From: Roseovarius gahaiensis
Lineage (GTDB): Bacteria; Pseudomonadota; Alphaproteobacteria; Rhodobacterales; Rhodobacteraceae
Length of the DNA: 64,000 bases
Assembly (NCBI RefSeq): GCF_011601345.1
Contig: NZ_JAAORB010000003.1
Coordinates: 62,001 to 126,000, forward strand
Direction: 5' to 3'
How positions within the stretch are numbered: the first letter of the stretch is position 1; every line of letters starts with the position of its first letter. The position numbers and the translations under genes are program-made. This document shows, in pieces, positions 1 through 64,000 of the stretch. The notes beneath the pieces are model-generated. The model saw only the letters and a program-made list of their open reading frames with translations. It made no database searches and was not told where the DNA came from.

Positions 1-1032
1 GACAGCCTTGGCCTGCTGGATGCCTCGACCCTTGGCAAGATCATCGTCAAAGGGCCGGATGCCGGTAAATTCATGGACATGCTCTATACCAATATGATGT
101 CCACGCTAAAGCCCGGCCGCTGCCGCTATGGCCTGATGTGCAACGAGAACGGATTCCTGATGGATGACGGCGTGGTTGCCCGTCTGGATGAGGACACGTT
201 CCTGTGCCACACCACAACCGGCGGGGCCGACAATATTCACGGCCACATGGAAGAATGGCTGCAGACCGAATGGTGGGATTGGAAGGTTTACACCGCCAAC
301 GTGACCGAGCAATTCGCGCAGGTCGGCGTGGTTGGCCCGAAATCCCGCAAGGTTTTGCAAAAGCTGACCGATGATGACATCAGCAATGATGCGCTGACCT
401 TCATGGGGTGGACGGAAATCACCCTGAAAGGCGGCCTTCCGGCCCGCGTGTTCCGCATTTCCTTTGCCGGTGAATTGTCGTTCGAACTGGCGGTTCCGGC
501 CTCGCATGGTCGCGCGTTGTGGGACATGCTGATGCAGGCCGGGGCCGAATTTGGTGTGACACCCTATGGCACCGAGGCGATGCATGTCATGCGCGCCGAG
601 AAGGGCTTTATCATGATCGGCGACGAAACCGACGGCACGGTCATTCCGCAAGATCTGGGGATGGACTGGGCGATTTCCAAAAAGAAAGAGGATTATCTTG
701 GCAAACGCGCACAGCAGCGCAGCCATATGACCGATCCGACCCGCTGGAAACTTGTGGGGCTGGAAACGCTGGACGGCAGCACATTGCCGGATGGGGCCTA
801 TGCCACGGCCGACGGCACCAATGCCAACGGTCAGCGCAATGTGCAGGGGCGGGTCACCTCGACCTACCATTCGCCGACATTGGGCCGGGGCATTGCCATG
901 GGGCTGGTTCTGAACGGGCCGGACCGCATGGGCGATGTGCTGGACTTCCCCAAGGTGGATGGGACAGTGATCAAGGCCAAGATCGTTGACCCGGTCTTTT
1001 ATGACAAGAATGGGGAGAAGCAAAATGTCTGA
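1..1032 (+). CDS. soxA: Sarcosine oxidase alpha subunit, C-terminal part (partial)
   Basis: The reading frame is open from base 1, so the gene begins outside the window. The visible 343 residues form the C-terminal folate-binding half of the heterotetrameric sarcosine oxidase alpha subunit. That half is homologous to glycine cleavage T-protein (GcvT), with the typical stretches GELSFELAVP, YGTEAMHVMRAEKGF and GDETDGTVIPQDLG. The enzyme oxidises sarcosine to glycine, formaldehyde (or methylene-THF) and H2O2. The stop codon overlaps the start of the next gene (soxG), as expected for a soxBDAG operon. The NAD/FAD-binding N-terminal half must lie upstream and was not seen. The family call is firm. 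Confidence 0.93.
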   Translation, partial: DSLGLLDASTLGKIIVKGPDAGKFMDMLYTNMMSTLKPGRCRYGLMCNENGFLMDDGVVARLDEDTFLCHTTTGGADNIHGHMEEWLQTEWWDWKVYTANVTEQFAQVGVVGPKSRKVLQKLTDDDISNDALTFMGWTEITLKGGLPARVFRISFAGELSFELAVPASHGRALWDMLMQAGAEFGVTPYGTEAMHVMRAEKGFIMIGDETDGTVIPQDLGMDWAISKKKEDYLGKRAQQRSHMTDPTRWKLVGLETLDGSTLPDGAYATADGTNANGQRNVQGRVTSTYHSPTLGRGIAMGLVLNGPDRMGDVLDFPKVDGTVIKAKIVDPVFYDKNGEKQNV

Positions 1033-1600
1033 GGCAGTCAGCGCATTGAAAGGCGCATCCTTTGACGGGTTCGTCACGGTCAAGGATACTGGCCTGCATG
1101 GCATGATCACCTTGCGCGGTGATCTGGCCTCGGACGCAGTGAAGGCTGCGGTGCAGGACGCCACCGGCGCACCCGTACCGGGACAGCGCGAAGTCTCGGG
1201 CGCGGACGGCAATTGGGTCGCCTGGATGTCGCCCGATGAATTGCTGTTGATTGTAGCATATGACGCCGCCCCGCAGATCGAAGCGGACCTGCGTAAGGCG
1301 TTGTCGGGCAGCCATCATCTGGTGGCCAACGTGTCTGATGCGCGGGCGGTGTTCCGGCTGTCGGGCAGCGCGACCGGCCTGCGCGAGGCGATTGCCAAGC
1401 TGTGCCCGGTGGATATGACACCGGGTGCCTTTGGCCCCGGCCAGTTCCGCCGCACACGTATGGCGCAGATCCCCGCAGCGCTGTGGATGCCGACCGACGA
1501 CAGCTTGCATGTGATCTGCTTCCGCTCGGTCGCGGATTATGCGTTCAACCTGCTGAAAGGTGCGGCTGCGCCGGGCAGTGAGGTGGGTCTTTTTTCCTGA
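1025..1600 (+). CDS. soxG: Sarcosine oxidase gamma subunit
   Basis: This 191-residue protein starts at the ATG that overlaps the last 8 bases of soxA; an in-frame ATG further upstream lies inside soxA and is unlikely to be used. The size and the WMSPDELLLI and LCPVDMTPGAFGPGQ segments fit the SoxG family, the small subunit that stabilises the folate/FMN-binding core of heterotetrameric sarcosine oxidase. The overlap implies translational coupling to soxA. No further sox or folate gene follows, so this looks like the 3' end of the operon. The next gene (sodB) has its own upstream region. A peroxide-generating oxidase beside a superoxide dismutase is suggestive, but may be coincidental. Confidence 0.9.
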   Translation: MSEAVSALKGASFDGFVTVKDTGLHGMITLRGDLASDAVKAAVQDATGAPVPGQREVSGADGNWVAWMSPDELLLIVAYDAAPQIEADLRKALSGSHHLVANVSDARAVFRLSGSATGLREAIAKLCPVDMTPGAFGPGQFRRTRMAQIPAALWMPTDDSLHVICFRSVADYAFNLLKGAAAPGSEVGLFS

Positions 1601-1628
1601 GAGTTTTGCGCGGAAATACAGAGCAGCC

Positions 1629-1649
1629 CCTTGACCTTGGAGGTCGGGG
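1629..1649. promoter_or_regulatory. Candidate operator palindrome upstream of sodB
   Basis: A 21-bp inverted repeat of the form CC-N2-GACCT-N3-AGGTC-N2-GG lies about 50 bp before the sodB start and overlaps a possible -35 hexamer, TTGACC (1631-1636). The form resembles MerR-type operators, but no well-spaced -10 box could be assigned: TATAGA at 1659 is 22 bp away. A regulator-binding site is inferred, not shown. Confidence 0.3.
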
Positions 1650-1697
1650 ACTACCATGTATAGAAATGTAATTCTCATAACGAACAGGGGACCTGAA

Positions 1698-2297
1698 ATG
1701 GCATTTGAACTACCCGAACTGCCCTATGCGCATGATGCACTGGCGGATTCCGGCATGAGCCGCGAAACGCTGGAATATCACCACGACATTCACCACAAGG
1801 CCTATGTCGACAATGGCAACAAGGCCATTTCCGGGACCGAGTGGGACGGCAAATCTGTCGAAGAGATCATCAAAGGCACCTATCAGGCCGGCGCGGTCGC
1901 ACAGAATGGTATTTTCAACAATGCCTCGCAGCATTGGAACCACACCCAGTTCTGGGAAATGATGGCGCCCGGCGGCACCGGCATGCCCGGTGAGTTGGAA
2001 AAGGCGCTGGTCGAATCCTTCGGGTCGGTCGATAAATTCAAAGAAGAGTTTGCCGCCGCAGGGGCCGGTCAGTTCGGGTCGGGTTGGGCTTGGCTGGTCA
2101 AGGACACCGATGGCAGCCTGAAAGTCACCAAAACCGAAAACGGTGTGAACCCGCTGTGCTTTAATCAAACCGCGCTGTTGGGCTGTGACGTGTGGGAGCA
2201 TTCCTACTACATCGACTTCCGCAACAAGCGCCCGGTCTATCTGCAAAACTTCCTGGACAACCTCGTGAACTGGGAAAACGTGGCGTCGCGCATGTAA
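1698..2297 (+). CDS. sodB: Superoxide dismutase, Fe type
   Basis: This 199-residue protein has the whole Fe/Mn superoxide dismutase fold. Metal ligands are visible in HHDIHHKAY (N-terminal His), SQHWNHTQFW (second His) and CDVWEHSYYIDF (Asp and His). The Gln in FNNASQHWNH is at the position typical of Fe-SOD rather than Mn-SOD. It dismutates superoxide to H2O2 and O2 in the cytoplasm. The start at 1698 follows AGGGGACCTGAA and gives the standard N-terminus MAFELPELPY; the in-frame ATG at 1656 lies in the presumed promoter region. A palindrome lies upstream and a strong terminator follows, so the gene is probably monocistronic. Confidence 0.95.
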   Translation: MAFELPELPYAHDALADSGMSRETLEYHHDIHHKAYVDNGNKAISGTEWDGKSVEEIIKGTYQAGAVAQNGIFNNASQHWNHTQFWEMMAPGGTGMPGELEKALVESFGSVDKFKEEFAAAGAGQFGSGWAWLVKDTDGSLKVTKTENGVNPLCFNQTALLGCDVWEHSYYIDFRNKRPVYLQNFLDNLVNWENVASRM

Positions 2298-2325
2298 TCG
2301 CGCCGACAGCACATCAGACATTTAA

Positions 2326-2357
2326 GCCCGTGCAGGTCACCCTGCGCGGGTTTTTTA
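2326..2357 (+). terminator. Rho-independent terminator of sodB
   Basis: A GC-rich hairpin (GCCCGTGCAGG pairing with CCTGCGCGGG) is followed directly by a run of six T, 30 bases after the sodB stop. Confidence 0.85.
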
Positions 2358-2445
2358 TTACCCGGCTTGATTTGGGTTATCGTCTTTTCAGACGCATCAA
2401 GCATGCTTACGTCATCATAAGTGCAGTGACACAGGAGGATAACCG

Positions 2446-2901
2446 ATGACCGAATTGGCACATGGTGTATGGGTTTTGGTGGCCGACGGCGAAAAAGCGA
2501 TGTTTCTTGAAAACGTCACCGACGGGCAAGATCCGTTCTTGCGGGTGGTGCGGCTGGAAAGCCAAGACAACCCACAGCACGGGGATCAGGTCAGCGACCG
2601 GCCCGGCCGCATGCCGGATACCGGCCACGGGCAACGCTCGGCCATGGACGACCCGGATTGGCACCTTTTGGCCAAGGATCGTTTCGCGTCCGAGTTGTCG
2701 GACATCCTGTATCGTCTGGCGGCGCGCAAAGCCTATGAAAAGCTTGTTTTGGTCGCCCCACCCAAAACGCTTGGGGCTTTGCGGGATGGGCTGCACAAGG
2801 AAGTGCGCGCCCGGATCGTGGCCGAAGTCGACAAGGACATGACCAACCACCCGGTGAACAAGATCGAAGCCTTATTGAAGGCCGAGCTGGCAAAAGGCTA
2901 A
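2446..2901 (+). CDS. Host attachment family protein (baeRF-like)
   Basis: This 151-residue soluble protein resembles the 'protein required for attachment to host cells' family. That family is common in Alphaproteobacteria and is related to archaeal/bacterial eRF1-like (baeRF) domains. Recognisable parts are WVLVADGEKAMFLEN at the N-terminus, a polar middle (SDRPGRMPDTGHGQRSAMDD), and LVLVAPPKTLGALRDGL followed by the conserved end KDMTNHPVNKIEALL. The ATG follows CAGGAGGATAACC, a good ribosome-binding site. The molecular function of the family is not established, and the attachment name comes from an Agrobacterium phenotype. The gene stands alone between sodB and rarD. Confidence 0.8.
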   Translation: MTELAHGVWVLVADGEKAMFLENVTDGQDPFLRVVRLESQDNPQHGDQVSDRPGRMPDTGHGQRSAMDDPDWHLLAKDRFASELSDILYRLAARKAYEKLVLVAPPKTLGALRDGLHKEVRARIVAEVDKDMTNHPVNKIEALLKAELAKG

Positions 2902-3013
2902 TCTTTGTTCCGTCGCGGCCCGTCAAGGCGCGGTTTTCGGCCTTGCCATTGTGGCCATGCTGCGCCAGCACTTAAGACTGGCACAGCAGGACACAGGGCA
3001 GGGCAGGCGCGGG

Positions 3014-3910
3014 ATGAACGATTCGATCAAGGGCGTGGCGGCAATTGTCGCCTGTTGCACCGTGTGGGGGCTGTCGGGGCTTTACTACAAGCTGCTAGAG
3101 CACATACCCCCGATTGAAATTCTGGCGCATCGCACCTTGTGGTCGTTCATCTTTTTCGCCGCCGTTTTGGTCGTGCAGGGACGGTTCGGGCTGGTGCGGA
3201 TCGCGCTGCGGTCGTGGCGCTCGGCGTTGGTGATCGGGTTTGCCGCGTTGATGATTTCCACCAATTGGTTCGTGTTCATCACCTCGATCCAGATTGGCCG
3301 CGCGATGGAAGCCTCGCTTGGCTATTACATCTTCCCCCTTGTCGCCGTTGTTTTGGGCATGATCGCCTTTCGCGAACGGCTGGACCGGGCGCAGGCGGTG
3401 GCGGTGGCCTTGGCGGTGGCAGCGGTGATCACCCTGACCGTGGGGTTGGGCGTGGCCCCGTGGATCGCCTTGATACTTGCGACATCCTTTGGCCTCTATG
3501 GTCTGGCCAAGAAGGGACTGGATGTCGGGCCGGTGGTTTCGGTCACGACCGAAGTTTTGTTTCTCAGCCCGATTGCCCTGATTGTCTTATGGGGGTTTCA
3601 CGCCGAGGGGCAGGGTGCTTATGGCACCTCGTGGCGGGACACGGCCCTGTTGATGTTTTCCGGAATCCTGACAGGCCTGCCGCTGGTTCTGTTCAGCTAC
3701 GGCGCGCGCCGGGTTCGACTGGGCACAGTCGGCTTGGTGCAATATCTCAACCCGACGCTACAATTTCTGGTGGCGACGTTGATCTTTCGCGAACTGTTCA
3801 GCCTGTGGCACGGCATTGCCTTTGCGATGATCTGGACGGCGCTTGCCATCTATACCGCCGCCAGTTGGCGTCAGGACAGGGCCGCGCGCAGGGCGCTTGA
3901 AAGTTCCTGA
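3014..3910 (+). CDS. rarD: EamA family transporter RarD
   Basis: This 298-residue integral membrane protein has about ten hydrophobic segments in two EamA repeats. The RarD-type hallmarks are GVAAIVACCTVWGLSGLYYK at the N-terminus, EILAHRTLWSF, NWFVFITSIQIGRAMEASLGYYI and the C-terminal YLNPTLQFLVA. RarD proteins are drug/metabolite transporter superfamily members of uncertain substrate; the E. coli name refers to chloramphenicol sensitivity. The start at 3014 was chosen because it gives the family N-terminus; the upstream in-frame ATG (2951) adds a non-conserved arginine-rich tail. The last 40 bases overlap the end of the convergent LOG-family gene. Confidence 0.9.
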   Translation: MNDSIKGVAAIVACCTVWGLSGLYYKLLEHIPPIEILAHRTLWSFIFFAAVLVVQGRFGLVRIALRSWRSALVIGFAALMISTNWFVFITSIQIGRAMEASLGYYIFPLVAVVLGMIAFRERLDRAQAVAVALAVAAVITLTVGLGVAPWIALILATSFGLYGLAKKGLDVGPVVSVTTEVLFLSPIALIVLWGFHAEGQGAYGTSWRDTALLMFSGILTGLPLVLFSYGARRVRLGTVGLVQYLNPTLQFLVATLIFRELFSLWHGIAFAMIWTALAIYTAASWRQDRAARRALESS

Positions 3911-4416
3911 AGGTCATCCACCGTTCGGATGAAATCGCGCAGGCTGTCATCGGCAAACTCTTCGGCGATCACATGGTCGATCAAGCCTGTTAACGGTTGC
4001 CAGTAACCTTCTGTGTTCAATAGAAAAATTGGCTTTTGATGCAGGCCAAGCTGACGCCATGTCAGAACTTCGAAAAACTCGTCCAAAGACCCTGCACCAC
4101 CGGGCAGGACAACGATGGCATCCGAATTCATGAACATCACCTTTTTGCGTTCATGCATATTTTCGGTGACCACAAAGTGGCTTAGATCGCGTTTGCCGAC
4201 CTCGCGGTGCATCAGGTGCGCGGGGATAACGCCAAAGGTCTGGCCGCCGGCCTGCTGTGCAGCGCGCGCTGTCGCCCCCATCAATCCGACATCGCCAGCC
4301 CCATAAACCAGCCGCCATCCCTGATCGGCCAGCATCCGGCCCAGATCGGTGGCGGCGGTGGTGTAGGCCGGTCGCGCCCCGCTACGCGAGCCACAAAAGA
4401 CACATACAGAGCGCAT
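3871..4416 (-). CDS. LOG family protein (TIGR00730), nucleotide phosphoribohydrolase-like
   Basis: This 181-residue Rossmann-fold protein belongs to the LOG/YvdD family, which cleaves the N-glycosidic bond of (cytokinin) riboside 5'-monophosphates. Family landmarks are VCVFCGSRSG at the N-terminus, LVYGAGDVGLMG, MHERKKVMF and PGGAGSLDEFFE. The last is the catalytic PGGxGTxxE motif with Ser in place of Thr. Start choice is between 4416 and 4422, two residues apart. The 3' end runs 40 bases into the end of rarD on the other strand. It is divergent from the LysM gene, and the shared promoter region is about 110 bases. Confidence 0.88.
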   Translation of the reverse strand: MRSVCVFCGSRSGARPAYTTAATDLGRMLADQGWRLVYGAGDVGLMGATARAAQQAGGQTFGVIPAHLMHREVGKRDLSHFVVTENMHERKKVMFMNSDAIVVLPGGAGSLDEFFEVLTWRQLGLHQKPIFLLNTEGYWQPLTGLIDHVIAEEFADDSLRDFIRTVDDLQELSSALRAALS

Positions 4417-4525
4417 CACCATGAAAATAATCCTATTTTGCCAAGCGGTGTTTTGACCCCTGATAGCCGGGTTGCTATTGTCCGGCAACCTTGCACGCGG
4501 GGTGCGGGCATGTCAGGGGGATGGC

Positions 4526-5692
4526 ATGAAAAAATCTATTGGGCTGATTGGCGGGCCGGTCATCGCTGTGGGCGCGATATGCGCGGCGGTCACGATTGTG
4601 GCCGCGCTGTATCTTTTTGGCAGGTTCGAGTCCGAACCCGTGCCGCCGGATGACGTGGCAGACTACGTGAACGACGACGCGCAAGAGTCTGACATAATTC
4701 AGGAAACTCCAGAACCAAAGGTCGCGGAATCAACCGCGCCCGATGTGCCAACTCTGCCCGGCATCAGCACGTTCCGGCTTGAGACCGATGGGCGTATGTT
4801 GGTGGCGGGACGATCACAAACCGGATGGGAAACCTCGATCCTTGTGGATGGCGAAACACTGAAAACCCTGACACCGGATGCCGGGGGGGAATTTGTCGAA
4901 TTCCTGTCGCTTGACGAAAGCGGTCAGCCGCGCGTTTTGTCACTGTCCATGCGCTCACCGGACACCGGCGAGGATGTTGTATCGTCCGATGAGGTGATTA
5001 TCGCGCCGACGCCTGCCATGCCAGACCCGGCCTCAGACCCATCCCCGGCCCCGGCAGAAACAGCCGAGGAGGTGGCAAAGTCCAGCAGTGACCAAGCCGC
5101 GCCAGACCCGACACAGGAACCGGCCACCGATACACAACCGCCGCAGCAACAGGCGGTTCTGTTGTCCGATGAAAGCGGTGTTCGGGTGTTGCAACCCCCC
5201 GCCGCGCCCGAGGCAGCCCCCGACGTCATGTCGAGTGTGGCTTTGGATGCGATCACCTATTCCGATGAGGGCGAGGTTGTCTTGTCAGGCCGCGGCAGCG
5301 GTGACGGGTTCGTGCGCGTGTATCTGGACAATCAGCCGGTGGCGTCTTCGCGGATTGCGACCGATGGTGGCTGGCGCAGCGACCTGCCGCAGGTGGAAAG
5401 CGGCGTTTACACCCTGCGCGTTGATGAGGTGGATGCCGATGGCAATGTCACATCACGGGTGGAAACCCCGTTCAAGCGTGAAGACCGCAGCTTGGTTGAC
5501 GCGCAGGAGGATGCCGCGCCAGCGGCCCGGGCCGTGACGGTGCAACCGGGCAATACCTTGTGGGAAATTTCGCGCAACCGCTATGGCGAGGGGCCAATGT
5601 ATGTGCGGATATTCGAGGCAAACCGGGATCGCATTCGCGACCCGGACCTGATTTATCCCGGCCAAGTCTTTACCGTCCCGCAAGACCAGTAA
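4526..5692 (+). CDS. LysM-domain envelope protein
   Basis: This 388-residue protein starts with a short cytoplasmic stretch and one membrane anchor (residues about 5-31). A long Pro/Ala/Glu-rich low-complexity linker follows (about residues 170-230), then a beta-rich Ig-like segment (SVALDAITYSDEGEVVLSG). A C-terminal LysM domain occupies about residues 338-386, beginning VTVQPGNTLWEISRNRYGEG and ending YPGQVFTVP. LysM binds the glycan strands of peptidoglycan, so the protein probably tethers the inner membrane to the wall. The architecture recurs in Rhodobacterales genomes without a known function. The chosen ATG follows CAGGGGGATGGC; upstream in-frame starts overlap the divergent gene. Confidence 0.82.
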   Translation: MKKSIGLIGGPVIAVGAICAAVTIVAALYLFGRFESEPVPPDDVADYVNDDAQESDIIQETPEPKVAESTAPDVPTLPGISTFRLETDGRMLVAGRSQTGWETSILVDGETLKTLTPDAGGEFVEFLSLDESGQPRVLSLSMRSPDTGEDVVSSDEVIIAPTPAMPDPASDPSPAPAETAEEVAKSSSDQAAPDPTQEPATDTQPPQQQAVLLSDESGVRVLQPPAAPEAAPDVMSSVALDAITYSDEGEVVLSGRGSGDGFVRVYLDNQPVASSRIATDGGWRSDLPQVESGVYTLRVDEVDADGNVTSRVETPFKREDRSLVDAQEDAAPAARAVTVQPGNTLWEISRNRYGEGPMYVRIFEANRDRIRDPDLIYPGQVFTVPQDQ

Positions 5693-5808
5693 GCGCACCA
5701 ATACCCCGCACCGGGGCAGGTGGCGGCACGTGGGTAACGGATGTGGGGTGGTCTTATTGCAGGGGCAGGCCTAGGTTGCTGATCTAGGAAACAACATCGG
5801 ATCGCTTG

Positions 5809-7620
5809 ATGCGTCGCACCACCCTGACCACCTCAGACATGCCTGCCGACGGCTGGGCCACGATCCGCCGTGTTGCCCCCTACCTGTGGCCCAAGAATCA
5901 GGCTTGGGTCAAACGCCGGGTGGTGCTGGCGCTGATCGCCTTGGTGGTGGCCAAACTGGTCGCTGTGGGCACCCCGTTTTTTTACAAGGCGGCTGTCGAT
6001 GCCCTGTCGGGCGAAAGCGACAGCGCGGCGTGGATGCTGGGATTTGGGGCCGTGGGCCTGACGGTGGCCTATGGCATGGCACGGTTGCTGAATGTTGGGT
6101 TTCAACAACTGCGCGACGTGATTTTTGCCCGCGTGGCGCAGCGCGCCCTACGGCAATTGGCGTTGGTCACGTTTCAGCACATTCACCGCATGTCGCTGCG
6201 CTATCACATCACCCGCAAGACCGGCGGCCTTAGCCGGATCATCGAGCGCGGGGTCAAGGGCGTCGAGTTCTTGCTGCGGTTCTTGCTGTTTTCCATCGGT
6301 CCGCTGGTGCTGGAACTGCTGATGATCGCCATCGTGCTGTGGACCCTGTTTGACTTTTGGTATCTGGTCGTCGTGGTCGGGGTGATCGCGACCTATGTCG
6401 CCTTTACACTCAAGGTTACGGAATGGCGGGTGAAGCTGCGCAAGCAGATGAACGACCAAGACACCGACGCAAATCAGAAAGCGATTGACAGCCTGCTGAA
6501 TTTCGAAACCGTCAAGTATTTCGGCGCTGAATCGCGCGAAGCCTCCCGGTATGATGCCGCGATGGAAGGCTATGAACGCGCGGCTTTGCAAACCTCGTAT
6601 TCGTTGGCGCTTTTGAATTTTGGCCAATCCATGCTGATCACCGGCGGGTTGGTGGCGGTGATGGTGATGGCGGCCGTGGGCGTTCAGAATGGCGATATGA
6701 CCGTGGGCGATTTCGTGATGGTCAATGCCTACATGATCCAGATCACCATGCCGCTGAACTTCCTTGGGACGGTCTATCGTGAAATTCGCCAATCGCTGGT
6801 CGATATGGGCGAAATGTTCGGATTGTTAGAGCAAGCCCCGGATGTCACCGATAAACCGGACGCAAAAGTTCTGAATGTCCAAGGGGCCGAGGTGGTCCTG
6901 GACGATGTATTCTTTGGATACGATCCCGCCAGACCAATCTTGAAAGGCGTGTCGGTGCGCGTGCCTGCCGGGCAAACGGTGGCGGTGGTCGGGCCGTCTG
7001 GGTCGGGCAAGTCCACCATTGGCCGTTTGTTGTTTCGCTTCTACGACGTGCAGGGCGGATCGGTTCAGATTGACGGGCAAGACCTGCGCGATGTGACCCA
7101 AGCCAGTCTTCATGCGGCCATCGGCGTGGTGCCGCAGGATACGGTGCTGTTCAATGATACGGTGGGCTATAATATCGCCTATGGCCGTGCTGGGGCCACC
7201 CGCTCCGAGGTGGAGGCCGCCGCGAAAGCCGCGCAAATCCATGATTTCATTCAAAGCCTGCCCGATGGCTATGACACGCAGGTGGGCGAACGCGGGCTGA
7301 AATTGTCGGGCGGTGAAAAGCAGCGTGTCGGGATTGCCCGCACCTTGCTGAAAAACCCGCCGATCCTGTTGCTGGACGAGGCGACAAGCGCATTGGATAC
7401 CGAAACCGAACGCGACATTCAGGGCGCGCTAGAACGCGCAGGGCAAGGGCGCACAGTGATCACCATCGCGCATAGGCTGTCCACGGTGGCGAATGCCGAC
7501 AGAATCGTCGTGTTGGAAGACGGGAAAATCGTTGAACAGGGCACCCATGCCGAGCTGATCGAGCGGCAAGGACGCTATGCTAGCCTTTGGCAACGTCAGC
7601 AGGCCGAAGAGGCCGCATGA
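5809..7620 (+). CDS. Atm1-type ABC exporter (transmembrane plus ATPase)
   Basis: This half-transporter of about 603 residues has a six-helix transmembrane domain (residues about 25-320) fused to an ABC ATPase. Walker A is GPSGSGKST (about 397-405), the signature LSGGEKQR (about 499-506) and Walker B ILLLDEATSALD. NFETVKYFGAE and the QMNDQDTDANQKAIDSLL segment are hallmarks of the Atm1/HMT1 group, which exports glutathione persulphide or metal-glutathione complexes and links to Fe-S biogenesis and heavy-metal tolerance. ATG 5809 is preceded by an in-frame TTG at 5806. The next small gene overlaps its stop (ATGA), so the two are probably co-transcribed. Confidence 0.9.
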   Translation: MRRTTLTTSDMPADGWATIRRVAPYLWPKNQAWVKRRVVLALIALVVAKLVAVGTPFFYKAAVDALSGESDSAAWMLGFGAVGLTVAYGMARLLNVGFQQLRDVIFARVAQRALRQLALVTFQHIHRMSLRYHITRKTGGLSRIIERGVKGVEFLLRFLLFSIGPLVLELLMIAIVLWTLFDFWYLVVVVGVIATYVAFTLKVTEWRVKLRKQMNDQDTDANQKAIDSLLNFETVKYFGAESREASRYDAAMEGYERAALQTSYSLALLNFGQSMLITGGLVAVMVMAAVGVQNGDMTVGDFVMVNAYMIQITMPLNFLGTVYREIRQSLVDMGEMFGLLEQAPDVTDKPDAKVLNVQGAEVVLDDVFFGYDPARPILKGVSVRVPAGQTVAVVGPSGSGKSTIGRLLFRFYDVQGGSVQIDGQDLRDVTQASLHAAIGVVPQDTVLFNDTVGYNIAYGRAGATRSEVEAAAKAAQIHDFIQSLPDGYDTQVGERGLKLSGGEKQRVGIARTLLKNPPILLLDEATSALDTETERDIQGALERAGQGRTVITIAHRLSTVANADRIVVLEDGKIVEQGTHAELIERQGRYASLWQRQQAEEAA

Positions 7621-7973
7621 GCCGCAAGGCCTACCCTGAAACACCGGATGGACGCTATTTCGTGTCCAAAGGAAAGCTGTGGCGAAAAACCGATCCGTCG
7701 CTGTCCGATCAGGAGCGCCGGGCGGCGATCAAGGCCCTGATGCAGGCCCGACGCGCCGGGCAGGTGGCGCAAACCGAAGCTGAACACATCCGGGCGCATT
7801 CCGATGTCGACGCCGCCAAGCGCCGCTTGGGCGAGCGTGGCCCGGTTTGGTGGGCGGATGGGGCGCGGGACGAAACCGGGCAACACCCGGCCAATAGCAG
7901 CTATGCGGCGTGGTGGTCAGGGCTGGAGGCCGCAGCGCGGGCGCGCGGCGAGGGCGAGCCGTCAGACCGCTAG
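7617..7973 (+). CDS. Small conserved protein coupled to the Atm1-type exporter
   Basis: This 118-residue soluble protein begins at an ATG overlapping the exporter stop codon (ATGA). The N-terminal half has the pattern TPDGRYFVSKGKLWRKTDPS followed by a helical, Arg/Ala-rich segment (LSDQERRAAIKALMQARRA). The pattern G-(R/K)-LWR-x-T/S-x-P-x-L is one I have seen in short uncharacterised proteins of many proteobacteria. The C-terminus carries VWWADGARDETG and NSSYAAWW. No enzyme motif, signal peptide or membrane helix is visible. Position alone links it to the exporter; the function is unknown. Confidence 0.7.
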   Translation: MSRKAYPETPDGRYFVSKGKLWRKTDPSLSDQERRAAIKALMQARRAGQVAQTEAEHIRAHSDVDAAKRRLGERGPVWWADGARDETGQHPANSSYAAWWSGLEAAARARGEGEPSDR

Positions 7974-7985
7974 CCACCGCCGCGC

Positions 7986-10900
7986 TTATTCTGCCGCGCG
8001 CAGCGGGTTGCCGTTGGAATCGTGGCCCTTCAACGCCTTTTTGATTTCCGAAAGACTGGGGCGTTGGACGGTTTGGCCGCCATCGCCGTCCATCTGCTCA
8101 ATCGGCCACAAAATTTCGGGTGCCTTGACCTTGCCCGCCGCCGTTTGCAGCGCCCAATCTTGTGCCGCGCGGCTGGCGCGGCCCATCGACAGGGCGGCCA
8201 GCCCGCGCGACATCCAAAGCACATAAGTGCCCGCCCAAATCCGCAGCGCCAGCATCGAGGGCGTGAAGACCAGCGTCAGCATGGTGGCGATCCCAAGCCC
8301 AAAGACCACCGCCGTCGCCAGTTGTTTCCACCACAGCGAGGTCGGCGAGTTGAAGGCATACCCACCGTTGACGAAATCTAGGCTGAGGCCGAACATCATT
8401 GGCGCCAGCCCGGCCATCGTGGTGATCGTGGTCAGCAACACGGGGCGAATGCGGGCTTCGGCGGTGCGAGTAATCGCCTCGACCCTTGGCATGTAGCGGC
8501 TGTATTCTTGATAGGTGTCGATCAACACAATGTTGTTGTTCACCACGATCCCGGCCAAGGCCACAATGCCTGTGCCTGTCATGATGATTGAAAACGGTTG
8601 GTTCATCACCAGCATCCCGATCAAAACGCCCGTGGTGGACAAGACCACCGCCAGCAGGACGAGAACCGCGTTGTAGACGCTGTTGAACTGCGCCAGCAGG
8701 ATAATGAACATCAAGCCCAAGGCCCCGGCAAAGGCTTTTTGCAGGAACGCGCCGGATTCGGCCTGATCCTCTTGGTCGCCGGTCCATTCATAGCTTACGC
8801 TGTCGGGCAATACGCCGCTGTCCAACCACTTGGACAAATGTGCGATCCGTTCGTTGGCGGTGACCGGAACCTGTTTTTCGCTGCCATCTTCAGTTTCGAC
8901 GCTGGTGGTCAGCCCGTCTGTAACTCCGGCCTTGATGTCGAAATGACGGGTTTGATCGACGCGGTCGATCTGGGCCAGTTTCTGAACCGGTTTGCGGGTG
9001 ATGAAATTGGATAGCGGCACCAACCCATCCTCGGTGCGCACCTTCAACGTATCAAGCGTGGACAGCACCCGGTCTTTTTCTGGTAGGCGGACCCGGATGT
9101 CGATCTCTTCGTCCGATGAGGGCACGCGCATCGTGTCCAGCAATATCCCGCGCGTCACAAGCTGTACCATCGCGCCCACCGTGGCGACATCAGCGCCGTA
9201 TCGGCCAGCCTTTTCGACATCGACGTCGATTTGCCAATCAATGCCGGGCAGGGGCAGGGTGTCTTCGACCTGCGTCAGACCAAAGGTCGTGTCAAATTTT
9301 TCGCGCGCCATGGCGGTGGCGTCCTGCAACTCTTGCCAGTTGTCGCCCTTCAGCCGCAAATGAACGGGCTTGGCCGAGGCCGGGCCGCGCGCCTGCGCCA
9401 GAATTTCGATCCTGATGCCCGGCTGTTGCTCCAGTTGCTCGGTCAGCTCGGCGATGATCGTGTCACCATCATAGGCTTCTGCGCTGACCGCGCGTGTGAC
9501 CTCGACATCGAAAAACGGGATGGTGAACCATGGCTCGCGGCTTTGTGGGCGGTTTTCCCACGGGATCGTTTCCAGTTGCACTTGCCCGATGGTATCAAGC
9601 GGGGCTTCGGCCCCGCCGGTGTTGTTGCTCAGGCCGCCTTCGCCCGAGAAGGCAAACACGGTTTCGACGCCGGGATGCTGCATGACAGTTTGTTCGACGC
9701 GGGCAACCAGCTTGTCCTTTTGATCAAGCGACAGGTTTCCGCGGCTTCTGACATAGACGATGGCCTGTTCGGGCTCGGACTCGACAAAAAATTCGGTCCC
9801 TTTGTTGTTGTTCATGTAGAAAATCAGGACCGAGCCGACCAGAACGAACACCATCGCGAAGGTGACCAAAGGCATCACAGGATTGCCAGCAATCGCTTGG
9901 ATGACATGGCCAAAGGCGCTGCGGCGATACCCCGCCTGAACGGTGGTGCGCCGTCGTTTCGGAACGGCCCATGCGAAAAGCCCGCCAATGCTGCGGCGCA
10001 CCCGCTGTCCCAAGGCCATCAAGCCCAACAGCAGGGCCACGACCGCCGACAACCCGGCAACCGCCAGCACGGCCACCCCCAGTAGACGGACAAAAACATT
10101 CAACAGCACTGGAATGACCGAGCCAAGGATGCGCCCGCCATCCATCTGCGAGAACTGGTCGGTCACTTGCGCAAGCAACGTGGGCACGGTGCCACCTGCC
10201 AGCACAAGCGCGCCGGCGGCGATAGGGAACAGCATGATATGCCACAGCCAAAAACCGTTGGTGATCTCATTGGTGCGAGTGGTGAACCAACGTTCCAACC
10301 GCCCCGTCACGCCACCCATAACCGGCAGATACACTAGCGCCACCAACAAAGACGCCGATAGAACAAAGATCAGCGTCACCGGCAGCATGCCCATGAATTG
10401 CCCCGGCACACCGGGCCAGAACAACATCGGCAAAAAGGCGCAGAGCGTGGTCGCAGTGGAGCTGACCACCGGCCAGAACATGCGCTTGGCGGCCTCGACA
10501 TAGGCATGCATCGGGCCTTCACCCTCGGCGATGCGTTTGTCGGCGTATTCGACCACCACAATGGCCCCGTCCACCAGCATGCCCACGGCAAGGATCAGGC
10601 CGAACATCACGATGTTGGAAATCGACACGCCCATGATCGCCAGCAGGGCAAAGCACAAAAGGAACGAGGTCGGAATGGCAAACCCCACCAACAGCGCAGG
10701 GCGAATACCAAGCGCGGCCAGCGTGACGATCATCACCAACGCAATCGCCGTCAGCACCGATCCTTCAAGCTGCTTGACCATGGATTCAACCGTGCGGGAC
10801 TGGTCGTTCGATGTGCCAAGGGCGACGGCGGCTTTCAGCTCCTCGGGCCATTCGGCGCGGGCCTCGCGCACGGTTTCGCGGACCCGATCAGCGGTCTGGA

Positions 10901-11774
10901 TAATGTTAAAGCCCTTGCGCTTGACCACCTGAAGCGCCACGGTTTTTTCGCCGTTGAAACGGGCGGTGCCCAGACGATCTTCGAAAGTCAGGTTGATGCG
11001 CGTCAGATCGCCAAGGGTCACCACGCGGTTGCCATTGGTTTTCACCGGCAGGTCATAGATATCGCGTGTATCATCAAAGGACGACGGGATCTTGACCGAA
11101 AACGCACCCGAGGCGGTTTCAACCTCACCGGCGGCAATCAACAGGTTGTTGTTGCGCACCACGTTGATCAGTTCATTGGCGGTGACATTGTAAGCCTCAA
11201 GGCGTAGCGGGTCGATCATCACCTCGACCATCTCATCACGGTTTCCGGCAATGCCCGCCTCCAGCACAGCCTCCAGCCCTTCAAGGCGATCCTGAAGATC
11301 CTTGGCCAATTGGGCCATGGTCCGTTCGGGCACATCGCCTGTCAGGTTGACGATGATGATTGGAAATTCACTGAAATTGATTTCGTTGATCGAATACTTT
11401 TCTGCGCCTTCTGGAAACTTGGCCTCGGCCGCATTCATGGAATCGCGCACATCGGCCATGATCTTGGTCTTGTCCCAGCCGAATTCGAATTCAAGCGCAA
11501 CACCCGCGTAATTCTCCGCGGCTGTGCCGGTTATGGTTTTCAAACCGTCCAAATCGCTCAGTTCGGTCTCCATGACCTTGACCAGCAGTTTCTCGCTGTC
11601 CTCGGCGGAAATGCCGGGGAAGGGCACCGAGACGAACAGCGCCGGAATTTCGATATCCGGCTCGCCTTCTTTGGGAAGGCTGACATAGGCCAGCGTGCCG
11701 GCCAGCAGCGAAAGCGCGATAAATGCGATGACCATCCGCGCGCGGGCAGCGGCCCAATCGACGATGCCGGTCAT
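7986..11774 (-). CDS. RND efflux permease with an enlarged central region
   Basis: This 1262-residue inner-membrane proton antiporter is AcrB/MdtB-like. It has an N-terminal helix, a porter domain (PFPGISAEDSEKLLVKVMET), a helix bundle with GMLVDGAIVVVEYADK (about 398-413), and a second half with GIVVNNNIVLIDTYQEYSR. One of the two usual relay aspartates in the VDD motif is Gly here. Typical RND pumps are about 1030-1050 residues. The excess lies mainly at residues 498-615, where two or three extra hydrophobic segments and an Arg-rich loop (KRRRTT) sit between the halves, plus a C-terminal tail of about 70 residues. The adaptor gene upstream overlaps its start by 4 bases. No outer-membrane channel gene is adjacent. 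Substrate unknown. Confidence 0.9.
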   Translation of the reverse strand: MTGIVDWAAARARMVIAFIALSLLAGTLAYVSLPKEGEPDIEIPALFVSVPFPGISAEDSEKLLVKVMETELSDLDGLKTITGTAAENYAGVALEFEFGWDKTKIMADVRDSMNAAEAKFPEGAEKYSINEINFSEFPIIIVNLTGDVPERTMAQLAKDLQDRLEGLEAVLEAGIAGNRDEMVEVMIDPLRLEAYNVTANELINVVRNNNLLIAAGEVETASGAFSVKIPSSFDDTRDIYDLPVKTNGNRVVTLGDLTRINLTFEDRLGTARFNGEKTVALQVVKRKGFNIIQTADRVRETVREARAEWPEELKAAVALGTSNDQSRTVESMVKQLEGSVLTAIALVMIVTLAALGIRPALLVGFAIPTSFLLCFALLAIMGVSISNIVMFGLILAVGMLVDGAIVVVEYADKRIAEGEGPMHAYVEAAKRMFWPVVSSTATTLCAFLPMLFWPGVPGQFMGMLPVTLIFVLSASLLVALVYLPVMGGVTGRLERWFTTRTNEITNGFWLWHIMLFPIAAGALVLAGGTVPTLLAQVTDQFSQMDGGRILGSVIPVLLNVFVRLLGVAVLAVAGLSAVVALLLGLMALGQRVRRSIGGLFAWAVPKRRRTTVQAGYRRSAFGHVIQAIAGNPVMPLVTFAMVFVLVGSVLIFYMNNNKGTEFFVESEPEQAIVYVRSRGNLSLDQKDKLVARVEQTVMQHPGVETVFAFSGEGGLSNNTGGAEAPLDTIGQVQLETIPWENRPQSREPWFTIPFFDVEVTRAVSAEAYDGDTIIAELTEQLEQQPGIRIEILAQARGPASAKPVHLRLKGDNWQELQDATAMAREKFDTTFGLTQVEDTLPLPGIDWQIDVDVEKAGRYGADVATVGAMVQLVTRGILLDTMRVPSSDEEIDIRVRLPEKDRVLSTLDTLKVRTEDGLVPLSNFITRKPVQKLAQIDRVDQTRHFDIKAGVTDGLTTSVETEDGSEKQVPVTANERIAHLSKWLDSGVLPDSVSYEWTGDQEDQAESGAFLQKAFAGALGLMFIILLAQFNSVYNAVLVLLAVVLSTTGVLIGMLVMNQPFSIIMTGTGIVALAGIVVNNNIVLIDTYQEYSRYMPRVEAITRTAEARIRPVLLTTITTMAGLAPMMFGLSLDFVNGGYAFNSPTSLWWKQLATAVVFGLGIATMLTLVFTPSMLALRIWAGTYVLWMSRGLAALSMGRASRAAQDWALQTAAGKVKAPEILWPIEQMDGDGGQTVQRPSLSEIKKALKGHDSNGNPLRAAE

Positions 11775-13015
11775 TGGCCAAGCTCCTGATAGCTGGGGGT
11801 GACCTTAACACCGTCCGTTACGTATTCTTGCCCGATGATAATCACATTGGCCTGATCAGGCAGGCCGGACAACCAAACCCCATTGGGGGTGTCGCGCAGC
11901 AAGGTCACGGGCGTGAACGGCGCGGTGTTTTCCTCAGAGACCAGCCGCACGCCCAATGTGCCCTCATCGTTCAGCGTCAGGGCCGATTGCGGCACCAGAT
12001 GGGCCTTGGTGCCGTCGGCGGAAATTGTGATTTCCGCGGTTTGGCCGTCGCGAAGGGTCAGGTCGGGGTTCGGGACGCGGATTTCCACTTGGAATGTGCG
12101 GGTTGTGTCATCGGCGCGGCGTGACAGAAACGTCACCTTGCCGGCCACTTCGCCGCCCGACGCCAGCCTTGCACGAGCGGTCGCACCGGGAGTGATGCGC
12201 GCCACATCCGTTTCAGGCACGAAGCCGACCAACTGAATCGGGTCCAACTGGATGACGGTCGCGCACAGCGCGCCGGGCTGCAGAAGGCTGCCCAATTCGG
12301 CGGTGTCACTTTCCAAGAGACCGGCAAAAGGCGCCGTGATCGTCAGGCGTTCGATCTCTTTTTCTGCCGCGTCCACAGCGGCCTGCGCCGAATCGATTTG
12401 CGAGCGTGCGGTCTGCACCCCGGTGCGTGCCGATTCGACAGCCGCTTCGGCCGAGCGCAACGCGGCATTGGTCGCGGCCGCCCTTGATTGCGATGCAAAG
12501 CCTTCTTCAGACAGACGTATGGCGGCATTGTCGTTGATCCGGGCCTCATCCAGCCGTGACAACGCTTCTTCCAGACGGGCCTTGGATTCAGGCACACTGG
12601 CGCGTGCCGCGCTCAGGCGCGATTCGGCTTCGGCAAGGGCCGAGGCACGTGTGCCGGGGTCCAATTGGCACAAGTCTTGTCCTTCATCCACAAAAGCGCC
12701 TTTGCGCAGTGGGTCCGATATGACTTTTCCTGATGTCTCGGCGCGCAGGTCCACTTGGCGAAAGGCTTGGGTCTGGCCCCGCAGAACCACGGCGCTGTCG
12801 ATGGTGCGGGCCGTGGATTTCACAGCAATCACACGGATCGGGCCGTCAGCGTCTTGCGCCGGGTCTGCGGCGTCGGACCCTGTCTCAACCGGCGTGTCGT
12901 CTTGCTGTTCCACGGGGGCCGGCATCATGTCTGTCAGCCGGTCGCGTTCAAACACAAAGGCGTAAACCAGAACCGCAACCACAACAGCGGCAAGAATAGG
13001 GAAGAGTCGCATCAT
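11771..13015 (-). CDS. RND efflux periplasmic adaptor (membrane fusion protein)
   Basis: This protein of about 414 residues has one N-terminal membrane anchor (LFPILAAVVVAVLVYAFVF). A lipoyl half-motif follows (VDLRAETSGKVISDPLRKGA), then a long alpha-hairpin rich in Ala/Arg/Glu (residues about 115-205), a second lipoyl half (ITAPFAGLLES) and a beta-barrel. This is the HlyD/AcrA-type adaptor that bridges the permease and an outer-membrane channel. Starts at 13015 and 13012 (adjacent ATGs) are preferred over 13057, which would add a charged tail before the anchor. It is the promoter-proximal gene of a two-gene operon with the permease (4-bp overlap). A TetR-like operator candidate lies about 80 bases upstream. 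Confidence 0.9.
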   Translation of the reverse strand: MMRLFPILAAVVVAVLVYAFVFERDRLTDMMPAPVEQQDDTPVETGSDAADPAQDADGPIRVIAVKSTARTIDSAVVLRGQTQAFRQVDLRAETSGKVISDPLRKGAFVDEGQDLCQLDPGTRASALAEAESRLSAARASVPESKARLEEALSRLDEARINDNAAIRLSEEGFASQSRAAATNAALRSAEAAVESARTGVQTARSQIDSAQAAVDAAEKEIERLTITAPFAGLLESDTAELGSLLQPGALCATVIQLDPIQLVGFVPETDVARITPGATARARLASGGEVAGKVTFLSRRADDTTRTFQVEIRVPNPDLTLRDGQTAEITISADGTKAHLVPQSALTLNDEGTLGVRLVSEENTAPFTPVTLLRDTPNGVWLSGLPDQANVIIIGQEYVTDGVKVTPSYQELGQ

Positions 13016-13351
13016 ATAACCTTTTTCGCGGGCTCTGGACCGGTAACGATGCCACATAAGCTGGCATCCAGCTGTTCCAATGCCGGATACGTCTGAACTA
13101 CGCAGTTTAGATTACTATTTTGCACCTGTAGCCGCAAGATGGGCTGTTTGTGCCACAACACGAAGCGCCAAGACAGAAAAGATGCGCTGGCACGACGGCC
13201 GTTTTGCCGCATCAGACGGGTACCAAGACCGCATGGCGTGCTGCAACCGCGTGGCTTTCGCGTCTGTCGGCCCGGTGCGCGCCGCAAATCCCGCCCCTTG
13301 GCAGGCCGGGGCCGACACGCTAAGAGGGGCCAAACGCAAAGGATATCAGGC
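13016..13351. other. Divergent intergenic region between efflux operon and YfgM-like gene
   Basis: This stretch of about 336 bp holds the promoters of two divergent operons. The open frames inside it are short, lack family resemblance and have no convincing ribosome-binding sites, so no gene is called. The only structure seen is the small palindrome at 13094-13109. Confidence 0.6.
13094..13109. promoter_or_regulatory. Candidate operator of the RND efflux operon
   Basis: The 16-bp imperfect palindrome TGAACTACGCAGTTTA (AACT-N4-AGTT core) sits about 80 bases before the adaptor start, next to an AT-rich stretch that could hold its -10 box. The form resembles TetR-family efflux operators. No regulator gene is adjacent, so this rests on shape and position only. 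Confidence 0.3.
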
Positions 13352-14017
13352 GTGAGCGACACAGACAGTTTTATCCAAGAAGTCACCGAAGAGGTCCGGC
13401 GCGACAGGCTGTTCCGCTTGATGCGGCGGTATGGCTGGATTCCGGTTTTGGCGGTGGCTTTGATCGTGGGCGGGACGGCTTGGAACGAATGGCGCAAGTC
13501 GGAAGAGCGGTCGCAGGCACAAGCCTTCGGCGATGCCGTTCTTGGCGCTCTTGAGGCCGAGGATCGCACAGCGCGCGCGTCTGCGCTGGATACGGTCGCG
13601 GCACCGACGCCGGGGGCCGGTGCGGTGTTGGACCTTTTGACCGCCGCAGAGGAAACAGACGAAACACCGCAACAGGCCGCCACGCGCCTGTTGGCGCTTG
13701 CCGACAGCGATGGCGTCGATCCGGTCTATCGCCGGATAGCGACGCTCAAGGCGGTTGCGCTGCCGGAGTCCGGGCTCAGCGTCGAAGACCGGCGCAACCG
13801 GGTGCAAGCGCTTGCCATGTCCAGCGGGCTGACCCGGCTGTTGGCCGAAGAACAACTGGCTTTGATCGATATCGAAACCGGCGATACCGTATCCGCGCTA
13901 GAGCGTTTGACGGCGATTGCGGGCGACGCTGAAGCGACAGCAGGCTTGCGTCGGCGCGCGTCACAAGTGATTGTAGCCTTGGGCGGTGACGTGCCGCAGT
14001 CCGGACAAGGCGGGTAA
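13352..14017 (+). CDS. YfgM-like ancillary translocon/TPR protein
   Basis: This 221-residue protein starts at GTG 13352. It has a short cytoplasmic N-terminus (TEEVRRDRLFRLMRRYGW), one membrane helix (about residues 27-43) and an alpha-helical Ala/Leu-rich periplasmic domain resembling tetratricopeptide repeats. Size, topology and position immediately before bamB and der match YfgM, a SecYEG-associated periplasmic chaperone partner in E. coli, where the order yfgM-bamB-der is the same. The upstream ATG (13139) in this frame gives an unconserved Arg/Cys-rich extension and was rejected. Sequence identity to E. coli YfgM could not be measured, so the call leans on synteny. Confidence 0.8.
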   Translation: MSDTDSFIQEVTEEVRRDRLFRLMRRYGWIPVLAVALIVGGTAWNEWRKSEERSQAQAFGDAVLGALEAEDRTARASALDTVAAPTPGAGAVLDLLTAAEETDETPQQAATRLLALADSDGVDPVYRRIATLKAVALPESGLSVEDRRNRVQALAMSSGLTRLLAEEQLALIDIETGDTVSALERLTAIAGDAEATAGLRRRASQVIVALGGDVPQSGQGG

Positions 14018-14077
14018 AAACCCGCTCTCGGGCTTTTACCGGTTCGGGCGAATGCGTAAATTTGGGGGGCTTCGGCT

Positions 14078-15406
14078 TTGAAACCAAACGGGATAATTCT
14101 GGGGCTGGTGGCGGCAGTGTCGCTGACGGCATGTTCGAAGGAAGAAGCCATACTGCAAGGCGATCGCGAAGGTATTCGCGAGGTGCTGCGCAGCCCGCAG
14201 GCCACCGCAGAGGCCGAGGCGCCCACCCGGGATCGCAGCCAACCGATTTCCCTTGTCGCGACACAGACCAACAAGGATTGGCCGCAATCGGCGGGCACCC
14301 CCGCGACTCGCACGGCCCACCCCGCATTGTCAGACGCCCCGCAATTGCTGTGGTCGACGTCGATCGGCGCGGGCGATGGGCGCAAGGAGCGCATCACCGC
14401 AAGCCCGGTTGTTGCGGATGGGCGGATCTTTACGCTGGATGCCGGCGCACGCGTTACGGCTGTTTCGACCAGCGGGGAAACGCTGTGGTCGCGTGATCTG
14501 GTGCCGGCCAATGATTCTGCCAAAGACGCCACGGGCGGCGGCCTGTCCTATGATGACAGCACGATTTACATATCCTCGGGATTTGGCCTGATGACGGCGC
14601 TTGATGCGGCGACGGGGGCCGAAAAATGGCAGCAAAACCTGCGCGCCACCGGATCGGGCACCCCGACCGTGGCGGGGGATCTTGTCTACCTTGTCGCTGG
14701 CGATGAATTGGCATGGGCCTTGGAAAAGGATACCGGACGCATCCGTTGGCAATTGTCAGCCACGCCCAATCTTCACAATGTGATGGGCGCGCCTGCGCCT
14801 GCGGTTTCGGACAAATATGTCGTGTTCGCGTTTGGGTCGGGCGAGGTTCAGGGCGCGTTCCGCAAAGGCGGTCTGCGGCTATGGGACTCGCAGGTTGCCG
14901 GACAGCGCGACGGATATTCCATGGCGCGCGTCGGTGACATTACCGGCGATCCGGTGATCGACGGGGACAAAGTCTATGTCGGCAGCCATTCGGGGCGCAC
15001 TGTGGCGCTTGGGCTGGCCAACGGTGAGCGGCTTTGGACGGCGAACGAGGGCGCGCTTGAGCAAGTGTGGCCCGCGGGCGATTCGGTGTTTCTGGTGTCG
15101 GACCGGAATGAATTGATCCGCCTGTCTGCCGAAGATGGCAGCCGGATTTGGGCCACGAAGCTGCCGTTCTTTACCAGCAACAAACCGCGCCGGCAGGCGG
15201 AAATCTATGCGCATCACGGCCCGATCATGGCTGGTGGCCAACTGGTTGTCGCATCGGGAGACGGTTATTTGCGGATGTTTGACCCGGTTTCGGGCAAGCT
15301 GACGGGCCGGACCGAATTGCCCGGTGGCGCGACGACTGAACCGGTGGTGGCCGGTGGCACGCTTTACGTCGTGTCGCGCAAGGGCCAACTGCACGCTTTC
15401 CGTTAA
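14078..15406 (+). CDS. bamB: Outer membrane protein assembly factor BamB (lipoprotein)
   Basis: This 442-residue lipoprotein has the signal IILGLVAAVSLTACSKEE with the lipobox LTAC, so Cys19 is the probable lipidated residue. The mature part is an eight-bladed PQQ-like beta-propeller with recurrent W-motifs such as GETLWSRDL, GAEKWQQNL, GRIRWQLS, GERLWTAN and GSRIWATKL. BamB is a non-essential subunit of the BAM complex that inserts beta-barrel proteins in the outer membrane. Translation seems to begin at TTG 14078 behind the purine-rich TTTGGGGGGC. The order YfgM-like, bamB, der supports the assignment over a generic PQQ-repeat protein. Confidence 0.88.
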   Translation: MKPNGIILGLVAAVSLTACSKEEAILQGDREGIREVLRSPQATAEAEAPTRDRSQPISLVATQTNKDWPQSAGTPATRTAHPALSDAPQLLWSTSIGAGDGRKERITASPVVADGRIFTLDAGARVTAVSTSGETLWSRDLVPANDSAKDATGGGLSYDDSTIYISSGFGLMTALDAATGAEKWQQNLRATGSGTPTVAGDLVYLVAGDELAWALEKDTGRIRWQLSATPNLHNVMGAPAPAVSDKYVVFAFGSGEVQGAFRKGGLRLWDSQVAGQRDGYSMARVGDITGDPVIDGDKVYVGSHSGRTVALGLANGERLWTANEGALEQVWPAGDSVFLVSDRNELIRLSAEDGSRIWATKLPFFTSNKPRRQAEIYAHHGPIMAGGQLVVASGDGYLRMFDPVSGKLTGRTELPGGATTEPVVAGGTLYVVSRKGQLHAFR

Positions 15407-15455
15407 GCGCGTGATGCTGTAACAGGACGGCTTGACCCGTTCCGGAGCCTAAGAA

Positions 15456-16928
15456 ATGAGTTTCACCCTTGCCATCGTGGGCCGCCCGAATGTGGGCAAG
15501 TCTACGCTGTTCAACCGCCTTGTCGGCAAACGTCTTGCTTTGGTCGATGACCAACCGGGCGTAACGCGTGATCTGCGCGAAGGCGAGGCGCGTCTTGGCG
15601 ACCTGCGCTTTACCGTGATCGACACCGCCGGTCTGGAAGAGGCGACGGACGAATCCCTTCAAGGCCGGATGCGCAAGCTGACCGAACGAGCCGTCGACAT
15701 GGCCGATATCTGCCTGTTTTTGATTGATGCGCGGGCCGGGGTGACGCCGACGGATGAAGTTCTGGCCGATATTTTGCGCAAACGCGCGCGCCACGTGATC
15801 CTTGCGGCCAACAAGTCCGAAGGCAGTGCCGCCGATGCGGGCGTCTACGAGGCCTATGGTCTGGGTCTGGGTGAACCGGTGCGCCTGTCGGCCGAACATG
15901 GCGAGGGGCTGAACGACCTCTATTCGCAGTTGATGCCAGTGTCGGACGAGTTTGAAAAACGCGCAGCCGCCGAAGCCCCGCAAACCGAGGTTCTGCTGAA
16001 CGAGGATGGCGAGGCCGAAGATCCCGATGCGGTGCGCACACCTACGGCTGAGCGGCCGATGCAGGTGGCCGTGATTGGCCGCCCGAACGCCGGAAAATCC
16101 ACCCTGATCAATACGATTTTGGGCGAAGACCGCTTGCTGACCGGCCCCGAAGCGGGGATCACCCGCGATGCGATTTCCCTGCAAATTGATTGGGACGGCC
16201 TGCCGGTGCGGATTTTCGACACCGCCGGTATGCGCAAGAAAGCGCGCGTGCAGGACAAGGTTGAAAAACTCTCGGTGTCGGATGGATTGCGCGCCGTCAA
16301 GTTTGCCGAAGTCGTGGTGGTTTTGCTGGATGCGGCCATTCCGTTTGAGCAACAGGATTTGCGCATCGCCGATCTGGCCGAACGCGAGGGACGCGCGGTG
16401 GTTGTTGCGGTGAACAAATGGGATATCGAAAGCGAAAAGCAGCAAAAGCTGCGTGACCTGCGCGAGGCGTTCGAACGGCTGTTGCCACAGTTGCGCGGCG
16501 CGCCCTTGGTCACTGTCTCGGCCAAAACCGGCAAGGGGCTGGACCGGCTGCATGCGGCTGTTGAAAAAGCCTATGACGTCTGGAACCGGCGTGTGACCAC
16601 AGCACATTTGAACCGCTGGCTGGCCGGTATGATCGAAGCGCATCCCCCGCCTGCGCCGGGGGGACGGCGGATCAAGCTGCGCTATATGACGCAGGCCAAA
16701 ACCCGTCCGCCGCATTTCGTGGTCATGTGTTCACACCCCGATAAATTGCCAGACAGCTATTCGCGGTACCTGATCAACGGGCTGCGTCAGGATTTTGACA
16801 TGCCCGGCACGCCTATTCGCCTGCACATGCGCTCGCAATCCGACAAGAACCCCTTCAAGGGCAAGAAAAAATCAACGCCGTCACGGCTGCGCAAGCACAT
16901 CCAAGGCAAGGGCACCCCGCCGAAATAA
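15456..16928 (+). CDS. der: Ribosome assembly GTPase Der (EngA)
   Basis: This 490-residue protein has the two tandem GTPase domains that define Der. The first P-loop is GRPNVGKST (residues 9-17) with DTAGLEE. The second is GRPNAGKST (about 208-216) with DTAGMRKK, and NKWD is the second G4 motif. A C-terminal KH-like domain follows (about 385-470). Der acts in late maturation of the 50S ribosomal subunit and is essential in most bacteria. The start ATG follows GGAGCCTAAGAA. It ends the yfgM-bamB-der run. A long antisense open frame across this gene is a codon-bias shadow. Confidence 0.97.
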
Positions 16929-16953
16929 TCCATTGCTGGCATTGGCGGGCCGC

Positions 16954-17661
16954 TTAGGCGCTGGTGATCTTGCTGCGCACGCCAAGGGCCAGCAACGCCA
17001 AACCGGCGGCGCAAAGCGAGAGGACCGCGATGTTCGGCGGGCTTAGGTTGGATACGGATATCCCCACCAAGGCCCAAGCGACGGTTGCGGCATATTCCGG
17101 CGTATCGGGCCGCAGGGCCATCACCACAAGGGCAATGATTAAGGCCAGCACGATCATCGCCAGTGCCGCAACCTGTGCATCAACAACCCCATGGCCCGCC
17201 AACATCAGGCCCAAGGCCACGCAACTGGCGGCTGTCAGCCAACCTGCATAAAGTGCGATCGGGGTGCGTAGCCACAGCCTGTCTTCTGTTCCGGCTGTCA
17301 TCAAAGCCCATAGCGCCGTGGCCAGCATGGCCCAAATCAGCATCGTCGCCCATAGCGGCGATATCTGCGCCACGGGAATCCACGCCGCGCCGATGATAAG
17401 GCTGGCAATCAGCGGCCAGCGGGCGGCATCCCATCCCGGCACCATGTCGCGTTTGATAAGGCCAAACCCGGCCCCGGCGACCAGCCAGACATAGATCAGC
17501 CCCCATATAGCAAAGGCATAGCCCGCCGGTTGCACCGGTGGATCAACCTGAGGAATCGGAAATTGATCGGGCCGGAACCCGTTAAAACCTTCGGTCGTGA
17601 GGGGAGACAGGGCGAAGGCCAAGGCCGCTGTCAGGGTCAGGATCGCTTTCATACGTTTCAT
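16954..17661 (-). CDS. TspO/MBR-like tryptophan-rich membrane protein
   Basis: This 235-residue polytopic membrane protein has seven or eight hydrophobic segments. The stretch QPAGYAFAIWGLIYVWLVAG near residue 46 resembles the TspO/MBR motif around its conserved Trp residues. The protein is longer than classical five-helix TspO (about 160 residues) and matches the longer group often named tryptophan-rich sensory protein. TspO-type proteins bind porphyrins and affect pigment or stress responses in Rhodobacter. Whether this longer version does so is unknown. It is transcribed towards der and is divergent from the desaturase gene. Confidence 0.68.
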   Translation of the reverse strand: MKRMKAILTLTAALAFALSPLTTEGFNGFRPDQFPIPQVDPPVQPAGYAFAIWGLIYVWLVAGAGFGLIKRDMVPGWDAARWPLIASLIIGAAWIPVAQISPLWATMLIWAMLATALWALMTAGTEDRLWLRTPIALYAGWLTAASCVALGLMLAGHGVVDAQVAALAMIVLALIIALVVMALRPDTPEYAATVAWALVGISVSNLSPPNIAVLSLCAAGLALLALGVRSKITSA

Positions 17662-17816
17662 ACGCCCAACGTGGGGGTTTTCCCGGCGCGGTCAATCCCT
17701 GATGCCTCATAATCAGGCGCGGTGAACGCGGTGTCGTGTAAGTTTCATGACCTGCGGTCTTGCCCGGTTTTGAAATTCAAGGTGTGATAGGGTTGTGTCC
17801 AACGGGAGGAATCTGA

Positions 17817-18806
17817 ATGACGATTCGCGAATTCACCCGCGCCTATACAGCCAAAAGTGACCTTTTGGGCGCGTTGTCTTTCTTTGCGACACTCACCGTA
17901 TATTTCGCCGCGCTGGTGATCGGCGCACTCAATGGTGGCAACGCCGCTCTGGTCGCGCTGTCTATCGTGGTTTTGGCCTTCGCGTCGGTCCGGCTTTACG
18001 TGTTGCAACATGATTGCGGGCACTACGCGCTGTTCGCGACCAAGCCGTGGAACGATCTGGCAGGCCACGTGATCTCGGTGTTTTCGCTGACGCCCTACCG
18101 GGTCATGCAATACAACCACAATCTGCACCACGCCTATCTGGGCAATCTGGATCACCGCGAAACCACCGAAGTTTACACCATGACGCTGCGCGAATGGCAG
18201 GCGGCCCCGTGGTCGCGGCGGCTGTGGTACAGGCTCTATCGCAACCCGGTTCTGATGTTGGGACTTGGGAGCATTTACGCCTATTTCATCGCCTATCGCT
18301 GGCCCCACAACACCCGCAAGGTTGGCGTGGCCGGGGTGGTCGCCCATAACTTTGCTCTGACGGTTTTCATCGCGGGGCTGTGGTGGCTGCTGGGTTGGTC
18401 CGGTGTGGCCGTATGGGCGGCAAGTGCCGTTCTGGCTGGGGCGATCGGGGTGTTTTTGGTCTATCTTCAGCATAATTTCGAAGACACCTATTGGGATCGC
18501 AAACCCGATCTGGATTTCCGGCGCGCGACATTGCAGGGCTCAAGCTCGCTTGATCTGGGCTGGCTTTGGGATTTGGGCACGGGCAACATCGCCTATCACG
18601 ATTTGCACCACTTCAATCCCGGCATTCCGTCTTACCGTTTGCGGCGCTGTCAAAAGGACATGCCCGACGCTTTGAAATGTCACGACGTGATCCGCTGGCC
18701 CGAAGCCTTGGCCAGTTTCCGGCTGAAGCTATGGGATGAGGACTGCCAGAAACTCGTGCCGTTTCCGCCTGTGCAAAACGGGCAGGGCACCGTGCCGGCC
18801 GAGTGA
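17817..18806 (+). CDS. Fatty acid desaturase (membrane di-iron)
   Basis: This 329-residue membrane protein has the three histidine boxes of acyl-lipid/fatty acid desaturases: HDCGH (residues 65-69), HNLHH (101-105) and HDLHH (261-265). Four hydrophobic segments flank them. The boxes ligate two non-haem irons that insert a double bond with O2 and an electron donor. The start follows GGGAGGAATCTGA. No ferredoxin or reductase partner is adjacent. Regioselectivity cannot be read from the sequence. A carotenoid hydroxylase/ketolase-like role is possible but less likely given the box spacing. The 3' end faces serS. Confidence 0.85.
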   Translation: MTIREFTRAYTAKSDLLGALSFFATLTVYFAALVIGALNGGNAALVALSIVVLAFASVRLYVLQHDCGHYALFATKPWNDLAGHVISVFSLTPYRVMQYNHNLHHAYLGNLDHRETTEVYTMTLREWQAAPWSRRLWYRLYRNPVLMLGLGSIYAYFIAYRWPHNTRKVGVAGVVAHNFALTVFIAGLWWLLGWSGVAVWAASAVLAGAIGVFLVYLQHNFEDTYWDRKPDLDFRRATLQGSSSLDLGWLWDLGTGNIAYHDLHHFNPGIPSYRLRRCQKDMPDALKCHDVIRWPEALASFRLKLWDEDCQKLVPFPPVQNGQGTVPAE

Positions 18807-18852
18807 TCGGCCCGATGGATGGGCCATTGGCCGACGGTTCCTTGGCGGGGGA

Positions 18853-20145
18853 TCAGGCCAAAGTGCCGTCGGCTTGCAGCACGGATTTGCCGCGCAGATA
18901 GGGGTACAGCACCTCGGGCAGCGCGACCGAACCATCGGCCTGCTGGCCGTTTTCCAGCACCGCAATCAGGCAGCGCCCCACGGCCAGCCCTGACCCGTTC
19001 AGCGTATGCACGAATTGCGGCTTGCCGCCATCGGCGGGCTTGAAGCGCGCGTTCATGCGCCGCGCCTGAAAGTCCCCGCAGACCGAGACCGAGCTGATCT
19101 CGCGGTAAGTATCCTGACCGGGCAACCAAACCTCGATGTCATGGGTGCGGCGCGCGCCAAAGCCCATGTCTCCGGTGCACAGAACGATGGTGCGATAGGG
19201 CAGACCCAGTTTTTCAAGGATGCCTTGCGCGCAGCCTGTCATCCGGTCCAGCTCGTCGCGGCTGTGGTCGGGGTGGGTGATCGACACCATTTCCACCTTT
19301 TCAAACTGGTGCTGGCGCAGCATCCCCGCGGTATCCTTGCCTGCGCTGCCCGCCTCCGAGCGGAAACACTGGGTATGGGCGGCATAGCGCTGTGGCAGGG
19401 TGGATGCATCGACGGTTTCGCCGTTGACAAGGTTGGTCAGCGTCACCTCGGCTGTGGGCACCAACCACCAGCCGTTGGTGGTCTTGTAGCTGTCTTCGCC
19501 GAATTTGGGCAATTGCCCGGTGCCATACATCATGTCATCGCGCACCAGAACGGGCGTCCATGTTTCCAGCAGGCCGTTTTCCTCGACATGAGTGTCGAGC
19601 ATGAACTGCGCCAAGGCCCGGTGAATGCGCGCCACGGCACCTTGCAGCACCACAAAGCGCGAGCCGCTCAGCTTGGCGGCCATTTCAAAATCCATGCCCG
19701 GCTTGACGCCGTCGATCTCGAAATGCTCTTTCGGGGCGAAATCCATCGGTGTCGGCGTTCCCCAACGATGCAATTCGACATTGTCGGCCTCGTCCGCGCC
19801 ATCGGGGGTATCGGCCAGCGGCAGGTTGGGAAGGCTCATCAGCAGATCGGTCAGTTGCTGGTCAAGCTCTTTGGCCTGCGCCTGCATCGCGGCGACTTCG
19901 GCCTTTTTCTCGCCCACAAGGGCGCGCAGCCGTTCAAACTCGGCCTCGTCACCCTTGGCTTTGGCGGCGCCCACCTCTTTGCTGGCTTTGTTCTGTTCGG
20001 CCTGCGCGGTTTCGGCGGCATGGATCTTGGCGCGGCGCGCCTCGTCCAGCTCTAGGATCGGGGCCGAGGCATTTTCAACCCCGCGCCGCGCCATGGCGGC
20101 GTCGAAAGCGGCGGAATCGTCACGGATGGCGCGGATATCGTGCAT
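18853..20145 (-). CDS. serS: Seryl-tRNA synthetase
   Basis: This class II aminoacyl-tRNA synthetase of 430 residues begins [20 protein letters not shown]. An N-terminal antiparallel coiled coil (about residues 30-105, Glu/Lys/Ala-rich) contacts the tRNA long variable arm. The catalytic core shows motif 2 ([12 protein letters not shown]) and motif 3 ([18 protein letters not shown]). It charges tRNA-Ser and tRNA-Sec with serine. The ATG at 20145 is preferred over 20163 because it gives the family N-terminus. It is convergent with the desaturase gene and stands alone. Confidence 0.97.
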
Positions 20146-20331
20146 GTCTTTGGTCCTCGGCACTTGGTTCGAGTCGGGTCAAGCCGCTTATGCACCAGAT
20201 TTTTTGTAAGGTGTAGGGTGTGTGATGTGGGCCGGCGTTTCAGGGTGGCGCAGAGGGGTTAGGGTTTGGGGGATGGGGAAAAACGTGACATCTTTCTACG
20301 GGTCAAGCAGTGAAAAAGTCGATTTCAAAAG

Positions 20332-21678
20332 TTATCGCTCTCCGTAAAGCTGATGCCACTCATCTTCGGCATTATCGTGATCTGTCGGAGTTCGAATGCT
20401 TTTTACGTTCTCAGAATCCCAAGTTTCAGGCCAGTCTGCCAAGTAGATTAAATTTCCCTCAAGAATGTCATTTATCCCCTTACTTAGATATTTTATGAAA
20501 GCCAAATACCAGAGTGTCCCAGTTATTTCGCAGTCTCGAAACTCTGACATAGCAAAAGACGCTCCAGAAAAATCAGAGAACTTTATTCTGCAATCGACGA
20601 ATATTGCGCCGTCAAATACAGCTCCCACAGCACGTGCAAACTTAAATTCACATTTCCTGAAATACGTTTGATACAAGGTAGCGCCGTTTGCTACATGAAA
20701 TGAGCATCCATCGTCGCTAGATTTCTCAGTTTCTTTGGTGCCATTGAATGACGAACCTAAGAACCTGCAATGATGGAACTTGGCACCATCCAGTTTCGTG
20801 GATGTGAAGTTTATTTGGCTAAGGTCACAATCTACGAATTTCACTTTCGTAAAATTGCAATCGCTGAAATCAGTCTTGAACTTTTCTTTACGAGGCAAAC
20901 GGCCCCAAAGAGTGATGGCCGTCTGTAGTTCCTCGGATGGTTTGGGTAATTCTTCAAGCCACTTGGAAAGAGATTTGTCGTTCCGCTGCAGAAAGGCGAA
21001 ATGGTTTTTGCAACTAAATGCGCGAGAATGACTGCCCTCATAAACCTCAGGAATTGGGTCCGGGAAAGGTTCAGTCTTGCGTTTCTTCGCCAGCATTCTG
21101 ATATGGCTGGCCATAATACCGGAAACTTGGCCGGGAAAAACGCGCTCATCACGCCCCAGGGTATACAAGCTGTGTAAGGCGCCAATTCGCACGCTTTTCT
21201 TCGCATGACCCAAACCCTCAACCGCCTTGTTGATCCGATCAGTGATCAGGCCTTGTTCGGCGGTCTCAGTTTGCCTGTTGTTCAATGCGGTTTTTATCAA
21301 AGTGAAGGGAAGCGCAATCACCGCCCCAAGTGCCGCTGTAACTGCCGTAAGCGTCAGTAGATACCACCGTAGGTCTTGCCCTTCTTCTTCCGAAGAAACG
21401 CTCATCCTTTCCCCGATAGCGAAAAGCACCCAGAAAACGCCGGTGAGCAGAGCCACAAAAAGCGCAGCCCACAAGATGATGAAAAACACCACCAAAACCT
21501 GATGCAAACCGGTCAACCCCAAGCGCTGACGCAGTGTAGAAAGCCAGTCTTTCCGCTTTGCTTTTCCCGTCGCCCAGAAAACAAAGATTGATAAGAGAGC
21601 CACGCCCAGAACGGTAATGATAACACCAAACGCATGGCCTGATATTGGTAGCGTGATAGTCACCTGATCTTCGCCCAA
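20332..21678 (-). CDS. Pentapeptide-repeat membrane protein
   Basis: This 448-residue protein has three hydrophobic segments in the first 140 residues (GVIITVLGVALLSIFVFWAT, a second near 50-75 and a third near 105-125). A helical linker follows, then a C-terminal pentapeptide-repeat region of A(N/D)LxF type (for example FSDCNFTKVKFVDCDLSQ and FDGAIFVDCRIKFSDFSG). Start is TTG 21678, preceded by a good GGGAAGGG ribosome-binding site. GTG 21663 is an alternative. The DNA is visibly AT-richer than its neighbours, and the flanking genes are core functions, so horizontal acquisition is plausible. Function unknown. Membrane-anchored pentapeptide proteins are widespread but uncharacterised. Confidence 0.75.
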   Translation of the reverse strand: MGEDQVTITLPISGHAFGVIITVLGVALLSIFVFWATGKAKRKDWLSTLRQRLGLTGLHQVLVVFFIILWAALFVALLTGVFWVLFAIGERMSVSSEEEGQDLRWYLLTLTAVTAALGAVIALPFTLIKTALNNRQTETAEQGLITDRINKAVEGLGHAKKSVRIGALHSLYTLGRDERVFPGQVSGIMASHIRMLAKKRKTEPFPDPIPEVYEGSHSRAFSCKNHFAFLQRNDKSLSKWLEELPKPSEELQTAITLWGRLPRKEKFKTDFSDCNFTKVKFVDCDLSQINFTSTKLDGAKFHHCRFLGSSFNGTKETEKSSDDGCSFHVANGATLYQTYFRKCEFKFARAVGAVFDGAIFVDCRIKFSDFSGASFAMSEFRDCEITGTLWYLAFIKYLSKGINDILEGNLIYLADWPETWDSENVKSIRTPTDHDNAEDEWHQLYGER

Positions 21679-21887
21679 CTGATTACCCTTCCCGAGTCAC
21701 ATTTCCGCAACCTAAGCACGAAAATCGCGCAGCGCCCACCCCTCAGCCACCGTCGGTTTTCTCCACTCAAAACATTGCAACCAAACCCAACCACCCTTAG
21801 CGCCTTGCAAATGGTTTGCTCGGGTCATAGGTTCCGCGCAATTCGGCAGGGCGGGTAGCGCCCCTTGAAACAAAGGATAAGACCCAG

Positions 21888-22169
21888 ATGGAAGCCATTG
21901 GACAGTTCATTCCCCTCATTCTGATCTTTGCGATCATGTATTTCCTGTTGATCCGTCCGCAGCAAAAGCGGCTCAAGGAGCATAAGGCGATGGTCCAGGC
22001 CCTGCGCCGTGGTGATCAGATTGTCACCCAAGGCGGGCTGATCGGTAAGGTCTCGAAGGTCAAGGAAGAGGACGAGGTCGAGGTTGAACTGGCCGACGGC
22101 GTGCGCGTGCGTGTTGTCAAATCGACCATCGCCCAAGTCTTGAACAAGACCGAACCCGCCGAGGGCTGA
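21888..22169 (+). CDS. yajC: Preprotein translocase subunit YajC
   Basis: This 93-residue protein has one N-terminal membrane helix (IPLILIFAIMYFLLIRPQQKR). The RPQQKR stop-transfer signature and a short conserved cytoplasmic beta domain (VTQGGLIGKVSKVKEEDEVE) are those of YajC. YajC binds SecDF and the holo-translocon. It lies 52 bases before the fused secDF gene, the standard order, and the two probably form one operon with the genes behind. The ATG follows AAAGGATAAGACCCAG. Confidence 0.95.
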   Translation: MEAIGQFIPLILIFAIMYFLLIRPQQKRLKEHKAMVQALRRGDQIVTQGGLIGKVSKVKEEDEVEVELADGVRVRVVKSTIAQVLNKTEPAEG

Positions 22170-22221
22170 AGCCCAATCATTAATACGCCAAAACCCGGCA
22201 CCCTATTGAAAAGGCAGGATA

Positions 22222-24855
22222 ATGCTGCAAATCGACCTGTGGAAACGCATCGTGATCTGGGGTGTCGTTGCCCTGGGCTTGTTGCTGGCCTTGCCGAACG
22301 CTTTTTACAGCCGGGTCGAAACGCACAATGACGCCCTGAAGGCTGTTGAGGCCGGTGCGCAAACGCCGCAATTGGTAGAACAAGCCGCGCAGTGGCCCGA
22401 ATGGCTGCCCTCGGGGCTGGTCAATCTGGGGCTGGACCTGCGCGGCGGGGCACATCTGTTGGCCGAGGTGCAGGTTGAGGACGTTTACCAGTCGCGCATC
22501 GAAAGCATGTGGCCCGAGGTGCGGGATTTGCTGCGCGAGGAACGGGGCCGGGTCGGTCCTATTCGCCTGCAACCCACGCAGGCCGCCGAATTGCGGGTGC
22601 GCTTGGTGGACCAGCCCGATGAGGTTGGTTATGCGGCCAGCCTTGTGCGCGGCTTGGCCCGGCCTGTCACTAGCCTGAGCGGGGCAGGGGCCAGCGATAT
22701 TGAGGTGACGACCGAGGGCGACGAGATCGTCATCCGCCTGAGCGAGGCCGAGCAACGCGCCACCGATGACCGCACCGTGCGGCAGGCGCTTGAGATCATC
22801 CGCCGCCGGATCGATGAGGTCGGCACCCGCGAGCCGACGATTCAACGCCAAGGCGCGGACCGTATCTTAATTCAAGTGCCGGGGGTCGGCAGCGCGGCAG
22901 AACTTAAGGCGATTATCGGCACGACCGCGCAACTGACGTTCCAGCCGGTCATCGGCCGCACGCAGGATGCCGACGCGGCCCCCGGCGCGGGCAATGAGAT
23001 TCTCCCCTCGCTTGATGAAGAGGGCCAATTCTACACGTTGGAGCGCGCACCGGTCGTGACCGGCGAGGAACTGGTCGATGCGCAACCCGATTTCGATCAG
23101 AACGGGCGGCCTGCGGTGTCGTTCCGCTTTGACCCCACGGGCGCGCGCAAATTCGGCAATTACACCGCCGAAAATATCGGTAGCCCCTTTGCCATCGTCC
23201 TGGACGGCGAAGTGATCAGCGCGCCGGTGATCCAAAGCCATATTCCTGGCGGGTCCGGGATTATCACCGGTAACTTCACCGTCGAGGAAAGCACGCAACT
23301 GGCTGTCTTGTTGCGGGCCGGTGCCTTGCCCGCGGGGCTGGATTTTCTGGAAGAACGCACCATCGGGCCGGAGCTGGGCGCGGACAGCATCGAGGCGGGC
23401 AAGATTGCCTGCATCGTGGCCTTTGCGCTTGTGCTGGTCTTCATGGTCGTCAGCTACGGCACGTTTGGGATTTTCGCAAATATTGCGCTGATCGTGAATG
23501 TCGTGCTGATTTTCGGCTTGCTCAGCATGATTGGGGCCACGCTAACCCTGCCGGGGATCGCTGGCATCGTTCTGACCATCGGCATGGCGGTGGACGCCAA
23601 TGTGCTGGTGTTCGAACGTATCCGCGAGGAAATGAGAACCGCCAAAGGCCCGGCGCGGGCCATCGAACTGGGCTATGAAAAAGCCCTGAGTGCGATTACC
23701 GATGCCAATATCACCACCTTCATCACGGCGTTGATCCTCTATGCCATGGGCTCGGGGCCGGTGCGAGGCTTTGCCATTACGCTGGGGCTTGGCATCATCA
23801 CGTCGGTCTTTACCGCGCTCTTTGTCACCCGTCTGATCGTGGTGATCTGGTTTGAACGCAAGCGCCCGAAAACCGTGCTGGAAGGCCGCGCGCTGCGTCT
23901 TGTTCCGAAAGACACCACATGGGATTTCTTCCGCCGCTGGAAGCTGTCTTTGGGCCTGTCGGCTGTCCTGATCGTGGTCGCGTCGGGCTCGTTCCTGTTG
24001 CAAGGCCTGAATTATGGGATTGATTTCCGTGGTGGAACGACGATCCGAACCGAGGCCGTGCAGCCTGTGGATATCGGGGCGTATCGCGATGCCATCCAGC
24101 CTTTGCAATTGGGCGATGTCAGTATCACCGAAGTGTTCGATCCAACGTTTGAGGACGATCAGAACGTCGCCATGATCCGCATTCAGGCCCAAGAGGGGCA
24201 GGAAAGCGTTTCGGCGGATGTGATCGCAGAGGTGAAAACCGCCCTACAAGCGGTGGCGTCCGATCTGAAATTCACCTCGGTGGAAAGTGTCGGGCCGAAA
24301 GTTTCGGGCGAACTGATCCAAACCGCGATGATCGCGGTCGCCTTGGCCATCGCGGCGGTCCTGGTCTATATCTGGATGCGGTTTGAATGGCAGTTCGCGC
24401 TTGGGGCCGTGGCGGCCTTGGTGCACGATGTGGTGCTGACCATCGGAATCTTCTCTGAATTGCAAATCCAGTTCGATCTGGCCATCATCGCGGCCTTGCT
24501 GACCATCGTCGGCTATTCCTTGAACGATACCGTGGTGGTGTTTGACCGGGTGCGCGAGAACCTGAGAAAATACAAAAAGAAATCGCTGAAAGAGGTGCTG
24601 AACATCTCGATTAACGAGACGTTGTCGCGCACAGTGATGACATCGGTCACCACCTTGCTGGCCTTGCTGGCGCTGTTTGTGCTTGGCGGCGATGTGATCC
24701 GCGGCTTTGTCTTTGCGATGATATGGGGCGTGATCATCGGCACCTATTCGTCGGTTTTCGTCGCCAGCACAGTGCTGTTGTGGCTGGGTGTCAAACGCGA
24801 TTGGTCCAAGCCCGACGCGAACCAAGGAAATCAGTTTTCGAACGTAGATGCCTGA
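22222..24855 (+). CDS. secDF: Protein translocase subunit SecDF (SecD-SecF fusion)
   Basis: A single 877-residue frame carries both subunits. SecD covers residues 1-560: first helix, LGLDLRGGAHLL, the P1 periplasmic domain with RRRIDEVGTREPTIQRQG, then GNFTVEESTQLAVLLRAGALP and the helices with GMAVDANVLVFERIREE. SecF covers about residues 575-877, with GLNYGIDFRGGTTI and GYSLNDTVVVFDRVRENLRK. SecDF uses the proton motive force to pull preproteins across the membrane. Many Proteobacteria encode secD and secF separately; here they are joined by a linker of about 20 residues (KRPKTVLEGRALRLVPKDTT). The TauE gene overlaps the 3' end by 8 bases. Confidence 0.95.
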   Translation: MLQIDLWKRIVIWGVVALGLLLALPNAFYSRVETHNDALKAVEAGAQTPQLVEQAAQWPEWLPSGLVNLGLDLRGGAHLLAEVQVEDVYQSRIESMWPEVRDLLREERGRVGPIRLQPTQAAELRVRLVDQPDEVGYAASLVRGLARPVTSLSGAGASDIEVTTEGDEIVIRLSEAEQRATDDRTVRQALEIIRRRIDEVGTREPTIQRQGADRILIQVPGVGSAAELKAIIGTTAQLTFQPVIGRTQDADAAPGAGNEILPSLDEEGQFYTLERAPVVTGEELVDAQPDFDQNGRPAVSFRFDPTGARKFGNYTAENIGSPFAIVLDGEVISAPVIQSHIPGGSGIITGNFTVEESTQLAVLLRAGALPAGLDFLEERTIGPELGADSIEAGKIACIVAFALVLVFMVVSYGTFGIFANIALIVNVVLIFGLLSMIGATLTLPGIAGIVLTIGMAVDANVLVFERIREEMRTAKGPARAIELGYEKALSAITDANITTFITALILYAMGSGPVRGFAITLGLGIITSVFTALFVTRLIVVIWFERKRPKTVLEGRALRLVPKDTTWDFFRRWKLSLGLSAVLIVVASGSFLLQGLNYGIDFRGGTTIRTEAVQPVDIGAYRDAIQPLQLGDVSITEVFDPTFEDDQNVAMIRIQAQEGQESVSADVIAEVKTALQAVASDLKFTSVESVGPKVSGELIQTAMIAVALAIAAVLVYIWMRFEWQFALGAVAALVHDVVLTIGIFSELQIQFDLAIIAALLTIVGYSLNDTVVVFDRVRENLRKYKKKSLKEVLNISINETLSRTVMTSVTTLLALLALFVLGGDVIRGFVFAMIWGVIIGTYSSVFVASTVLLWLGVKRDWSKPDANQGNQFSNVDA

Positions 24856-25600
24856 TGCGTTGGTGCAGGCTTGGTCCATGCCGGGCCTGCTGTGGCTTGT
24901 CCTGACGATTGGTATTGCCGGTCTGGTGCGCGGGTTCACAGGGTTCGGCACGGCGCTGATTTTCGTGCCGGTGGCGGGCATCTTTTTGCCGCCTGCCGTC
25001 GTGATTGGCCTGATTGCCCTGACAGGCATTGCCAGCACAGCGGCGCTTTTGCCGCGCGCGTGGGGGCAGGCCAACCGCCCCGAGGTGGGGCTGTTGGCGC
25101 TGATGGCGCTGCTGACGGTGCCGCTTGGCCTGTGGTTGCTGGATCGTCTGCCAATCGAGTCGATACGATGGATCGTGGCGGCCATTGCCTCGGTCACTTT
25201 GGTCGCCTTGGTGGCGGGCTGGCGGTTTTCGGGATACGTGTCGAAACTGCGTCTTGGCGGTATTGGCGCGGTGGCCGGTGTAATTGGCGGGCTGACCGGG
25301 TTGACCGGGCCGGTCGTGATCCTGTTTTATCTGGCTGGACGCGCCACGGCGCAATCGGTCAGGGCCAATACGATTTTGTTTCTTGCCGCCTTGGATGTGG
25401 TGATCGTTGTAAACCTATTGTTGCGGCAGGCGGTGACGCTGAACACCGCATTTCTGGCCGCGATACTGGCGGTGCCCTATTTTTTCACCACATTGATCGG
25501 TCAGTCGATGTTTGACCCACGCCACGAGCGGCTGTACCGGTGGGCCGCATATGGCGTAATTGGGGCAGCGGTTCTTACCGGCCTGCCGATCTGGACCTGA
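24848..25600 (+). CDS. TauE/SafE family membrane permease
   Basis: This 250-residue, seven- to eight-helix membrane protein of the TauE/SafE (DUF81) family shows the repeated GLVRGFTGFGTALIFVP and GVIGGLTGLTGPVVILFYLA motifs. Members export sulphite, sulphoacetate or related organic anions. The substrate here cannot be deduced. The ATG lies within the last codons of secDF (8-bp overlap), so translation is probably coupled, although there is no functional reason to expect it. The ribosome-binding site falls inside secDF. Confidence 0.87.
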   Translation: MPDALVQAWSMPGLLWLVLTIGIAGLVRGFTGFGTALIFVPVAGIFLPPAVVIGLIALTGIASTAALLPRAWGQANRPEVGLLALMALLTVPLGLWLLDRLPIESIRWIVAAIASVTLVALVAGWRFSGYVSKLRLGGIGAVAGVIGGLTGLTGPVVILFYLAGRATAQSVRANTILFLAALDVVIVVNLLLRQAVTLNTAFLAAILAVPYFFTTLIGQSMFDPRHERLYRWAAYGVIGAAVLTGLPIWT

Positions 25601-25612
25601 GGGAGACGTGAC

Positions 25613-25966
25613 ATGCAGATGCACGAAGTGACCTTTTCCGAGGCGACGCCGATTGATGGCTATGGGCCGGGCTTTTTCCGGGTTGGCGGCGAAGTTCTGG
25701 ACGGTGCCGTTCTGGTTACGTCCGGGCACGTGCGCAGGTGGTCCGGGTATGACGATCTCGCGCCTTTGCTGGACTTGGCCGGGCAGGTGGATGTTCTGTT
25801 CATCGGCACCGGGGCCGAGACGGCCCATTTGCCCGCCGATCTGCGCCAGATACTGGAAGACGCAGGCCTTGGGGTTGAGGTGATGCATTCCCCTGCGGCA
25901 TGCCGGACCTTCAATGTCCTTTTGTCCGAGGGACGCCGGGTGGCGGCCGCACTGTTGCCGGTGTGA
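25613..25966 (+). CDS. Mth938-like domain protein (NDUFAF3 family)
   Basis: This 117-residue protein of the DUF498/Mth938 family is recognised by [22 protein letters not shown], a segment with [16 protein letters not shown], and the C-terminal [28 protein letters not shown]. The mitochondrial homologue NDUFAF3 is a complex I assembly factor. In Alphaproteobacteria the gene often lies beside secDF, as here. The start ATG follows GAGGGAGACGTGAC. A role in respiratory complex assembly is inferred from the family only. Confidence 0.88.
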
Positions 25967-26030
25967 AAAAACGGCCGCTTTTGATCCAGGTCACTTTCAG
26001 CAGGTATGGCTTTGGGGTAGGGACATTTGC

Positions 26031-26648
26031 ATGGGATTGAATGTGTCAAACCTCACCATCGCGCGCGGTGGCGTCAGAGTTCTGGAAGGCGTGTCATTCA
26101 CGCTTGATCCGGGCCATGCGATTGTGTTGCGCGGCCCCAACGGGATTGGCAAGACCACGCTGTTGCGCACGGTCGCAGGGCTTCAGCCGCCGGTGTCCGG
26201 GCGGGTTGAGACCGACCCTGACAGCATTGTGTATGCCGGGCATTCCGATGGCATAAAGGCCACGTTGAGCGTTGCCGAAAACCTGCAATTCTGGGCGCAG
26301 GTTTTTGGCGAAACGGATATTGAAACCGCGATTGCGGCGTTCCAGTTGGAACGATTGGTCACACGGCCCGCCGGTGGGCTGTCGGCCGGGCAAAAGCGCC
26401 GCTTGGGGCTGGCGCGGCTGTTGGTGACGGGGCGGCCGGTCTGGATTCTGGACGAGCCGACCGTGTCACTGGATGCCGAAGCGGTCGCCATGTTCGCCGA
26501 AGCGGTGCGCGCGCATTTGCGCAGGGGTGGCTCGGCCTTGATCGCCACCCATATCGAGCTTGGATTGCCCGAGGCCTATGTGCTGGAGGTCGGACCATAC
26601 CGGGCCGTTGCCGCCGAAGTCGATGATTTCGACGAGGCGTTCCTATGA
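26031..26648 (+). CDS. ccmA: Haem exporter ATPase CcmA
   Basis: This 205-residue ABC ATPase has Walker [10 protein letters not shown] (about residues 35-43), the signature LSAGQKRR (about 117-124) and Walker [13 protein letters not shown]. The short length and the unusual [15 protein letters not shown] signature are typical of CcmA. With CcmB, CcmC and CcmD it releases haem-loaded CcmE for cytochrome c assembly. The ATG at 26031 is chosen; upstream in-frame starts lie in the preceding gene. The stop overlaps ccmB (ATGA). It opens the ccmABCDG operon. Confidence 0.95.
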
Positions 26649-27301
26649 TTGCCTTGCTGATCCGCGATTTGCGGCTGGCGATGCGCGCCGGTGGCGGCTT
26701 TGGCCTTGGGTTGGCGTTCTTCCTGATTGTCGTCACGCTGGTGCCCTTTGGCGTGGGGCCGCAAAGTGACCTTTTGGCGCGCATCGCGTCGGGTATTTTG
26801 TGGCTGGGGGCGCTGTTGTCGTGCCTGCTGTCGCTGGATCGTATCCTGGCCTTGGATTGGGAGGATGGCAGCCTTGATCTGCTGGCCACGGCCCCCTTGC
26901 CGATGGAGGCGATCGTAACCATCAAGGCGCTTGCCCATTGGCTGACAACCGGGCTGCCACTGGTGCTGGCGGCGCCGGTGTTCGGCCTGCTGCTAAGCTT
27001 GCCTGCGCCGGGTTACATGCCGCTGGTCGTGTCGTTGTTGTTGGGCACCCCGGCCCTGAGCGTCATTGGCACATTCGGCGCGGCGCTGACGGTGGGGCTG
27101 AAACGCGGCGGGCTGCTGCTCAGCCTGCTTGTCTTGCCGCTTTATGTGCCCATATTGATCTTTGGCGCGGAAATGGCGCGCCGTGGGGTCGATGGGCTGG
27201 ATTATACAACGCCCTTGTTGATGCTGGCTGGCATCACCTGCGGCACCATCGCGCTTTTGCCTTTTGCCTCGGCTGCGGTATTGAAGGTCAACCTGCGCTA
27301 A
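26645..27301 (+). CDS. ccmB: Haem exporter membrane protein CcmB
   Basis: This 218-residue, six-helix membrane protein starts [18 protein letters not shown], with the CcmB marker segments [15 protein letters not shown] and [18 protein letters not shown]. CcmB is the permease partner of CcmA in the CcmABCD complex of system I cytochrome c maturation. It overlaps ccmA by four bases and is followed after 17 bases by ccmC. The large segment [17 protein letters not shown] precedes the last helix. The call is firm from both sequence and gene order. Confidence 0.95.
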
Positions 27302-27318
27302 GCATACGGGATACGACA

Positions 27319-28056
27319 ATGAATCTGAACGCACTTTGGGCCTACGCGAACCCCAAGAAATTCATTCAGACCACCGAGAAGGTGTTGCCGTGGGTGTCTG
27401 TCTTGGCCGTCGTGTCATTGATCGTCGGGCTGGTCTGGGGGTTCTTCTTCACGCCGGATGACTATCGCCAAGGCTCGACCGTCAAGATCATCTACCTGCA
27501 CGTGCCAAGCGCGCTGATGGCGATCAATGTCTGGCTGATGATGCTGGTGACATCGCTGATCTGGATCGTGCGGCGGCACCATGTCAGCGCATTGGCCGCA
27601 CGGGCGGCGGCGCCCATAGGGGCGGTGATGACGGTGATTGCCTTGGCCACCGGCGCGATTTGGGGCCAGCCGATGTGGGGCACATGGTGGGCGTGGGATC
27701 CGCGCTTGACCTCGTTCCTGATCCTGTTCCTGTTCTATCTGGGCTACATGGCCCTGTGGGAGGCGATTGACAACGATGATACCGCCGCTGACCTGACCAG
27801 CATCTTGTGTCTTGTCGGATCGGTCTTTGCATTGCTCAGCCGCTATGCGGTGAATTTCTGGAACCAAGGATTGCATCAGGGGGCGTCACTGAGCCTTGAT
27901 AAGGAAGAAAACGTGGCCGACGTGTTTTGGTATCCGTTGTTGGTGTGCATTGCGGGGTTTGTGTTACTTTTCATAGCGTTGGTATTGCTACGGACGCGTA
28001 CGGAAATTCGCGCGCGGCGGATGCGGGCGCTTTTGGCACGGGAGCGGATGGGATGA
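27319..28056 (+). CDS. ccmC: Haem transport membrane protein CcmC
   Basis: This 245-residue, six-helix protein carries the tryptophan-rich WWD motif WGTWWAWDPRLTS (about residues 120-132). Conserved periplasmic His residues flank it, one in IYLHVPSALMA and another in FWNQGLHQGASLS. CcmC delivers haem to the chaperone CcmE on the periplasmic face. The ATG at 27319 follows a weak ACGGGATACGACA and gives the usual N-terminus. The stop overlaps ccmD. Upstream in-frame starts lie inside ccmB and were rejected. Confidence 0.96.
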   Translation: MNLNALWAYANPKKFIQTTEKVLPWVSVLAVVSLIVGLVWGFFFTPDDYRQGSTVKIIYLHVPSALMAINVWLMMLVTSLIWIVRRHHVSALAARAAAPIGAVMTVIALATGAIWGQPMWGTWWAWDPRLTSFLILFLFYLGYMALWEAIDNDDTAADLTSILCLVGSVFALLSRYAVNFWNQGLHQGASLSLDKEENVADVFWYPLLVCIAGFVLLFIALVLLRTRTEIRARRMRALLARERMG

Positions 28057-28211
28057 TGCCGGATCTGGGAAAATATGCTGACGCGGTTTTATCGTCTTAC
28101 GCGGTGTCACTTGTGCTGCTGATGGTCTTGGTGTGGTTGAGCGTGCGGCGCTCGAAACGCATCAAGGCGCAGTTGCAAGACATTGAAATGAAAGTGAAAA
28201 GAAATGGCTAA
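28053..28211 (+). CDS. ccmD: Haem exporter subunit CcmD
   Basis: This 52-residue single-helix protein (MMPDLGKYADAVLSSYAVSL and onwards) has the CcmD pattern of a short periplasmic start, the Y-A-V-S-L-V-L-L helix and a basic cytoplasmic tail (RRSKRIKAQL). CcmD stabilises the CcmC-CcmE complex. The start ATG overlaps the ccmC stop; the next ATG, three bases on, would also work. The 3' end overlaps ccmG by 8 bases. The small size makes sequence evidence thin, but position is decisive. Confidence 0.92.
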   Translation: MMPDLGKYADAVLSSYAVSLVLLMVLVWLSVRRSKRIKAQLQDIEMKVKRNG

Positions 28212-28737
28212 AATCTCACCGCTGATGGCGGCGCCGCTGGTGATCGTGGCCGGGTTTACCGTGTTGGCCTTTGTGGGATTGCAGCGCGAAAACCCCAACG
28301 ACCTGCCGTCGGCGATGGAAGGGCGCGCTGCGCCTGCGGTTGAGGTGATCCCCTTGGGGGAGAAAACGCCCCTGCGCGACAGTGACCTACGCTCAGGTGA
28401 CGTAAAGCTGGTAAACTTTTGGGCCAGTTGGTGCGCGCCGTGCCGGGTAGAGCACCCGAACCTTGAAACGCTGTCTGATCAGGGCATCACGATTTACGGC
28501 GTGAACTACAAGGACAAACCTGGCAACGCGTTGAAGTTTTTGAATGATTTGGGCGATCCCTATACCGCCATCGGTGCCGACGAGGCCGGGCGCATGGCGC
28601 TGAACTGGGGCGTATACGGCGTGCCGGAAACCTATGTGATTGATGGCAACGGGCGGGTCGTGTTGAGGTTTGCCGGCCCGATCACCGAACGGGCCATGGA
28701 AAACCAGATCTTGCCCGCCATCGAAAAGGCGCGCTGA
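28204..28737 (+). CDS. ccmG: Thiol:disulphide oxidoreductase CcmG (DsbE)
   Basis: This 177-residue protein has an N-terminal membrane anchor (APLVIVAGFTVLAFVGL) and a periplasmic thioredoxin fold. The active site is WCAPC at residues 76-80 (FWASWCAPCRVEHP). The CcmG-specific acidic/GVYGVPETYVIDGNG segment follows, with the cis-Pro in VPET. It reduces apocytochrome c cysteines before haem ligation. It is the last gene of the ccmABCDG cluster; ccmE, ccmF and ccmH are not in this window. Confidence 0.95.
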   Translation: MAKISPLMAAPLVIVAGFTVLAFVGLQRENPNDLPSAMEGRAAPAVEVIPLGEKTPLRDSDLRSGDVKLVNFWASWCAPCRVEHPNLETLSDQGITIYGVNYKDKPGNALKFLNDLGDPYTAIGADEAGRMALNWGVYGVPETYVIDGNGRVVLRFAGPITERAMENQILPAIEKAR

Positions 28738-28810
28738 GGGGCGCACGCACGGCTGTAACGGCGCGTTGTGCCTGCCGAGATGCGCCGCCGATCATCGACG
28801 GTAGGGCGCA

Positions 28811-28945
28811 TCAAAGGCTGCATTCAACCTTGGCATTTGGGGTCAGACTGGGGCAGGGCTTGTTGCTTTCGCTGTCGCCCTGCGCGCCGATGACCGCCAT
28901 CATCGTCAGAATGCCCGCTTGAACCAGAATGATGATTGCCCGCAT
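28811..28945 (-). CDS. Possible 44-residue secreted or membrane peptide
   Basis: This short frame (MRAIIILVQAGILTMMAVIG as the hydrophobic start, then a polar tail with two Cys) begins at an ATG preceded by GGGACGGA, a good ribosome-binding site. The layout is that of a signal-anchored small peptide. It lies behind the acnA terminator on the same strand and so needs its own promoter. No family is recognised. It is called only because start signal and composition agree. Confidence 0.4.
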   Translation of the reverse strand: MRAIIILVQAGILTMMAVIGAQGDSESNKPCPSLTPNAKVECSL

Positions 28946-29107
28946 AAATCCGTCCCGCCATTTGCCCGCACTTTGGGTATGGGCCCTAATTGGGGTGTTC
29001 AGAGGTAAATAAAAGGGGGAGTTTTCGGGATTATGCCCCATACTTGTGCGGAGCACATTTTTGCTTCCGGTGGCGCTTAAACCGGGTTGCGGCACTCGGA
29101 CGCGTAA

Positions 29108-29137
29108 ACAAAAAAGGGCGGCCCGCAGGCCGCCCCG
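29108..29137 (-). terminator. Terminator of acnA
   Basis: On the minus strand, a GGGCGGCC...GGCCGCCC hairpin is followed by a run of T (the A-run at 29108-29115), 22 bases after the acnA stop. Confidence 0.85.
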
Positions 29138-29158
29138 GTGTTCCAAGCCGATCCGCGA

Positions 29159-31912
29159 TCAGGCAGCGGATTTGGCGAGGTTGCGCAGCACGTAGTGCAG
29201 CACGCCGCCGTTTTCGACATATTCCTTTTCCACCGCCGTATCGATGCGTGACTTGAGCGTAATCTCTTTCGTCGTGCCATCGGCATAGGTGATGGTGCAG
29301 GGCACCTCGGCTTGCGGTTTCATGTCGCCTTCCAGCCCGGTGATATCAAAGCTTTCATCGCCGGTCAGGTTCAGCGTATTGCGGCTATCACCACCTGTGA
29401 ACTCGAACGGGATCACGCCCATGCCCACAAGGTTTGAGCGGTGGATCCGTTCGTAGCTTTCGGCAATCACGCCCTTGACGCCCAACAGGTTGGTACCCTT
29501 CGCGGCCCAGTCCCGGCTGGAGCCTGCGCCATATTGCTCGCCTGCGACGATGACCAGCGGCACGCCCTTGTCCTGCCATGCCATGGCCGCATCGAAGATC
29601 GAGGTCTGTTCCCCATCCGGGCCTTTGGTATAGCCGCCTTCGACACCGTCCAGCATTTCATTGCGAATGCGGATGTTGGCAAAGGTGCCGCGCATCATCA
29701 CTTCGTGGTTGCCGCGGCGTGACCCGTAAGAGTTGAACTCGCGCACCGGCACCTGACGTTCGGTCAGGTATTCACCCGCCGGGGTCGAGGGCTTGAAGCT
29801 GCCTGCCGGGCTGATGTGGTCGGTGGTGACCATGTCCCCGAGCAGGGCCAGCATCCGCGCGCCCTTGATATCAGAGATGGTGCCGGCCTCTTTGGCCATG
29901 CCTTGGAAGTAGGGCGGGTTTTGCACATAGGTCGATTGCGGTGGCCAATCATAGGTTTCGCCTTCGGAGGTTTCGACCGACTGCCACTTGTCGTCGCCCT
30001 TGAACACGTCGGCGTATTTCGATTGGAACGCCTCGCGGGTGACGGTTTGTTCGACCAGTTCGGCAATTTCGGCCTGCGTGGGCCAGATGTCTTTCATGTA
30101 GACATCCTTGCCGTTTTTGTCGGTGCCAATCGGTTCGTTGACCAGATCGATATTCATATCACCCGCGATGGCATAGATCACCACCAGCGGCGGTGAGGCC
30201 AGATAGTTGGCGCGCACGTCGGGGCTGATCCGGCCTTCGAAGTTGCGGTTGCCCGACAGAACGCTGGTTGCGATCAGATCGTTGTCGTTGATGGCCTTCG
30301 AAATTTCGTCTTGGAGCGGGCCCGAGTTGCCGATGCATGTGGTGCAGCCATAGCCGACCAGATTGAAGCCAATGGCGTCAAGATCTTCTTGCAGGCCAGC
30401 CGCCTCAAGGTAATGCGACACCACCTGACTGCCCGGCGCAAGCGAGGTTTTCACCCAAGGCTTGCTATCAAGGCCAAGGGCGCGCGCCTTCCGGGCGACA
30501 AGACCCGCCCCGATCATCACATAGGGGTTCGAGGTGTTGGTGCAGGAGGTGATCGAAGCGATCACGACCGAGCCGTCATGCAGTTTGTAGTCCTCACCAT
30601 CGACCTCGGCGATCTTGCGCGGGTCGATCAGGGCGTCGGGGGTGGGCCCTTCCGATGCCATGTCAGTGGCGGCTGCGGTTTCATCTTCGCCGCGGTATTC
30701 AGCAACCACGTCAAAGAAGGCCGATGCCGCCTTGTCCAGCGTCACGTAATCCTGCGGGCGTTTCGGGCCCGAGATGGCCGGAACGATGGTGCCCATGTCC
30801 AGGGTCAGCGTATCGGTATAGATCGGCGCATAGCCGGCATCGCGCCAGAAGCCGTTTTCCTTGGCGTAGGCTTCGACCAGCGCAACCCGGTCTTCATCGC
30901 GGCCCGTGTTGCGCAGGTAGCGCAGGGTTTCGTCGTCAATCGGGAAGAAACCACAGGTGGCGCCGTATTCGGGGGCCATGTTGGCGATGGTCGCACGATC
31001 TGCCAGCGGCAGGTTGTCCAGCCCCTCACCGTAGAATTCGACAAACTTGCCGACAACGCCTTTTTCACGCAGCATTTCCACGACCTTCAGGACAAGGTCG
31101 GTGCCGGTGGTGCCTTCCATCATCGCGCCGGTCAGCTCGAACCCGACAACCTCGGGGATGAGCATGGAAATCGGCTGACCCAGCATGGCGGCCTCGGCCT
31201 CGATCCCGCCAACACCCCAGCCAAGAACGGCAGCGCCGTTGACCATGGTGGTGTGGCTGTCTGTGCCGACCAGCGTGTCGGGATAGGCCACCTCGACACC
31301 GTCCTGATCGACATCGGACCAGACGGTTTGCGCAAGGTATTCAAGGTTCACCTGATGGCAGATGCCGGTGCCCGGTGGCACCACGCGGAAATTGTTGAAC
31401 GCGCCTTGGCCCCATTTCAGGAACTGGTAGCGTTCCATGTTGCGCTCATATTCGCGGTCAACATTCATTTGGAAGGCGCGGGGATTGCCGAATTCGTCGA
31501 TCATGACCGAGTGGTCGATGACCAGATCGACCGGGTTCAGCGGGTTGATCTGTTCGGCTTTGCCGCCAAGCGCCACAATTCCATCGCGCATCGCCGCAAG
31601 ATCGACCACGGCGGGAACGCCGGTAAAGTCCTGCATCAAAACGCGGGCCGGGCGATAGGCGATTTCGCGGGGGTTTTTGCCGCCCTTGTCGGCCCATTCG
31701 GAAAACGCCTTGATATCCTCGGTCGAGACGGTCTTGCCGTCCTCGAAACGCAGCATGTTTTCCAGCACCACGCGCAGCGCGGCGGGCAGTTTTGAAAAAT
31801 CACCAAGGCCGGATTGCTCGGCGGCTTTGATCGAATAATAGGCAAAGGTCTTGCCATTGATGCTAAGCTCTTTGCGGGTTTTGGCGGTGTCGTGTCCAAC
31901 GGAGATGGGCAT
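29159..31912 (-). CDS. acnA: Aconitate hydratase A
   Basis: This 917-residue protein of the AcnA/IRP1 class interconverts citrate and isocitrate in the TCA cycle. Cluster-ligand cysteines are seen in SCTNTSNP and GYGCTTCIGNSGPL. Other landmarks are DSHTTMVNGAAVLGWGVGG, the C-terminal swivel domain with QYGAGSSRDWAAKG, and the substrate-binding region SYERIHRSNLVGMGVIPFEF. Length is normal for the class (about 890-930). It is monocistronic with a clear terminator and shares a motif-rich divergent intergenic region with the DUF1223 gene. A long plus-strand open frame inside it is a shadow. Confidence 0.97.
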   Translation of the reverse strand: MPISVGHDTAKTRKELSINGKTFAYYSIKAAEQSGLGDFSKLPAALRVVLENMLRFEDGKTVSTEDIKAFSEWADKGGKNPREIAYRPARVLMQDFTGVPAVVDLAAMRDGIVALGGKAEQINPLNPVDLVIDHSVMIDEFGNPRAFQMNVDREYERNMERYQFLKWGQGAFNNFRVVPPGTGICHQVNLEYLAQTVWSDVDQDGVEVAYPDTLVGTDSHTTMVNGAAVLGWGVGGIEAEAAMLGQPISMLIPEVVGFELTGAMMEGTTGTDLVLKVVEMLREKGVVGKFVEFYGEGLDNLPLADRATIANMAPEYGATCGFFPIDDETLRYLRNTGRDEDRVALVEAYAKENGFWRDAGYAPIYTDTLTLDMGTIVPAISGPKRPQDYVTLDKAASAFFDVVAEYRGEDETAAATDMASEGPTPDALIDPRKIAEVDGEDYKLHDGSVVIASITSCTNTSNPYVMIGAGLVARKARALGLDSKPWVKTSLAPGSQVVSHYLEAAGLQEDLDAIGFNLVGYGCTTCIGNSGPLQDEISKAINDNDLIATSVLSGNRNFEGRISPDVRANYLASPPLVVIYAIAGDMNIDLVNEPIGTDKNGKDVYMKDIWPTQAEIAELVEQTVTREAFQSKYADVFKGDDKWQSVETSEGETYDWPPQSTYVQNPPYFQGMAKEAGTISDIKGARMLALLGDMVTTDHISPAGSFKPSTPAGEYLTERQVPVREFNSYGSRRGNHEVMMRGTFANIRIRNEMLDGVEGGYTKGPDGEQTSIFDAAMAWQDKGVPLVIVAGEQYGAGSSRDWAAKGTNLLGVKGVIAESYERIHRSNLVGMGVIPFEFTGGDSRNTLNLTGDESFDITGLEGDMKPQAEVPCTITYADGTTKEITLKSRIDTAVEKEYVENGGVLHYVLRNLAKSAA

Positions 31913-31992
31913 ATGGCCTTCCTTTCACTCTCAAGGCAGGAATTCGCTGCGTTGCTTCTGACCGATTTGACACAAGCGATCAAGGGGGCACG

Positions 31993-32120
31993 GTGCAATT
32001 TGTATACTATTGCACACAAAAAGTCCACTCTCAGGATACGCCGCCGGGATCACCGTGGTCTCGCGAAACCTTGATTGGTCATTGCACCACCATGGCGATA
32101 CATGAAATATCACATTGCAC
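31993..32120. promoter_or_regulatory. ATTGCAC motif cluster between acnA and the DUF1223 gene
   Basis: A perfect 7-bp inverted repeat, GTGCAAT-N9-ATTGCAC, spans 31993-32015 around a TATACT box. The same ATTGCAC word recurs at 32081-32087 and 32114-32120. The location between two divergent genes suggests binding sites for a shared regulator. The regulator is not recognised. Confidence 0.45.
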
Positions 32121-32141
32121 ATGCGCAACAGGCACATCGAC

Positions 32142-32861
32142 ATGACACGATTTTTTTCCAAAACGGTTTTTGCCACGGGCCTATGCTTTTTGGGAGCGGT
32201 GGCGGGCCTGACTGCGTCGCCTGCGCAGGCCGAACAGCGCAAGGTGGTGGTTGAATTGTTCACGTCGCAGGGCTGTTCGTCTTGTCCACCGGCTGACGCG
32301 TTGCTGGCCGAGTTGGCAAAGCGCGACGACATTGTCGCGCTGGCGCTGCATGTGGATTACTGGGATTACATCGGCTGGAAAGACAGTTTCGGTGATCCGC
32401 GCAACACCGCGCGTCAAAAGGCCTATGCCGCCGCGCGCGGCGAAAACATGGTCTACACCCCGCAGATCGTGGTGAACGGACAGCATGCCATCGTCGGCAC
32501 CAAGGCGATGAAGTTGGCCGACCTGATCGCCAAGCACAAATCGGTTGGCCGCAGCATTGAGTTGCAGGCAGAGCGTGACGGCGATCAGTTGCGCATCCGC
32601 GCCGAGGGCGCGTTGAAAGCGCCAGTGCAAGTGCATGTGGTGCGCTACATCCCGCAAAAAGACGTCAAGGTGCGCAAAGGCGAGAATGCAGGCCGCACCC
32701 TTGGCTATTCCAACATCGTGACAGATTGGTCGGTGGTGGCGGATTGGGACGGGGCGGCACCCTTGTCGATTAGCCTGCCCATCAAGGGGGATCAGCCCGT
32801 GGTCGTGTTGCTACAGAAAATTGGGCAGGGGCCAATTCAGGCGGTCAGCATCCTGCGCTAA
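32142..32861 (+). CDS. DUF1223 secreted thioredoxin-like protein
   Basis: This 239-residue protein has a signal peptide (MTRFFSKTVFATGLCFLGAV to a probable cleavage after SPAQA). The DUF1223 core follows: VVELFTSQGCSSCPPADALL, HVDYWDYIGWKD, and VYTPQIVVNGQ with the predicted cis-Pro. The fold is thioredoxin-like with a CSSC motif, so a redox function in the periplasm is likely, though none has been shown for the family. The ATG at 32142 gives the best signal peptide; two ATGs upstream add seven to nine residues. It is divergent from acnA across the ATTGCAC cluster. Confidence 0.87.
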   Translation: MTRFFSKTVFATGLCFLGAVAGLTASPAQAEQRKVVVELFTSQGCSSCPPADALLAELAKRDDIVALALHVDYWDYIGWKDSFGDPRNTARQKAYAAARGENMVYTPQIVVNGQHAIVGTKAMKLADLIAKHKSVGRSIELQAERDGDQLRIRAEGALKAPVQVHVVRYIPQKDVKVRKGENAGRTLGYSNIVTDWSVVADWDGAAPLSISLPIKGDQPVVVLLQKIGQGPIQAVSILR

Positions 32862-33005
32862 GCGGCTGTGTCGGGCCTTGGCCGGCGAATTTGAATGCTC
32901 GTTGAAAGACTGCCCCTTTTCTCGGGGCGTAGAAAAGTTATATTGCCTTTTTGCAGGACGACACTCAGCAAAGTACGGAACAGCATGTCAACGTATAGCC
33001 TATGG

Positions 33006-33332
33006 ATGATGTCCAGCGAGGACGACGGCGATGATGACACCGATACGTCGGTCGTTGTCAAAACGCGCCCAAAAACCAAGCGCCCGCCGCTTTACAAGGT
33101 TTTGCTTTTGAATGACGACTACACGCCGATGGAATTCGTCGTCGCCGTGTTGGAACGATTTTTCGGAATGAACCACGCGCAAGCGTTTGAGATCATGCTG
33201 ACGGTTCACAAAAAGGGCGTCGCCGTTGTGGGCGTGTTCAGCCACGAGATTGCCGAGACCAAGGTCACGCAGGTGATGGATTTCGCCCGCCGTCACCAGC
33301 ATCCGCTGCAATGCACCATGGAAAAAGAGTAG
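33006..33332 (+). CDS. clpS: ATP-dependent Clp protease adaptor ClpS
   Basis: This N-degron adaptor of about 108 residues delivers substrates to ClpAP. The core [20 protein letters not shown] and the ligand-pocket segment [15 protein letters not shown] are clear. The ending [16 protein letters not shown] is normal. The start is uncertain: ATG 33006 or 33009 gives a usual acidic N-terminus ([11 protein letters not shown]), while ATG 32985 would add seven residues. None has a strong ribosome-binding site. clpA is not adjacent. The methyltransferase gene begins 7 bases after the stop. Confidence 0.95.
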
Positions 33333-33339
33333 CGCAGGG

Positions 33340-34338
33340 ATGAGCATCCAATCCCGCTTGTCGCTGGCCCTTGAGGCTGGCCTGCTTGAGCTGCCCGAGG
33401 CCGGGCGCATCGCGCTGTTTGCCCCGCGCGAGGGGGTGGATCTTTCCGGGTTGCCCCTGTCGCGCTGTCATCTGATCAGCGGCTTGAAGCCCGATCATGA
33501 TTATTTCGGGGGGCTGGGGCTGACCTGTGCGGTCAAGCCCGAGGGCCGCTATGCCGCATCGGTGATTTTCCTGCCCCGCGCCAAGGCGTTGGCCCGCGCC
33601 CTGATTGCAAAAGCAGCCAGTGTGACGGACGGGCCTCTAATCGTGGACGGGGCCAAAACGGACGGGGTGGATTCGATCCTGAAGGCGTGCCGTGAACGCG
33701 CCGATCTGTCCGCGCCGGTGAACAAGGCGCACGGCAAACTGTTCTGGTTTACCGCGCCACAAGGTGCGTTTGACGACTGGACCGCGCCCCAGCATCAAGA
33801 GGTTGAGGGCGGATTCGTGACCGCGCCGGGGGTGTTTTCAGCCGACGCGATTGACCCGGCGTCGAAACTTCTGGCCGATCACTTACCCGTCAAACTGGGG
33901 CGGCACGTGGTGGATCTGGGCGGTGGCTGGGGCTATCTGAGCGTCCGGGCGCTGGATGGCCGTGATACCATTGAACGGCTTGATCTGGTCGAGGCTGATC
34001 ACGCCGCACTGGCTTGCGCGCGTGAGAACCTGACTGATCCGCGCGCCGTGCTGCATTGGAAAGACGCCACGCGCTGGCGCCCCGAGACACCGGCCGACAC
34101 GGTGATCACCAACCCGCCGTTTCACAGCGGGCGCAATGCCAATCCCGATCTGGGCCGGGCCTTCGTGCGGGCCGCCGCCGCGATGCTGGCCCCGCGCGGC
34201 GTGCTTTGGCTGGTGGCCAATCGTCATCTGCCCTATGAAGCGGAAATGCGCGCCTGTTTCTCTCATGTGGAGGAAGTGACGGGCGACAATCGGTTCAAGG
34301 TTTTGCTGGGGCGCGGGGTGGCTCGCAAGCGCCGGTAA
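33340..34338 (+). CDS. RsmC-like rRNA guanine-N2 methyltransferase
   Basis: This 332-residue two-domain protein has an N-terminal degenerate methyltransferase-like domain and a C-terminal Class I SAM domain. The C-terminal domain carries the SAM-binding loop VDLGGGWGYLSVRAL and the catalytic motif VITNPPFHSG (NPPF of N-methyltransferases). The layout is that of RsmC/RlmG, which methylate guanine N2 in rRNA. RsmC (m2G1207 of 16S rRNA) is the closer guess by size. It is translated 7 bases after clpS, so the two are probably co-transcribed. Confidence 0.82.
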   Translation: MSIQSRLSLALEAGLLELPEAGRIALFAPREGVDLSGLPLSRCHLISGLKPDHDYFGGLGLTCAVKPEGRYAASVIFLPRAKALARALIAKAASVTDGPLIVDGAKTDGVDSILKACRERADLSAPVNKAHGKLFWFTAPQGAFDDWTAPQHQEVEGGFVTAPGVFSADAIDPASKLLADHLPVKLGRHVVDLGGGWGYLSVRALDGRDTIERLDLVEADHAALACARENLTDPRAVLHWKDATRWRPETPADTVITNPPFHSGRNANPDLGRAFVRAAAAMLAPRGVLWLVANRHLPYEAEMRACFSHVEEVTGDNRFKVLLGRGVARKRR

Positions 34339-34387
34339 AATGGCTTAGGTTGCGTGCGGGCGCAAACACGAAAGAGGGTTCCCACTC

Positions 34388-35188
34388 ATGTCATTTTCCA
34401 TTTCAGGCAAGACCGCCATCGTGACCGGCGGCGCCAATGGCATCGGTTTGGCCATTGGCCGCCATTTCGCGGATAAGGGCGCAAACGTTATGTTCGCCGA
34501 CATGGACGAGGAACGGCTGGTCAAGGAACTGGGCCAGAACGAGGACGCGTCGAATATTCGCTATTTCGCCGGGGATTTGCGCGAGCGTCTGACGCAGGCC
34601 AATCTTTTATCGGCGACGATAGATGCTTTTGACAAGGTAGATATCCTTGTGAATGCCTGCCGTCAGGTGATGCCCTCTGACGCGCTGAACCCCGATGACG
34701 ACGCGGTTGAGCAGTTGTTGCAGCAAAACCTGATGACCTCGCTGCGGCTAAGCCAAATGGTCGCCAAGCGGATGATCAAGCAGTCCGAAGGCAAGACCGA
34801 GGGCAATGCCGGCGCGATCGTGAACCTGTCGTCGATCGCGGCGCGGCGCACGCATCCAGATTTGATGGCCTATTCGGTGTCAACCGCCGCGCTGGACCAG
34901 ATGACACGCAGCATGGCCGTGGCGTTGGCCTCCTATCGGATACGGGTCAATGCCGTGGCCTTCGGTTCGGTCATGTCGGCGTCGCTGAAAGACACACTGC
35001 GCGAGAAAAAAGACTATCGCGCCGACATCGAGGATCACACCCCCTTGGGGCGCATTGCCTCGCCCACGGAACTGGCCGAAGCGGTGCAGTACCTTGCCAG
35101 TGACGGCTCGGGCTTTATGACCGGGCAGATCATGACCGTGGATGGTGGGCGCTGCCTGCTGGATCCGGTCGCGGCCCCGGCGCATTGA
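34388..35188 (+). CDS. SDR-family protein lacking the catalytic lysine
   Basis: This 266-residue Rossmann protein has a good dinucleotide-binding motif, TGGANGIG (residues 13-20), and FADMDEE after strand 2. The active site departs from the rule: the usual YxxxK reads YSVST, so Tyr162 is present but the lysine position is Thr166. The NNAG motif is NACR (about 89-92). Ser149 is retained in VNLSSIA. It may bind a nucleotide without dehydrogenase activity, or have another chemistry. It precedes hemF by 13 bases and is probably in its operon. The reading frame is intact, so it is not a pseudogene by structure. Confidence 0.82.
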   Translation: MSFSISGKTAIVTGGANGIGLAIGRHFADKGANVMFADMDEERLVKELGQNEDASNIRYFAGDLRERLTQANLLSATIDAFDKVDILVNACRQVMPSDALNPDDDAVEQLLQQNLMTSLRLSQMVAKRMIKQSEGKTEGNAGAIVNLSSIAARRTHPDLMAYSVSTAALDQMTRSMAVALASYRIRVNAVAFGSVMSASLKDTLREKKDYRADIEDHTPLGRIASPTELAEAVQYLASDGSGFMTGQIMTVDGGRCLLDPVAAPAH

Positions 35189-35201
35189 AGAGGGACAAGA
35201 C

Positions 35202-36092
35202 ATGAGTGGTGATATGCTGGATCAAAAGGCCCGCGCGGCGACATGGTTCCGCGAGTTGCGTGATCAGATCGTTGCAGCTTTCGAAGGATTGGAAGACAGC
35301 CACACGACCGGCCCGTTGAACGAGGCTGCGGCGGGTCGTTTTGAGGTGACCGAGACCACGCGCGCCAGCGACGACGGATCGGATGCGGGCGGCGGCTTGA
35401 TGAGCGTGATGCGTGGCGGGCGCGTGTTTGAAAAGGTCGGTGTGAACGTATCGGAAGTCTACGGCACCTTGGGCGAGGCCGCGCAAAAGGCAATGGCCGC
35501 GCGCGGCGTGCCGGGGATTGCGGACAACCCGCGTTTCTGGGCCAGCGGCATTAGCCTTGTGGCGCATATGCAAAACCCGCATGTGCCCGCGGTGCATATG
35601 AACACGCGGATGTTCTGGACGCCGGGCGCATGGTGGTTTGGCGGCGGCTCGGACCTGAACCCCTGCATCGAATATGACGCGGATACAGCACATTTTCACG
35701 CCACCCAAAAGGCGCATCTGGACCCGCATGGCACGGATATTTACCCGCGCCTCAAGGCTTGGGCCGACGAATATTTCTATATCCCGCACCGGCACCGCGC
35801 GCGTGGTGTGGGCGGGATTTTCATGGATGATCAGAATTCCGGCGATTGGGAGACGGATTTCGCCCTGACGCAAGATATTGGCCGCGCGTTTCTGCCCGCC
35901 TTTGTGCCGCTGGTGGAACAGCGCCGGGTGCAGCCATGGGACGACGCCGACAAGGACGCGCAACTGGTGCATCGTGGGCTTTATGCCGAATATAACCTTG
36001 TCTACGACCGGGGCACCAAGTTTGGTCTGGCGACAGGCCATGACGCCAATGCCGTGCTGATGAGCCTGCCACCACTGGCCAAATGGGTCTGA
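35202..36092 (+). CDS. hemF: Coproporphyrinogen III oxidase, aerobic
   Basis: This 296-residue oxygen-dependent HemF converts coproporphyrinogen III to protoporphyrinogen IX. Family landmarks are NPHVPAVHMNTRMFWTPG, WWFGGGSDLNPCIEYDAD, RHRARGVGGIFMDD and YNLVYDRGTKFGLATG near the C-terminus. The start ATG follows AAGAGGGACAAGAC; upstream in-frame starts lie in the SDR gene. Haem supply matches the nearby Ccm operon in function, though the two are separate transcripts. Confidence 0.97.
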   Translation: MSGDMLDQKARAATWFRELRDQIVAAFEGLEDSHTTGPLNEAAAGRFEVTETTRASDDGSDAGGGLMSVMRGGRVFEKVGVNVSEVYGTLGEAAQKAMAARGVPGIADNPRFWASGISLVAHMQNPHVPAVHMNTRMFWTPGAWWFGGGSDLNPCIEYDADTAHFHATQKAHLDPHGTDIYPRLKAWADEYFYIPHRHRARGVGGIFMDDQNSGDWETDFALTQDIGRAFLPAFVPLVEQRRVQPWDDADKDAQLVHRGLYAEYNLVYDRGTKFGLATGHDANAVLMSLPPLAKWV

Positions 36093-36138
36093 GTCGCGCG
36101 GCTTGTCGGCCCTGACAGGCCGCCGCGCCGGACGCCGT

Positions 36139-37077
36139 TCAATCGTTGCGGTGTTTTTTCAATTGTTTCGCGCCACGATCCGCCAAGGGGCCGGTGCCGT
36201 TTTTCCAGCGGCGATGAATCCAGAACCACTGATCCATGTGCTGGCGCACCATCGCTTCCAGCCGGTTGTTGACCTCTTGGGTCATGGTGACCGGATCGGT
36301 GGCAGGCACCGGCTCTTCGACGATGACGCGGAAATCCAGCCCGTTTTCGGCGCGGATCGCCCAGACGGGCACCAGCGGCGCGTCGAACTTGAGCGCCATT
36401 TCCGCGGTCGCCAGTGACGACAGGGCGGGTTTGCCAAAAAAGTCCAGCGGCACGCCATCAAGCGCGTTCAGGTCGGTCAGGATCGCCAGAACGCCACCCG
36501 CGCGCAGGTGCTTGACCGTTTGCATCATACCGCGCCGGCCCTGTTGGAACATTGGCGTGCTGAGCGTTTCCATGCAGTGCGTGTAGCGGCGATTGTAAAA
36601 CGCGTTGGCCATGGGGCGATAGAACACCCCCATGTCAAACCCCTGCGCCACAAGCGCCACGCGCGCCGCATGAAAATTCCCAAAATGCCCGGTGACAAAG
36701 ATCACCGGGCGGCCTTGGGCACGGGCGGCGCGGATCAGGTCGACGCCCGGACCCTCCAGAGGAATATCGCGGGTGCGCGCGATGAAAGCATTCGGGGAAT
36801 GCAGTTCGATCATGTTGCGCCCGGCGTTGTCGGCAACAGTGCGGCTAAGTCGCCGCACCTCGGCCTTTGGCAGGTCTGGCAGGACATGGGCGAGATTGTC
36901 GCGCACGCGGCGGTCATACCCGGCGATCGGGGCTATGATCCGCGAGGTGATCCAGCCCATCACCGGCACACGCCAGCGGTAGGGCAGCCGCCGTGCCAAT
37001 GCGATCGGCGCATAGATGGCCAGCCCAAGGGCGGTGTCACGCGCGCGGTCAAGAAAACTTGGGCTTGGGTCTGTCAT
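36139..37077 (-). CDS. LpxL/HtrB-like lysophospholipid acyltransferase
   Basis: This 312-residue protein of the lipid A biosynthesis acyltransferase family has an N-terminal hydrophobic segment (TALGLAIYAPIALARRLPY), a central acyltransferase core and FYNRRYTHCMETL. The usual HX4(D/E) catalytic motif reads HFGNFH here: the acidic residue is His, encoded by CAT at 36670-36672. One base change would turn an Asp codon (GAT) into this. It may transfer a secondary acyl chain to lipid A or acylate another lysolipid. Start 37077 (MTDPSPSF) is chosen over 37134. It is convergent with hemF. Confidence 0.83.
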   Translation of the reverse strand: MTDPSPSFLDRARDTALGLAIYAPIALARRLPYRWRVPVMGWITSRIIAPIAGYDRRVRDNLAHVLPDLPKAEVRRLSRTVADNAGRNMIELHSPNAFIARTRDIPLEGPGVDLIRAARAQGRPVIFVTGHFGNFHAARVALVAQGFDMGVFYRPMANAFYNRRYTHCMETLSTPMFQQGRRGMMQTVKHLRAGGVLAILTDLNALDGVPLDFFGKPALSSLATAEMALKFDAPLVPVWAIRAENGLDFRVIVEEPVPATDPVTMTQEVNNRLEAMVRQHMDQWFWIHRRWKNGTGPLADRGAKQLKKHRND

Positions 37078-37150
37078 CGGGGGTGGCCTTTGGAGTCTTG
37101 CTGCGCAGACATACGCCCTGCGCAACATGATCACAAGACCAAGGGCGGCG

Positions 37151-37792
37151 TCATGGGGTGCGGGGCAGACCGGTGCCGATCATGCTGTCGCGGGTCACAA
37201 GCGCGGCAAGCTGGTCTTGTGTCATGCCGTCGGTTCCAGCGGGCCGGGCGGATAAAACGATATAGCGCATGTCGGCGGTACTGTCATGCACGCGGATGGT
37301 GGTGCTGTCGGGCAGGTCCACCCCAAACTCGCGCAGTACGGCCCGTGGCTCGCGCACGGCGCGCGCGCGGTATTCGCGCGTTTTGTACCAATCCGGCGGC
37401 AGACCCAGCAGGTTGCGTGGATAGCATGAACACAGTGTACAGACGATCATGTTATGGGTGTCCGGCGTGTTTTCGACCGCGATCAGATGCAGCGGGCCGA
37501 TATCGAACCCCATATCCCGGCACGCTTGCGACGCATTGTCCAACAGGCGCGCCTTGAAGGCCGGATCGGTCCATGCGCGGGCCACGACCGCCGCGCCATT
37601 GGCGGGGCTGCGGGCATCCATCGCGTCGATCTGCGCGGCCACCGCGGCGGCATCAAGGTGGCCCTTTTCGATCAAAAGCTCGCGCACCGCGATTTCCATG
37701 CGCTGCCAATAGCTGAGCGGTGTGTCGTTATCGGCGCGGTAGGGATGGCCCGAGGGGCTCAGCCCGGAATGGTCGTGGTGATCGTGGGGCAT
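37151..37792 (-). CDS. Nitrile hydratase alpha-like (or thiocyanate hydrolase gamma-like) metal subunit
   Basis: This 213-residue subunit carries the metal-binding claw VCTLCSCYPRNLLGLPPDWY, with Cys118, Cys121 and Cys123. The Thr in CTLCSC marks the cobalt type; iron enzymes have Ser. The end GTDGMTQDQLAALVTRDSMI is typical. The His-rich N-terminus (HDHHDH) resembles that of thiocyanate hydrolase gamma. Nitrile hydratase turns nitriles into amides; thiocyanate hydrolase yields COS and ammonia. It is the last of three tightly packed minus-strand genes, beginning 3 bases after the beta C-terminal gene stops. Confidence 0.88.
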   Translation of the reverse strand: MPHDHHDHSGLSPSGHPYRADNDTPLSYWQRMEIAVRELLIEKGHLDAAAVAAQIDAMDARSPANGAAVVARAWTDPAFKARLLDNASQACRDMGFDIGPLHLIAVENTPDTHNMIVCTLCSCYPRNLLGLPPDWYKTREYRARAVREPRAVLREFGVDLPDSTTIRVHDSTADMRYIVLSARPAGTDGMTQDQLAALVTRDSMIGTGLPRTP

Positions 37793-37795
37793 GTG

Positions 37796-38059
37796 TCAGA
37801 CCTTCTCCAGCCAATGGCCATAGATTTCGGCATCCAGCGTATCGTTGGGGTGTTCGGCGGCGGTGCCCCAAAGCTCGTCCATGGTAAATCGCACGCGGTA
37901 CAACGGTTGGCTGGCAGCGGGCAGGCCATAGGCCAGTTGCTCGGGGTTGGGGAAAGGGCCAAGCGCGCGTTCGATCACGCCGGTTTTGCCGCGCAGATAG
38001 GCCGGGATGCGTACATGGCCCGGCGGCATGATGGTTTTGACGCGCACACGCTCAGGCAT
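37796..38059 (-). CDS. Nitrile hydratase beta C-terminal domain gene (thiocyanate hydrolase alpha-like)
   Basis: This 87-residue protein covers only the SH3-like barrel half of the nitrile hydratase beta subunit. The conserved core is GHVRIPAYLRGKTGVIE (G-H-x-R-x-P-x-Y-x-R-G), whose arginines contact the oxidised claw cysteines in known structures, followed by PLYRVRFTMDELWG. The start ATG overlaps the end of the preceding gene by 8 bases. The missing N-terminal half is in that gene. In thiocyanate hydrolase this domain is a separate alpha subunit, in the same gene order. Confidence 0.83.
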   Translation of the reverse strand: MPERVRVKTIMPPGHVRIPAYLRGKTGVIERALGPFPNPEQLAYGLPAASQPLYRVRFTMDELWGTAAEHPNDTLDAEIYGHWLEKV

Positions 38060-38399
38060 CGTGGGCCTTTTGGGCGGCGGCATAGGTGGGGCCGCGTTCG
38101 GCGATCTGTTCCATCCGTTCGCCCAACTCAGACGGGGTGTAGGCCCCGTATTCGAGCAGGTTTTGATTGATCGCGGCAATCCAGCGTTCGTAATAAGACA
38201 TGGTTTCAAACGCGTCTTCGCCCATATCTTCAAGCGCGCGGCGCAGGCCGTCGACGGTAAAAAACCCTTTGGCACCGCAAAGCACCATCAAGGCATCGAC
38301 ACGCTTTTCCCAAAGCGCGAAATCATGGTCATCGGCACAAACCGGGCCAGCATCCTGCCCGCCCATATCGTGCCAGCGGCGTCCATCGGTATCCATCAT
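38052..38399 (-). CDS. Nitrile hydratase beta N-terminal domain gene (thiocyanate hydrolase beta-like or accessory)
   Basis: This 115-residue protein matches the helical N-terminal half of nitrile hydratase beta: HDMGGQDAGPV near the start, FTVDGLRRALEDMGEDAF and MSYYERWIAAINQNLLEYG. It could also be read as the related accessory (metallochaperone) protein. The following gene, however, supplies exactly the missing C-terminal half, so a split beta chain is preferred. It is first of the three-gene operon. A frameshift of one ancestral beta gene is possible, but the overlapping ATG makes a functional split plausible. Confidence 0.78.
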   Translation of the reverse strand: MMDTDGRRWHDMGGQDAGPVCADDHDFALWEKRVDALMVLCGAKGFFTVDGLRRALEDMGEDAFETMSYYERWIAAINQNLLEYGAYTPSELGERMEQIAERGPTYAAAQKAHDA

Positions 38400-38438
38400 A
38401 CGGGCAGGGTAGGGCCAAGGGGCGCGGCTGTCCAGAGG

Positions 38439-38957
38439 TCAGTAAAAGCGCAGATCACCCAAAGCCAGATCGGCGGTAAACGCACGACCGATGGCTACAA
38501 GGCCGACCCGGCGCAGGCTGGATAGATCCAGCGGGGCGGTCAAACGGTGTGGCGTGAAATCCGAGAACGGCAGTTTTATGGTCGTCCAGTGGCCCGGCGC
38601 GGTAAATTCCGCCCGGTAGGATTGCCACGGTCGCGTGACATCGGCGGTGCGCAGGTGGATATTGTAGCGTTGATCGTTGCCCAGAATGTCCAGCGCCAGC
38701 CCGGTCTGGCCGCTGGCATCGACACCGCAGCCATCCGGGCGCAGATCCAGTGCCATTTGCAAGAATCCACCGTCGTTCTCAAGGCTGACCGTGCCTGTCA
38801 TGCGCAGGGCGGGGCGGCCTTCCACCGTGCAATGGGTCAGCGAACCGTCCGAGACCCCGCCCATGACCCGATCCGAGACCAATTCCCATGTGGTGCCACA
38901 GGTGGTTTGGCCTGCGGGCAGTGAAAGATTGTCTATGATGGGGGATGATGTGGACAT
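38439..38957 (-). CDS. CIA30-family protein
   Basis: This 172-residue beta-sandwich protein of the complex I intermediate-associated protein 30 family has the segments WELVSDRVMGGVSDGSLTH, FLQMALDLRPDG, LALDILGNDQRYNIHLRTAD and TIKLPFSDFTPH. CIA30 homologues assist complex I assembly in mitochondria; bacterial members are uncharacterised and look like carbohydrate-binding jelly-roll domains. No signal peptide is visible. It lies 40 bases upstream of the nitrile hydratase-like operon on the same strand, so co-transcription is possible. Confidence 0.85.
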   Translation of the reverse strand: MSTSSPIIDNLSLPAGQTTCGTTWELVSDRVMGGVSDGSLTHCTVEGRPALRMTGTVSLENDGGFLQMALDLRPDGCGVDASGQTGLALDILGNDQRYNIHLRTADVTRPWQSYRAEFTAPGHWTTIKLPFSDFTPHRLTAPLDLSSLRRVGLVAIGRAFTADLALGDLRFY

Positions 38958-39062
38958 GCCGTTAACCTAGCGCAGGCAGTTGTTTTGGCCAAGAGCAGCT
39001 TTCGCTACCGGCTTATCTGGTCAGGCCAAGCACGGGAGGGCGCGCTGTCGATTCGAGGCATG

Positions 39063-40142
39063 TCATTCGTCGCCGTCCTCCTCTTCCTCTTGGCTGACGA
39101 GGGTAATCTCGCCGCGGGCTTCGAGCGTGCGGATGGCGTTGACGATCTCGGTCATCGCTGTTTCGCCGTCGCGGGGTTTGACGCGGCCCTGCTCTTCGAT
39201 TTCTTCGCGCAGCGCATCGGCCATCCGGGTCGAGATGTTGCCAAGAATGAACTCGGCCGCCGGGGCCAGATCACCGCCCTGATCGCTGGCCGAGGCAAGC
39301 GCGGTGACAAGAACGGCCTGATCCACCTCGCGGATGATCTTGGGAATATCGACGGCGGCGACACGTGCAGGGATATGAACAAAGGTGAAAATCGCCTTGC
39401 GGACCAGTTTGGCAAAGTCCTGATCGGTTTCATCCAGCCCGGTCAGCACGTCGTCACGCGTGGTGGCGGCGGAAAAGTTCAGGATCGCGCCGACGCGTTC
39501 CACCGGGCCTTCATCAAAGGCGGTTTCGGGCACGTCGTGCAGTTGCGCGGCCAGTGCCAGCCCAATGCGGTCGACCGCTTGGGGGGTGACCGCGCCAGTT
39601 TGCGAGACGGCATAGGTGATGCGCCGGGCCTGATCGCCGGGCAGGCGGCCCAAAAGTTCGGCGGCGCGGGCGACATCAAGCTTGGACAGCATGACGGCGG
39701 CGACCTCGGTGCTTTCGCGGGTGATCATGTTCATAAGGTCGTCGGTCGCGGCGGCGCGCACCTGTTCCCAAGGCTCACCGAATTGGCGCACGCCAGCCTC
39801 TTTGCGCAGGCGGGCGGCGGTTTGCGGGCTGATCCGGCCATCAAGCGCATTCAGCGCGCCGGCCACGCCGCGCGGAAATGTCAGGCCCATCGCCTCAAGC
39901 TCGGCGGCGAATTCGGCCACCACATCGGCGAGCGTGCTGCGATCCACATAGCGCATCGACCCCATCTGCGTGGTCAATTGCGCCTGAAGCTGTTCCGGCA
40001 GATCGGTCAGCGGAATTTCGGCACCTTCGTTCAGCAAGAAGCGCACGATGATCGCCGCCTTCTGACGACGTGACAAGCGTGCACTGGCCGGGCCGGGGCT
40101 GCGGCTTGGTGTGATCTGTGCAAGCGGTCTTGAAGTGCTCAT
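39063..40142 (-). CDS. fliG: FliG-like flagellar motor switch protein
   Basis: This 359-residue protein resembles FliG, the rotor protein that couples the MotAB stator to rotation. Its N-terminal part begins LSRRQKAAIIVRFLLNEGAE, the usual FliG opening. The C-terminal part has DDVLTGLDETDQDFAKLVRKA (charged rotor helix with the EHPQ-region equivalent before it), FTFVHIP and the terminal FILGNISTRMADALREEIEE. The overall length is close to normal (about 330-360). No other flagellar gene is present in the window, so it is an orphan locus or a paralogue of a cluster copy. A long plus-strand frame antisense to it is a shadow. Confidence 0.85.
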   Translation of the reverse strand: MSTSRPLAQITPSRSPGPASARLSRRQKAAIIVRFLLNEGAEIPLTDLPEQLQAQLTTQMGSMRYVDRSTLADVVAEFAAELEAMGLTFPRGVAGALNALDGRISPQTAARLRKEAGVRQFGEPWEQVRAAATDDLMNMITRESTEVAAVMLSKLDVARAAELLGRLPGDQARRITYAVSQTGAVTPQAVDRIGLALAAQLHDVPETAFDEGPVERVGAILNFSAATTRDDVLTGLDETDQDFAKLVRKAIFTFVHIPARVAAVDIPKIIREVDQAVLVTALASASDQGGDLAPAAEFILGNISTRMADALREEIEEQGRVKPRDGETAMTEIVNAIRTLEARGEITLVSQEEEEDGDE

Positions 40143-40266
40143 CCCCGTCCCTCGATGCGGTGTTCTTTGCAGTCTAGGGGCAGAGGAATGAAGAATTGCC
40201 TAAAGAAAAGCAGGGCGCGGGCGCATTATCCGAGGTGCGCTTGCACACTTGGTTTTGAGCTATGGC

Positions 40267-40425
40267 TCAACTGCTGATTTGCGGCACACAGGCCTTGGCG
40301 TCGGCATCCCACGTGGTGCCTTCGATGCACGACATCGCCTGATGATCATGCGCGGGACAAGCAAAGCCCGCGGCACCCGAGGTGAGGGTCAGCGCGGCGG
40401 CGGCCAGAATGGTTTTGAGGGTCAT
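40267..40425 (-). CDS. Small secreted Cys-containing protein beside purB
   Basis: This 52-residue protein has a signal peptide (MTLKTILAAAALTLTSGAAG then FA) and a mature part of about 30 residues with three Cys (ACPAHDHQAMSCIEGTTWD, then ACVPQISS). The ATG has an excellent ribosome-binding site (AACAGGAGAAACAG). Peptides of this kind recur next to purB in Rhodobacterales and are sometimes mis-annotated as adenylosuccinate lyase because of that neighbourhood; they are not enzymes. The pattern MSC-x-EGT-x-(W/Y)D-x(4-6)-CVP is conserved from memory. It lies downstream of the purB terminator on the same strand. Confidence 0.75.
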   Translation of the reverse strand: MTLKTILAAAALTLTSGAAGFACPAHDHQAMSCIEGTTWDADAKACVPQISS

Positions 40426-40492
40426 CTCTGTTTCTCCTGTTGAACCATTTTCCCCTTATAACATGGATTTGCCCGCTCTCAAAACGCCGCAC

Positions 40493-40520
40493 GAAAAAGG
40501 CGGCCCAGATGGGGCCGCCC
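40493..40520 (-). terminator. Terminator of purB
   Basis: On the minus strand, the hairpin GGGCGGCCCC...GGGCCGCC is followed by TTTTT, about 30 bases after the purB stop. Confidence 0.8.
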
Positions 40521-40550
40521 TTGCTGAAATTCTAGGCACCAAAGGCGATG

Positions 40551-41858
40551 TCAGCTTTCACCGAACACCCTTTTGAAAATCGTATCGACATGTTTGGTGT
40601 GATAGCCCATATCGAATTTTTCCTCGATCTGGTCCTTGCCAAGCGCCGCGACGACATCGGCGTCGGCCAGCAGTTCCTGTTTGAAATCGGTGCGGTCTTC
40701 CCAGACTTTCAGCGCGTTGCGCTGCACCATGGCGTAGGCATCTTCGCGGCTGACACCGGCCTGCGTGAGCGCCAAAAGCACCCGCTGCGACATGACAAGG
40801 CCCGGAAACTTGTTCATGTTTTCCAGCATATTTTCAGGGAAGATCAGCATCTTGTCGATCACGCCCGTCAGGCGGGCCAATGCGAAATCAAGCGTGATGG
40901 TGGCATCCGGGCCGATCATCCGCTCGACCGAGGAATGCGAGATGTCGCGCTCATGCCAAAGCGCCACATTTTCCATCGCCGGCACAACAGCCGAGCGCAC
41001 CATCCGGGCCAGCCCGGTCAGGTTTTCGGTCAGCACCGGGTTTTTCTTGTGCGGCATGGCCGAGGAGCCTTTTTGACCCATCGAGAAAAACTCTGCCCCT
41101 TCAAGAACTTCGGTGCGCTGCATGTGGCGCACTTCGATGGCGATATTTTCAATCGACGACGCGACGACACCAAGCGTGGCAAAGAAGGCGGCGTGCCGGT
41201 CGCGCGGGATCACCTGCGTGCTGATCGGTTCGGGCTGAAGGCCCAGTTGTGTGCAGACATGCTCTTCGACGCCCGGGTCGATATTGGCGAAGGTGCCAAC
41301 CGCACCAGAAATCGCGCCGGTGGCCACTTCGTCGCGGGCGGTTTTCATGCGGGTCAGGTTGCGATCCATCTCGGCATAGAAGCGTGCGAAGGTCAGGCCC
41401 ATGGTGGTGGGTTCGGCATGGATGCCGTGGCTCCGGCCAACGCGCAGCGTCGTCTTATGTTCAAGCGCGCGGCGTTTGAGGGCGGCCAGAAGCCCCTCAA
41501 TATCGGCAATCAGAATATCGGCGGCGCGCACAAGCTGCACGTTGAAACAAGTATCCAGAACGTCCGAGCTGGTCATGCCCTGATGGACGAAACGCGCCTC
41601 GTCGCTGCCGACATGTTCGGCCAGATGGGTCAGGAAGGCGATGACGTCATGTTTGGTGACAGCCTCGATCTCGTCGATGCGGGCCACGTCAAACTCGACA
41701 TCCTTGGCTTTCCACACGGCTTCGGCGTTTTCACGGGGGATGACGCCCAGATTGGCCATCGCATCGCAAGCGTGCGCCTCGATTTCGTACCAGATGCGGA
41801 ATTTGCTTTCTGGCGACCAGATTGCAACCATGTCGGGGCGGGAGTAGCGAGGAATCAT
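40551..41858 (-). CDS. purB: Adenylosuccinate lyase
   Basis: This 435-residue fumarase/aspartase-superfamily enzyme catalyses two steps of purine synthesis, SAICAR to AICAR and adenylosuccinate to AMP. The signature loop is GSSAMPHKKNPVLTENLTG. Other active-site segments are HQGMTSSDVLDTC and GRSHGIHAEPTTMG. The N-terminus MIPRYSRPDMVAIWSPESKF is standard. It is monocistronic with a terminator. A 463-residue plus-strand frame overlies it and is a codon-bias shadow. Confidence 0.97.
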   Translation of the reverse strand: MIPRYSRPDMVAIWSPESKFRIWYEIEAHACDAMANLGVIPRENAEAVWKAKDVEFDVARIDEIEAVTKHDVIAFLTHLAEHVGSDEARFVHQGMTSSDVLDTCFNVQLVRAADILIADIEGLLAALKRRALEHKTTLRVGRSHGIHAEPTTMGLTFARFYAEMDRNLTRMKTARDEVATGAISGAVGTFANIDPGVEEHVCTQLGLQPEPISTQVIPRDRHAAFFATLGVVASSIENIAIEVRHMQRTEVLEGAEFFSMGQKGSSAMPHKKNPVLTENLTGLARMVRSAVVPAMENVALWHERDISHSSVERMIGPDATITLDFALARLTGVIDKMLIFPENMLENMNKFPGLVMSQRVLLALTQAGVSREDAYAMVQRNALKVWEDRTDFKQELLADADVVAALGKDQIEEKFDMGYHTKHVDTIFKRVFGES

Positions 41859-41949
41859 ATGACGAGCCTTTGTCTGTCCTGTAACGGTTGTGCCGGGTTT
41901 AGACGGAAGCCAAGGTCACGGCAAGCAGACGGGATCTGAAAGGATGGCT

Positions 41950-42417
41950 ATGGCGGATGAGCATAACGAGGCGGAGGCACGCACGCTGGCCGACTTTGAA
42001 GGCCGTTGGCAGATGGTGCGCCGCATTGTCCACGCCGATGGCACCGTCGCGCGGATGGAGGGCGAGGCCTGCTGGACCCCTGCGCCCGATGGGCTGATTT
42101 GTGAGGAACGCGGGCTGTTGCAGGTGGCTGACGCGGCACCGCTGGAGGCGCAGCGGCGGTATTTATGGTCCGACGGTCTGCGCGTATGGTTCGACGACGG
42201 GCGCTTTTTTCATCAGGTGCCTGCGCGCGGTGGGACATGCAGCCATTGGTGTGATCCCGATCAATATGAGGGGCGCTACGTGTTTGGCCAGTGGCCTTCG
42301 TGGCGGTGTATTTGGCAGGTGCGGGGGCCGCGCAAGGATTATATCATGATGACCGAGTATCGACCGGAACACGGCACCGGGAGAGGGAAAGAGGGGGCGC
42401 TGCCCCCGTCGCCGTAA
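41950..42417 (+). CDS. DUF6314-family protein
   Basis: This protein of about 155 residues has a calycin-like beta-barrel look. It begins LADFEGRWQMVRRIVHADGT, with PDGLICEERGLLQVAD, RYLWSDGLRVWFDDGRFFHQ and HWCDPDQYEGRYVF. These match the DUF6314 family (FxGxW start and the WCxPDxYxGxY block) found mainly in Rhodobacteraceae; its function is unknown. Start 41950 is preferred because GAAAGG then lies 6 bases upstream; ATG 41944 is too close. The C-terminal tail (GRGKEGALPPSP) looks like read-through into GC-rich intergenic DNA. Confidence 0.75.
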   Translation: MADEHNEAEARTLADFEGRWQMVRRIVHADGTVARMEGEACWTPAPDGLICEERGLLQVADAAPLEAQRRYLWSDGLRVWFDDGRFFHQVPARGGTCSHWCDPDQYEGRYVFGQWPSWRCIWQVRGPRKDYIMMTEYRPEHGTGRGKEGALPPSP

Positions 42418-42521
42418 ACGGCGACTCCCCTGGAGTATTTTTAGAACAATGAAAGGCGGGTCTGGTCGAGCCGTGTTTGGATGGGGCGATAAAGAGAAAA
42501 CGCGAAGGGCAAGAGCCGGGT

Positions 42522-43253
42522 ATGACAGGCATTTTTCAATCTACGATTCCTTATGATGTTCAAGCGCAGCCGCGTCTGCCGGGGATTGCGCCGCTGGATC
42601 CGGCGCAGTGGTTGTTGGTGGACGACGCCTTTGAGGCGCAGATGGCGGAACGGGCGCGGTTGCTGGACGCGCGGCGCGACGCGGTTGTGGCGGTGACGCC
42701 GGAGGGGCGGGCCGCGGCGGCAGAACTGTTCGACGTTGTGCTGGCTTGGTTGCACGCGCATGCGCCGGGTTATGGCGTGGCAGGCGACACTGTGCGCCGG
42801 CCCGATGGCCTGCGGGTGCCTTTGGACCGGGACGATCCGATGGGCACCTTGGGGCATTTGGTGCAGGAAGACCTGTGCGTGATGGACAAGCAGGGCGACG
42901 AGCACGTTTTGACTGCCGCGACCGTGTGTTTTCCCGCCAGCTGGCGGCTGGCCGACAAGATCGGCAAGCCGTTGACCGGCATTCATGTGCCAGTGCCGGA
43001 CTATGACGACGCGCTTGCACGGCGCGTGCAGCGCCTGTTTGACGGGGTGCAAGTGGGCCGCCCGCTATGGCGCTTCAACGCGCTGCGATATGAAGACCCG
43101 GCCTTGTTTCAGCCCTGCAAGCCGCAGGCGCCGCATCCGGTGGACCGGGCGGACCTGCCTTACCTGCGCAGCGAGCGGCAATGCGTGCTGCGGCTGCCGG
43201 AAACGCAGGCCTGCGTGTTTTCGATCCATACATTCGTGCAGCATGTCGGCTGA
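42522..43253 (+). CDS. HODM-like haem-dependent oxidative N-demethylase (DUF3445)
   Basis: This 243-residue protein of the DUF3445 family includes the alpha subunit of haem-dependent oxidative N-demethylase (dimethylamine demethylase) of Pseudomonas mendocina. Landmarks are PRLPGIAPLDPAQWLLVDDA, VQEDLCVMDKQGDEHVLTAA, VCFPASWRLADKIGKPLTGI with the following HVPVP, and LRSERQCVLRLPETQACVFS with IHTF near the end. The substrate is probably a methylated amine, but no partner subunit genes lie next to it, so activity is inferred only. It fits the methylamine theme of the sarcosine oxidase genes at the start of the window. Confidence 0.82.
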   Translation: MTGIFQSTIPYDVQAQPRLPGIAPLDPAQWLLVDDAFEAQMAERARLLDARRDAVVAVTPEGRAAAAELFDVVLAWLHAHAPGYGVAGDTVRRPDGLRVPLDRDDPMGTLGHLVQEDLCVMDKQGDEHVLTAATVCFPASWRLADKIGKPLTGIHVPVPDYDDALARRVQRLFDGVQVGRPLWRFNALRYEDPALFQPCKPQAPHPVDRADLPYLRSERQCVLRLPETQACVFSIHTFVQHVG

Positions 43254-43265
43254 GGCCGGGTTTGG

Positions 43266-43988
43266 TCAGGCCGAGACCGGCACGATATCGCGCAGCATGG
43301 TATAGGTGAACAGGGACGCCCCGAGCGGCGGAACATACAGCATCAGGGTGAGGGCCAGTGTATGCACCGTCAGGCGCAGCGGTTTCGAGGGGTCGGCACG
43401 TTTGGACAGCCAGCCGGCAACCGCCTGCCATGGCGGGGCCTTGGTGGCAATGTCGATGGTGTTGGCGTCGTCTGGTGAAGGTACAAAGCCCGGTGCCGCT
43501 TGCCCATCGGGTATGACATTTGACGCGGCGCCCGCGATATCCGGTTTGGCAACGGTGTCGCACGCGGCGGTTGCCGTCAGGCGCAGCAGATCGAAGATGT
43601 CATCGACAAGTTCGGGGCCGACCGGGCCAGATGCCGGGCCTTGTAACACCGCGTCCGCTGGCAGCACGTTTTGGGTGCGCGCGATGATCTGATCCACCAG
43701 AAAGGTCAGTGAATTATCATCCAGCAGGCACCCTGCCGCGGTCTCACAGGGACCGACAGCCGCAACCAAATGCCAAGCGCCGCCGTCCTCGTCGGGCGGA
43801 AGCCAGCCAAGCGCCACGCGCAGATAGTCGCGGTCGATCACGGCGATGTCGTCACAATCCCAGGTCAAAGCACGGGTTTGGGCATCAGCCAGTTGAAAGG
43901 ATAGGTCGAACTCTTCGACGATATCCGGAAATTCCATGCGCGGACATGCGCGATACTCGAACCCGATAACCACACCGTAGGTCTGCAT
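43266..43988 (-). CDS. Orphan membrane-anchored protein A (possible paralogue of the gene at 45105)
   Basis: This 240-residue protein has a soluble N-terminal domain (MQTYGVVIGFEYRACPRMEF; about residues 1-140), an Asp/Pro-rich linker (residues 150-185) and C-terminal hydrophobic segments (LTVHTLALTLMLYVPPLGAS). No family is recognised. The gene at 45105-45935 has the same plan. The two flank the lytic transglycosylase on the same strand, which may mean a shared cell-envelope role. Start and frame are clear, and the ORF looks codon-biased like its neighbours. Confidence 0.65.
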   Translation of the reverse strand: MQTYGVVIGFEYRACPRMEFPDIVEEFDLSFQLADAQTRALTWDCDDIAVIDRDYLRVALGWLPPDEDGGAWHLVAAVGPCETAAGCLLDDNSLTFLVDQIIARTQNVLPADAVLQGPASGPVGPELVDDIFDLLRLTATAACDTVAKPDIAGAASNVIPDGQAAPGFVPSPDDANTIDIATKAPPWQAVAGWLSKRADPSKPLRLTVHTLALTLMLYVPPLGASLFTYTMLRDIVPVSA

Positions 43989-44142
43989 TGCGCCTACTCC
44001 TGTCTGGGTTTGAATCTGTCCTTGCGTTGATCAATGCCCGGCGATTTTGATGCGAGTTTGATCGAAATACGGCGGAACCGTGAAGTCAGCCAGAATGAGT
44101 GGGAATAAGTGAATTTTCAATGCCTTGGACAGCCTGTGCCGA

Positions 44143-44988
44143 CTATCCGCCCGCATCAATCTGTGCCGCCATGATCGCGATGGCCTTTTGATACACGCCA
44201 GCGGCGTTCCATTGCTTGATGACGCTGAAGTTTGGTTGGCCTTCTTGGTAGCCTTCACCGGGACGCCAACCTTTCTGGCGCAGGAAATTCGCGGTTGAGG
44301 CCATTGCATCGGCCTGATTGTAGAAATCAATGCGGCCATCGCCATTGGCGTCAATACCGTATGTCAGGGCATTGCCAGGCAAGAATTGTGTGTGGCCCAA
44401 CTCGCCATGCTTGGCGCCGCGGGTCTCGGCGGTGATTGCCCCTTGATCCACAAGTTTCAGGGCGCCGATGGCGTGGGGGACAAAGAAATCAGAGCGGCGG
44501 CAGTCATAGGCCAGCGTGGTGATCGCCGAAACGACCCTGCTGTCGCCCATGAAGCCGCCAAAGCCGGTTTCCATACCGTGAATGGCGATCAGAACACCGG
44601 CTGGAACGCCATATTGACGCTCAAGCGCTGCGTAGAACGCGGCATTGCGCGCCTTGCGGGTGCGGCCTTGCGCGACGATGGTGTTGGCACCGCGCACTTG
44701 CATGAACTTGGCGAGGGAGTAGCGAAAGCTTTTCTGATTGCGGTCGGCGGCAATGGTGCGCGAGGCATATTGGGCCTTGGCCAGCGCCTGAAGGCCACGC
44801 TTGCCAACACCGGCACGTTGGGCCTCGGCGGCGAAGGCGGTTTTCCATGCGGCAAATCCAGACCCGTCATTGCCACAAGGCGCGGCGATGGCGGTGCCGG
44901 GCATCAGGCTGACGGCAAGCATCGTGAGCGCCAGAAGGCGGATTGACCGATTGTGTGTTGTTGGGAAAAACGTGGGTGTGAAATTCAT
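44143..44988 (-). CDS. Lytic murein transglycosylase (MltB/SLT_2 type)
   Basis: This 281-residue secreted enzyme has a signal peptide (SIRLLALTMLAVSLMPGTAIA). The membrane-proximal helical domain (residues about 30-100) is followed by the catalytic glutamate motif IAIHGMETGFGGFMG. An N-terminal extension starting at 45108 was rejected in favour of the ATG at 44988 because it would bury the signal peptide. The C-terminal part TANFLRQKGWRPGEGYQEGQ is family-typical. It cleaves peptidoglycan between MurNAc and GlcNAc with formation of 1,6-anhydro-MurNAc. It is sandwiched between two similar orphan membrane proteins. Confidence 0.9.
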   Translation of the reverse strand: MNFTPTFFPTTHNRSIRLLALTMLAVSLMPGTAIAAPCGNDGSGFAAWKTAFAAEAQRAGVGKRGLQALAKAQYASRTIAADRNQKSFRYSLAKFMQVRGANTIVAQGRTRKARNAAFYAALERQYGVPAGVLIAIHGMETGFGGFMGDSRVVSAITTLAYDCRRSDFFVPHAIGALKLVDQGAITAETRGAKHGELGHTQFLPGNALTYGIDANGDGRIDFYNQADAMASTANFLRQKGWRPGEGYQEGQPNFSVIKQWNAAGVYQKAIAIMAAQIDAGG

Positions 44989-45104
44989 TGTGCGCTCCCG
45001 CAATAATTTGTGGCGTTGCGGGTGAAAGCTTAGCGGACAAGGGCCGCGCTCACAAAGCTCTAAATGGGCCGGCCCCGCAAAGAGGGCCGGCGATGTGCGC
45101 GTGT

Positions 45105-45935
45105 TCAAAAAAGAACGGCCTGCATGGCCTCCATGGCTTGCGCGGTCGTGCCGAAGGTCTGAAACGACAAAAACGTTCCCGTCAGGGCAGCGGTTTGCGA
45201 GGCAAGGCGCGGGTTTTCACCCTTGAAGACAGTCATCAGGAACAAAAACAGCCCCACCGGAAACGCAAGCAGCATGACGGCATAGGTCAGCAGCCACGCA
45301 GACAACCGTTGCGGTGCGCTAAGAGGTTTTGGCATCTCATCTAGCAACGCATCAGCGACGGCTTGTGGGTTGGTGTCGGCCTCGACGAAAAACTGGCGAA
45401 GGTCGGCCAGATCGGCGGCACAGGCTTGTTCGGCCCTGGCTGATCTGGCGACACTGGCGTCGGCGGTGCCGCGGGCCAAGCGCGTCGCCGGGGCCTTGAT
45501 CGGGCCGGGTAAATCGGCTGTCATCAAGGCAAAATCCGCCGAGCTGAGCAATCGGCCATGGCCCACCCAACGGACATAATCCGCAGACAGTTGCCATTGA
45601 AGGTCGCGCTGCACATGCGTGAGAACCATGTCATTGGTCAGTCCCAGCCCATCCGGCACCGGCACAGAATCTTCTTCTGCGACCGAGAGTGTCAGAACCC
45701 GCGGAACCTGTTTGGAAAACTCGTCGACAAAGCCGTCTTGCGTGATGTCGATGCGCAACGTGTGGCAACACGATGCCACATAAGCGCTGGAATCCGATCG
45801 AATGTTGGCCCCTGTGATCCGATGGCCCAAGCGCGCAAGGGCGGCTTGAACGCGGTTCGAGGTTTCAACGATGTCGATGTCTCTCATACCGAGAAATACT
45901 AGTCCTGCTGTAACCCATCTTGTGTCATTGGTCAT
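45105..45935 (-). CDS. Orphan membrane-anchored protein B
   Basis: This protein of up to 276 residues has a soluble N-terminal domain (WVTAGLVFLGMRDIDIVETS), a central helical Ala/Arg-rich part and a C-terminal hydrophobic pair (LLTYAVMLLAFPVGLFLFL). The last 40 residues are rich in Thr/Ser/Phe (TALTGTFLSFQTFGTTAQAM). No family is recognised. The start may be 45935 or the internal ATG at 45887 (MRDIDIVE); neither ribosome-binding site is strong. It is similar in plan to the gene at 43266 and lies directly upstream of the transglycosylase on the same strand. Confidence 0.65.
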   Translation of the reverse strand: MTNDTRWVTAGLVFLGMRDIDIVETSNRVQAALARLGHRITGANIRSDSSAYVASCCHTLRIDITQDGFVDEFSKQVPRVLTLSVAEEDSVPVPDGLGLTNDMVLTHVQRDLQWQLSADYVRWVGHGRLLSSADFALMTADLPGPIKAPATRLARGTADASVARSARAEQACAADLADLRQFFVEADTNPQAVADALLDEMPKPLSAPQRLSAWLLTYAVMLLAFPVGLFLFLMTVFKGENPRLASQTAALTGTFLSFQTFGTTAQAMEAMQAVLF

Positions 45936-46104
45936 GGTTTTGCCTGCTCATGGGGATTTCAGGAGCATCCCTTTTGCATGCGCAAGTTGGAAAAGGTTTG
46001 TTTCAAATAAGAATACATTGGGGCAATCCCGCGCTGAGCGCCCTATTGTTGCGCGGTGTGGAACGATCAGATTGGCACGGACATCCCGTCTGGCATCGGC
46101 GCAC

Positions 46105-46132
46105 GAAAAAGGGCGCCCTGTGCAGGGCGCCC
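46105..46132 (-). terminator. Terminator of glnA
   Basis: The hairpin GGGCGCCCTG...CAGGGCGCCC is followed on the minus strand by TTTTT, about 28 bases after the glnA stop. Confidence 0.85.
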
Positions 46133-46159
46133 CGGTGTTCACTGTCCCGTTCTCGGTGA

Positions 46160-47566
46160 TTAGCAGCTGTAATACAGCTGGAATTCAACCGGGTGGGGGG
46201 TGTGTTCGTAGGTTTCGACCTCTTCCATCTTCAGATCGATATAGCCTTCGATCTGGTCCTTGGTGAACACGTCACCGGCCAGCAGGAAGTCATGGTCGGC
46301 GGCCAGTGCATCCAGCGCTTCACGCAGGCTGCCGCAGACGGTCGGGATGCCTTCCAGCTCTTCGGCGGGCAGGTCGTAGAGGTTCTTGTCCATCGCCTCG
46401 CCCGGGTCGATCTTGTTCTTGATGCCGTCAAGGCCGGCCATCAACAGCGCTGCAAAGCACAGGTAGGGGTTGGCCGACGGATCGGGGAAGCGGGCCTCGA
46501 CGCGCTTGGCCTTGGGGCTTTCGGTCCACGGAATACGCACACAGCCCGAGCGGTTACGAGCCGAATAGGCGCGCAGAACGGGGGCCTCGAAACCCGGGAT
46601 CAGACGCTTGTAGCTGTTGGTCGACGGGTTGGTGAAGGCATTCAGCGTTTTCGCGTGCTTCAGGATGCCGCCGATGAAATACAGCGCCTCTTGGCTGAGA
46701 TCGGCATATTTGTCGCCTGCAAACAGCGGCTTGCCGTCTTTCCAGATTGACATGTTCACATGCATGCCGGTGCCGTTGTCGCCATAGATCGGCTTGGGCA
46801 TGAAGGTGGCCGATTTGCCATAGGCCTGCGCGACGTTGTGAATGACGTATTTGTATTTCTGAAGCTCATCGGCCTGCGTTGTCAGCGTGCCGAAGATCAG
46901 GCCCAATTCGTGCTGGCACGAGGCGACTTCGTGGTGATGCTTGTCAACCTTCATGCCAAGGCGCTTCATGGTCGACAGCATTTCACTGCGGATGTCCTGC
47001 GCATCGTCAATTGGGTTGACCGGGAAATAGCCACCCTTGACGCCGGGGCGGTGCCCGGTGTTGCCCATTTCATATTGGGTGTCGCTGTTCCACGACGCAT
47101 CCATCGCATCAACTTCGTAGGATACCTTGTTGATCGTGTTTGAAAAACGCACATCGTCGAACAGGAAAAACTCGGCTTCGGGGCCAAAGAAGGCGTTGTC
47201 GCCGATGCCCGAGGATTTCAGATAGGCCTCGGCTTTTTCGGCCGTGCCGCGCGGATCGCGATTATAGGGTTCGCCGGTATCGGGCTCAACGATCGAGCAG
47301 TGGATGCACAGCGTTTTCTCGGCATAGAACGGATCCACATAGGCCGACTCGGTATCGGGCATCAATTTCATGTCGGACGCTTCGATGGATTTCCATCCTG
47401 CAATCGACGATCCATCGAACATGAAACCCTCTTCGAGGAAGTCTTCATCAACCTCGTCGGCAATGATAGTCACGTGCTGCAGCTTGCCGCGGGTGTCGGT
47501 AAAGCGAATATCGACATACTCGATGTCTTCTTCTTTGATCTGCTGAATGATAGCTTTGTGGCTCAT
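46160..47566 (-). CDS. glnA: Glutamine synthetase, type I
   Basis: This 468-residue GSI-beta enzyme assimilates ammonia into glutamine. Landmarks are [39 protein letters not shown], the metal/ATP-binding [20 protein letters not shown] and [18 protein letters not shown]. The adenylylation site is in [12 protein letters not shown] (Tyr), so activity is probably controlled by GlnE. It follows glnB on the same strand (98 bases between stop and start), as in other Rhodobacterales, where both form one operon. It ends in a strong hairpin. Confidence 0.98.
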
Positions 47567-47664
47567 TCGTGAAATCCCTTTCTGTCTGGGTCGCGTCTAA
47601 GTGTTGGTTGAGATGCGCCGGGTGGCGCGGGTGTTTTGTGCTATTCGCAAAACGGCGGTATGCG

Positions 47665-48033
<369 letters not shown>

Positions 48034-48178
48034 CTAGTTGCAGACCACTTCTCAGGTGGGCTCTCAATCGGATAGGGTTGCGGTGGGGCGTTGTGCGGGT
48101 GTGCTGCGCAAGTAATGCACAAAATTTAGGCAATACGCCTTTCGTATGGGCGAAATTGAATCGCAGAGGTGGGGAACA

Positions 48179-49723
48179 ATGACGGAATTGCTGACGGCGG
48201 CACAGATGCGGGCCATCGAACAGGCCGCCATCGAGTCGGGTGACGTGACCGGGCTAGAGCTGATGGAGCGCGCCGGGCGCGGCGTGATCGAGGCAGTGTT
48301 CGAGGAATGGCCCGATCTGGCCAATGCCCCGCACAAGGCAGTGGTTCTGTGCGGCCCCGGCAACAATGGTGGTGATGGCTTTGTGGTGGCGCGGCTGCTG
48401 AAAGACTGGGGCTGGACGGTGCAGGTGTTCCTTTATGGAGACCCCGCCAAGCTGCCGCCGGACGCCAAGGTGAATTACGACTGGTGGTGCGCGATTGGGC
48501 AGGTTGGGGCGATCGAAGCCGCGCCCCGGTTCGCGCATGAGGCGGATCTATTCGTTGATGCGTTGTTTGGCACAGGGTTGGCGCGACCCTTGGAGGGGGC
48601 GGCGTTGACATGGGCCACGGACCGAGAGGCGGACCCGGACGCCCAAGGCAAGACCGTGGCCGTGGATATGCCCTCGGGGCTATGTAGTGATAGTGGGCGT
48701 GAATTGGGGCACAATGGCGCAACGGTTCTGGCATCTCTCACGGTATCATTTCACGCGGCAAAACTTGGCCACTACCTGCAATGCGGGACTTTCAAATGCG
48801 GACGCACTGTCGTTGCGGATATTGGTTTGCGTCCCGACACGCAGCGCGACAAGGTACGTGTTGTCGAGGCGTCGCATGCAAAATTTTCCTATAAAGTGGA
48901 TGGTGCGCACAAATACACCCACGGCCATGCGTTGGTTCTGACAGGCGGGGCAGGGCGCACCGGTGCGGCGCGATTGGCGGCACGGGGGGCGCTCAGGATC
49001 GGCGCAGGGTTGGTGACGCTCGGCGCGCCGGGATCGGCGCAGATGGAAGTGGCCTGCCAGATCACCGCGCTGATGCTGCGACGGGTAGATGACAGCGCGG
49101 CGTTAGCTGAGGGGTTGGCCGACACGCGGATCAATGCGCTGTGTCTGGGGCCGGGGCTGGGGATTGAACGGGCGCGCGACCTTGTGCCAGTGGCGGTGCG
49201 TGCCGAGCACGCACCCTACGTGGTTTTGGATGCCGACGCGCTGACAGCCTTTGCCGACGCGCCCGAGGCGCTGTTTGGCATGTTGCATGACCGCTGTGTG
49301 CTGACGCCCCATGGCGGCGAGTTCGCGCGGCTGTTTCCCGACATTGCCGAAAAGCTGAACGCTGTGCCCAGCAAAGGCCCGGCCTATTCCAAGGTGGATG
49401 CGACGCGCGACGCGGCCAAGCGGGCAGGTTGTGTGGTGCTGTTCAAGGGGCCCGATACGGTGATCGCCGCGCCGGATGGGAAATGCGCGGTCCATGCGGC
49501 GACAGGTGATCGGGCCGCGCCTTGGCTGGCGACGGCGGGGGCGGGGGATGTTCTGGCCGGGTTTATCACCGGCCTGCTGGCGCGAGGATTTGACCCGATG
49601 CAGGCGGCCGAGGCGGCGGCATGGCTGCATGTGGAGTGTGCGCGATCCTTTGGCCCCGGCCTGATTGCCGAGGATCTGCCCGAGGAACTGCCCAAAGTCT
49701 TTCGCAGGCTAGGTCTGGGGTAA
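48179..49723 (+). CDS. nnr: Bifunctional NAD(P)HX epimerase/dehydratase
   Basis: This 514-residue fused repair enzyme has an N-terminal YjeF epimerase domain (ELMERAGRGVIEAV and GPGNNGGDGFVVARLL, residues about 20-210). The C-terminal ADP-dependent dehydratase domain (about 250-510) has LTPHGGEFARLFPD, GCVVLFKGPDTVI and the nucleotide-binding TAGAGDVLAGFITGLLARG. It restores NADH and NADPH from their hydrated forms. ATG 48179 follows AGAGGTGGGGAACA and replaces the upstream in-frame start at 48146. It is divergent from glnB. Confidence 0.95.
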   Translation: MTELLTAAQMRAIEQAAIESGDVTGLELMERAGRGVIEAVFEEWPDLANAPHKAVVLCGPGNNGGDGFVVARLLKDWGWTVQVFLYGDPAKLPPDAKVNYDWWCAIGQVGAIEAAPRFAHEADLFVDALFGTGLARPLEGAALTWATDREADPDAQGKTVAVDMPSGLCSDSGRELGHNGATVLASLTVSFHAAKLGHYLQCGTFKCGRTVVADIGLRPDTQRDKVRVVEASHAKFSYKVDGAHKYTHGHALVLTGGAGRTGAARLAARGALRIGAGLVTLGAPGSAQMEVACQITALMLRRVDDSAALAEGLADTRINALCLGPGLGIERARDLVPVAVRAEHAPYVVLDADALTAFADAPEALFGMLHDRCVLTPHGGEFARLFPDIAEKLNAVPSKGPAYSKVDATRDAAKRAGCVVLFKGPDTVIAAPDGKCAVHAATGDRAAPWLATAGAGDVLAGFITGLLARGFDPMQAAEAAAWLHVECARSFGPGLIAEDLPEELPKVFRRLGLG

Positions 49724-49792
49724 GGGCCAAGGGCCGCCTGGCATGGGGATGCCAAGCAACGCTTTGAAATATCGGTGTGCAATTCTGCGTGG

Positions 49793-50290
49793 TCAGGCGG
49801 CTGTGGCCTGCGCGGATTGCACGGTGTGGCAGGCCACTTCCAAGCCGTCCACATACAGAACATGCGCGCGATCAAACTCAAGCTCGATCACGGTCATCTC
49901 GGTGGAGGCTTCGCGGCGAATGAACTCACCATCAATCAGGCGTTCTGTAGCGACCAGCGCCTGACGACTGCCAAACAGCGCCTCGGCGCGCCAATCGCGG
50001 ATCAAGACCGGCTGGCCTGCGGGCAAGACAGTATCGCAATCGGGACGTTTGTCGCCAAGCGATCCGGCCTGAATGACAACCGTGTCACAGGTGATTTTGC
50101 GGCGGCGCACAGTGCGCACCACTGCGGTGCCGCTGTCGCGGGTGATCACTCGATCCCCGGCTGTTACGTCAGCCACGGGTTTTTCACCGTCCAGCGTCAG
50201 GATAATGGACTGGGCCAGCAGCCCGGTAGATTCAATGGGGGCATGTTCGGCATTACCGCCGACTGTGCGCCCGACCGTTTTCGGTTTCAT
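49793..50290 (-). CDS. Hint-domain protein, probably splicing-inactive
   Basis: This 165-residue protein of the Hint (Hedgehog/intein) superfamily, Hint_2 type, has the opening GLLAQSIILTLDGEKPVADV with VTAGDRVITRDSG. Further on are VLPAGQPVLIRDWRAEALFG and the C-terminal block EFDRAHVLYVDGLEVACHTV. In splicing Hint domains the first residue is Cys (CFxxGTxI). Here the aligned segment has no Cys at that point, so autocatalysis is unlikely. Short Hint_2 proteins are common in Rhodobacteraceae; their job is unknown. Single gene, no signal peptide. Confidence 0.8.
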   Translation of the reverse strand: MKPKTVGRTVGGNAEHAPIESTGLLAQSIILTLDGEKPVADVTAGDRVITRDSGTAVVRTVRRRKITCDTVVIQAGSLGDKRPDCDTVLPAGQPVLIRDWRAEALFGSRQALVATERLIDGEFIRREASTEMTVIELEFDRAHVLYVDGLEVACHTVQSAQATAA

Positions 50291-50442
50291 GGCGTTGCTC
50301 GCTTTATGACTGCCTCAGTTTTCTGCTATAATATGGCAAGATTGCGTTAATGTCGCGCTTTTTTTGCGCAGGCTTCTGCGCTTTTTGAGGTGTATTTTCC
50401 GCTCGCATCCGTTTTCGGGCTTTGCTAAGACGCAGCTCAGAT

Positions 50443-50526
50443 GCGGGTGTGGCGGAATTGGTAGACGCACCAGATTTAGGTTCTGGCGCCTTTGGCGTGG
50501 GGGTTCGAGTCCCTTCACCCGCACCA
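50443..50526 (+). tRNA. tRNA-Leu (anticodon TAG)
   Basis: The acceptor stem GCGGGTG pairs with CACCCGC, with encoded CCA (50524-50526). The anticodon stem CCAGA/TCTGG encloses TTTAGGT, giving anticodon TAG for leucine CUA. A medium long variable arm (GCGCCTTTGGCGT region) is typical of tRNA-Leu, and the T-loop is GGTTCGAGTCC. It is followed at once by four 36-bp tandem repeats. Confidence 0.97.
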
Positions 50527-50535
50527 TGTTAGCTT

Positions 50536-50679
50536 GCCTACCGCCTTGGGCTACTTGAGGCGGGTTAGATGGCCTACCGCCTTTGGTTGCTTGAGGCGGG
50601 TTAGATGGCCTACCGCCTTTGGCTGCTTGAGGCCGGTTAGATTGCCTACCGCCTTTGGCGACTTGAGGCCGGGCGCAGC
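50536..50679. repeat. Four 36-bp tandem repeats behind tRNA-Leu
   Basis: Four head-to-tail copies begin at 50536, 50572, 50608 and 50644, each starting GCCTACCGCC, with strong identity between copies. Each unit can fold through ACCGCCT and AGGCGG(T). The fourth copy decays at its end into GGGCGCAGC. The array starts 9 bases after the tRNA CCA end. Because the period is a multiple of three, a spurious frame reads through it; no protein is called. Confidence 0.85.
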
Positions 50680-50823
50680 TTCCTCACCGTCGGCTGTGAT
50701 TTTTCATAAATTGACAAGCGGTGGGCGTCTCTCGCGCGTGTTCGGATCGCGCGCCACAGCCATAGATTGCAACCTTGCGATGCGGGGCCTAGGCTTGCGC
50801 CATGGGCACGGGCAAGGGGTGAC

Positions 50824-52191
50824 ATGGGGATGCGTAAACCGCTGAAAAATCCAGAGCTGCCGCCGGGGGCGATTGTCGAGACCTATGAGGACGGCGGCGC
50901 GCTGCGCAATGACGGGGTGACGCTGACCCCGGCCAGTAAGAACCCGTGGTATGTGCTGGCGACGGTGGCGGGGGAGCAGGATGGGGCCTCTATTGCCGAT
51001 ATTGACCATGACCTGCATGCCAACAACCGGCGGTTCTGGAATGGGTGGATGTGTCAGGGAATGGAGGAAGGTGAGCGCGCCGCTTTGGCGGAGACACTGG
51101 GCCTTTCGGAAAAGGCACTTGCGCCGTTGAGCGCGGAAGAGATGAAGGCGGTCAAGGCGCGGTTCAAAAAGGCGTTCCCGCAGAGTGCGCCAGAAAAGAT
51201 GATCCCGGCAGTCAATGAAATGGCGGACTTTCGCCTTGTTTACTTTCTAAATACTTGTGTGCTCGCGAAGTGTTATTTCGCCCGGCGTGCCTTATTTCAC
51301 CAGGCAAATTTTATTCGAGGTGCCGATTTTCACGGGGCGCATTTTCTCTTGGGTGGTTCTTTCTCAGGAGCCTATTTCACTGGGTTCACCTCTTTCTCAA
51401 AAGCGCGTTTTACCGGACGTGCTGGTTTCCAAGAAACGTATTTCGCCGAGTTTGCCTGGTTCACGGAAGTGCAATTTAATGCAATTGCGGAATTCCAAAG
51501 GTCACGTTTCATCGGGCTTGTCTATTTCAAAGAAACACGATTCGAACGAGGCGCAGATTTCTCGGATGGCAGCTTTAAAACCCGAACGTTGTTTGAGAAG
51601 GCTGAGTTCAAAGGCACGGTGCCAGAATTCTTTCATCGCGAAATGCACCAAAACACCAATTTTACCGATGATCCAAAGCTCTGGCCGAATGTGACGGCGG
51701 AGAACGCGAAGCAGGGCAAGCGCGCCTATACCCGGCTTAGGCAGGTGGCAGCGGAGATTTATGATCCGGACCTTGAGCATTTCTTCCTGCGGCAGGAGAT
51801 GAAGTGCAAAGAGGCGCTCGCGGGGAGGTTTGAAAAGGGGTTGTTCGTTCTATATCGCAAATTCGCCGATAGTGGGATTTCGGTGGCGCGGCCGGCGGCT
51901 GCCTTGGCCGTGCTGTGGGCGCTTGGGGCGGCGATGTTTGCGGGGTATTTTCTGGCCCCGATGGGCCATGATGTGCCCGATACTGTCGCGGCGTCGCCCG
52001 GATGGTCGGGGATTGGCCTGTCATTTGCGAATGTCTTGGCCTTTCTTGGGCTGTCGCGCGCGTTTTTCACGGAGGTCTTGGCGGCTTTGCCGATTTCTCT
52101 GAAATATTTTGCGGGATTGCAGACAATTTTTGGGGCGGTGTTTTTCTTTCTATTGGCTTTGGGCCTGCGCAATCGGTTTCGGTTGAAGTGA
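50824..52191 (+). CDS. Second pentapeptide-repeat membrane protein
   Basis: This 455-residue protein has an N-terminal soluble region (residues 1-130). A pentapeptide-repeat stretch follows from about 140 to 290 (RALFHQANFIRGADFHGAHF and RFTGRAGFQETYFAEFAWFT). A helical segment and three C-terminal hydrophobic helices complete it (PAAALAVLWALGAAMFAGYF, a second near 405-420, and GLQTIFGAVFFFLLALGL). The AxxF and FxxAxF patterns define the repeat. It differs from the protein at 20332, which has its helices at the N-terminus. The start ATG follows AAGGGGTGAC. Function unknown. It sits between tRNA-Leu with its tandem repeats and tig. Confidence 0.78.
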   Translation: MGMRKPLKNPELPPGAIVETYEDGGALRNDGVTLTPASKNPWYVLATVAGEQDGASIADIDHDLHANNRRFWNGWMCQGMEEGERAALAETLGLSEKALAPLSAEEMKAVKARFKKAFPQSAPEKMIPAVNEMADFRLVYFLNTCVLAKCYFARRALFHQANFIRGADFHGAHFLLGGSFSGAYFTGFTSFSKARFTGRAGFQETYFAEFAWFTEVQFNAIAEFQRSRFIGLVYFKETRFERGADFSDGSFKTRTLFEKAEFKGTVPEFFHREMHQNTNFTDDPKLWPNVTAENAKQGKRAYTRLRQVAAEIYDPDLEHFFLRQEMKCKEALAGRFEKGLFVLYRKFADSGISVARPAAALAVLWALGAAMFAGYFLAPMGHDVPDTVAASPGWSGIGLSFANVLAFLGLSRAFFTEVLAALPISLKYFAGLQTIFGAVFFFLLALGLRNRFRLK

Positions 52192-52194
52192 GGG

Positions 52195-52231
52195 GCGCGG
52201 AATCGAGGCGCGGAGCGCCGCCGCGCCATCG
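52195..52231. repeat. Copy 1 of a GC-rich dispersed repeat
   Basis: This segment shares nearly all of its 37 bases with 59088-59124: GCGCGGAATC, A or G, AGGCGC, two variable bases, AGCGCCGCCGCGC and ATCG. The inner GGCGC...GCGCC forms a small hairpin. It lies between the pentapeptide gene and tig and is not part of a gene. Confidence 0.6.
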
Positions 52232-52479
52232 GTGGGCCGCGCCCGACCGGCCCGGCGATTGAGCCGGTGTTGGTGCGCCGTCTGAACGTCGCGCGCCAGT
52301 TTTTGGATAAATCGCTATAGCCCATAGGTTAGGTCGCCGTGCCGCGGCCCGCCGATGGAGCGGCTTTGTGCCTTGCCCCAAGACTCTGCTTGCGCCTTTG
52401 TCGTGTGATCCCTAGAACGAGCCCTGATTTTGACCGCCGCGGACGCCTCCGCGGCCCGATGCTATGGATGAGGACGACT

Positions 52480-53811
52480 ATGCAGGTCACCGAGACCCTG
52501 AACGAAGGGCTAAAACGCGCCTACACGATGATTTTGACCGCCCAGGAACTGGACGACAAGGTCACTGAAAAACTCAAAGAGGCCCAGCCCGAGGTTGAGC
52601 TGAAGGGCTTTCGCAAGGGCAAGGTGCCCCTGCCACTGCTGAAAAAGCAATTTGGCCAGCGTGTGCTGGGCGAAGCCATGCAAGAGGCCGTGGATGGCGC
52701 CATGGCCCAGCATTTCGAAGACAAGGGCGAGCGCCCCGCCGCGGAACCCGCCGTCAAGATGGTCAATGAAGACTGGAAAGAGGGCGACGATGTCGAGATC
52801 GAGATGTCGTATGAGGCTCTGCCCGATATTCCCGAGGTGGACCTGAGCCAGATCAAGGCGGAACGTCTGGTCGCCAAGGCCGATGACGAAGCCGTTGACG
52901 AAGCGCTGGCCAATCTGGCCGAGAGCGCGCAGGACTTCAAAGACCGCAAGAAAGGCAGCAAGTCGAAAGATGGCGATCAGGTCGTGATCGACTTTGTCGG
53001 CAAGGTTGACGGCGAGCCATTCGAAGGCGGCTCGGCGGAAGATTACCCGCTGACCTTGGGCTCGAACAGCTTTATTCCCGGCTTCGAAGAACAGCTGGTT
53101 GGTGTGAAAGCGGGCGACGAAAAAGACGTGACCGTCACGTTCCCCGAAGAATATCAGGCCGAACATCTGGCGGGCAAAGAAGCTGTCTTTGAATGCAAGA
53201 TCAAGGAAGTCAAAGAGCCGGTCGCCGCCGAGGTCAATGACGAGTTGGCCACTAAATACGGCGCCGAAAGCCTTGACGATCTGAAAGCCCAGATCAAAGA
53301 GCGGCTGGAAGCTGAATATGCCGGGGCCGCGCGCGCTGTGCTGAAGCGCAATGTGCTGGATGAGATGGACAAGCTGGTCAGCTTTGATCTGCCCCCCAGC
53401 ATGGTCGAGGCCGAGGCCAAGCAGATCGCGCATCAGCTGTGGCACGAGGAAAACCCCGAGGTCGAGGGGCATGACCACCCCGAGATCGAAGCGACCGACG
53501 AGCACAAGACACTGGCCGAGCGCCGGGTGCGTCTGGGCCTGTTGCTGGCCGAGCTGGGCCAGAAAGCCGAAGTGGAAGTGTCGGATGCCGAGATGACCCA
53601 AGCGGTCATGCAGCAGGCGCGCCAGTATCCCGGTCAGGAACGCCAGTTCTTTGAGTTCGTGCAGAACAACCCGCAGATGCGCCAACAGCTGCGCGCGCCG
53701 ATCTTTGAAGAAAAGGTCATCGACCATGTGGTCGAACAGGCGCAGATCAGCGACAAGGACGTGTCAAAGGCCGATCTGGAAAAAGCTGTCGAAGCGCTGG
53801 ACGACGAATAA
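52480..53811 (+). CDS. tig: Trigger factor (peptidyl-prolyl isomerase/chaperone)
   Basis: This 443-residue ribosome-associated chaperone opens with [20 protein letters not shown]. The ribosome-docking loop is [21 protein letters not shown] (GFRxGKxP). The FKBP-type domain spans about 155-245 ([20 protein letters not shown]), and the C-terminal substrate-cradling helices include [20 protein letters not shown]. The ATG at 52480 follows GATGAGGACGACT; two ATGs upstream and the longer frame are not supported by the family N-terminus. The end ([20 protein letters not shown]) is acidic. A terminator follows. Confidence 0.97.
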
Positions 53812-53854
53812 AGACTGCGCAGCGGGGCCATCTGGCCCTGTGTTGGTCAATGCT

Positions 53855-53890
53855 CAAAAAGGCCGCCCCGGGGACTGGGGCGGCCTGTTT
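53855..53890. terminator. Terminator between tig and the luxI-linked small gene
   Basis: The strong hairpin GGCCGCCCCGG...CTGGGGCGGCC (53861-53884) has an A-run on one side (53855-53860) and TGTTT on the other. It can stop transcription from both converging strands. Confidence 0.75.
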
Positions 53891-53954
53891 CGTTCTGGCA
53901 TGGCAGACGGGCAGGGGAGATAATCTGCACCGCCTGCGCATGATCTGCAGAGGC

Positions 53955-54164
53955 CTATCTGGGGTGGGTCTCTGGCCTTGCAGGTCCGCTTGAACGAAAC
54001 ATCTGGGTGATCTTGTCTTGCAGGGCCAAGGCGGCTTGACGCTCGTCCTCGGTTTCGGCGGCTGCGATCTGATCATGGCAATAGGCCCGCAATTCAGGGG
54101 CAACCGCGATGTTGGCCTTGCGTGCCTCAAGTGCATCCACGACCGCGTCTTCATCAGCAAACAC
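53955..54164 (-). CDS. Small helical protein encoded behind luxI
   Basis: This 69-residue protein starts at GTG 54164, preceded by ACAGGTGAC. It is Ala/Glu/Asp-rich with a helical look: DAVVDALEARKANIAVAPEL followed by RAYCHDQIAAAETEDERQAA and a QDKITQMFRSS end. There is one Cys. It begins 42 bases after the luxI stop on the same strand, so it is probably in the luxI transcript. No family is recognised. It could modulate AHL synthesis or LuxR, but that is only a location-based idea. Confidence 0.6.
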   Translation of the reverse strand: MFADEDAVVDALEARKANIAVAPELRAYCHDQIAAAETEDERQAALALQDKITQMFRSSGPARPETHPR

Positions 54165-54206
54165 GTCACCTGTGATCCCGGCGAAGTCACGTACGTTTTG
54201 AATTCG

Positions 54207-54767
54207 CTAGTCTGTACAATCGTTCAAAGCGGCCATGGCACGGGTTTTCCCCATTTGCACGGTTTTACCGATGTAGTCATAAGGCGCATTGTTCGAGCGT
54301 TTCAAAACCCGGTTCATCAGCGGGTCGATCACGCTGATGACATCCGATATGCCCGAGTCGCGACCATACTCAAGGATCCCGACCATCAATTCGCAGGTTG
54401 CGGTTGAGACGGTTTGAGACACTTCGGGACGCTTGAGCCGTTCAGTGTCCACGCAAAACCGGGTATTTTCCCAAACGGTGGCACTGCGCAGCGGCGGTTC
54501 ACCGCACAAAATGTCCTGAAACACATCGGCCAGCATATGTGGCCCCGTCGTTTGAAGCATCCGGTTACAGCCGATGACATTGTAATCATCGTCAAGCGCG
54601 ATCAGGTAGGCTGGATCGAGATCATCGAACAAATCGGATTCGCGACCGTTTTGAACGGTGACATCCCATCCAAGCCGGTCCCGGAACACCCGCGCGCGCA
54701 ATTGGTACATATCGTCGATGATCGATCCGAAACGGTGACGGTTCAATGCGTCAATAACAAGGATCAT
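54207..54767 (-). CDS. LuxI-family acyl-homoserine lactone synthase
   Basis: This 186-residue autoinducer synthase makes an N-acyl-homoserine lactone from SAM and an acyl-ACP (or acyl-CoA). The invariant residues of the family are present: Arg24, Phe28 and Trp34 in YQLRARVFRDRLGWDV, the Asp pair near 45-49, Arg69 in GCNRML, Glu100 in WENTRF and Arg103. The acyl chain cannot be predicted. The luxR-type regulator lies upstream on the same strand (162 bases between). The acyl-ACP donor pathway (fabD-fabG-acpP) happens to lie 6 kb away. Confidence 0.95.
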   Translation of the reverse strand: MILVIDALNRHRFGSIIDDMYQLRARVFRDRLGWDVTVQNGRESDLFDDLDPAYLIALDDDYNVIGCNRMLQTTGPHMLADVFQDILCGEPPLRSATVWENTRFCVDTERLKRPEVSQTVSTATCELMVGILEYGRDSGISDVISVIDPLMNRVLKRSNNAPYDYIGKTVQMGKTRAMAALNDCTD

Positions 54768-54892
54768 GGTTTCACTTCCCCCAAAATAAGTGATGATGGG
54801 GAAAGCTTAGCGAGAGTTCAAAATTAGGATATTGGGGAAATCCCGTAGTGCGGCCGCGTCACAAACACGGCGGCAGCATTATGGGGGGACGT

Positions 54893-54909
54893 GCTGTGAC
54901 GTGCACAGC
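54893..54909. promoter_or_regulatory. Candidate LuxR-binding palindrome before luxI
   Basis: The inverted repeat GCTGTG-N5-CACAGC sits between luxR and luxI, about 125 bases before the luxI start. The CTGT...ACAG ends resemble a lux box, though the spacing is one base shorter than the classical one. A function as an operator is inferred. Confidence 0.35.
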
Positions 54910-54929
54910 GACGGCATAGGGCACAGCAA

Positions 54930-55643
54930 TTAGCCGGGATGAACGATGCCAAGGCTGACCGCGCGGCCCACCGCCTGTGGGGTTGATATGGTGCATAGTT
55001 TCTCGCGAACTGAGCGCAGGTGCACCTCGACCGTGCGGGACGAGATCGACAGGATATCGCCAACGTCCTGCTGCGACTTGCCAGCGGCAACCCATTGCAG
55101 GATTTCGATTTCCCGCAGCGATAGACGGGGCTTGCGCAAGGCCTTCATCAAGGGTTCCGAGTTCATCACGGTGTCGTGTAAATGCACCGCGTTGGTCAGC
55201 AGGTCGCCCATGATGTGGCGTTTCAGTTTGCGCCATTCCGGCACGCTTATCGACGTGCAGATGCACAACAAGCCGGTTTCACCCAAAGGCCCCCGCACGG
55301 GCACGGTCAGGCCGGTATCCGGCATGCCGAAGTCATGCGCTTCGGAAAACACGGATTGAAAGCTTTCCGTTCTTTCAAGGCGGCTCCAATCAACCGGGGC
55401 GACGGAGCGGGCGGCGGCGTTCAGCGTGGGATCCAGATTGTGCAGCCCGCGTTCCATGTAGTGGTTCTTCCACCTGTCGGGGTAGGTGGTGAAGGCGTGC
55501 AGTGTCCCGGTTACGGGATTGGCTGCGGCATATGTGGCATGCTCGACGCCAGCCCCATCGCAAAGTTGCCTTAGATGCGCGACATAGTCGCGCTGGCCTT
55601 CCGGTGTTTCCGCGAGATCAATCAAATCCATGCGTTTGTTCAT
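54930..55643 (-). CDS. LuxR-family quorum-sensing regulator
   Basis: This 237-residue protein has an N-terminal autoinducer-binding domain and a C-terminal GerE-type HTH. The ligand-pocket residues conserved in TraR are in place: Trp58, Tyr62, Asp71, Pro72, Trp86 and Gly111. The HTH is LSLREIEILQWVAAGKSQQD followed by ISSRTVEVHLRSVREKL. The ATG at 55643 (MNKRMDLIDL) is preferred over 55793 because it gives the usual domain start. It lies directly upstream of luxI on the same strand, the common luxR-luxI arrangement. Confidence 0.92.
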   Translation of the reverse strand: MNKRMDLIDLAETPEGQRDYVAHLRQLCDGAGVEHATYAAANPVTGTLHAFTTYPDRWKNHYMERGLHNLDPTLNAAARSVAPVDWSRLERTESFQSVFSEAHDFGMPDTGLTVPVRGPLGETGLLCICTSISVPEWRKLKRHIMGDLLTNAVHLHDTVMNSEPLMKALRKPRLSLREIEILQWVAAGKSQQDVGDILSISSRTVEVHLRSVREKLCTISTPQAVGRAVSLGIVHPG

Positions 55644-55829
55644 ATCGCTAAAGGGACGCGTTGTGCCCCTCTCCCCACGTTCTACGATACTGCAGGGGCA
55701 CTCTGCCGTAAGCCAAGATCCTGCCGGTAGGCAGGCCAAGCTGTGCAGAGCCACCCAGTTCAACGAAACCTTCCGAACCGATGGCACCCCCATGCCATAT
55801 GTTAATCACAAGGCCACTTTTGTGCAGTG

Positions 55830-55862
55830 ATCCACGTCAAGTGTGGATTCCACGTTAGGTGG
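55830..55862. promoter_or_regulatory. Paired palindromes upstream of luxR
   Basis: ATCCAC-N7-GTGGAT (55830-55848) is followed directly by CCAC-N5-GTGG (55850-55862), about 190 bases before the luxR start. Two adjacent inverted repeats with the same CCAC/GTGG core suggest a regulator site. Confidence 0.35.
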
Positions 55863-56041
55863 CTTACGAAAACACAACCAGTCGTACTCGTTACTCAGTA
55901 GGTGAGCGGCATAACCAACCCTATGGCGCAGCACAGACTATGCGAAAATCTGCAATCACATGCCGTCGCGCACCGCATGAACTAATCAAAAGGACTGGTT
56001 CATAATGAAACATGATTGACGCAGAGTAAACACCAAACGCA

Positions 56042-56074
56042 CTTCGGCCGCGCGAGGGTGCCGCGCGGCCGAAG
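56042..56074 (-). terminator. Terminator of the rpsF-rpsR-rplI operon
   Basis: A perfect 13-bp stem (CTTCGGCCGCGCG with CGCGCGGCCGAAG, 7-base loop) lies 27 bases after the rplI stop. The T-run on the minus strand is short (GTTT), so it may be partly Rho-dependent. Confidence 0.7.
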
Positions 56075-56101
56075 GCTGGTTTGTCTTAAGAAGGCGTCGC
56101 T

Positions 56102-56737
56102 TTATGCGTTGTCTTCATCCGAAGCCCGGTCTTCTGGCAGGGCCTCGTCAACGGTGTCGGCCAAGTCGTCATCATCGGCGGCGGCGCTGCCAATGTCTTC
56201 GAACAACTCGGCGATCTCATAATCAGCGGCGGCCTCTTCTTCGGCGGCCGCGTCCTGAATGGATTTGCCCGATTTCTGCAATTCAGCTTCTTCGGGGGAC
56301 CGGGCAACGTTAAGCTGCATGGTGACTTCGACCTCGGGGTGCAGATGCACTTCGACGTCATGCAGGCCCAAAGTTTTGATCGGTTGACGGATCAAAACCT
56401 GCTTGCGGTCGATCGTGAAGCCCTCTTCGGTGGCGACAGCGGCGGCGTCACGGGTTGAAACTGACCCATAGAGGCTACCACCATCAGATGCCTGACGAAT
56501 CACGATGAACTGCTGGCCGTCCAGTTTTTCGGCCAGTTTTTCGGCTTCTTTGCGGGTTTCCAGGTTGCTGGCTTCCAGCTGCGCCTTTTGGGCTTCGAAG
56601 CCTTTGATGTTGGCGTCAGACGCCGACAGGGCTTTGCCTTGGGGCAGCAGGTAGTTGCGAGCGAAACCGGGTTTGACGTCGACGACTTCGCCCATCTGGC
56701 CCAGTTTGGCCACGCGTTCGAGAAGGATAACTTGCAT
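56102..56737 (-). CDS. rplI: 50S ribosomal protein L9 with acidic C-terminal extension
   Basis: This 211-residue L9 begins [20 protein letters not shown], with the conserved [12 protein letters not shown] and a long connecting helix. The C-terminal domain has [20 protein letters not shown]. Bacterial L9 is usually about 150 residues; the extra 55-60 here are Ala/Asp/Glu-rich ([19 protein letters not shown]). Such tails occur in Rhodobacteraceae; their role is unknown. It is the last gene of the rpsF-rpsR-rplI operon. Confidence 0.97.
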
Positions 56738-56749
56738 GATGCTCTCTCC

Positions 56750-56977
56750 TTACTTCACGGCGTAGGGCAGCAGGGCCAGGAACCGTGCGCGTTTGATGGC
56801 GCGGGACAGTTCACGCTGCTTCTTGGCCGAGACGGCGGTGATGCGCGACGGCACGATCTTGCCACGCTCGGAAATGTAGCGCTGCAGCAGTTTCGTGTCT
56901 TTATAGTCGATCGCAGGTGCATTGTCGCCCGAGAAGGGGCAGACCTTGCGGCGGCGGAAAAACGGTTTTGCGGCCAT
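56750..56977 (-). CDS. rpsR: 30S ribosomal protein S18
   Basis: This 75-residue small-subunit protein is basic: [20 protein letters not shown] at the start, [19 protein letters not shown] and [13 protein letters not shown] at the end. It lies between rpsF and rplI with gaps of 28 and 12 bases, in the conserved order. S18 binds S6 on the ribosome, and the S6:S18 pair is known to repress this operon in many bacteria. Confidence 0.97.
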
Positions 56978-57005
56978 GGTTTAGTGTCCTTTCGTCAGGC
57001 GAATA

Positions 57006-57359
57006 TCAACGGCGCTCGCGACGGGTGTCGCGTTCTTCGCGCTTCTGCATCTGGACCGAGGGGCCCTCGGCATGCTCGTCGACCTTGATGGTCATAACGC
57101 GCATTACGTCGTCATGCAGACGCATCAGGCGTTCCATTTCCTGCACGGCCGGCGCGGGTGCGTCGGTTTTCAGGAACGAGTAGTGGCCCTTGCGGTTCTT
57201 GTTGATCTTGTAGGCCATCGTTTTGACGCCCCAGTATTCGCTGTCCACGACGCTACCGCCGTTGTCGGACAGAACCGTACCGAAATGTTCGATGAGGCCT
57301 TCAGCCTGCGCGTTGGACAAATCCTGACGCGCGATAAAAACATGCTCATACAGCGGCAT
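57006..57359 (-). CDS. rpsF: 30S ribosomal protein S6
   Basis: This 117-residue protein begins MPLYEHVFIARQDLSNAQAE. The conserved core has VVDSEYWGVKTMAYKINKNR followed by KGHYSFLKTDAPAPAVQEME. The Arg/Glu-rich tail (QKREERDTRRERR) is common in Alphaproteobacteria. The ATG at 57359 follows AATGGAGATCAC; the upstream in-frame start (57425) would cross the leader hairpin. It is first in the operon and probably regulated by the leader element upstream. Confidence 0.96.
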   Translation of the reverse strand: MPLYEHVFIARQDLSNAQAEGLIEHFGTVLSDNGGSVVDSEYWGVKTMAYKINKNRKGHYSFLKTDAPAPAVQEMERLMRLHDDVMRVMTIKVDEHAEGPSVQMQKREERDTRRERR

Positions 57360-57392
57360 GTGATCTCCATTTCTATCAAGGCGCATTTCATA

Positions 57393-57423
57393 GGTGGGCC
57401 AACTGTCCTTCCGCGGCCCCACC
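57393..57423 (-). ncRNA. Candidate S6:S18-binding leader hairpin of rpsF
   Basis: On the minus strand the leader folds as GGTGGG pairing with CCCACC, 34 bases before the rpsF start. The intervening loop or bulge holds a CCG trinucleotide right after the 5' strand. A short hairpin with an exposed CCG is the known S6:S18 autoregulatory motif. The match is by shape only. Confidence 0.45.
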
Positions 57424-57630
57424 ACGAGAGTCTGCGCGGGTCAAACGTCGTGCGGAAGGTTCGGGGCGTATACGACGCTTTGATCAATGGCGCAAGGGCC
57501 GTGCGTCAGCATGGTCAGGCGGGCTGGCGTTTGTTTCTTCAATTGCCAGAAAACGTCCGCACCGCGCCAAATTCGCGCCGTAATTGCCACATTAACTGAC
57601 CCGCGTTGCATCAATAGAACGAGGCCTGCC

Positions 57631-58116
57631 ATGGTTGCCCTGCCGGATATCGCCGATCTGCAAAACTCAACTGCTGTCGAGCGTCAGGCGCGCCGGGCGC
57701 TGCGGGGTCAGGCAACCACGAAACGGGCTGTATACATGGCCGTTGGATCGGCCTGTTTGATGGCTGCCGTCGGTGTCTGGGGCTTTCAGCCCGGCGCGGG
57801 CGATGCCGCCATGCAGTTGATCAAACTGCTGGTCTCGGCGGTTTTGTTGATCACCGGCATGATTTTCGTCTCGGGCTTGCGTGACCGGGCCGGCCCGCCC
57901 GAGCTGCATGTCGATCCGCTTAACCGGCAGGTGCGCGTGGTGGAGTTCGATGGCGCGGGCCGGGCACGGATTGCCGCGGCGCATGACTTTGATGGGCTGT
58001 CGGACCTAGATTTGCAGGGTGGGGTGCTGACGGCGCATGACCGCAAGGGCAAAAAGTTGTTTGATGTGCGGGTCAACAACCCCGATGTGGTAGAGGCCCT
58101 GCGCGCCGCGCTGTGA
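57631..58116 (+). CDS. Membrane protein of unknown function with a PH-like tail
   Basis: This 161-residue protein has two hydrophobic segments (AVYMAVGSACLMAAVGVWGF and LIKLLVSAVLLITGMIFVSG). A C-terminal beta-rich domain of about 70 residues follows (ELHVDPLNRQVRVVEFDGAG and GGVLTAHDRKGKKLFDVRVN). The layout suggests a small bacterial PH/DUF-type membrane protein. No family is firmly recognised. The start ATG 57631 gives MVALPDIADLQNSTAVERQA; an upstream in-frame start (57487) lies in GC-rich non-coding sequence. It is divergent from rpsF. Confidence 0.65.
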   Translation: MVALPDIADLQNSTAVERQARRALRGQATTKRAVYMAVGSACLMAAVGVWGFQPGAGDAAMQLIKLLVSAVLLITGMIFVSGLRDRAGPPELHVDPLNRQVRVVEFDGAGRARIAAAHDFDGLSDLDLQGGVLTAHDRKGKKLFDVRVNNPDVVEALRAAL

Positions 58117-58262
58117 CCTTCGGGCCGCCTTTTGCGCACAGAAGGACAGGCGGCTGTTCGCTTATTCACACCATTTGTTGAATTTAACAGGATTGCACCG
58201 GGGCCAAGCCCTGCGGTTAAGTAGGGTTACGAAACACTTTGAACTCTTGAGGGAGAAACGCA

Positions 58263-58838
58263 ATGAACAAGATGCTTTTGGCCGCCGCACTGGCATTCGG
58301 AGCCACCGGCGCGCTCGCCGCCCCCGAAAAATATACGCTCGATCCCAGCCACAGTCAGATCGTGTTTTCATATAACCACCTTGGCTATTCGACCACCTAC
58401 GGCATGTTTTCGGGCTTTGAGGGTGACATCATGTTCGACGAGGAAGACCCCGCCGCGTCGTCGGTGAACGTGTCGATGCCCGTGATGTCGATGCTGACCG
58501 GATGGGAAAAGCGGTTCGAGCACTTCATGTCGGGTGACTTTTTCGACGCGTCAGAAGACGACATGGTCAGCTTCACGTCGACCGGGATCAACGTCACCGG
58601 CGACACCACCGCCGAAATCACCGGCGACCTTACCGTGAATGGCGTGACCAAATCGGTCGTGCTGGACGCTGCGATGAACAAAATGGCCGGTCACCCGATG
58701 AAAGACGGTCAGCCATGGGTCGGCTTTGACGCCACCACAACGCTGATGCGCAGCGATTTTGGCTTGGGTAAATTTGCACCGGCGGTTGGAGACGAGGTTG
58801 ACGTGACGATCTCGATCGAGGCTGGTAAAGCCGAATAA
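58263..58838 (+). CDS. YceI-family periplasmic lipid-binding protein
   Basis: This 191-residue protein has a signal peptide (MNKMLLAAALAFGATGALAA) and a lipocalin-like YceI barrel: YTLDPSHSQIVFSYNHLGYS near the start, FMSGDFFDASEDDMVSFTST and LTVNGVTKSVVLDAAMNKM. YceI proteins bind isoprenoid-like lipids in the periplasm. The ATG follows GAGGGAGAAACGCA. A second YceI domain is fused to a cytochrome b561 gene 630 bases downstream on the other strand. It ends in a strong terminator. Confidence 0.92.
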   Translation: MNKMLLAAALAFGATGALAAPEKYTLDPSHSQIVFSYNHLGYSTTYGMFSGFEGDIMFDEEDPAASSVNVSMPVMSMLTGWEKRFEHFMSGDFFDASEDDMVSFTSTGINVTGDTTAEITGDLTVNGVTKSVVLDAAMNKMAGHPMKDGQPWVGFDATTTLMRSDFGLGKFAPAVGDEVDVTISIEAGKAE

Positions 58839-58864
58839 ACCGCAGACCTGTTATTGAACATTAA

Positions 58865-58895
58865 AGGGCCAGTCATCTGCGACTGGCCCTTTTTT
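58865..58895 (+). terminator. Terminator of the yceI gene
   Basis: AGGGCCAGTC pairs with GACTGGCCCT, followed by six T. The right arm of this hairpin recurs downstream (59428-59444). Confidence 0.85.
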
Positions 58896-59444
58896 GTGTG
58901 TGGTGAAAGGCCACGTATGACCCCGAACGCAATATGGGTCTACACAGGCTCATACCCTCGCAAGACTCTGCGGGTCCGGTTTCATCGGTCTAGAGGCCGC
59001 CGGTGCGCGGCTTTGTTACCGCTCAACTTGGCCGGGGCAATGGCGGTTTTATCGGCCCCGGCGCAGACATTGGAATGCGAATCTCCTGCGCGGAATCAAG
59101 GCGCTTAGCGCCGCCGCGCATCGCCGACGCGCCCCCACGCGGCGGCGATTTGGTGACGCTGGGCGCATCGCCATGATGTCTTTCGGATTTGGCTGACATC
59201 AAGTGCGCCGCTCCATCGTAGCGTCGCCACCGCGCGCGTCGGCGATGCGCGGCTTGATCCGGCGTCTGCTCCATCCTGCAAAAGGTCAACCACGGTGCCA
59301 CTTTGCAAGCCCCGCTCCCTGCGCCTTGCCGCCATTTGTAATTGGCACAGCACCCACCACTCTGCGCTCGCAGTGGGCACTCTCTTGTGACGCTCGCGAT
59401 CCTCAACATATCCGGTCGGGGTTTGCGTCTGCGACTGGCCCTTT
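58876..59444. repeat. 17-bp direct repeat bracketing the palindromic region
   Basis: TCTGCGACTGGCCCTTT occurs at 58876-58892 (right arm of the yceI terminator) and again, identical, at 59428-59444. The two copies are 552 bases apart and enclose the palindromic element. Confidence 0.8.
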
Positions 59445-59466
59445 CGTGTCGTCAAGTTACGGCCTG
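58896..59466. other. Gene-free region with a palindromic element
   Basis: This region of about 570 bases lies between the yceI terminator and the end of the cytochrome b561 gene. No credible coding frame is seen. It holds the large imperfect palindrome (59088-59266), copy 2 of the dispersed GC repeat and the second copy of a 17-bp direct repeat. Confidence 0.6.
59088..59266. repeat. Large imperfect palindrome, possible MITE-like element
   Basis: A perfect 19-bp inverted repeat (59114-59132 and 59234-59252; core CGCATCGCCGACGCG) lies symmetrically around position 59183. Further matching parts occur inside (GGCGCA...GATGTC with GACATC...TGCGCC) and outside (GGAATCAAG with CTTGATCC). The left arm contains copy 2 of the dispersed repeat (59088-59124). 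The whole may fold into a long hairpin. It has no coding capacity. Confidence 0.7.
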
Positions 59467-60699
59467 TCAGCCCCGCGCCGCCGTCAAGTTGAACTGGATA
59501 TCCACCGTGGCCCCCAATGAATCCGTGCCTTCTGACCCGATGCCAAAGGTGCGCCGATCCACGCTGAGCCCGCCCTGCGCCTGTGCCGTGTCACCGTCAA
59601 TCTCTAGCTCGAACGGCATCTCGACCGGCACGGATTCGTCCCGAATCGTCAGATCTCCGCGTGCCACATGGCCTTGCTCGCTGCTGAGCAGGTCTGCGGT
59701 AAAGCGTGCTGTGGGGAAATTCTCGACATTGAAATACTCGGCCCCCATGGCCTGATCGGTGACCGATCCCAAGGTCAGCGACCCGATCGAGATGGTCACC
59801 GTGACCTCACCATGTTTGCCAGTGGCGTCGGGCGTTTGCGCATATGCGATGTCGGCGGTCCAGTCGGCAAAGCTGCCGGTCACCTCGGACCCCATCTGCA
59901 AAACCGTAATTTCAAGCGCGCCCTCCTGCACCTGCCATTCGCCTTGCGCGGCCTCAAGGGATTGTGGCGCTGTGCTGGCCCGCTCGGATGCGTCACCACT
60001 CACCGATAGCCAGCCAAGCGCGCCCGCGCCGCCAAGCACCACCGCCCAGACCGTCAGGGCGGTCAGGGCGGGCAGAACATGGCCCGGTTGCTTTTGCGTC
60101 GGTTGGCCGGGGGTGTGGCCGGGCAGCATACGGCGCAGGGTGGCGTCGCGGTCGATCACATGGTGTTTCAACGCGCCCGCCACATGCAGACCAATGGCCC
60201 CGATCAGCACCCATTGCAGGATATAGTGCAGGCTGGCCGACAGATCGGCCCACTGCGGATCTTGGGGAACGAAGGGCAGGGCTTGCCCGAAGGGCCACCA
60301 GATCGGCGCAAATCCGGTGGTGGACGCGTGATGCACCCAGCCGGTCAACTGCACCGCGATCAATGACCCGTAGAGCAGCCAATGCACGGTTTCGGCCAGC
60401 CATGCCTCGGGCCCGCGATCTCCGTTCAGCAGCCCCGGCTTGGTTTGGCGCAAGGCCCATAGGATACGGGCAAGCGCCACGAAAAAAAGTGTCACGCCGA
60501 TGGTCTTGTGTGTCGAGAACAGCGTTGCCGCCCATTTCAAAGTGGCATCGGACGTGGCGATATCAGGGTTGCGCACCTGATGGGCCAGATCGTTGGCGAT
60601 AACCCCAAGCGGAATCGTTGCGAAAATCAGCAGCGCGGTCAGCCAGTGAAAGGTCTTGGTGACGCTGCCGTAGGTGGTGCGGGTATTGCTGGCGGGCAT
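59467..60699 (-). CDS. Cytochrome b561-YceI fusion protein
   Basis: This 410-residue protein has an N-terminal four-helix cytochrome b561 domain of the prokaryotic type. Candidate haem-ligand His residues are in KTFHWLTALLIF, STHKTIGVTLFF, TVHWLLYGSLI and IGLHVAGALKHH. An extra helix follows (LPALTALTVWAVVLGGAGAL), and a C-terminal YceI domain covers about residues 235-410 (FADWTADIAYAQTPDATGKH and YFNVENFPTARFTADLLSSE). It probably moves electrons from a quinol to or for a periplasmic lipid/quinone-bound partner. Such fusions are known in Alphaproteobacteria. The start at 60699 (MPASNTRTTYG) is preferred to 60771. Confidence 0.9.
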   Translation of the reverse strand: MPASNTRTTYGSVTKTFHWLTALLIFATIPLGVIANDLAHQVRNPDIATSDATLKWAATLFSTHKTIGVTLFFVALARILWALRQTKPGLLNGDRGPEAWLAETVHWLLYGSLIAVQLTGWVHHASTTGFAPIWWPFGQALPFVPQDPQWADLSASLHYILQWVLIGAIGLHVAGALKHHVIDRDATLRRMLPGHTPGQPTQKQPGHVLPALTALTVWAVVLGGAGALGWLSVSGDASERASTAPQSLEAAQGEWQVQEGALEITVLQMGSEVTGSFADWTADIAYAQTPDATGKHGEVTVTISIGSLTLGSVTDQAMGAEYFNVENFPTARFTADLLSSEQGHVARGDLTIRDESVPVEMPFELEIDGDTAQAQGGLSVDRRTFGIGSEGTDSLGATVDIQFNLTAARG

Positions 60700-60870
60700 G
60701 GTCTGCTCCTGATTGGTGACTTGGGCTAAGTTTAGACTTTTGTGCAGGCTGAACAATTGCAGGTCATGCACAACGCTCGTGCATTGATGCCGGGGCCGGG
60801 GTTGGCCGTTGCCTCAGCGGGCAAGGCGCGGTATCGGGGGATTACCGCATCAGAGAGGCAAGAGACAGAC

Positions 60871-61812
60871 ATGACCCGAGCATTCGTTTTCCCCGGACAG
60901 GGCGCGCAAACCATCGGTATGGGCCGGGCCTTGGCCGAGGCATATCCAGCGGCGCAGGCCGTGTTCGATGAGGTGGACGCGGCCTTGGGCGAAAAGTTGA
61001 GCGCCCTGATCTGGGAGGGGGAACAAGACGCGCTGACCCTGACCCATAACGCGCAGCCCGCGCTGATGGCCACGTCGCTGGCCGCGATGCGCGCGCTTGA
61101 GGCCGAAGGCGTCGGGATCGAGGCCGCGTCGATGGCGGCGGGCCATTCCTTGGGTGAGTATTCGGCCCTTGCGGCCGCAGGCGCGTTGAGTGTCAGCGAT
61201 TGCGCGCAGCTTTTGCGCACGCGCGGCGCGGCGATGCAAAAGGCCGTGCCGGTGGGCGAGGGGGCAATGGCCGCCATTCTGGGCCTTGATCTGGACGCCG
61301 TGCGCGCGGTGGCCGAGGCCGCAGCGCAGGGTGAGATCTGTCAGGCTGCCAATGACAATGATCCCGCGCAGGTCGTGGTTTCGGGCCACAAGGCCGCCGT
61401 CGAACGCGCGGTCGAGATCGCCAAGGAAAAAGGCGCCAAGCGCGCGATGCTGCTGCCGGTCAGCGCGCCTTTTCATTGTGCCCTGATGCAGCCCGCCGCC
61501 GATGCGATGGCCGAAGCCCTGAGCGCCGTCACCATCAACGCCCCGAAGGTGCCCGTGGTGGCCAATGTGCGGGCCGAGGCGGTGAGTGACCCGGATGAAA
61601 TTCGTGCCTTGTTGGTCGAGCAGGTCACCGGTGCGGTCCGGTGGCGCGAGGGCGTGCAGTATATGGCCGCGCAAGGCGTGACCGAGATTTGGGAAATCGG
61701 CGCGGGCAAAGCGCTAAGCGGCATGATCCGCCGGATCGAGCGCAGCATTGACACCCGTGCTGTCGGCAACCCTGATGATGTCAAAGCCGCTGCCGAAGCG
61801 ATGACCGCATAA
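60871..61812 (+). CDS. fabD: Malonyl-CoA:ACP transacylase
   Basis: This 313-residue enzyme loads malonyl groups on ACP for fatty acid synthesis. The opening is AFVFPGQGAQTIGMGRALAE. The nucleophile elbow GHSLG (residues 91-95, Ser93) lies in AAGHSLGEYSALAAAGA. The second catalytic His is in PFHCALMQPA. The ATG at 60871 follows AGAGACAGAC and replaces an upstream in-frame start with no conserved sequence. It lies 79 bases before fabG, and fabD-fabG-acpP is the classical order. Confidence 0.97.
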   Translation: MTRAFVFPGQGAQTIGMGRALAEAYPAAQAVFDEVDAALGEKLSALIWEGEQDALTLTHNAQPALMATSLAAMRALEAEGVGIEAASMAAGHSLGEYSALAAAGALSVSDCAQLLRTRGAAMQKAVPVGEGAMAAILGLDLDAVRAVAEAAAQGEICQAANDNDPAQVVVSGHKAAVERAVEIAKEKGAKRAMLLPVSAPFHCALMQPAADAMAEALSAVTINAPKVPVVANVRAEAVSDPDEIRALLVEQVTGAVRWREGVQYMAAQGVTEIWEIGAGKALSGMIRRIERSIDTRAVGNPDDVKAAAEAMTA

Positions 61813-61891
61813 GCCTGGGCCACACACCATTTGAAGTTTCGTGCCGCGTGTCATGCAACACACCGGGCACCAGAGTAAAAGGATACATATC

Positions 61892-62629
61892 ATGTTCGAT
61901 CTGACCGGAAAGACAGCCTTGATCACAGGCGCCTCGGGCGGCATTGGCGGCGGCATTGCCAAGGCGCTGCACGGCGCGGGGGCCACAGTTGGCCTAAGCG
62001 GCACGCGGGTTGAGCCGCTGGAGGCGCTGGCCAAAGAACTGGGCGAGCGGGCGCATATTCTGCCCTGCAACCTTGGCGATGCCGAGGCGGTCGAGGCCCT
62101 GCCAAAGCAGGCGATCGAGGCGATGGGCGGATTGGATATACTGGTCAACAACGCCGGGATCACCCGCGATCAGATTTTCATGCGCATGTCCGACGAGGAA
62201 TGGGCGCAGGTTCTGGATGTCAACCTGACCTCATCGATGCGGCTGTGTCGTGGCGTGATGCGCCCGATGATGAAGGCTCGTTGGGGGCGGATCATCAATA
62301 TCAGCTCGATTGTCGGGGCCACGGGCAACCCGGGGCAGGCCAATTATGCCGCGTCCAAGGCGGGGCTTGTGGGGATGACGAAATCCATCGCCTATGAAGT
62401 GGCCAGCCGGGGCATTACCGCCAATGCGGTTGCGCCGGGCTTTATCGCCACGGCGATGACCGACAAGCTGACCGATGATCAGAAAGACAAGATCAACGCG
62501 CAGATCCCGGCGGCCCGCATGGGCACCCCCGAGGAAATCGCGGCCGCGGTTCTTTACCTTGCCAGCCCGGAAGCAGGCTATGTGACGGGCACGACCCTGC
62601 ACGTGAATGGCGGCATGGCCATGATCTAA
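61892..62629 (+). CDS. fabG: 3-oxoacyl-ACP reductase
   Basis: This 245-residue SDR enzyme reduces 3-oxoacyl-ACP with NADPH. It has TGASGGIGGG near residue 11, NNAG in LVNNAGITRD, and the intact catalytic site INISSIVGATG plus YAASK (Tyr152, Lys156). The C-terminus ends LHVNGGMAMI. The ATG at 61892 follows AAAGGATACATATC. In contrast to the SDR at 34388, all catalytic residues are present. It is separated from acpP by about 450 bases with structured sequence. Confidence 0.97.
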   Translation: MFDLTGKTALITGASGGIGGGIAKALHGAGATVGLSGTRVEPLEALAKELGERAHILPCNLGDAEAVEALPKQAIEAMGGLDILVNNAGITRDQIFMRMSDEEWAQVLDVNLTSSMRLCRGVMRPMMKARWGRIINISSIVGATGNPGQANYAASKAGLVGMTKSIAYEVASRGITANAVAPGFIATAMTDKLTDDQKDKINAQIPAARMGTPEEIAAAVLYLASPEAGYVTGTTLHVNGGMAMI

Positions 62630-62661
62630 AGGCCATTGGCGTGGCAACGACAGTGGGAATC

Positions 62662-62710
62662 ACTTGCGACCGCGCTTTGCAGGCCAGCCTTCATTGGCCC
62701 GGTCGCAAGT
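62662..62710 (+). other. Hairpin behind fabG
   Basis: A perfect 11-bp stem (ACTTGCGACCG with CGGTCGCAAGT) encloses a second short stem (GGCCA/TGGCC). There is no T-run, so a classical terminator is unlikely. It may stabilise the fabDG mRNA end. Confidence 0.55.
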
Positions 62711-62891
62711 TGCAATATGTCAGGGCCATGCAATCCGGCCGGCGTGCGGTATTGATCCGTCGTGATGCAGAAAATGCCGGGTTTGTTTCGCAGCACCAGA
62801 GGTTTAACCGAAGGGCCGGGCTTGCAATCACCATGCAGCCGGGGTTGGGTTTTTGGGCCAAGTCACTGGCCAACAGGCTGGGCGAAAGGAT

Positions 62892-62919
62892 TTGCCAACG
62901 CCGCGCCATGTGCTATAGG
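62892..62919 (+). promoter_or_regulatory. Candidate acpP promoter
   Basis: TTGCCA (62892-62897) and TATAGG (62914-62919) are separated by 16 bases, a good alphaproteobacterial housekeeping match. This would give a leader of about 155 bases before acpP. Confidence 0.4.
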
Positions 62920-63079
62920 CGGCGCAGATCGTCCGGGGGATGACACCCGGAGCCCCCGGGCAACCTTCTGTGACGAAAAGATACAGCCGCCCCACGGGGC
63001 ACAACCAAGGCCGCGTCCCGCCGGGGGCAAGGGCACCAAATCGGGTCGGCAGACCCCGAAGTAAATGAGGATTATGACC

Positions 63080-63313
63080 ATGAGCGATATCGCAGACCGC
63101 GTGAAGAAAATCGTTGTTGAGCACCTTGGTGTGGAAGAAGACAAGGTAGCCGAGAACGCTTCGTTCATCGACGATCTGGGCGCAGACAGCCTTGACACGG
63201 TCGAGCTGGTCATGGCCTTCGAAGAAGAATTCGGCATCGAAATCCCCGATGACGCAGCCGAAACCATCCAGACATTCGGCGACGCGGTGAAGTTCATCAA
63301 CGAAGCGTCCTAA
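63080..63313 (+). CDS. acpP: Acyl carrier protein
   Basis: This 77-residue acidic ACP carries acyl chains on the 4'-phosphopantetheine attached to Ser37 in [12 protein letters not shown]. It begins [20 protein letters not shown] and ends [13 protein letters not shown]. Of three clustered ATGs (63065, 63074, 63080) the last is best: GAGGA lies 8 bases before it and the N-terminus is the family one. It is also the acyl donor carrier expected for the LuxI enzyme. A strong terminator follows. Confidence 0.98.
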
Positions 63314-63344
63314 GCCGCTACCTTATCCTTTTCGGATGAGAACA

Positions 63345-63374
63345 AGGCCCCTGCCATAACGGCAGGGGCCTTTT
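63345..63374 (+). terminator. Terminator of acpP
   Basis: The hairpin AAGGCCCCTGCC...GGCAGGGGCC is followed by TTTT, about 30 bases after acpP. Confidence 0.85.
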
Positions 63375-63444
63375 GCGTTGGGCGGCGCGAACAGACCCTA
63401 TCATGCCGATTTGAAAACACCGTCACAGGCAAGGGAGGTGCACA

Positions 63445-64000
63445 GTGGCAACGGGTCCGGCCGTGCCGGGCGCGTCATATGCAACGAAAGGTCCAACTGT
63501 CATGATCATCTACCCGACCCTTGAACTGATGAATGGCAAATGCGTGTCGCTGACGCGTGGCCGACTGGATGCGCCGGTGATCTGGCATGTGGACCCCGTC
63601 GAAACCGCCCGCAGTTTCGCGGCAGCGGGGGCCGATTGGATGCATATCACCGATATCGACGCGCTGCGTGGCGAGGGCGACAATGACGCCTTGATCGAAG
63701 AGATCATCCGCGCGGTGGGTATCCCGGTGCAATTGGGCGGCGGTTTCCGCTCGCGCGAGAGGGTGGCCCAATGGATTGATCGCGGCGCCGGGCGTATCGT
63801 GATCGGAACGATGGCGGCACATGATCCCGACCTTCTGCGGGAACTGGCGAAATTCCACCCTGATCAGATTGTTCTGGCCGTCGACATCCACGACGGGTCG
63901 GTGGTGACAGAAGGCTGGAAAATCCGCAGCGCGTTCCAGCCCGACAGCTTTGTTCAGGCGTTTGATGATGCGCCATTGGCCGGAATCATCGTCACCGATG
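63445..64000 (+). CDS. HisA-like TIM-barrel isomerase paralogue (partial)
   Basis: The reading frame runs off the window end; 185 residues are visible. It is homologous to phosphoribosylformimino-AICAR-P isomerase (HisA): MIIYPTLELMNGKCVSLTRG, ADWMHITDIDALRG, VQLGGGFRSRERV and VLAVDIHDGSVVTEGW. The first catalytic acid of HisA (Asp8 in PAIDL) is Glu here (PTLEL); the second Asp (VDIHDG) is kept. It may be a HisA/HisF-related protein with another substrate. GTG 63445 has a strong AAGGGAGG site 7 bases upstream and adds 19 residues; ATG 63502 would give the normal HisA start. It is not in a his operon: acpP precedes it. Confidence 0.8.
   Translation, partial: MATGPAVPGASYATKGPTVMIIYPTLELMNGKCVSLTRGRLDAPVIWHVDPVETARSFAAAGADWMHITDIDALRGEGDNDALIEEIIRAVGIPVQLGGGFRSRERVAQWIDRGAGRIVIGTMAAHDPDLLRELAKFHPDQIVLAVDIHDGSVVTEGWKIRSAFQPDSFVQAFDDAPLAGIIVTD

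Follow-up and report, generated by a model that had tools for sequence, protein, structure and literature searches.

A probable three-subunit cobalt nitrile hydratase with a split beta chain in Roseovarius gahaiensis and its relatives

The window analysed here is a stretch of 64,000 nucleotides from Roseovarius gahaiensis, and on its minus strand lies an operon of three genes which, at a probability that we put at roughly 0.8, encodes a three-subunit cobalt nitrile hydratase (NHase) that hydrates nitrile to amide without a dedicated activator, in the manner of the Streptomyces canus enzyme (anhD-anhE-anhA). In NHases the nitrile is hydrated to the amide while bound to the metal. The three-subunit cobalt NHase is an already known, little studied type, and it is common in marine roseobacters. 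The initial annotation had described three tightly packed minus-strand genes, two for the N- and C-terminal halves of a beta chain and one for an alpha chain with the CTLCSC claw, and this description is confirmed by the coordinates and by the Pfam and TIGR03888 matches of the features below (SCNase, thiocyanate hydrolase; 3qxe, a Co-type NHase of known structure).

38052..38399, minus strand: gene betaN, 115 aa, AnhD-like, for the N-terminal part of the NHase beta chain; PF21006, 2.3e-20; TIGR03888 positions 3-110
37796..38059, minus strand: gene betaC, 87 aa, AnhE-like, for the SH3-like C-terminal part of the NHase beta chain; PF02211, 1.6e-22; TIGR03888 positions 143-226
37151..37792, minus strand: gene alpha, 213 aa, AnhA-like, for an NHase alpha chain of the cobalt type; PF02979, 8.4e-81; TIGR01323, 261.6 bits, cut-off 249.85
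37424..37441, minus strand: metal claw CTLCSC, alpha residues 118-123, read from the sequence; three Cys and the Ser kept in 231/231 loci
38241..38243, minus strand: betaN Arg53, aligned with Arg52 of 3qxe beta; Arg in 230/230 betaN domains
38229..38231, minus strand: betaN Glu57, aligned with Glu56 of 3qxe beta; Glu in 222/222 non-SCNase rows, Asn in 8/8 SCNase rows
38015..38017, minus strand: betaC His15, aligned with His147 of 3qxe beta; His in 221/222 non-SCNase rows, Tyr in 9/9 SCNase rows

The betaC ATG lies upstream of the betaN stop, giving an overlap of 8 nt, and only 3 nt separate the betaC stop from the alpha start, an arrangement which suggests that the three genes are co-transcribed. 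Promoter and terminator scans at the locus gave roughly as many matches as in shuffled sequences. The Pfam families matched by the three ORFs are NHase_beta_N (PF21006), NHase_beta_C (PF02211) and NHase_alpha (PF02979), and a PF02979 search found no second alpha chain in the R. gahaiensis genome. Both halves of the beta chain remain below the cut-off of 152.2 bits of the full beta model TIGR03888 (226 positions), with 59.4 bits for betaN and 73.7 bits for betaC, and the positions that they cover locate the break in the linker between them. Modelling of betaN alone with AlphaFold2, without an alignment, gave a mean pLDDT of 56, and no conclusion here draws on that model.

A two-subunit NHase broken by mutation or by a sequencing error would also present itself as a divided beta gene, and the initial annotation had reasoned that this would be so if only this sequence were broken. 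Its relatives refute that condition. Contigs of named genomes were scanned and 80 loci (74-88% identity) were kept from at least 511 encoding a relative; the taxa in their titles include Roseovarius, Litoreibacter, Yoonia, Jannaschia, Thalassovita and other Rhodobacteraceae/Roseobacteraceae, and two of the loci (L097 and L098) share one contig. The three ORFs are kept in the order betaN-betaC-alpha in 78 of the 80, and in the remaining two (L032 and L107) the contig ends before betaN. Among 394 genomes of the family (393 genera), betaN was found at 59% identity or more in 60, one of which (G171) has an in-frame stop, and at 46% in one further genome. The other matches listed are at most 44% identical and mostly lie in frames of more than 220 aa, a length consistent with a fused beta chain, with three in frames of 115-130 aa. 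In total, 188 of the 394 genomes had some match to the betaN query and 202 had a PF02979 match of some kind.

Against four relatives, dN/dS ranges from 0.09 to 0.27 across betaN, betaC and alpha, rough values with several dS above 1, and as far as such ratios go they show purifying selection on all three genes. The betaC frame relative to betaN is +1 in 66 of 82 loci and +2 in the other 16, and the gap between the two genes also varies; this argues against a conserved programmed frameshift that would yield a single fused beta chain, which we consider unlikely. Taken together, the three ORFs of the relatives, the varying offset and the dN/dS ratios mean that neither mutation nor a conserved frameshift accounts for the split, and a pseudogene or an assembly error is rejected by the same conservation and ratios. 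Nothing in favour of a broken gene was found here; an earlier study offers a parallel, having described a Roseobacter CCS2 beta chain as one that 'appeared truncated' and having replaced it by that of another strain, in the account that its 2012 report gives (PMC3323583). That chain may itself come from such a split gene, and we give the broken two-subunit enzyme hardly any credence.

The second alternative, which the initial annotation had considered alongside an NHase with a divided beta chain, is that the three chains are the beta, alpha and gamma subunits of an SCNase converting thiocyanate to carbonyl sulfide and ammonia. The gene order betaN-betaC-alpha is indeed the same as the SCNase order betaN-betaC-gamma. 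However, the alpha chain passes the NHase alpha model TIGR01323 and fails the SCNase gamma model TIGR03887 (192.3 bits, cut-off 291.45), and among solved chains its best match is the NHase alpha chain 2dpp (223.5 bits) vs 154.9 bits for the SCNase gamma chain 2dd4, which we take to come from T. thioparus. None of 398 genomes sampled across the phylum passed the SCNase cut-off, and it was passed by nine of 369 genomes from another class of the same phylum (that of genome G884, judged by its content to be probably Gammaproteobacteria), with 381.6-396.8 bits. In comparisons with the solved SCNase chains, one of these loci, L189, scored 421 bits for gamma, 131 for alpha and 158 for beta, and the nine high-scoring loci were therefore treated as SCNase. 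The N-terminal extensions of the SCNase chains set them apart as well, the betaN and betaC domains beginning at residues 9-10 and 3 in R. gahaiensis vs 47 and 41 in SCNase.

For a broader comparison 231 loci were classified with profiles built from the loci themselves, excluding eight duplicates, the weak loci L200-L202 and the cut loci L032 and L107. An activator-like ORF was defined as a further N-type ORF and looked for within 3.5 kb. The loci had been picked as best matches or for short frames, so the counts that follow express association and not prevalence.

Alpha, fused beta (n=80): activator-like ORF in 76
Alpha, betaN, betaC (n=17): further N-type domain in 17, part of a longer protein in L130, L140 and L242
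BetaN, betaC, alpha, Rhodobacteraceae (n=82): activator-like ORF in 0
BetaN, betaC, alpha, other genomes and plasmids (n=39): extra N-type ORF in 1 (L223)
BetaC, alpha, betaN, on Agrobacterium, Polymorphobacter and Azospirillum plasmids (n=3): activator-like ORF in 0
Fused beta, alpha, activator (n=1)
SCNase (n=9): N-type ORF after the gamma gene in 6, two of the other three being cut short

The remark of the initial annotation that no activator gene is adjacent thus holds for all 82 Rhodobacteraceae loci of the betaN-betaC-alpha type, unlike most of the SCNase loci examined. In the whole R. gahaiensis genome the activator model TIGR03889 finds betaN itself only, with 14.5 bits. Two canonical genomes of the same family, the positive controls, gave 101 bits. 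Two other genomes carrying the betaN-betaC-alpha operon gave 12.0 bits and nothing, respectively. The model also gives nothing in the genomes of two SCNase loci that do have an activator-like ORF; hence it misses divergent activators, and one may exist elsewhere in the R. gahaiensis genome. That betaN could simply be a standard activator was rejected, as NCBIfam assigns it to TIGR03888 and not to TIGR03889 and as the N-domain tree places it apart from the canonical activators. Examples of the betaN-betaC-alpha arrangement also occur on one Streptomyces plasmid and one cyanobacterial plasmid. Plasmid records name the halves 'SH3-like domain-containing protein' or plain 'nitrile hydratase'.

At the residue level the claw cysteines, the Arg, Glu and Tyr pair of betaN and the His and Arg of betaC are kept in all 82 Rhodobacteraceae loci. 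The Arg that aligns to Arg149 in the beta chain of 3qxe is present in 231/231 loci. The two-subunit Co-type NHases of known structure (3qxe, 1ugp and 1v29) share the cobalt claw and the Arg, Glu, His and Arg positions of the beta chain, but differ in having a fused beta, Trp after the claw (CYPW) and, as the counts above indicate, usually a separate activator. SCNase has Asn and Tyr where NHases have Glu and His (betaN counts are out of eight, the betaN of L184 lying off its contig), and its AW-to-claw spacing is 57 in 9/9 loci vs 45 in all 79 measured of the 82 Rhodobacteraceae loci; the R. gahaiensis chain lacks this pre-claw insertion. Fused-beta loci mostly have 46 (71 loci), with a few from 41 to 67.

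On the other hand, SCNase shares CTLCSCYPR with the operon: Arg follows CTLCSCYP in 82/82 Rhodobacteraceae, 36/39 other betaN-betaC-alpha, 3/3 betaC-alpha-betaN and 9/9 SCNase loci, vs Trp in 74/80 fused-beta and 17/17 alpha-betaN-betaC loci. A motif of the Gln-Gly-Glu type upstream of the claw is present in 60/80 fused-beta and 15/17 alpha-betaN-betaC loci, and was seen in 0/124 other non-SCNase three-gene loci and 0/9 SCNase loci, so that catalytic details of the R. gahaiensis class may differ. The alpha chain begins with the His-rich MPHDHHDH, which the initial annotation had taken as a likeness to SCNase gamma. This argument falls away, since HDHHHD also occurs in the alpha chain of 3qxe and a His-rich start is thus no marker of SCNase.

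An unrooted tree of 104 alpha chains is divided by a branch with support 99 into 42 rows, comprising the fused-beta and alpha-betaN-betaC loci with 3qxe, 1ugp and 1v29, and 62 others, comprising every betaN-betaC-alpha, betaC-alpha-betaN and SCNase row. The rows L163, L176, L218 and L234, which are long or divergent, join the tree close to this branch. The same division, 39 vs 57 rows, has support of 100/100 in an unrooted three-part tree of 96 rows, from which the long-branch L176, L234, L226 and L163 and four structure-derived rows were left out, and split genes are present on both sides of its main branch. The R. gahaiensis operon lies inside a clade of 13 Rhodobacteraceae rows (100/100), and six SCNases form a clade of their own (100/100) on a branch of length 2.21. 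The Streptomyces plasmid locus L174, of the betaN-betaC-alpha type, falls on the R. gahaiensis side without adjoining it.

The phylogenetic check that the initial annotation had proposed for the alpha chain, extended here by the three-part tree, separates the clade from SCNase, yet leaves both on one side of the tree. AU tests reject neither SCNase outside all other three-gene loci (p 0.413) nor SCNase beside the R. gahaiensis clade as one group (p 0.301), and a single fused-beta clade is not rejected either (p 0.155). The suggestion that the locus might be an intermediate between the two enzymes fares accordingly in two ways: the shared side of the tree and the shared CYPR stand, but the AU tests allow SCNase more than one place among the three-gene loci, and the R. 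gahaiensis operon is therefore not established as a link. As an identification of the enzyme itself SCNase is highly improbable, in view of the model scores, the separate clades, the spacing and the retained Glu and His, and the option of an NHase with a divided beta chain is the one supported.

For the three-subunit cobalt NHase, the closest precedent is that of S. canus, whose anatomy the R. gahaiensis operon has, the likeness drawn here being one of architecture. As described, the S. canus genes have the order anhD-anhE-anhA, AnhD and AnhE correspond to the two halves of a beta chain, the alpha chain carries the cobalt claw, and no activator was recognised in the genome according to its report (PMC7329996). 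The same report describes an AnhD2E2A2 assembly and an AnhD2A complex, direct entry of cobalt into alpha under reducing conditions, and AnhD, not AnhE, as the chaperone in subunit swapping (PMC7329996). Among the residues of this enzyme, AnhD-Glu56 and AnhE-His21 are singled out in a review as important (PMC13243292), and these probably correspond to the positions of betaN Glu57 and betaC His15, as matched through 3qxe and not through the S. canus sequence. The S. canus enzyme differs in being that of an actinomycete, and it is one that was tested on acetamiprid. A second three-chain enzyme, the toyocamycin NHase of Streptomyces rimosus, is likewise comparable by description; it is reported as a hexamer, (alpha-beta-gamma)2, whose three chains measure 21.2, 10 and 11.4 kDa (PMC8574189), and its alpha chain as active alone, as told in the S. 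canus report (PMC7329996). The literature that we found on three-subunit NHases is limited to these two organisms, both Streptomyces.

By analogy with the S. canus NHase, betaN and betaC would together clasp alpha in the role that a single beta chain otherwise has at the CTLCSC cobalt centre, and their Arg, Glu and His residues would surround that centre. The assembly would probably be a (betaN-betaC-alpha)2 hexamer with nitrile-hydrating activity. Free betaN, which is a homologue of the NHase activators, probably forms a betaN2-alpha complex in which alpha could take up cobalt; as a chaperone it would then swap the cobalt-loaded alpha into the apoenzyme.

A third possibility concerns the substrate. 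The toyocamycin NHase serves one metabolite and has its role in an antibiotic pathway. The R. gahaiensis operon could likewise encode a member of the NHase fold that in practice works as something other than a general NHase or an SCNase and acts on a special, undescribed substrate, e.g. one metabolic nitrile or another cyano compound. Both the Gln-type motif and the Trp that follows CYP have been lost, which is consistent with this, as is the clade of its own (100/100), and so is the genomic context: no amidase was found by Pfam among seven scanned neighbours of the R. gahaiensis operon, and chromosomal housekeeping genes adjoin the operon in many relatives. A cobalt transporter was likewise not found among the seven; some plasmid relatives differ in these respects, and the lack of both counts against the preferred reading. 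In 81 Rhodobacteraceae loci searched by tblastn, with flanks of differing length, the neighbouring acyltransferase was matched in 57 (42 directly downstream on the same strand), a FliG-like gene in 47, purB in 31, hemF in 22, an SDR gene in 22 and CIA30 in 1. Ten Pfam-scanned representatives of common neighbour clusters contained no amidase or metal transporter. One large cluster, on the opposite strand over the operon (50+23 loci), is a shadow ORF. The 75 same-strand neighbours of other three-gene loci belong to mixed families; of the 25 families listed out of 77, NicO and DUF302 each occur twice. Elsewhere in the R. gahaiensis genome there are four amidase-family matches, three CobW-family matches and, in one frame, a match to a NicO-type transporter, none of which adjoins the operon, and CbtA had no match in the genome.

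The residues important in the S. canus NHase nevertheless seem to be retained, and there is no pointer to any particular substrate. An auxin route via indole-3-acetonitrile has been proposed for the roseobacter Nautella, as its report presents it (PMC3230580). However, the S. canus NHase is described as having almost no activity on that compound (PMC7329996), and it is therefore not proposed as the substrate here. We consider a special substrate unlikely, if less so than thiocyanate, and the three-subunit cobalt NHase stays the preferred reading.

The N domains offer a view of how such operons may have arisen. In an unrooted tree of 87 rows and 92 columns (with the long-branch L206 and L207 and the A-N-C-N locus L179 left out), the activators of canonical and alpha-betaN-betaC loci, 24 in number, fall into a single clade (100/100) that shares its side of the tree with the canonical betaN domains. 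Five activators from SCNase loci cluster instead with the betaN of SCNase (99/91), on the side of the three-gene loci. These two groupings, and the split genes on both sides of the main branch, lend support to the idea that three-gene operons represent an early state of the superfamily in which betaN was both subunit and cobalt chaperone. Dedicated activators would then have arisen on two occasions through duplication of betaN, in the lineage of the fused-beta NHases and again in that of SCNase. The usual beta chain would be a later fusion of betaN and betaC, and SCNase would be a specialised offshoot of the three-gene clade. As the trees are unrooted, the SCNase branches long and the N-domain alignment short, and as neither one origin for all activators (AU p 0.112) nor the single fused-beta clade mentioned above is rejected, this scenario is offered as a tentative hypothesis towards which we do not lean.

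Marine roseobacters and further genomes of their class carry a large group of betaN-betaC-alpha operons, which lies on the SCNase side of the tree. It provides many natural systems in which the loading of a cobalt centre without a dedicated activator can be studied. For annotation it carries a warning, since the split halves bear vague names in plasmid records and the Roseobacter beta chain called 'truncated' may hide a split gene. In addition, the roseobacter group bears on the origin of SCNase and on the usual beta chain as a possible fusion.

The separation of the beta chain into two genes was also found in another arrangement, in which the alpha gene comes first, betaN and betaC come next, and an activator-like ORF stands as a separate gene after them (L116, L129, L138, L139, L152, L179, L191, L192, L193, L196, L203, L205, L239 and L243 among the compared loci). 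In the unrooted three-part tree these alpha-first split loci are placed on the fused-beta side. In L130, L140 (the same place as L241) and L242, the alpha, betaN and betaC genes are followed by a further protein having both N- and C-type beta domains.

Gene order also varies among the plasmid loci, being betaC-alpha-betaN in L177, L178 and L180 and betaN-betaC-alpha in L174. Three of these four are annotated, and in each of them a transporter of cobalt type, either CbtAB or HoxN/NixA, lies downstream of the nitrile hydratase genes; an aquaporin is found in two of the three and DUF302 in two. Among the 39 betaN-betaC-alpha loci from outside Rhodobacteraceae, only L223 has an additional betaN-like ORF, approximately 1.3 kb upstream of the betaN gene of the operon:

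L223 5049-5312, minus strand, extra betaN-like ORF of a three-gene operon locus

The short alpha-like stretches of L200, L201 and L202, which score 20-27 bits against the thiocyanate hydrolase gamma model, are perhaps NHLP-type leader proteins, although this is a guess.

The neighbours of the operon in the window include:

39063-40142, minus strand, FliG-like protein gene
38439-38957, minus strand, CIA30-domain protein gene (PF08547), just upstream of betaN
36139-37134, minus strand, lipid A-type acyltransferase gene (PF03279)

The FliG-like protein scores 133 bits, below the curated FliG cut-off of 226.7, and has homologues in 47 of the 81 related loci; no flagellar genes were detected among the other window neighbours scanned with Pfam. 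The CIA30-domain protein, without a match in the NCBIfam search, has a homologue in only one of the 81 loci, and its gene therefore looks like a local insertion. The acyltransferase homologue is present in 57 of the 81 Rhodobacteraceae loci, in 42 of them directly downstream and on the same strand, and the acyltransferase gene starts within some 20-80 nt of the end of alpha. Common transcription of the acyltransferase gene and the nitrile hydratase operon is possible.
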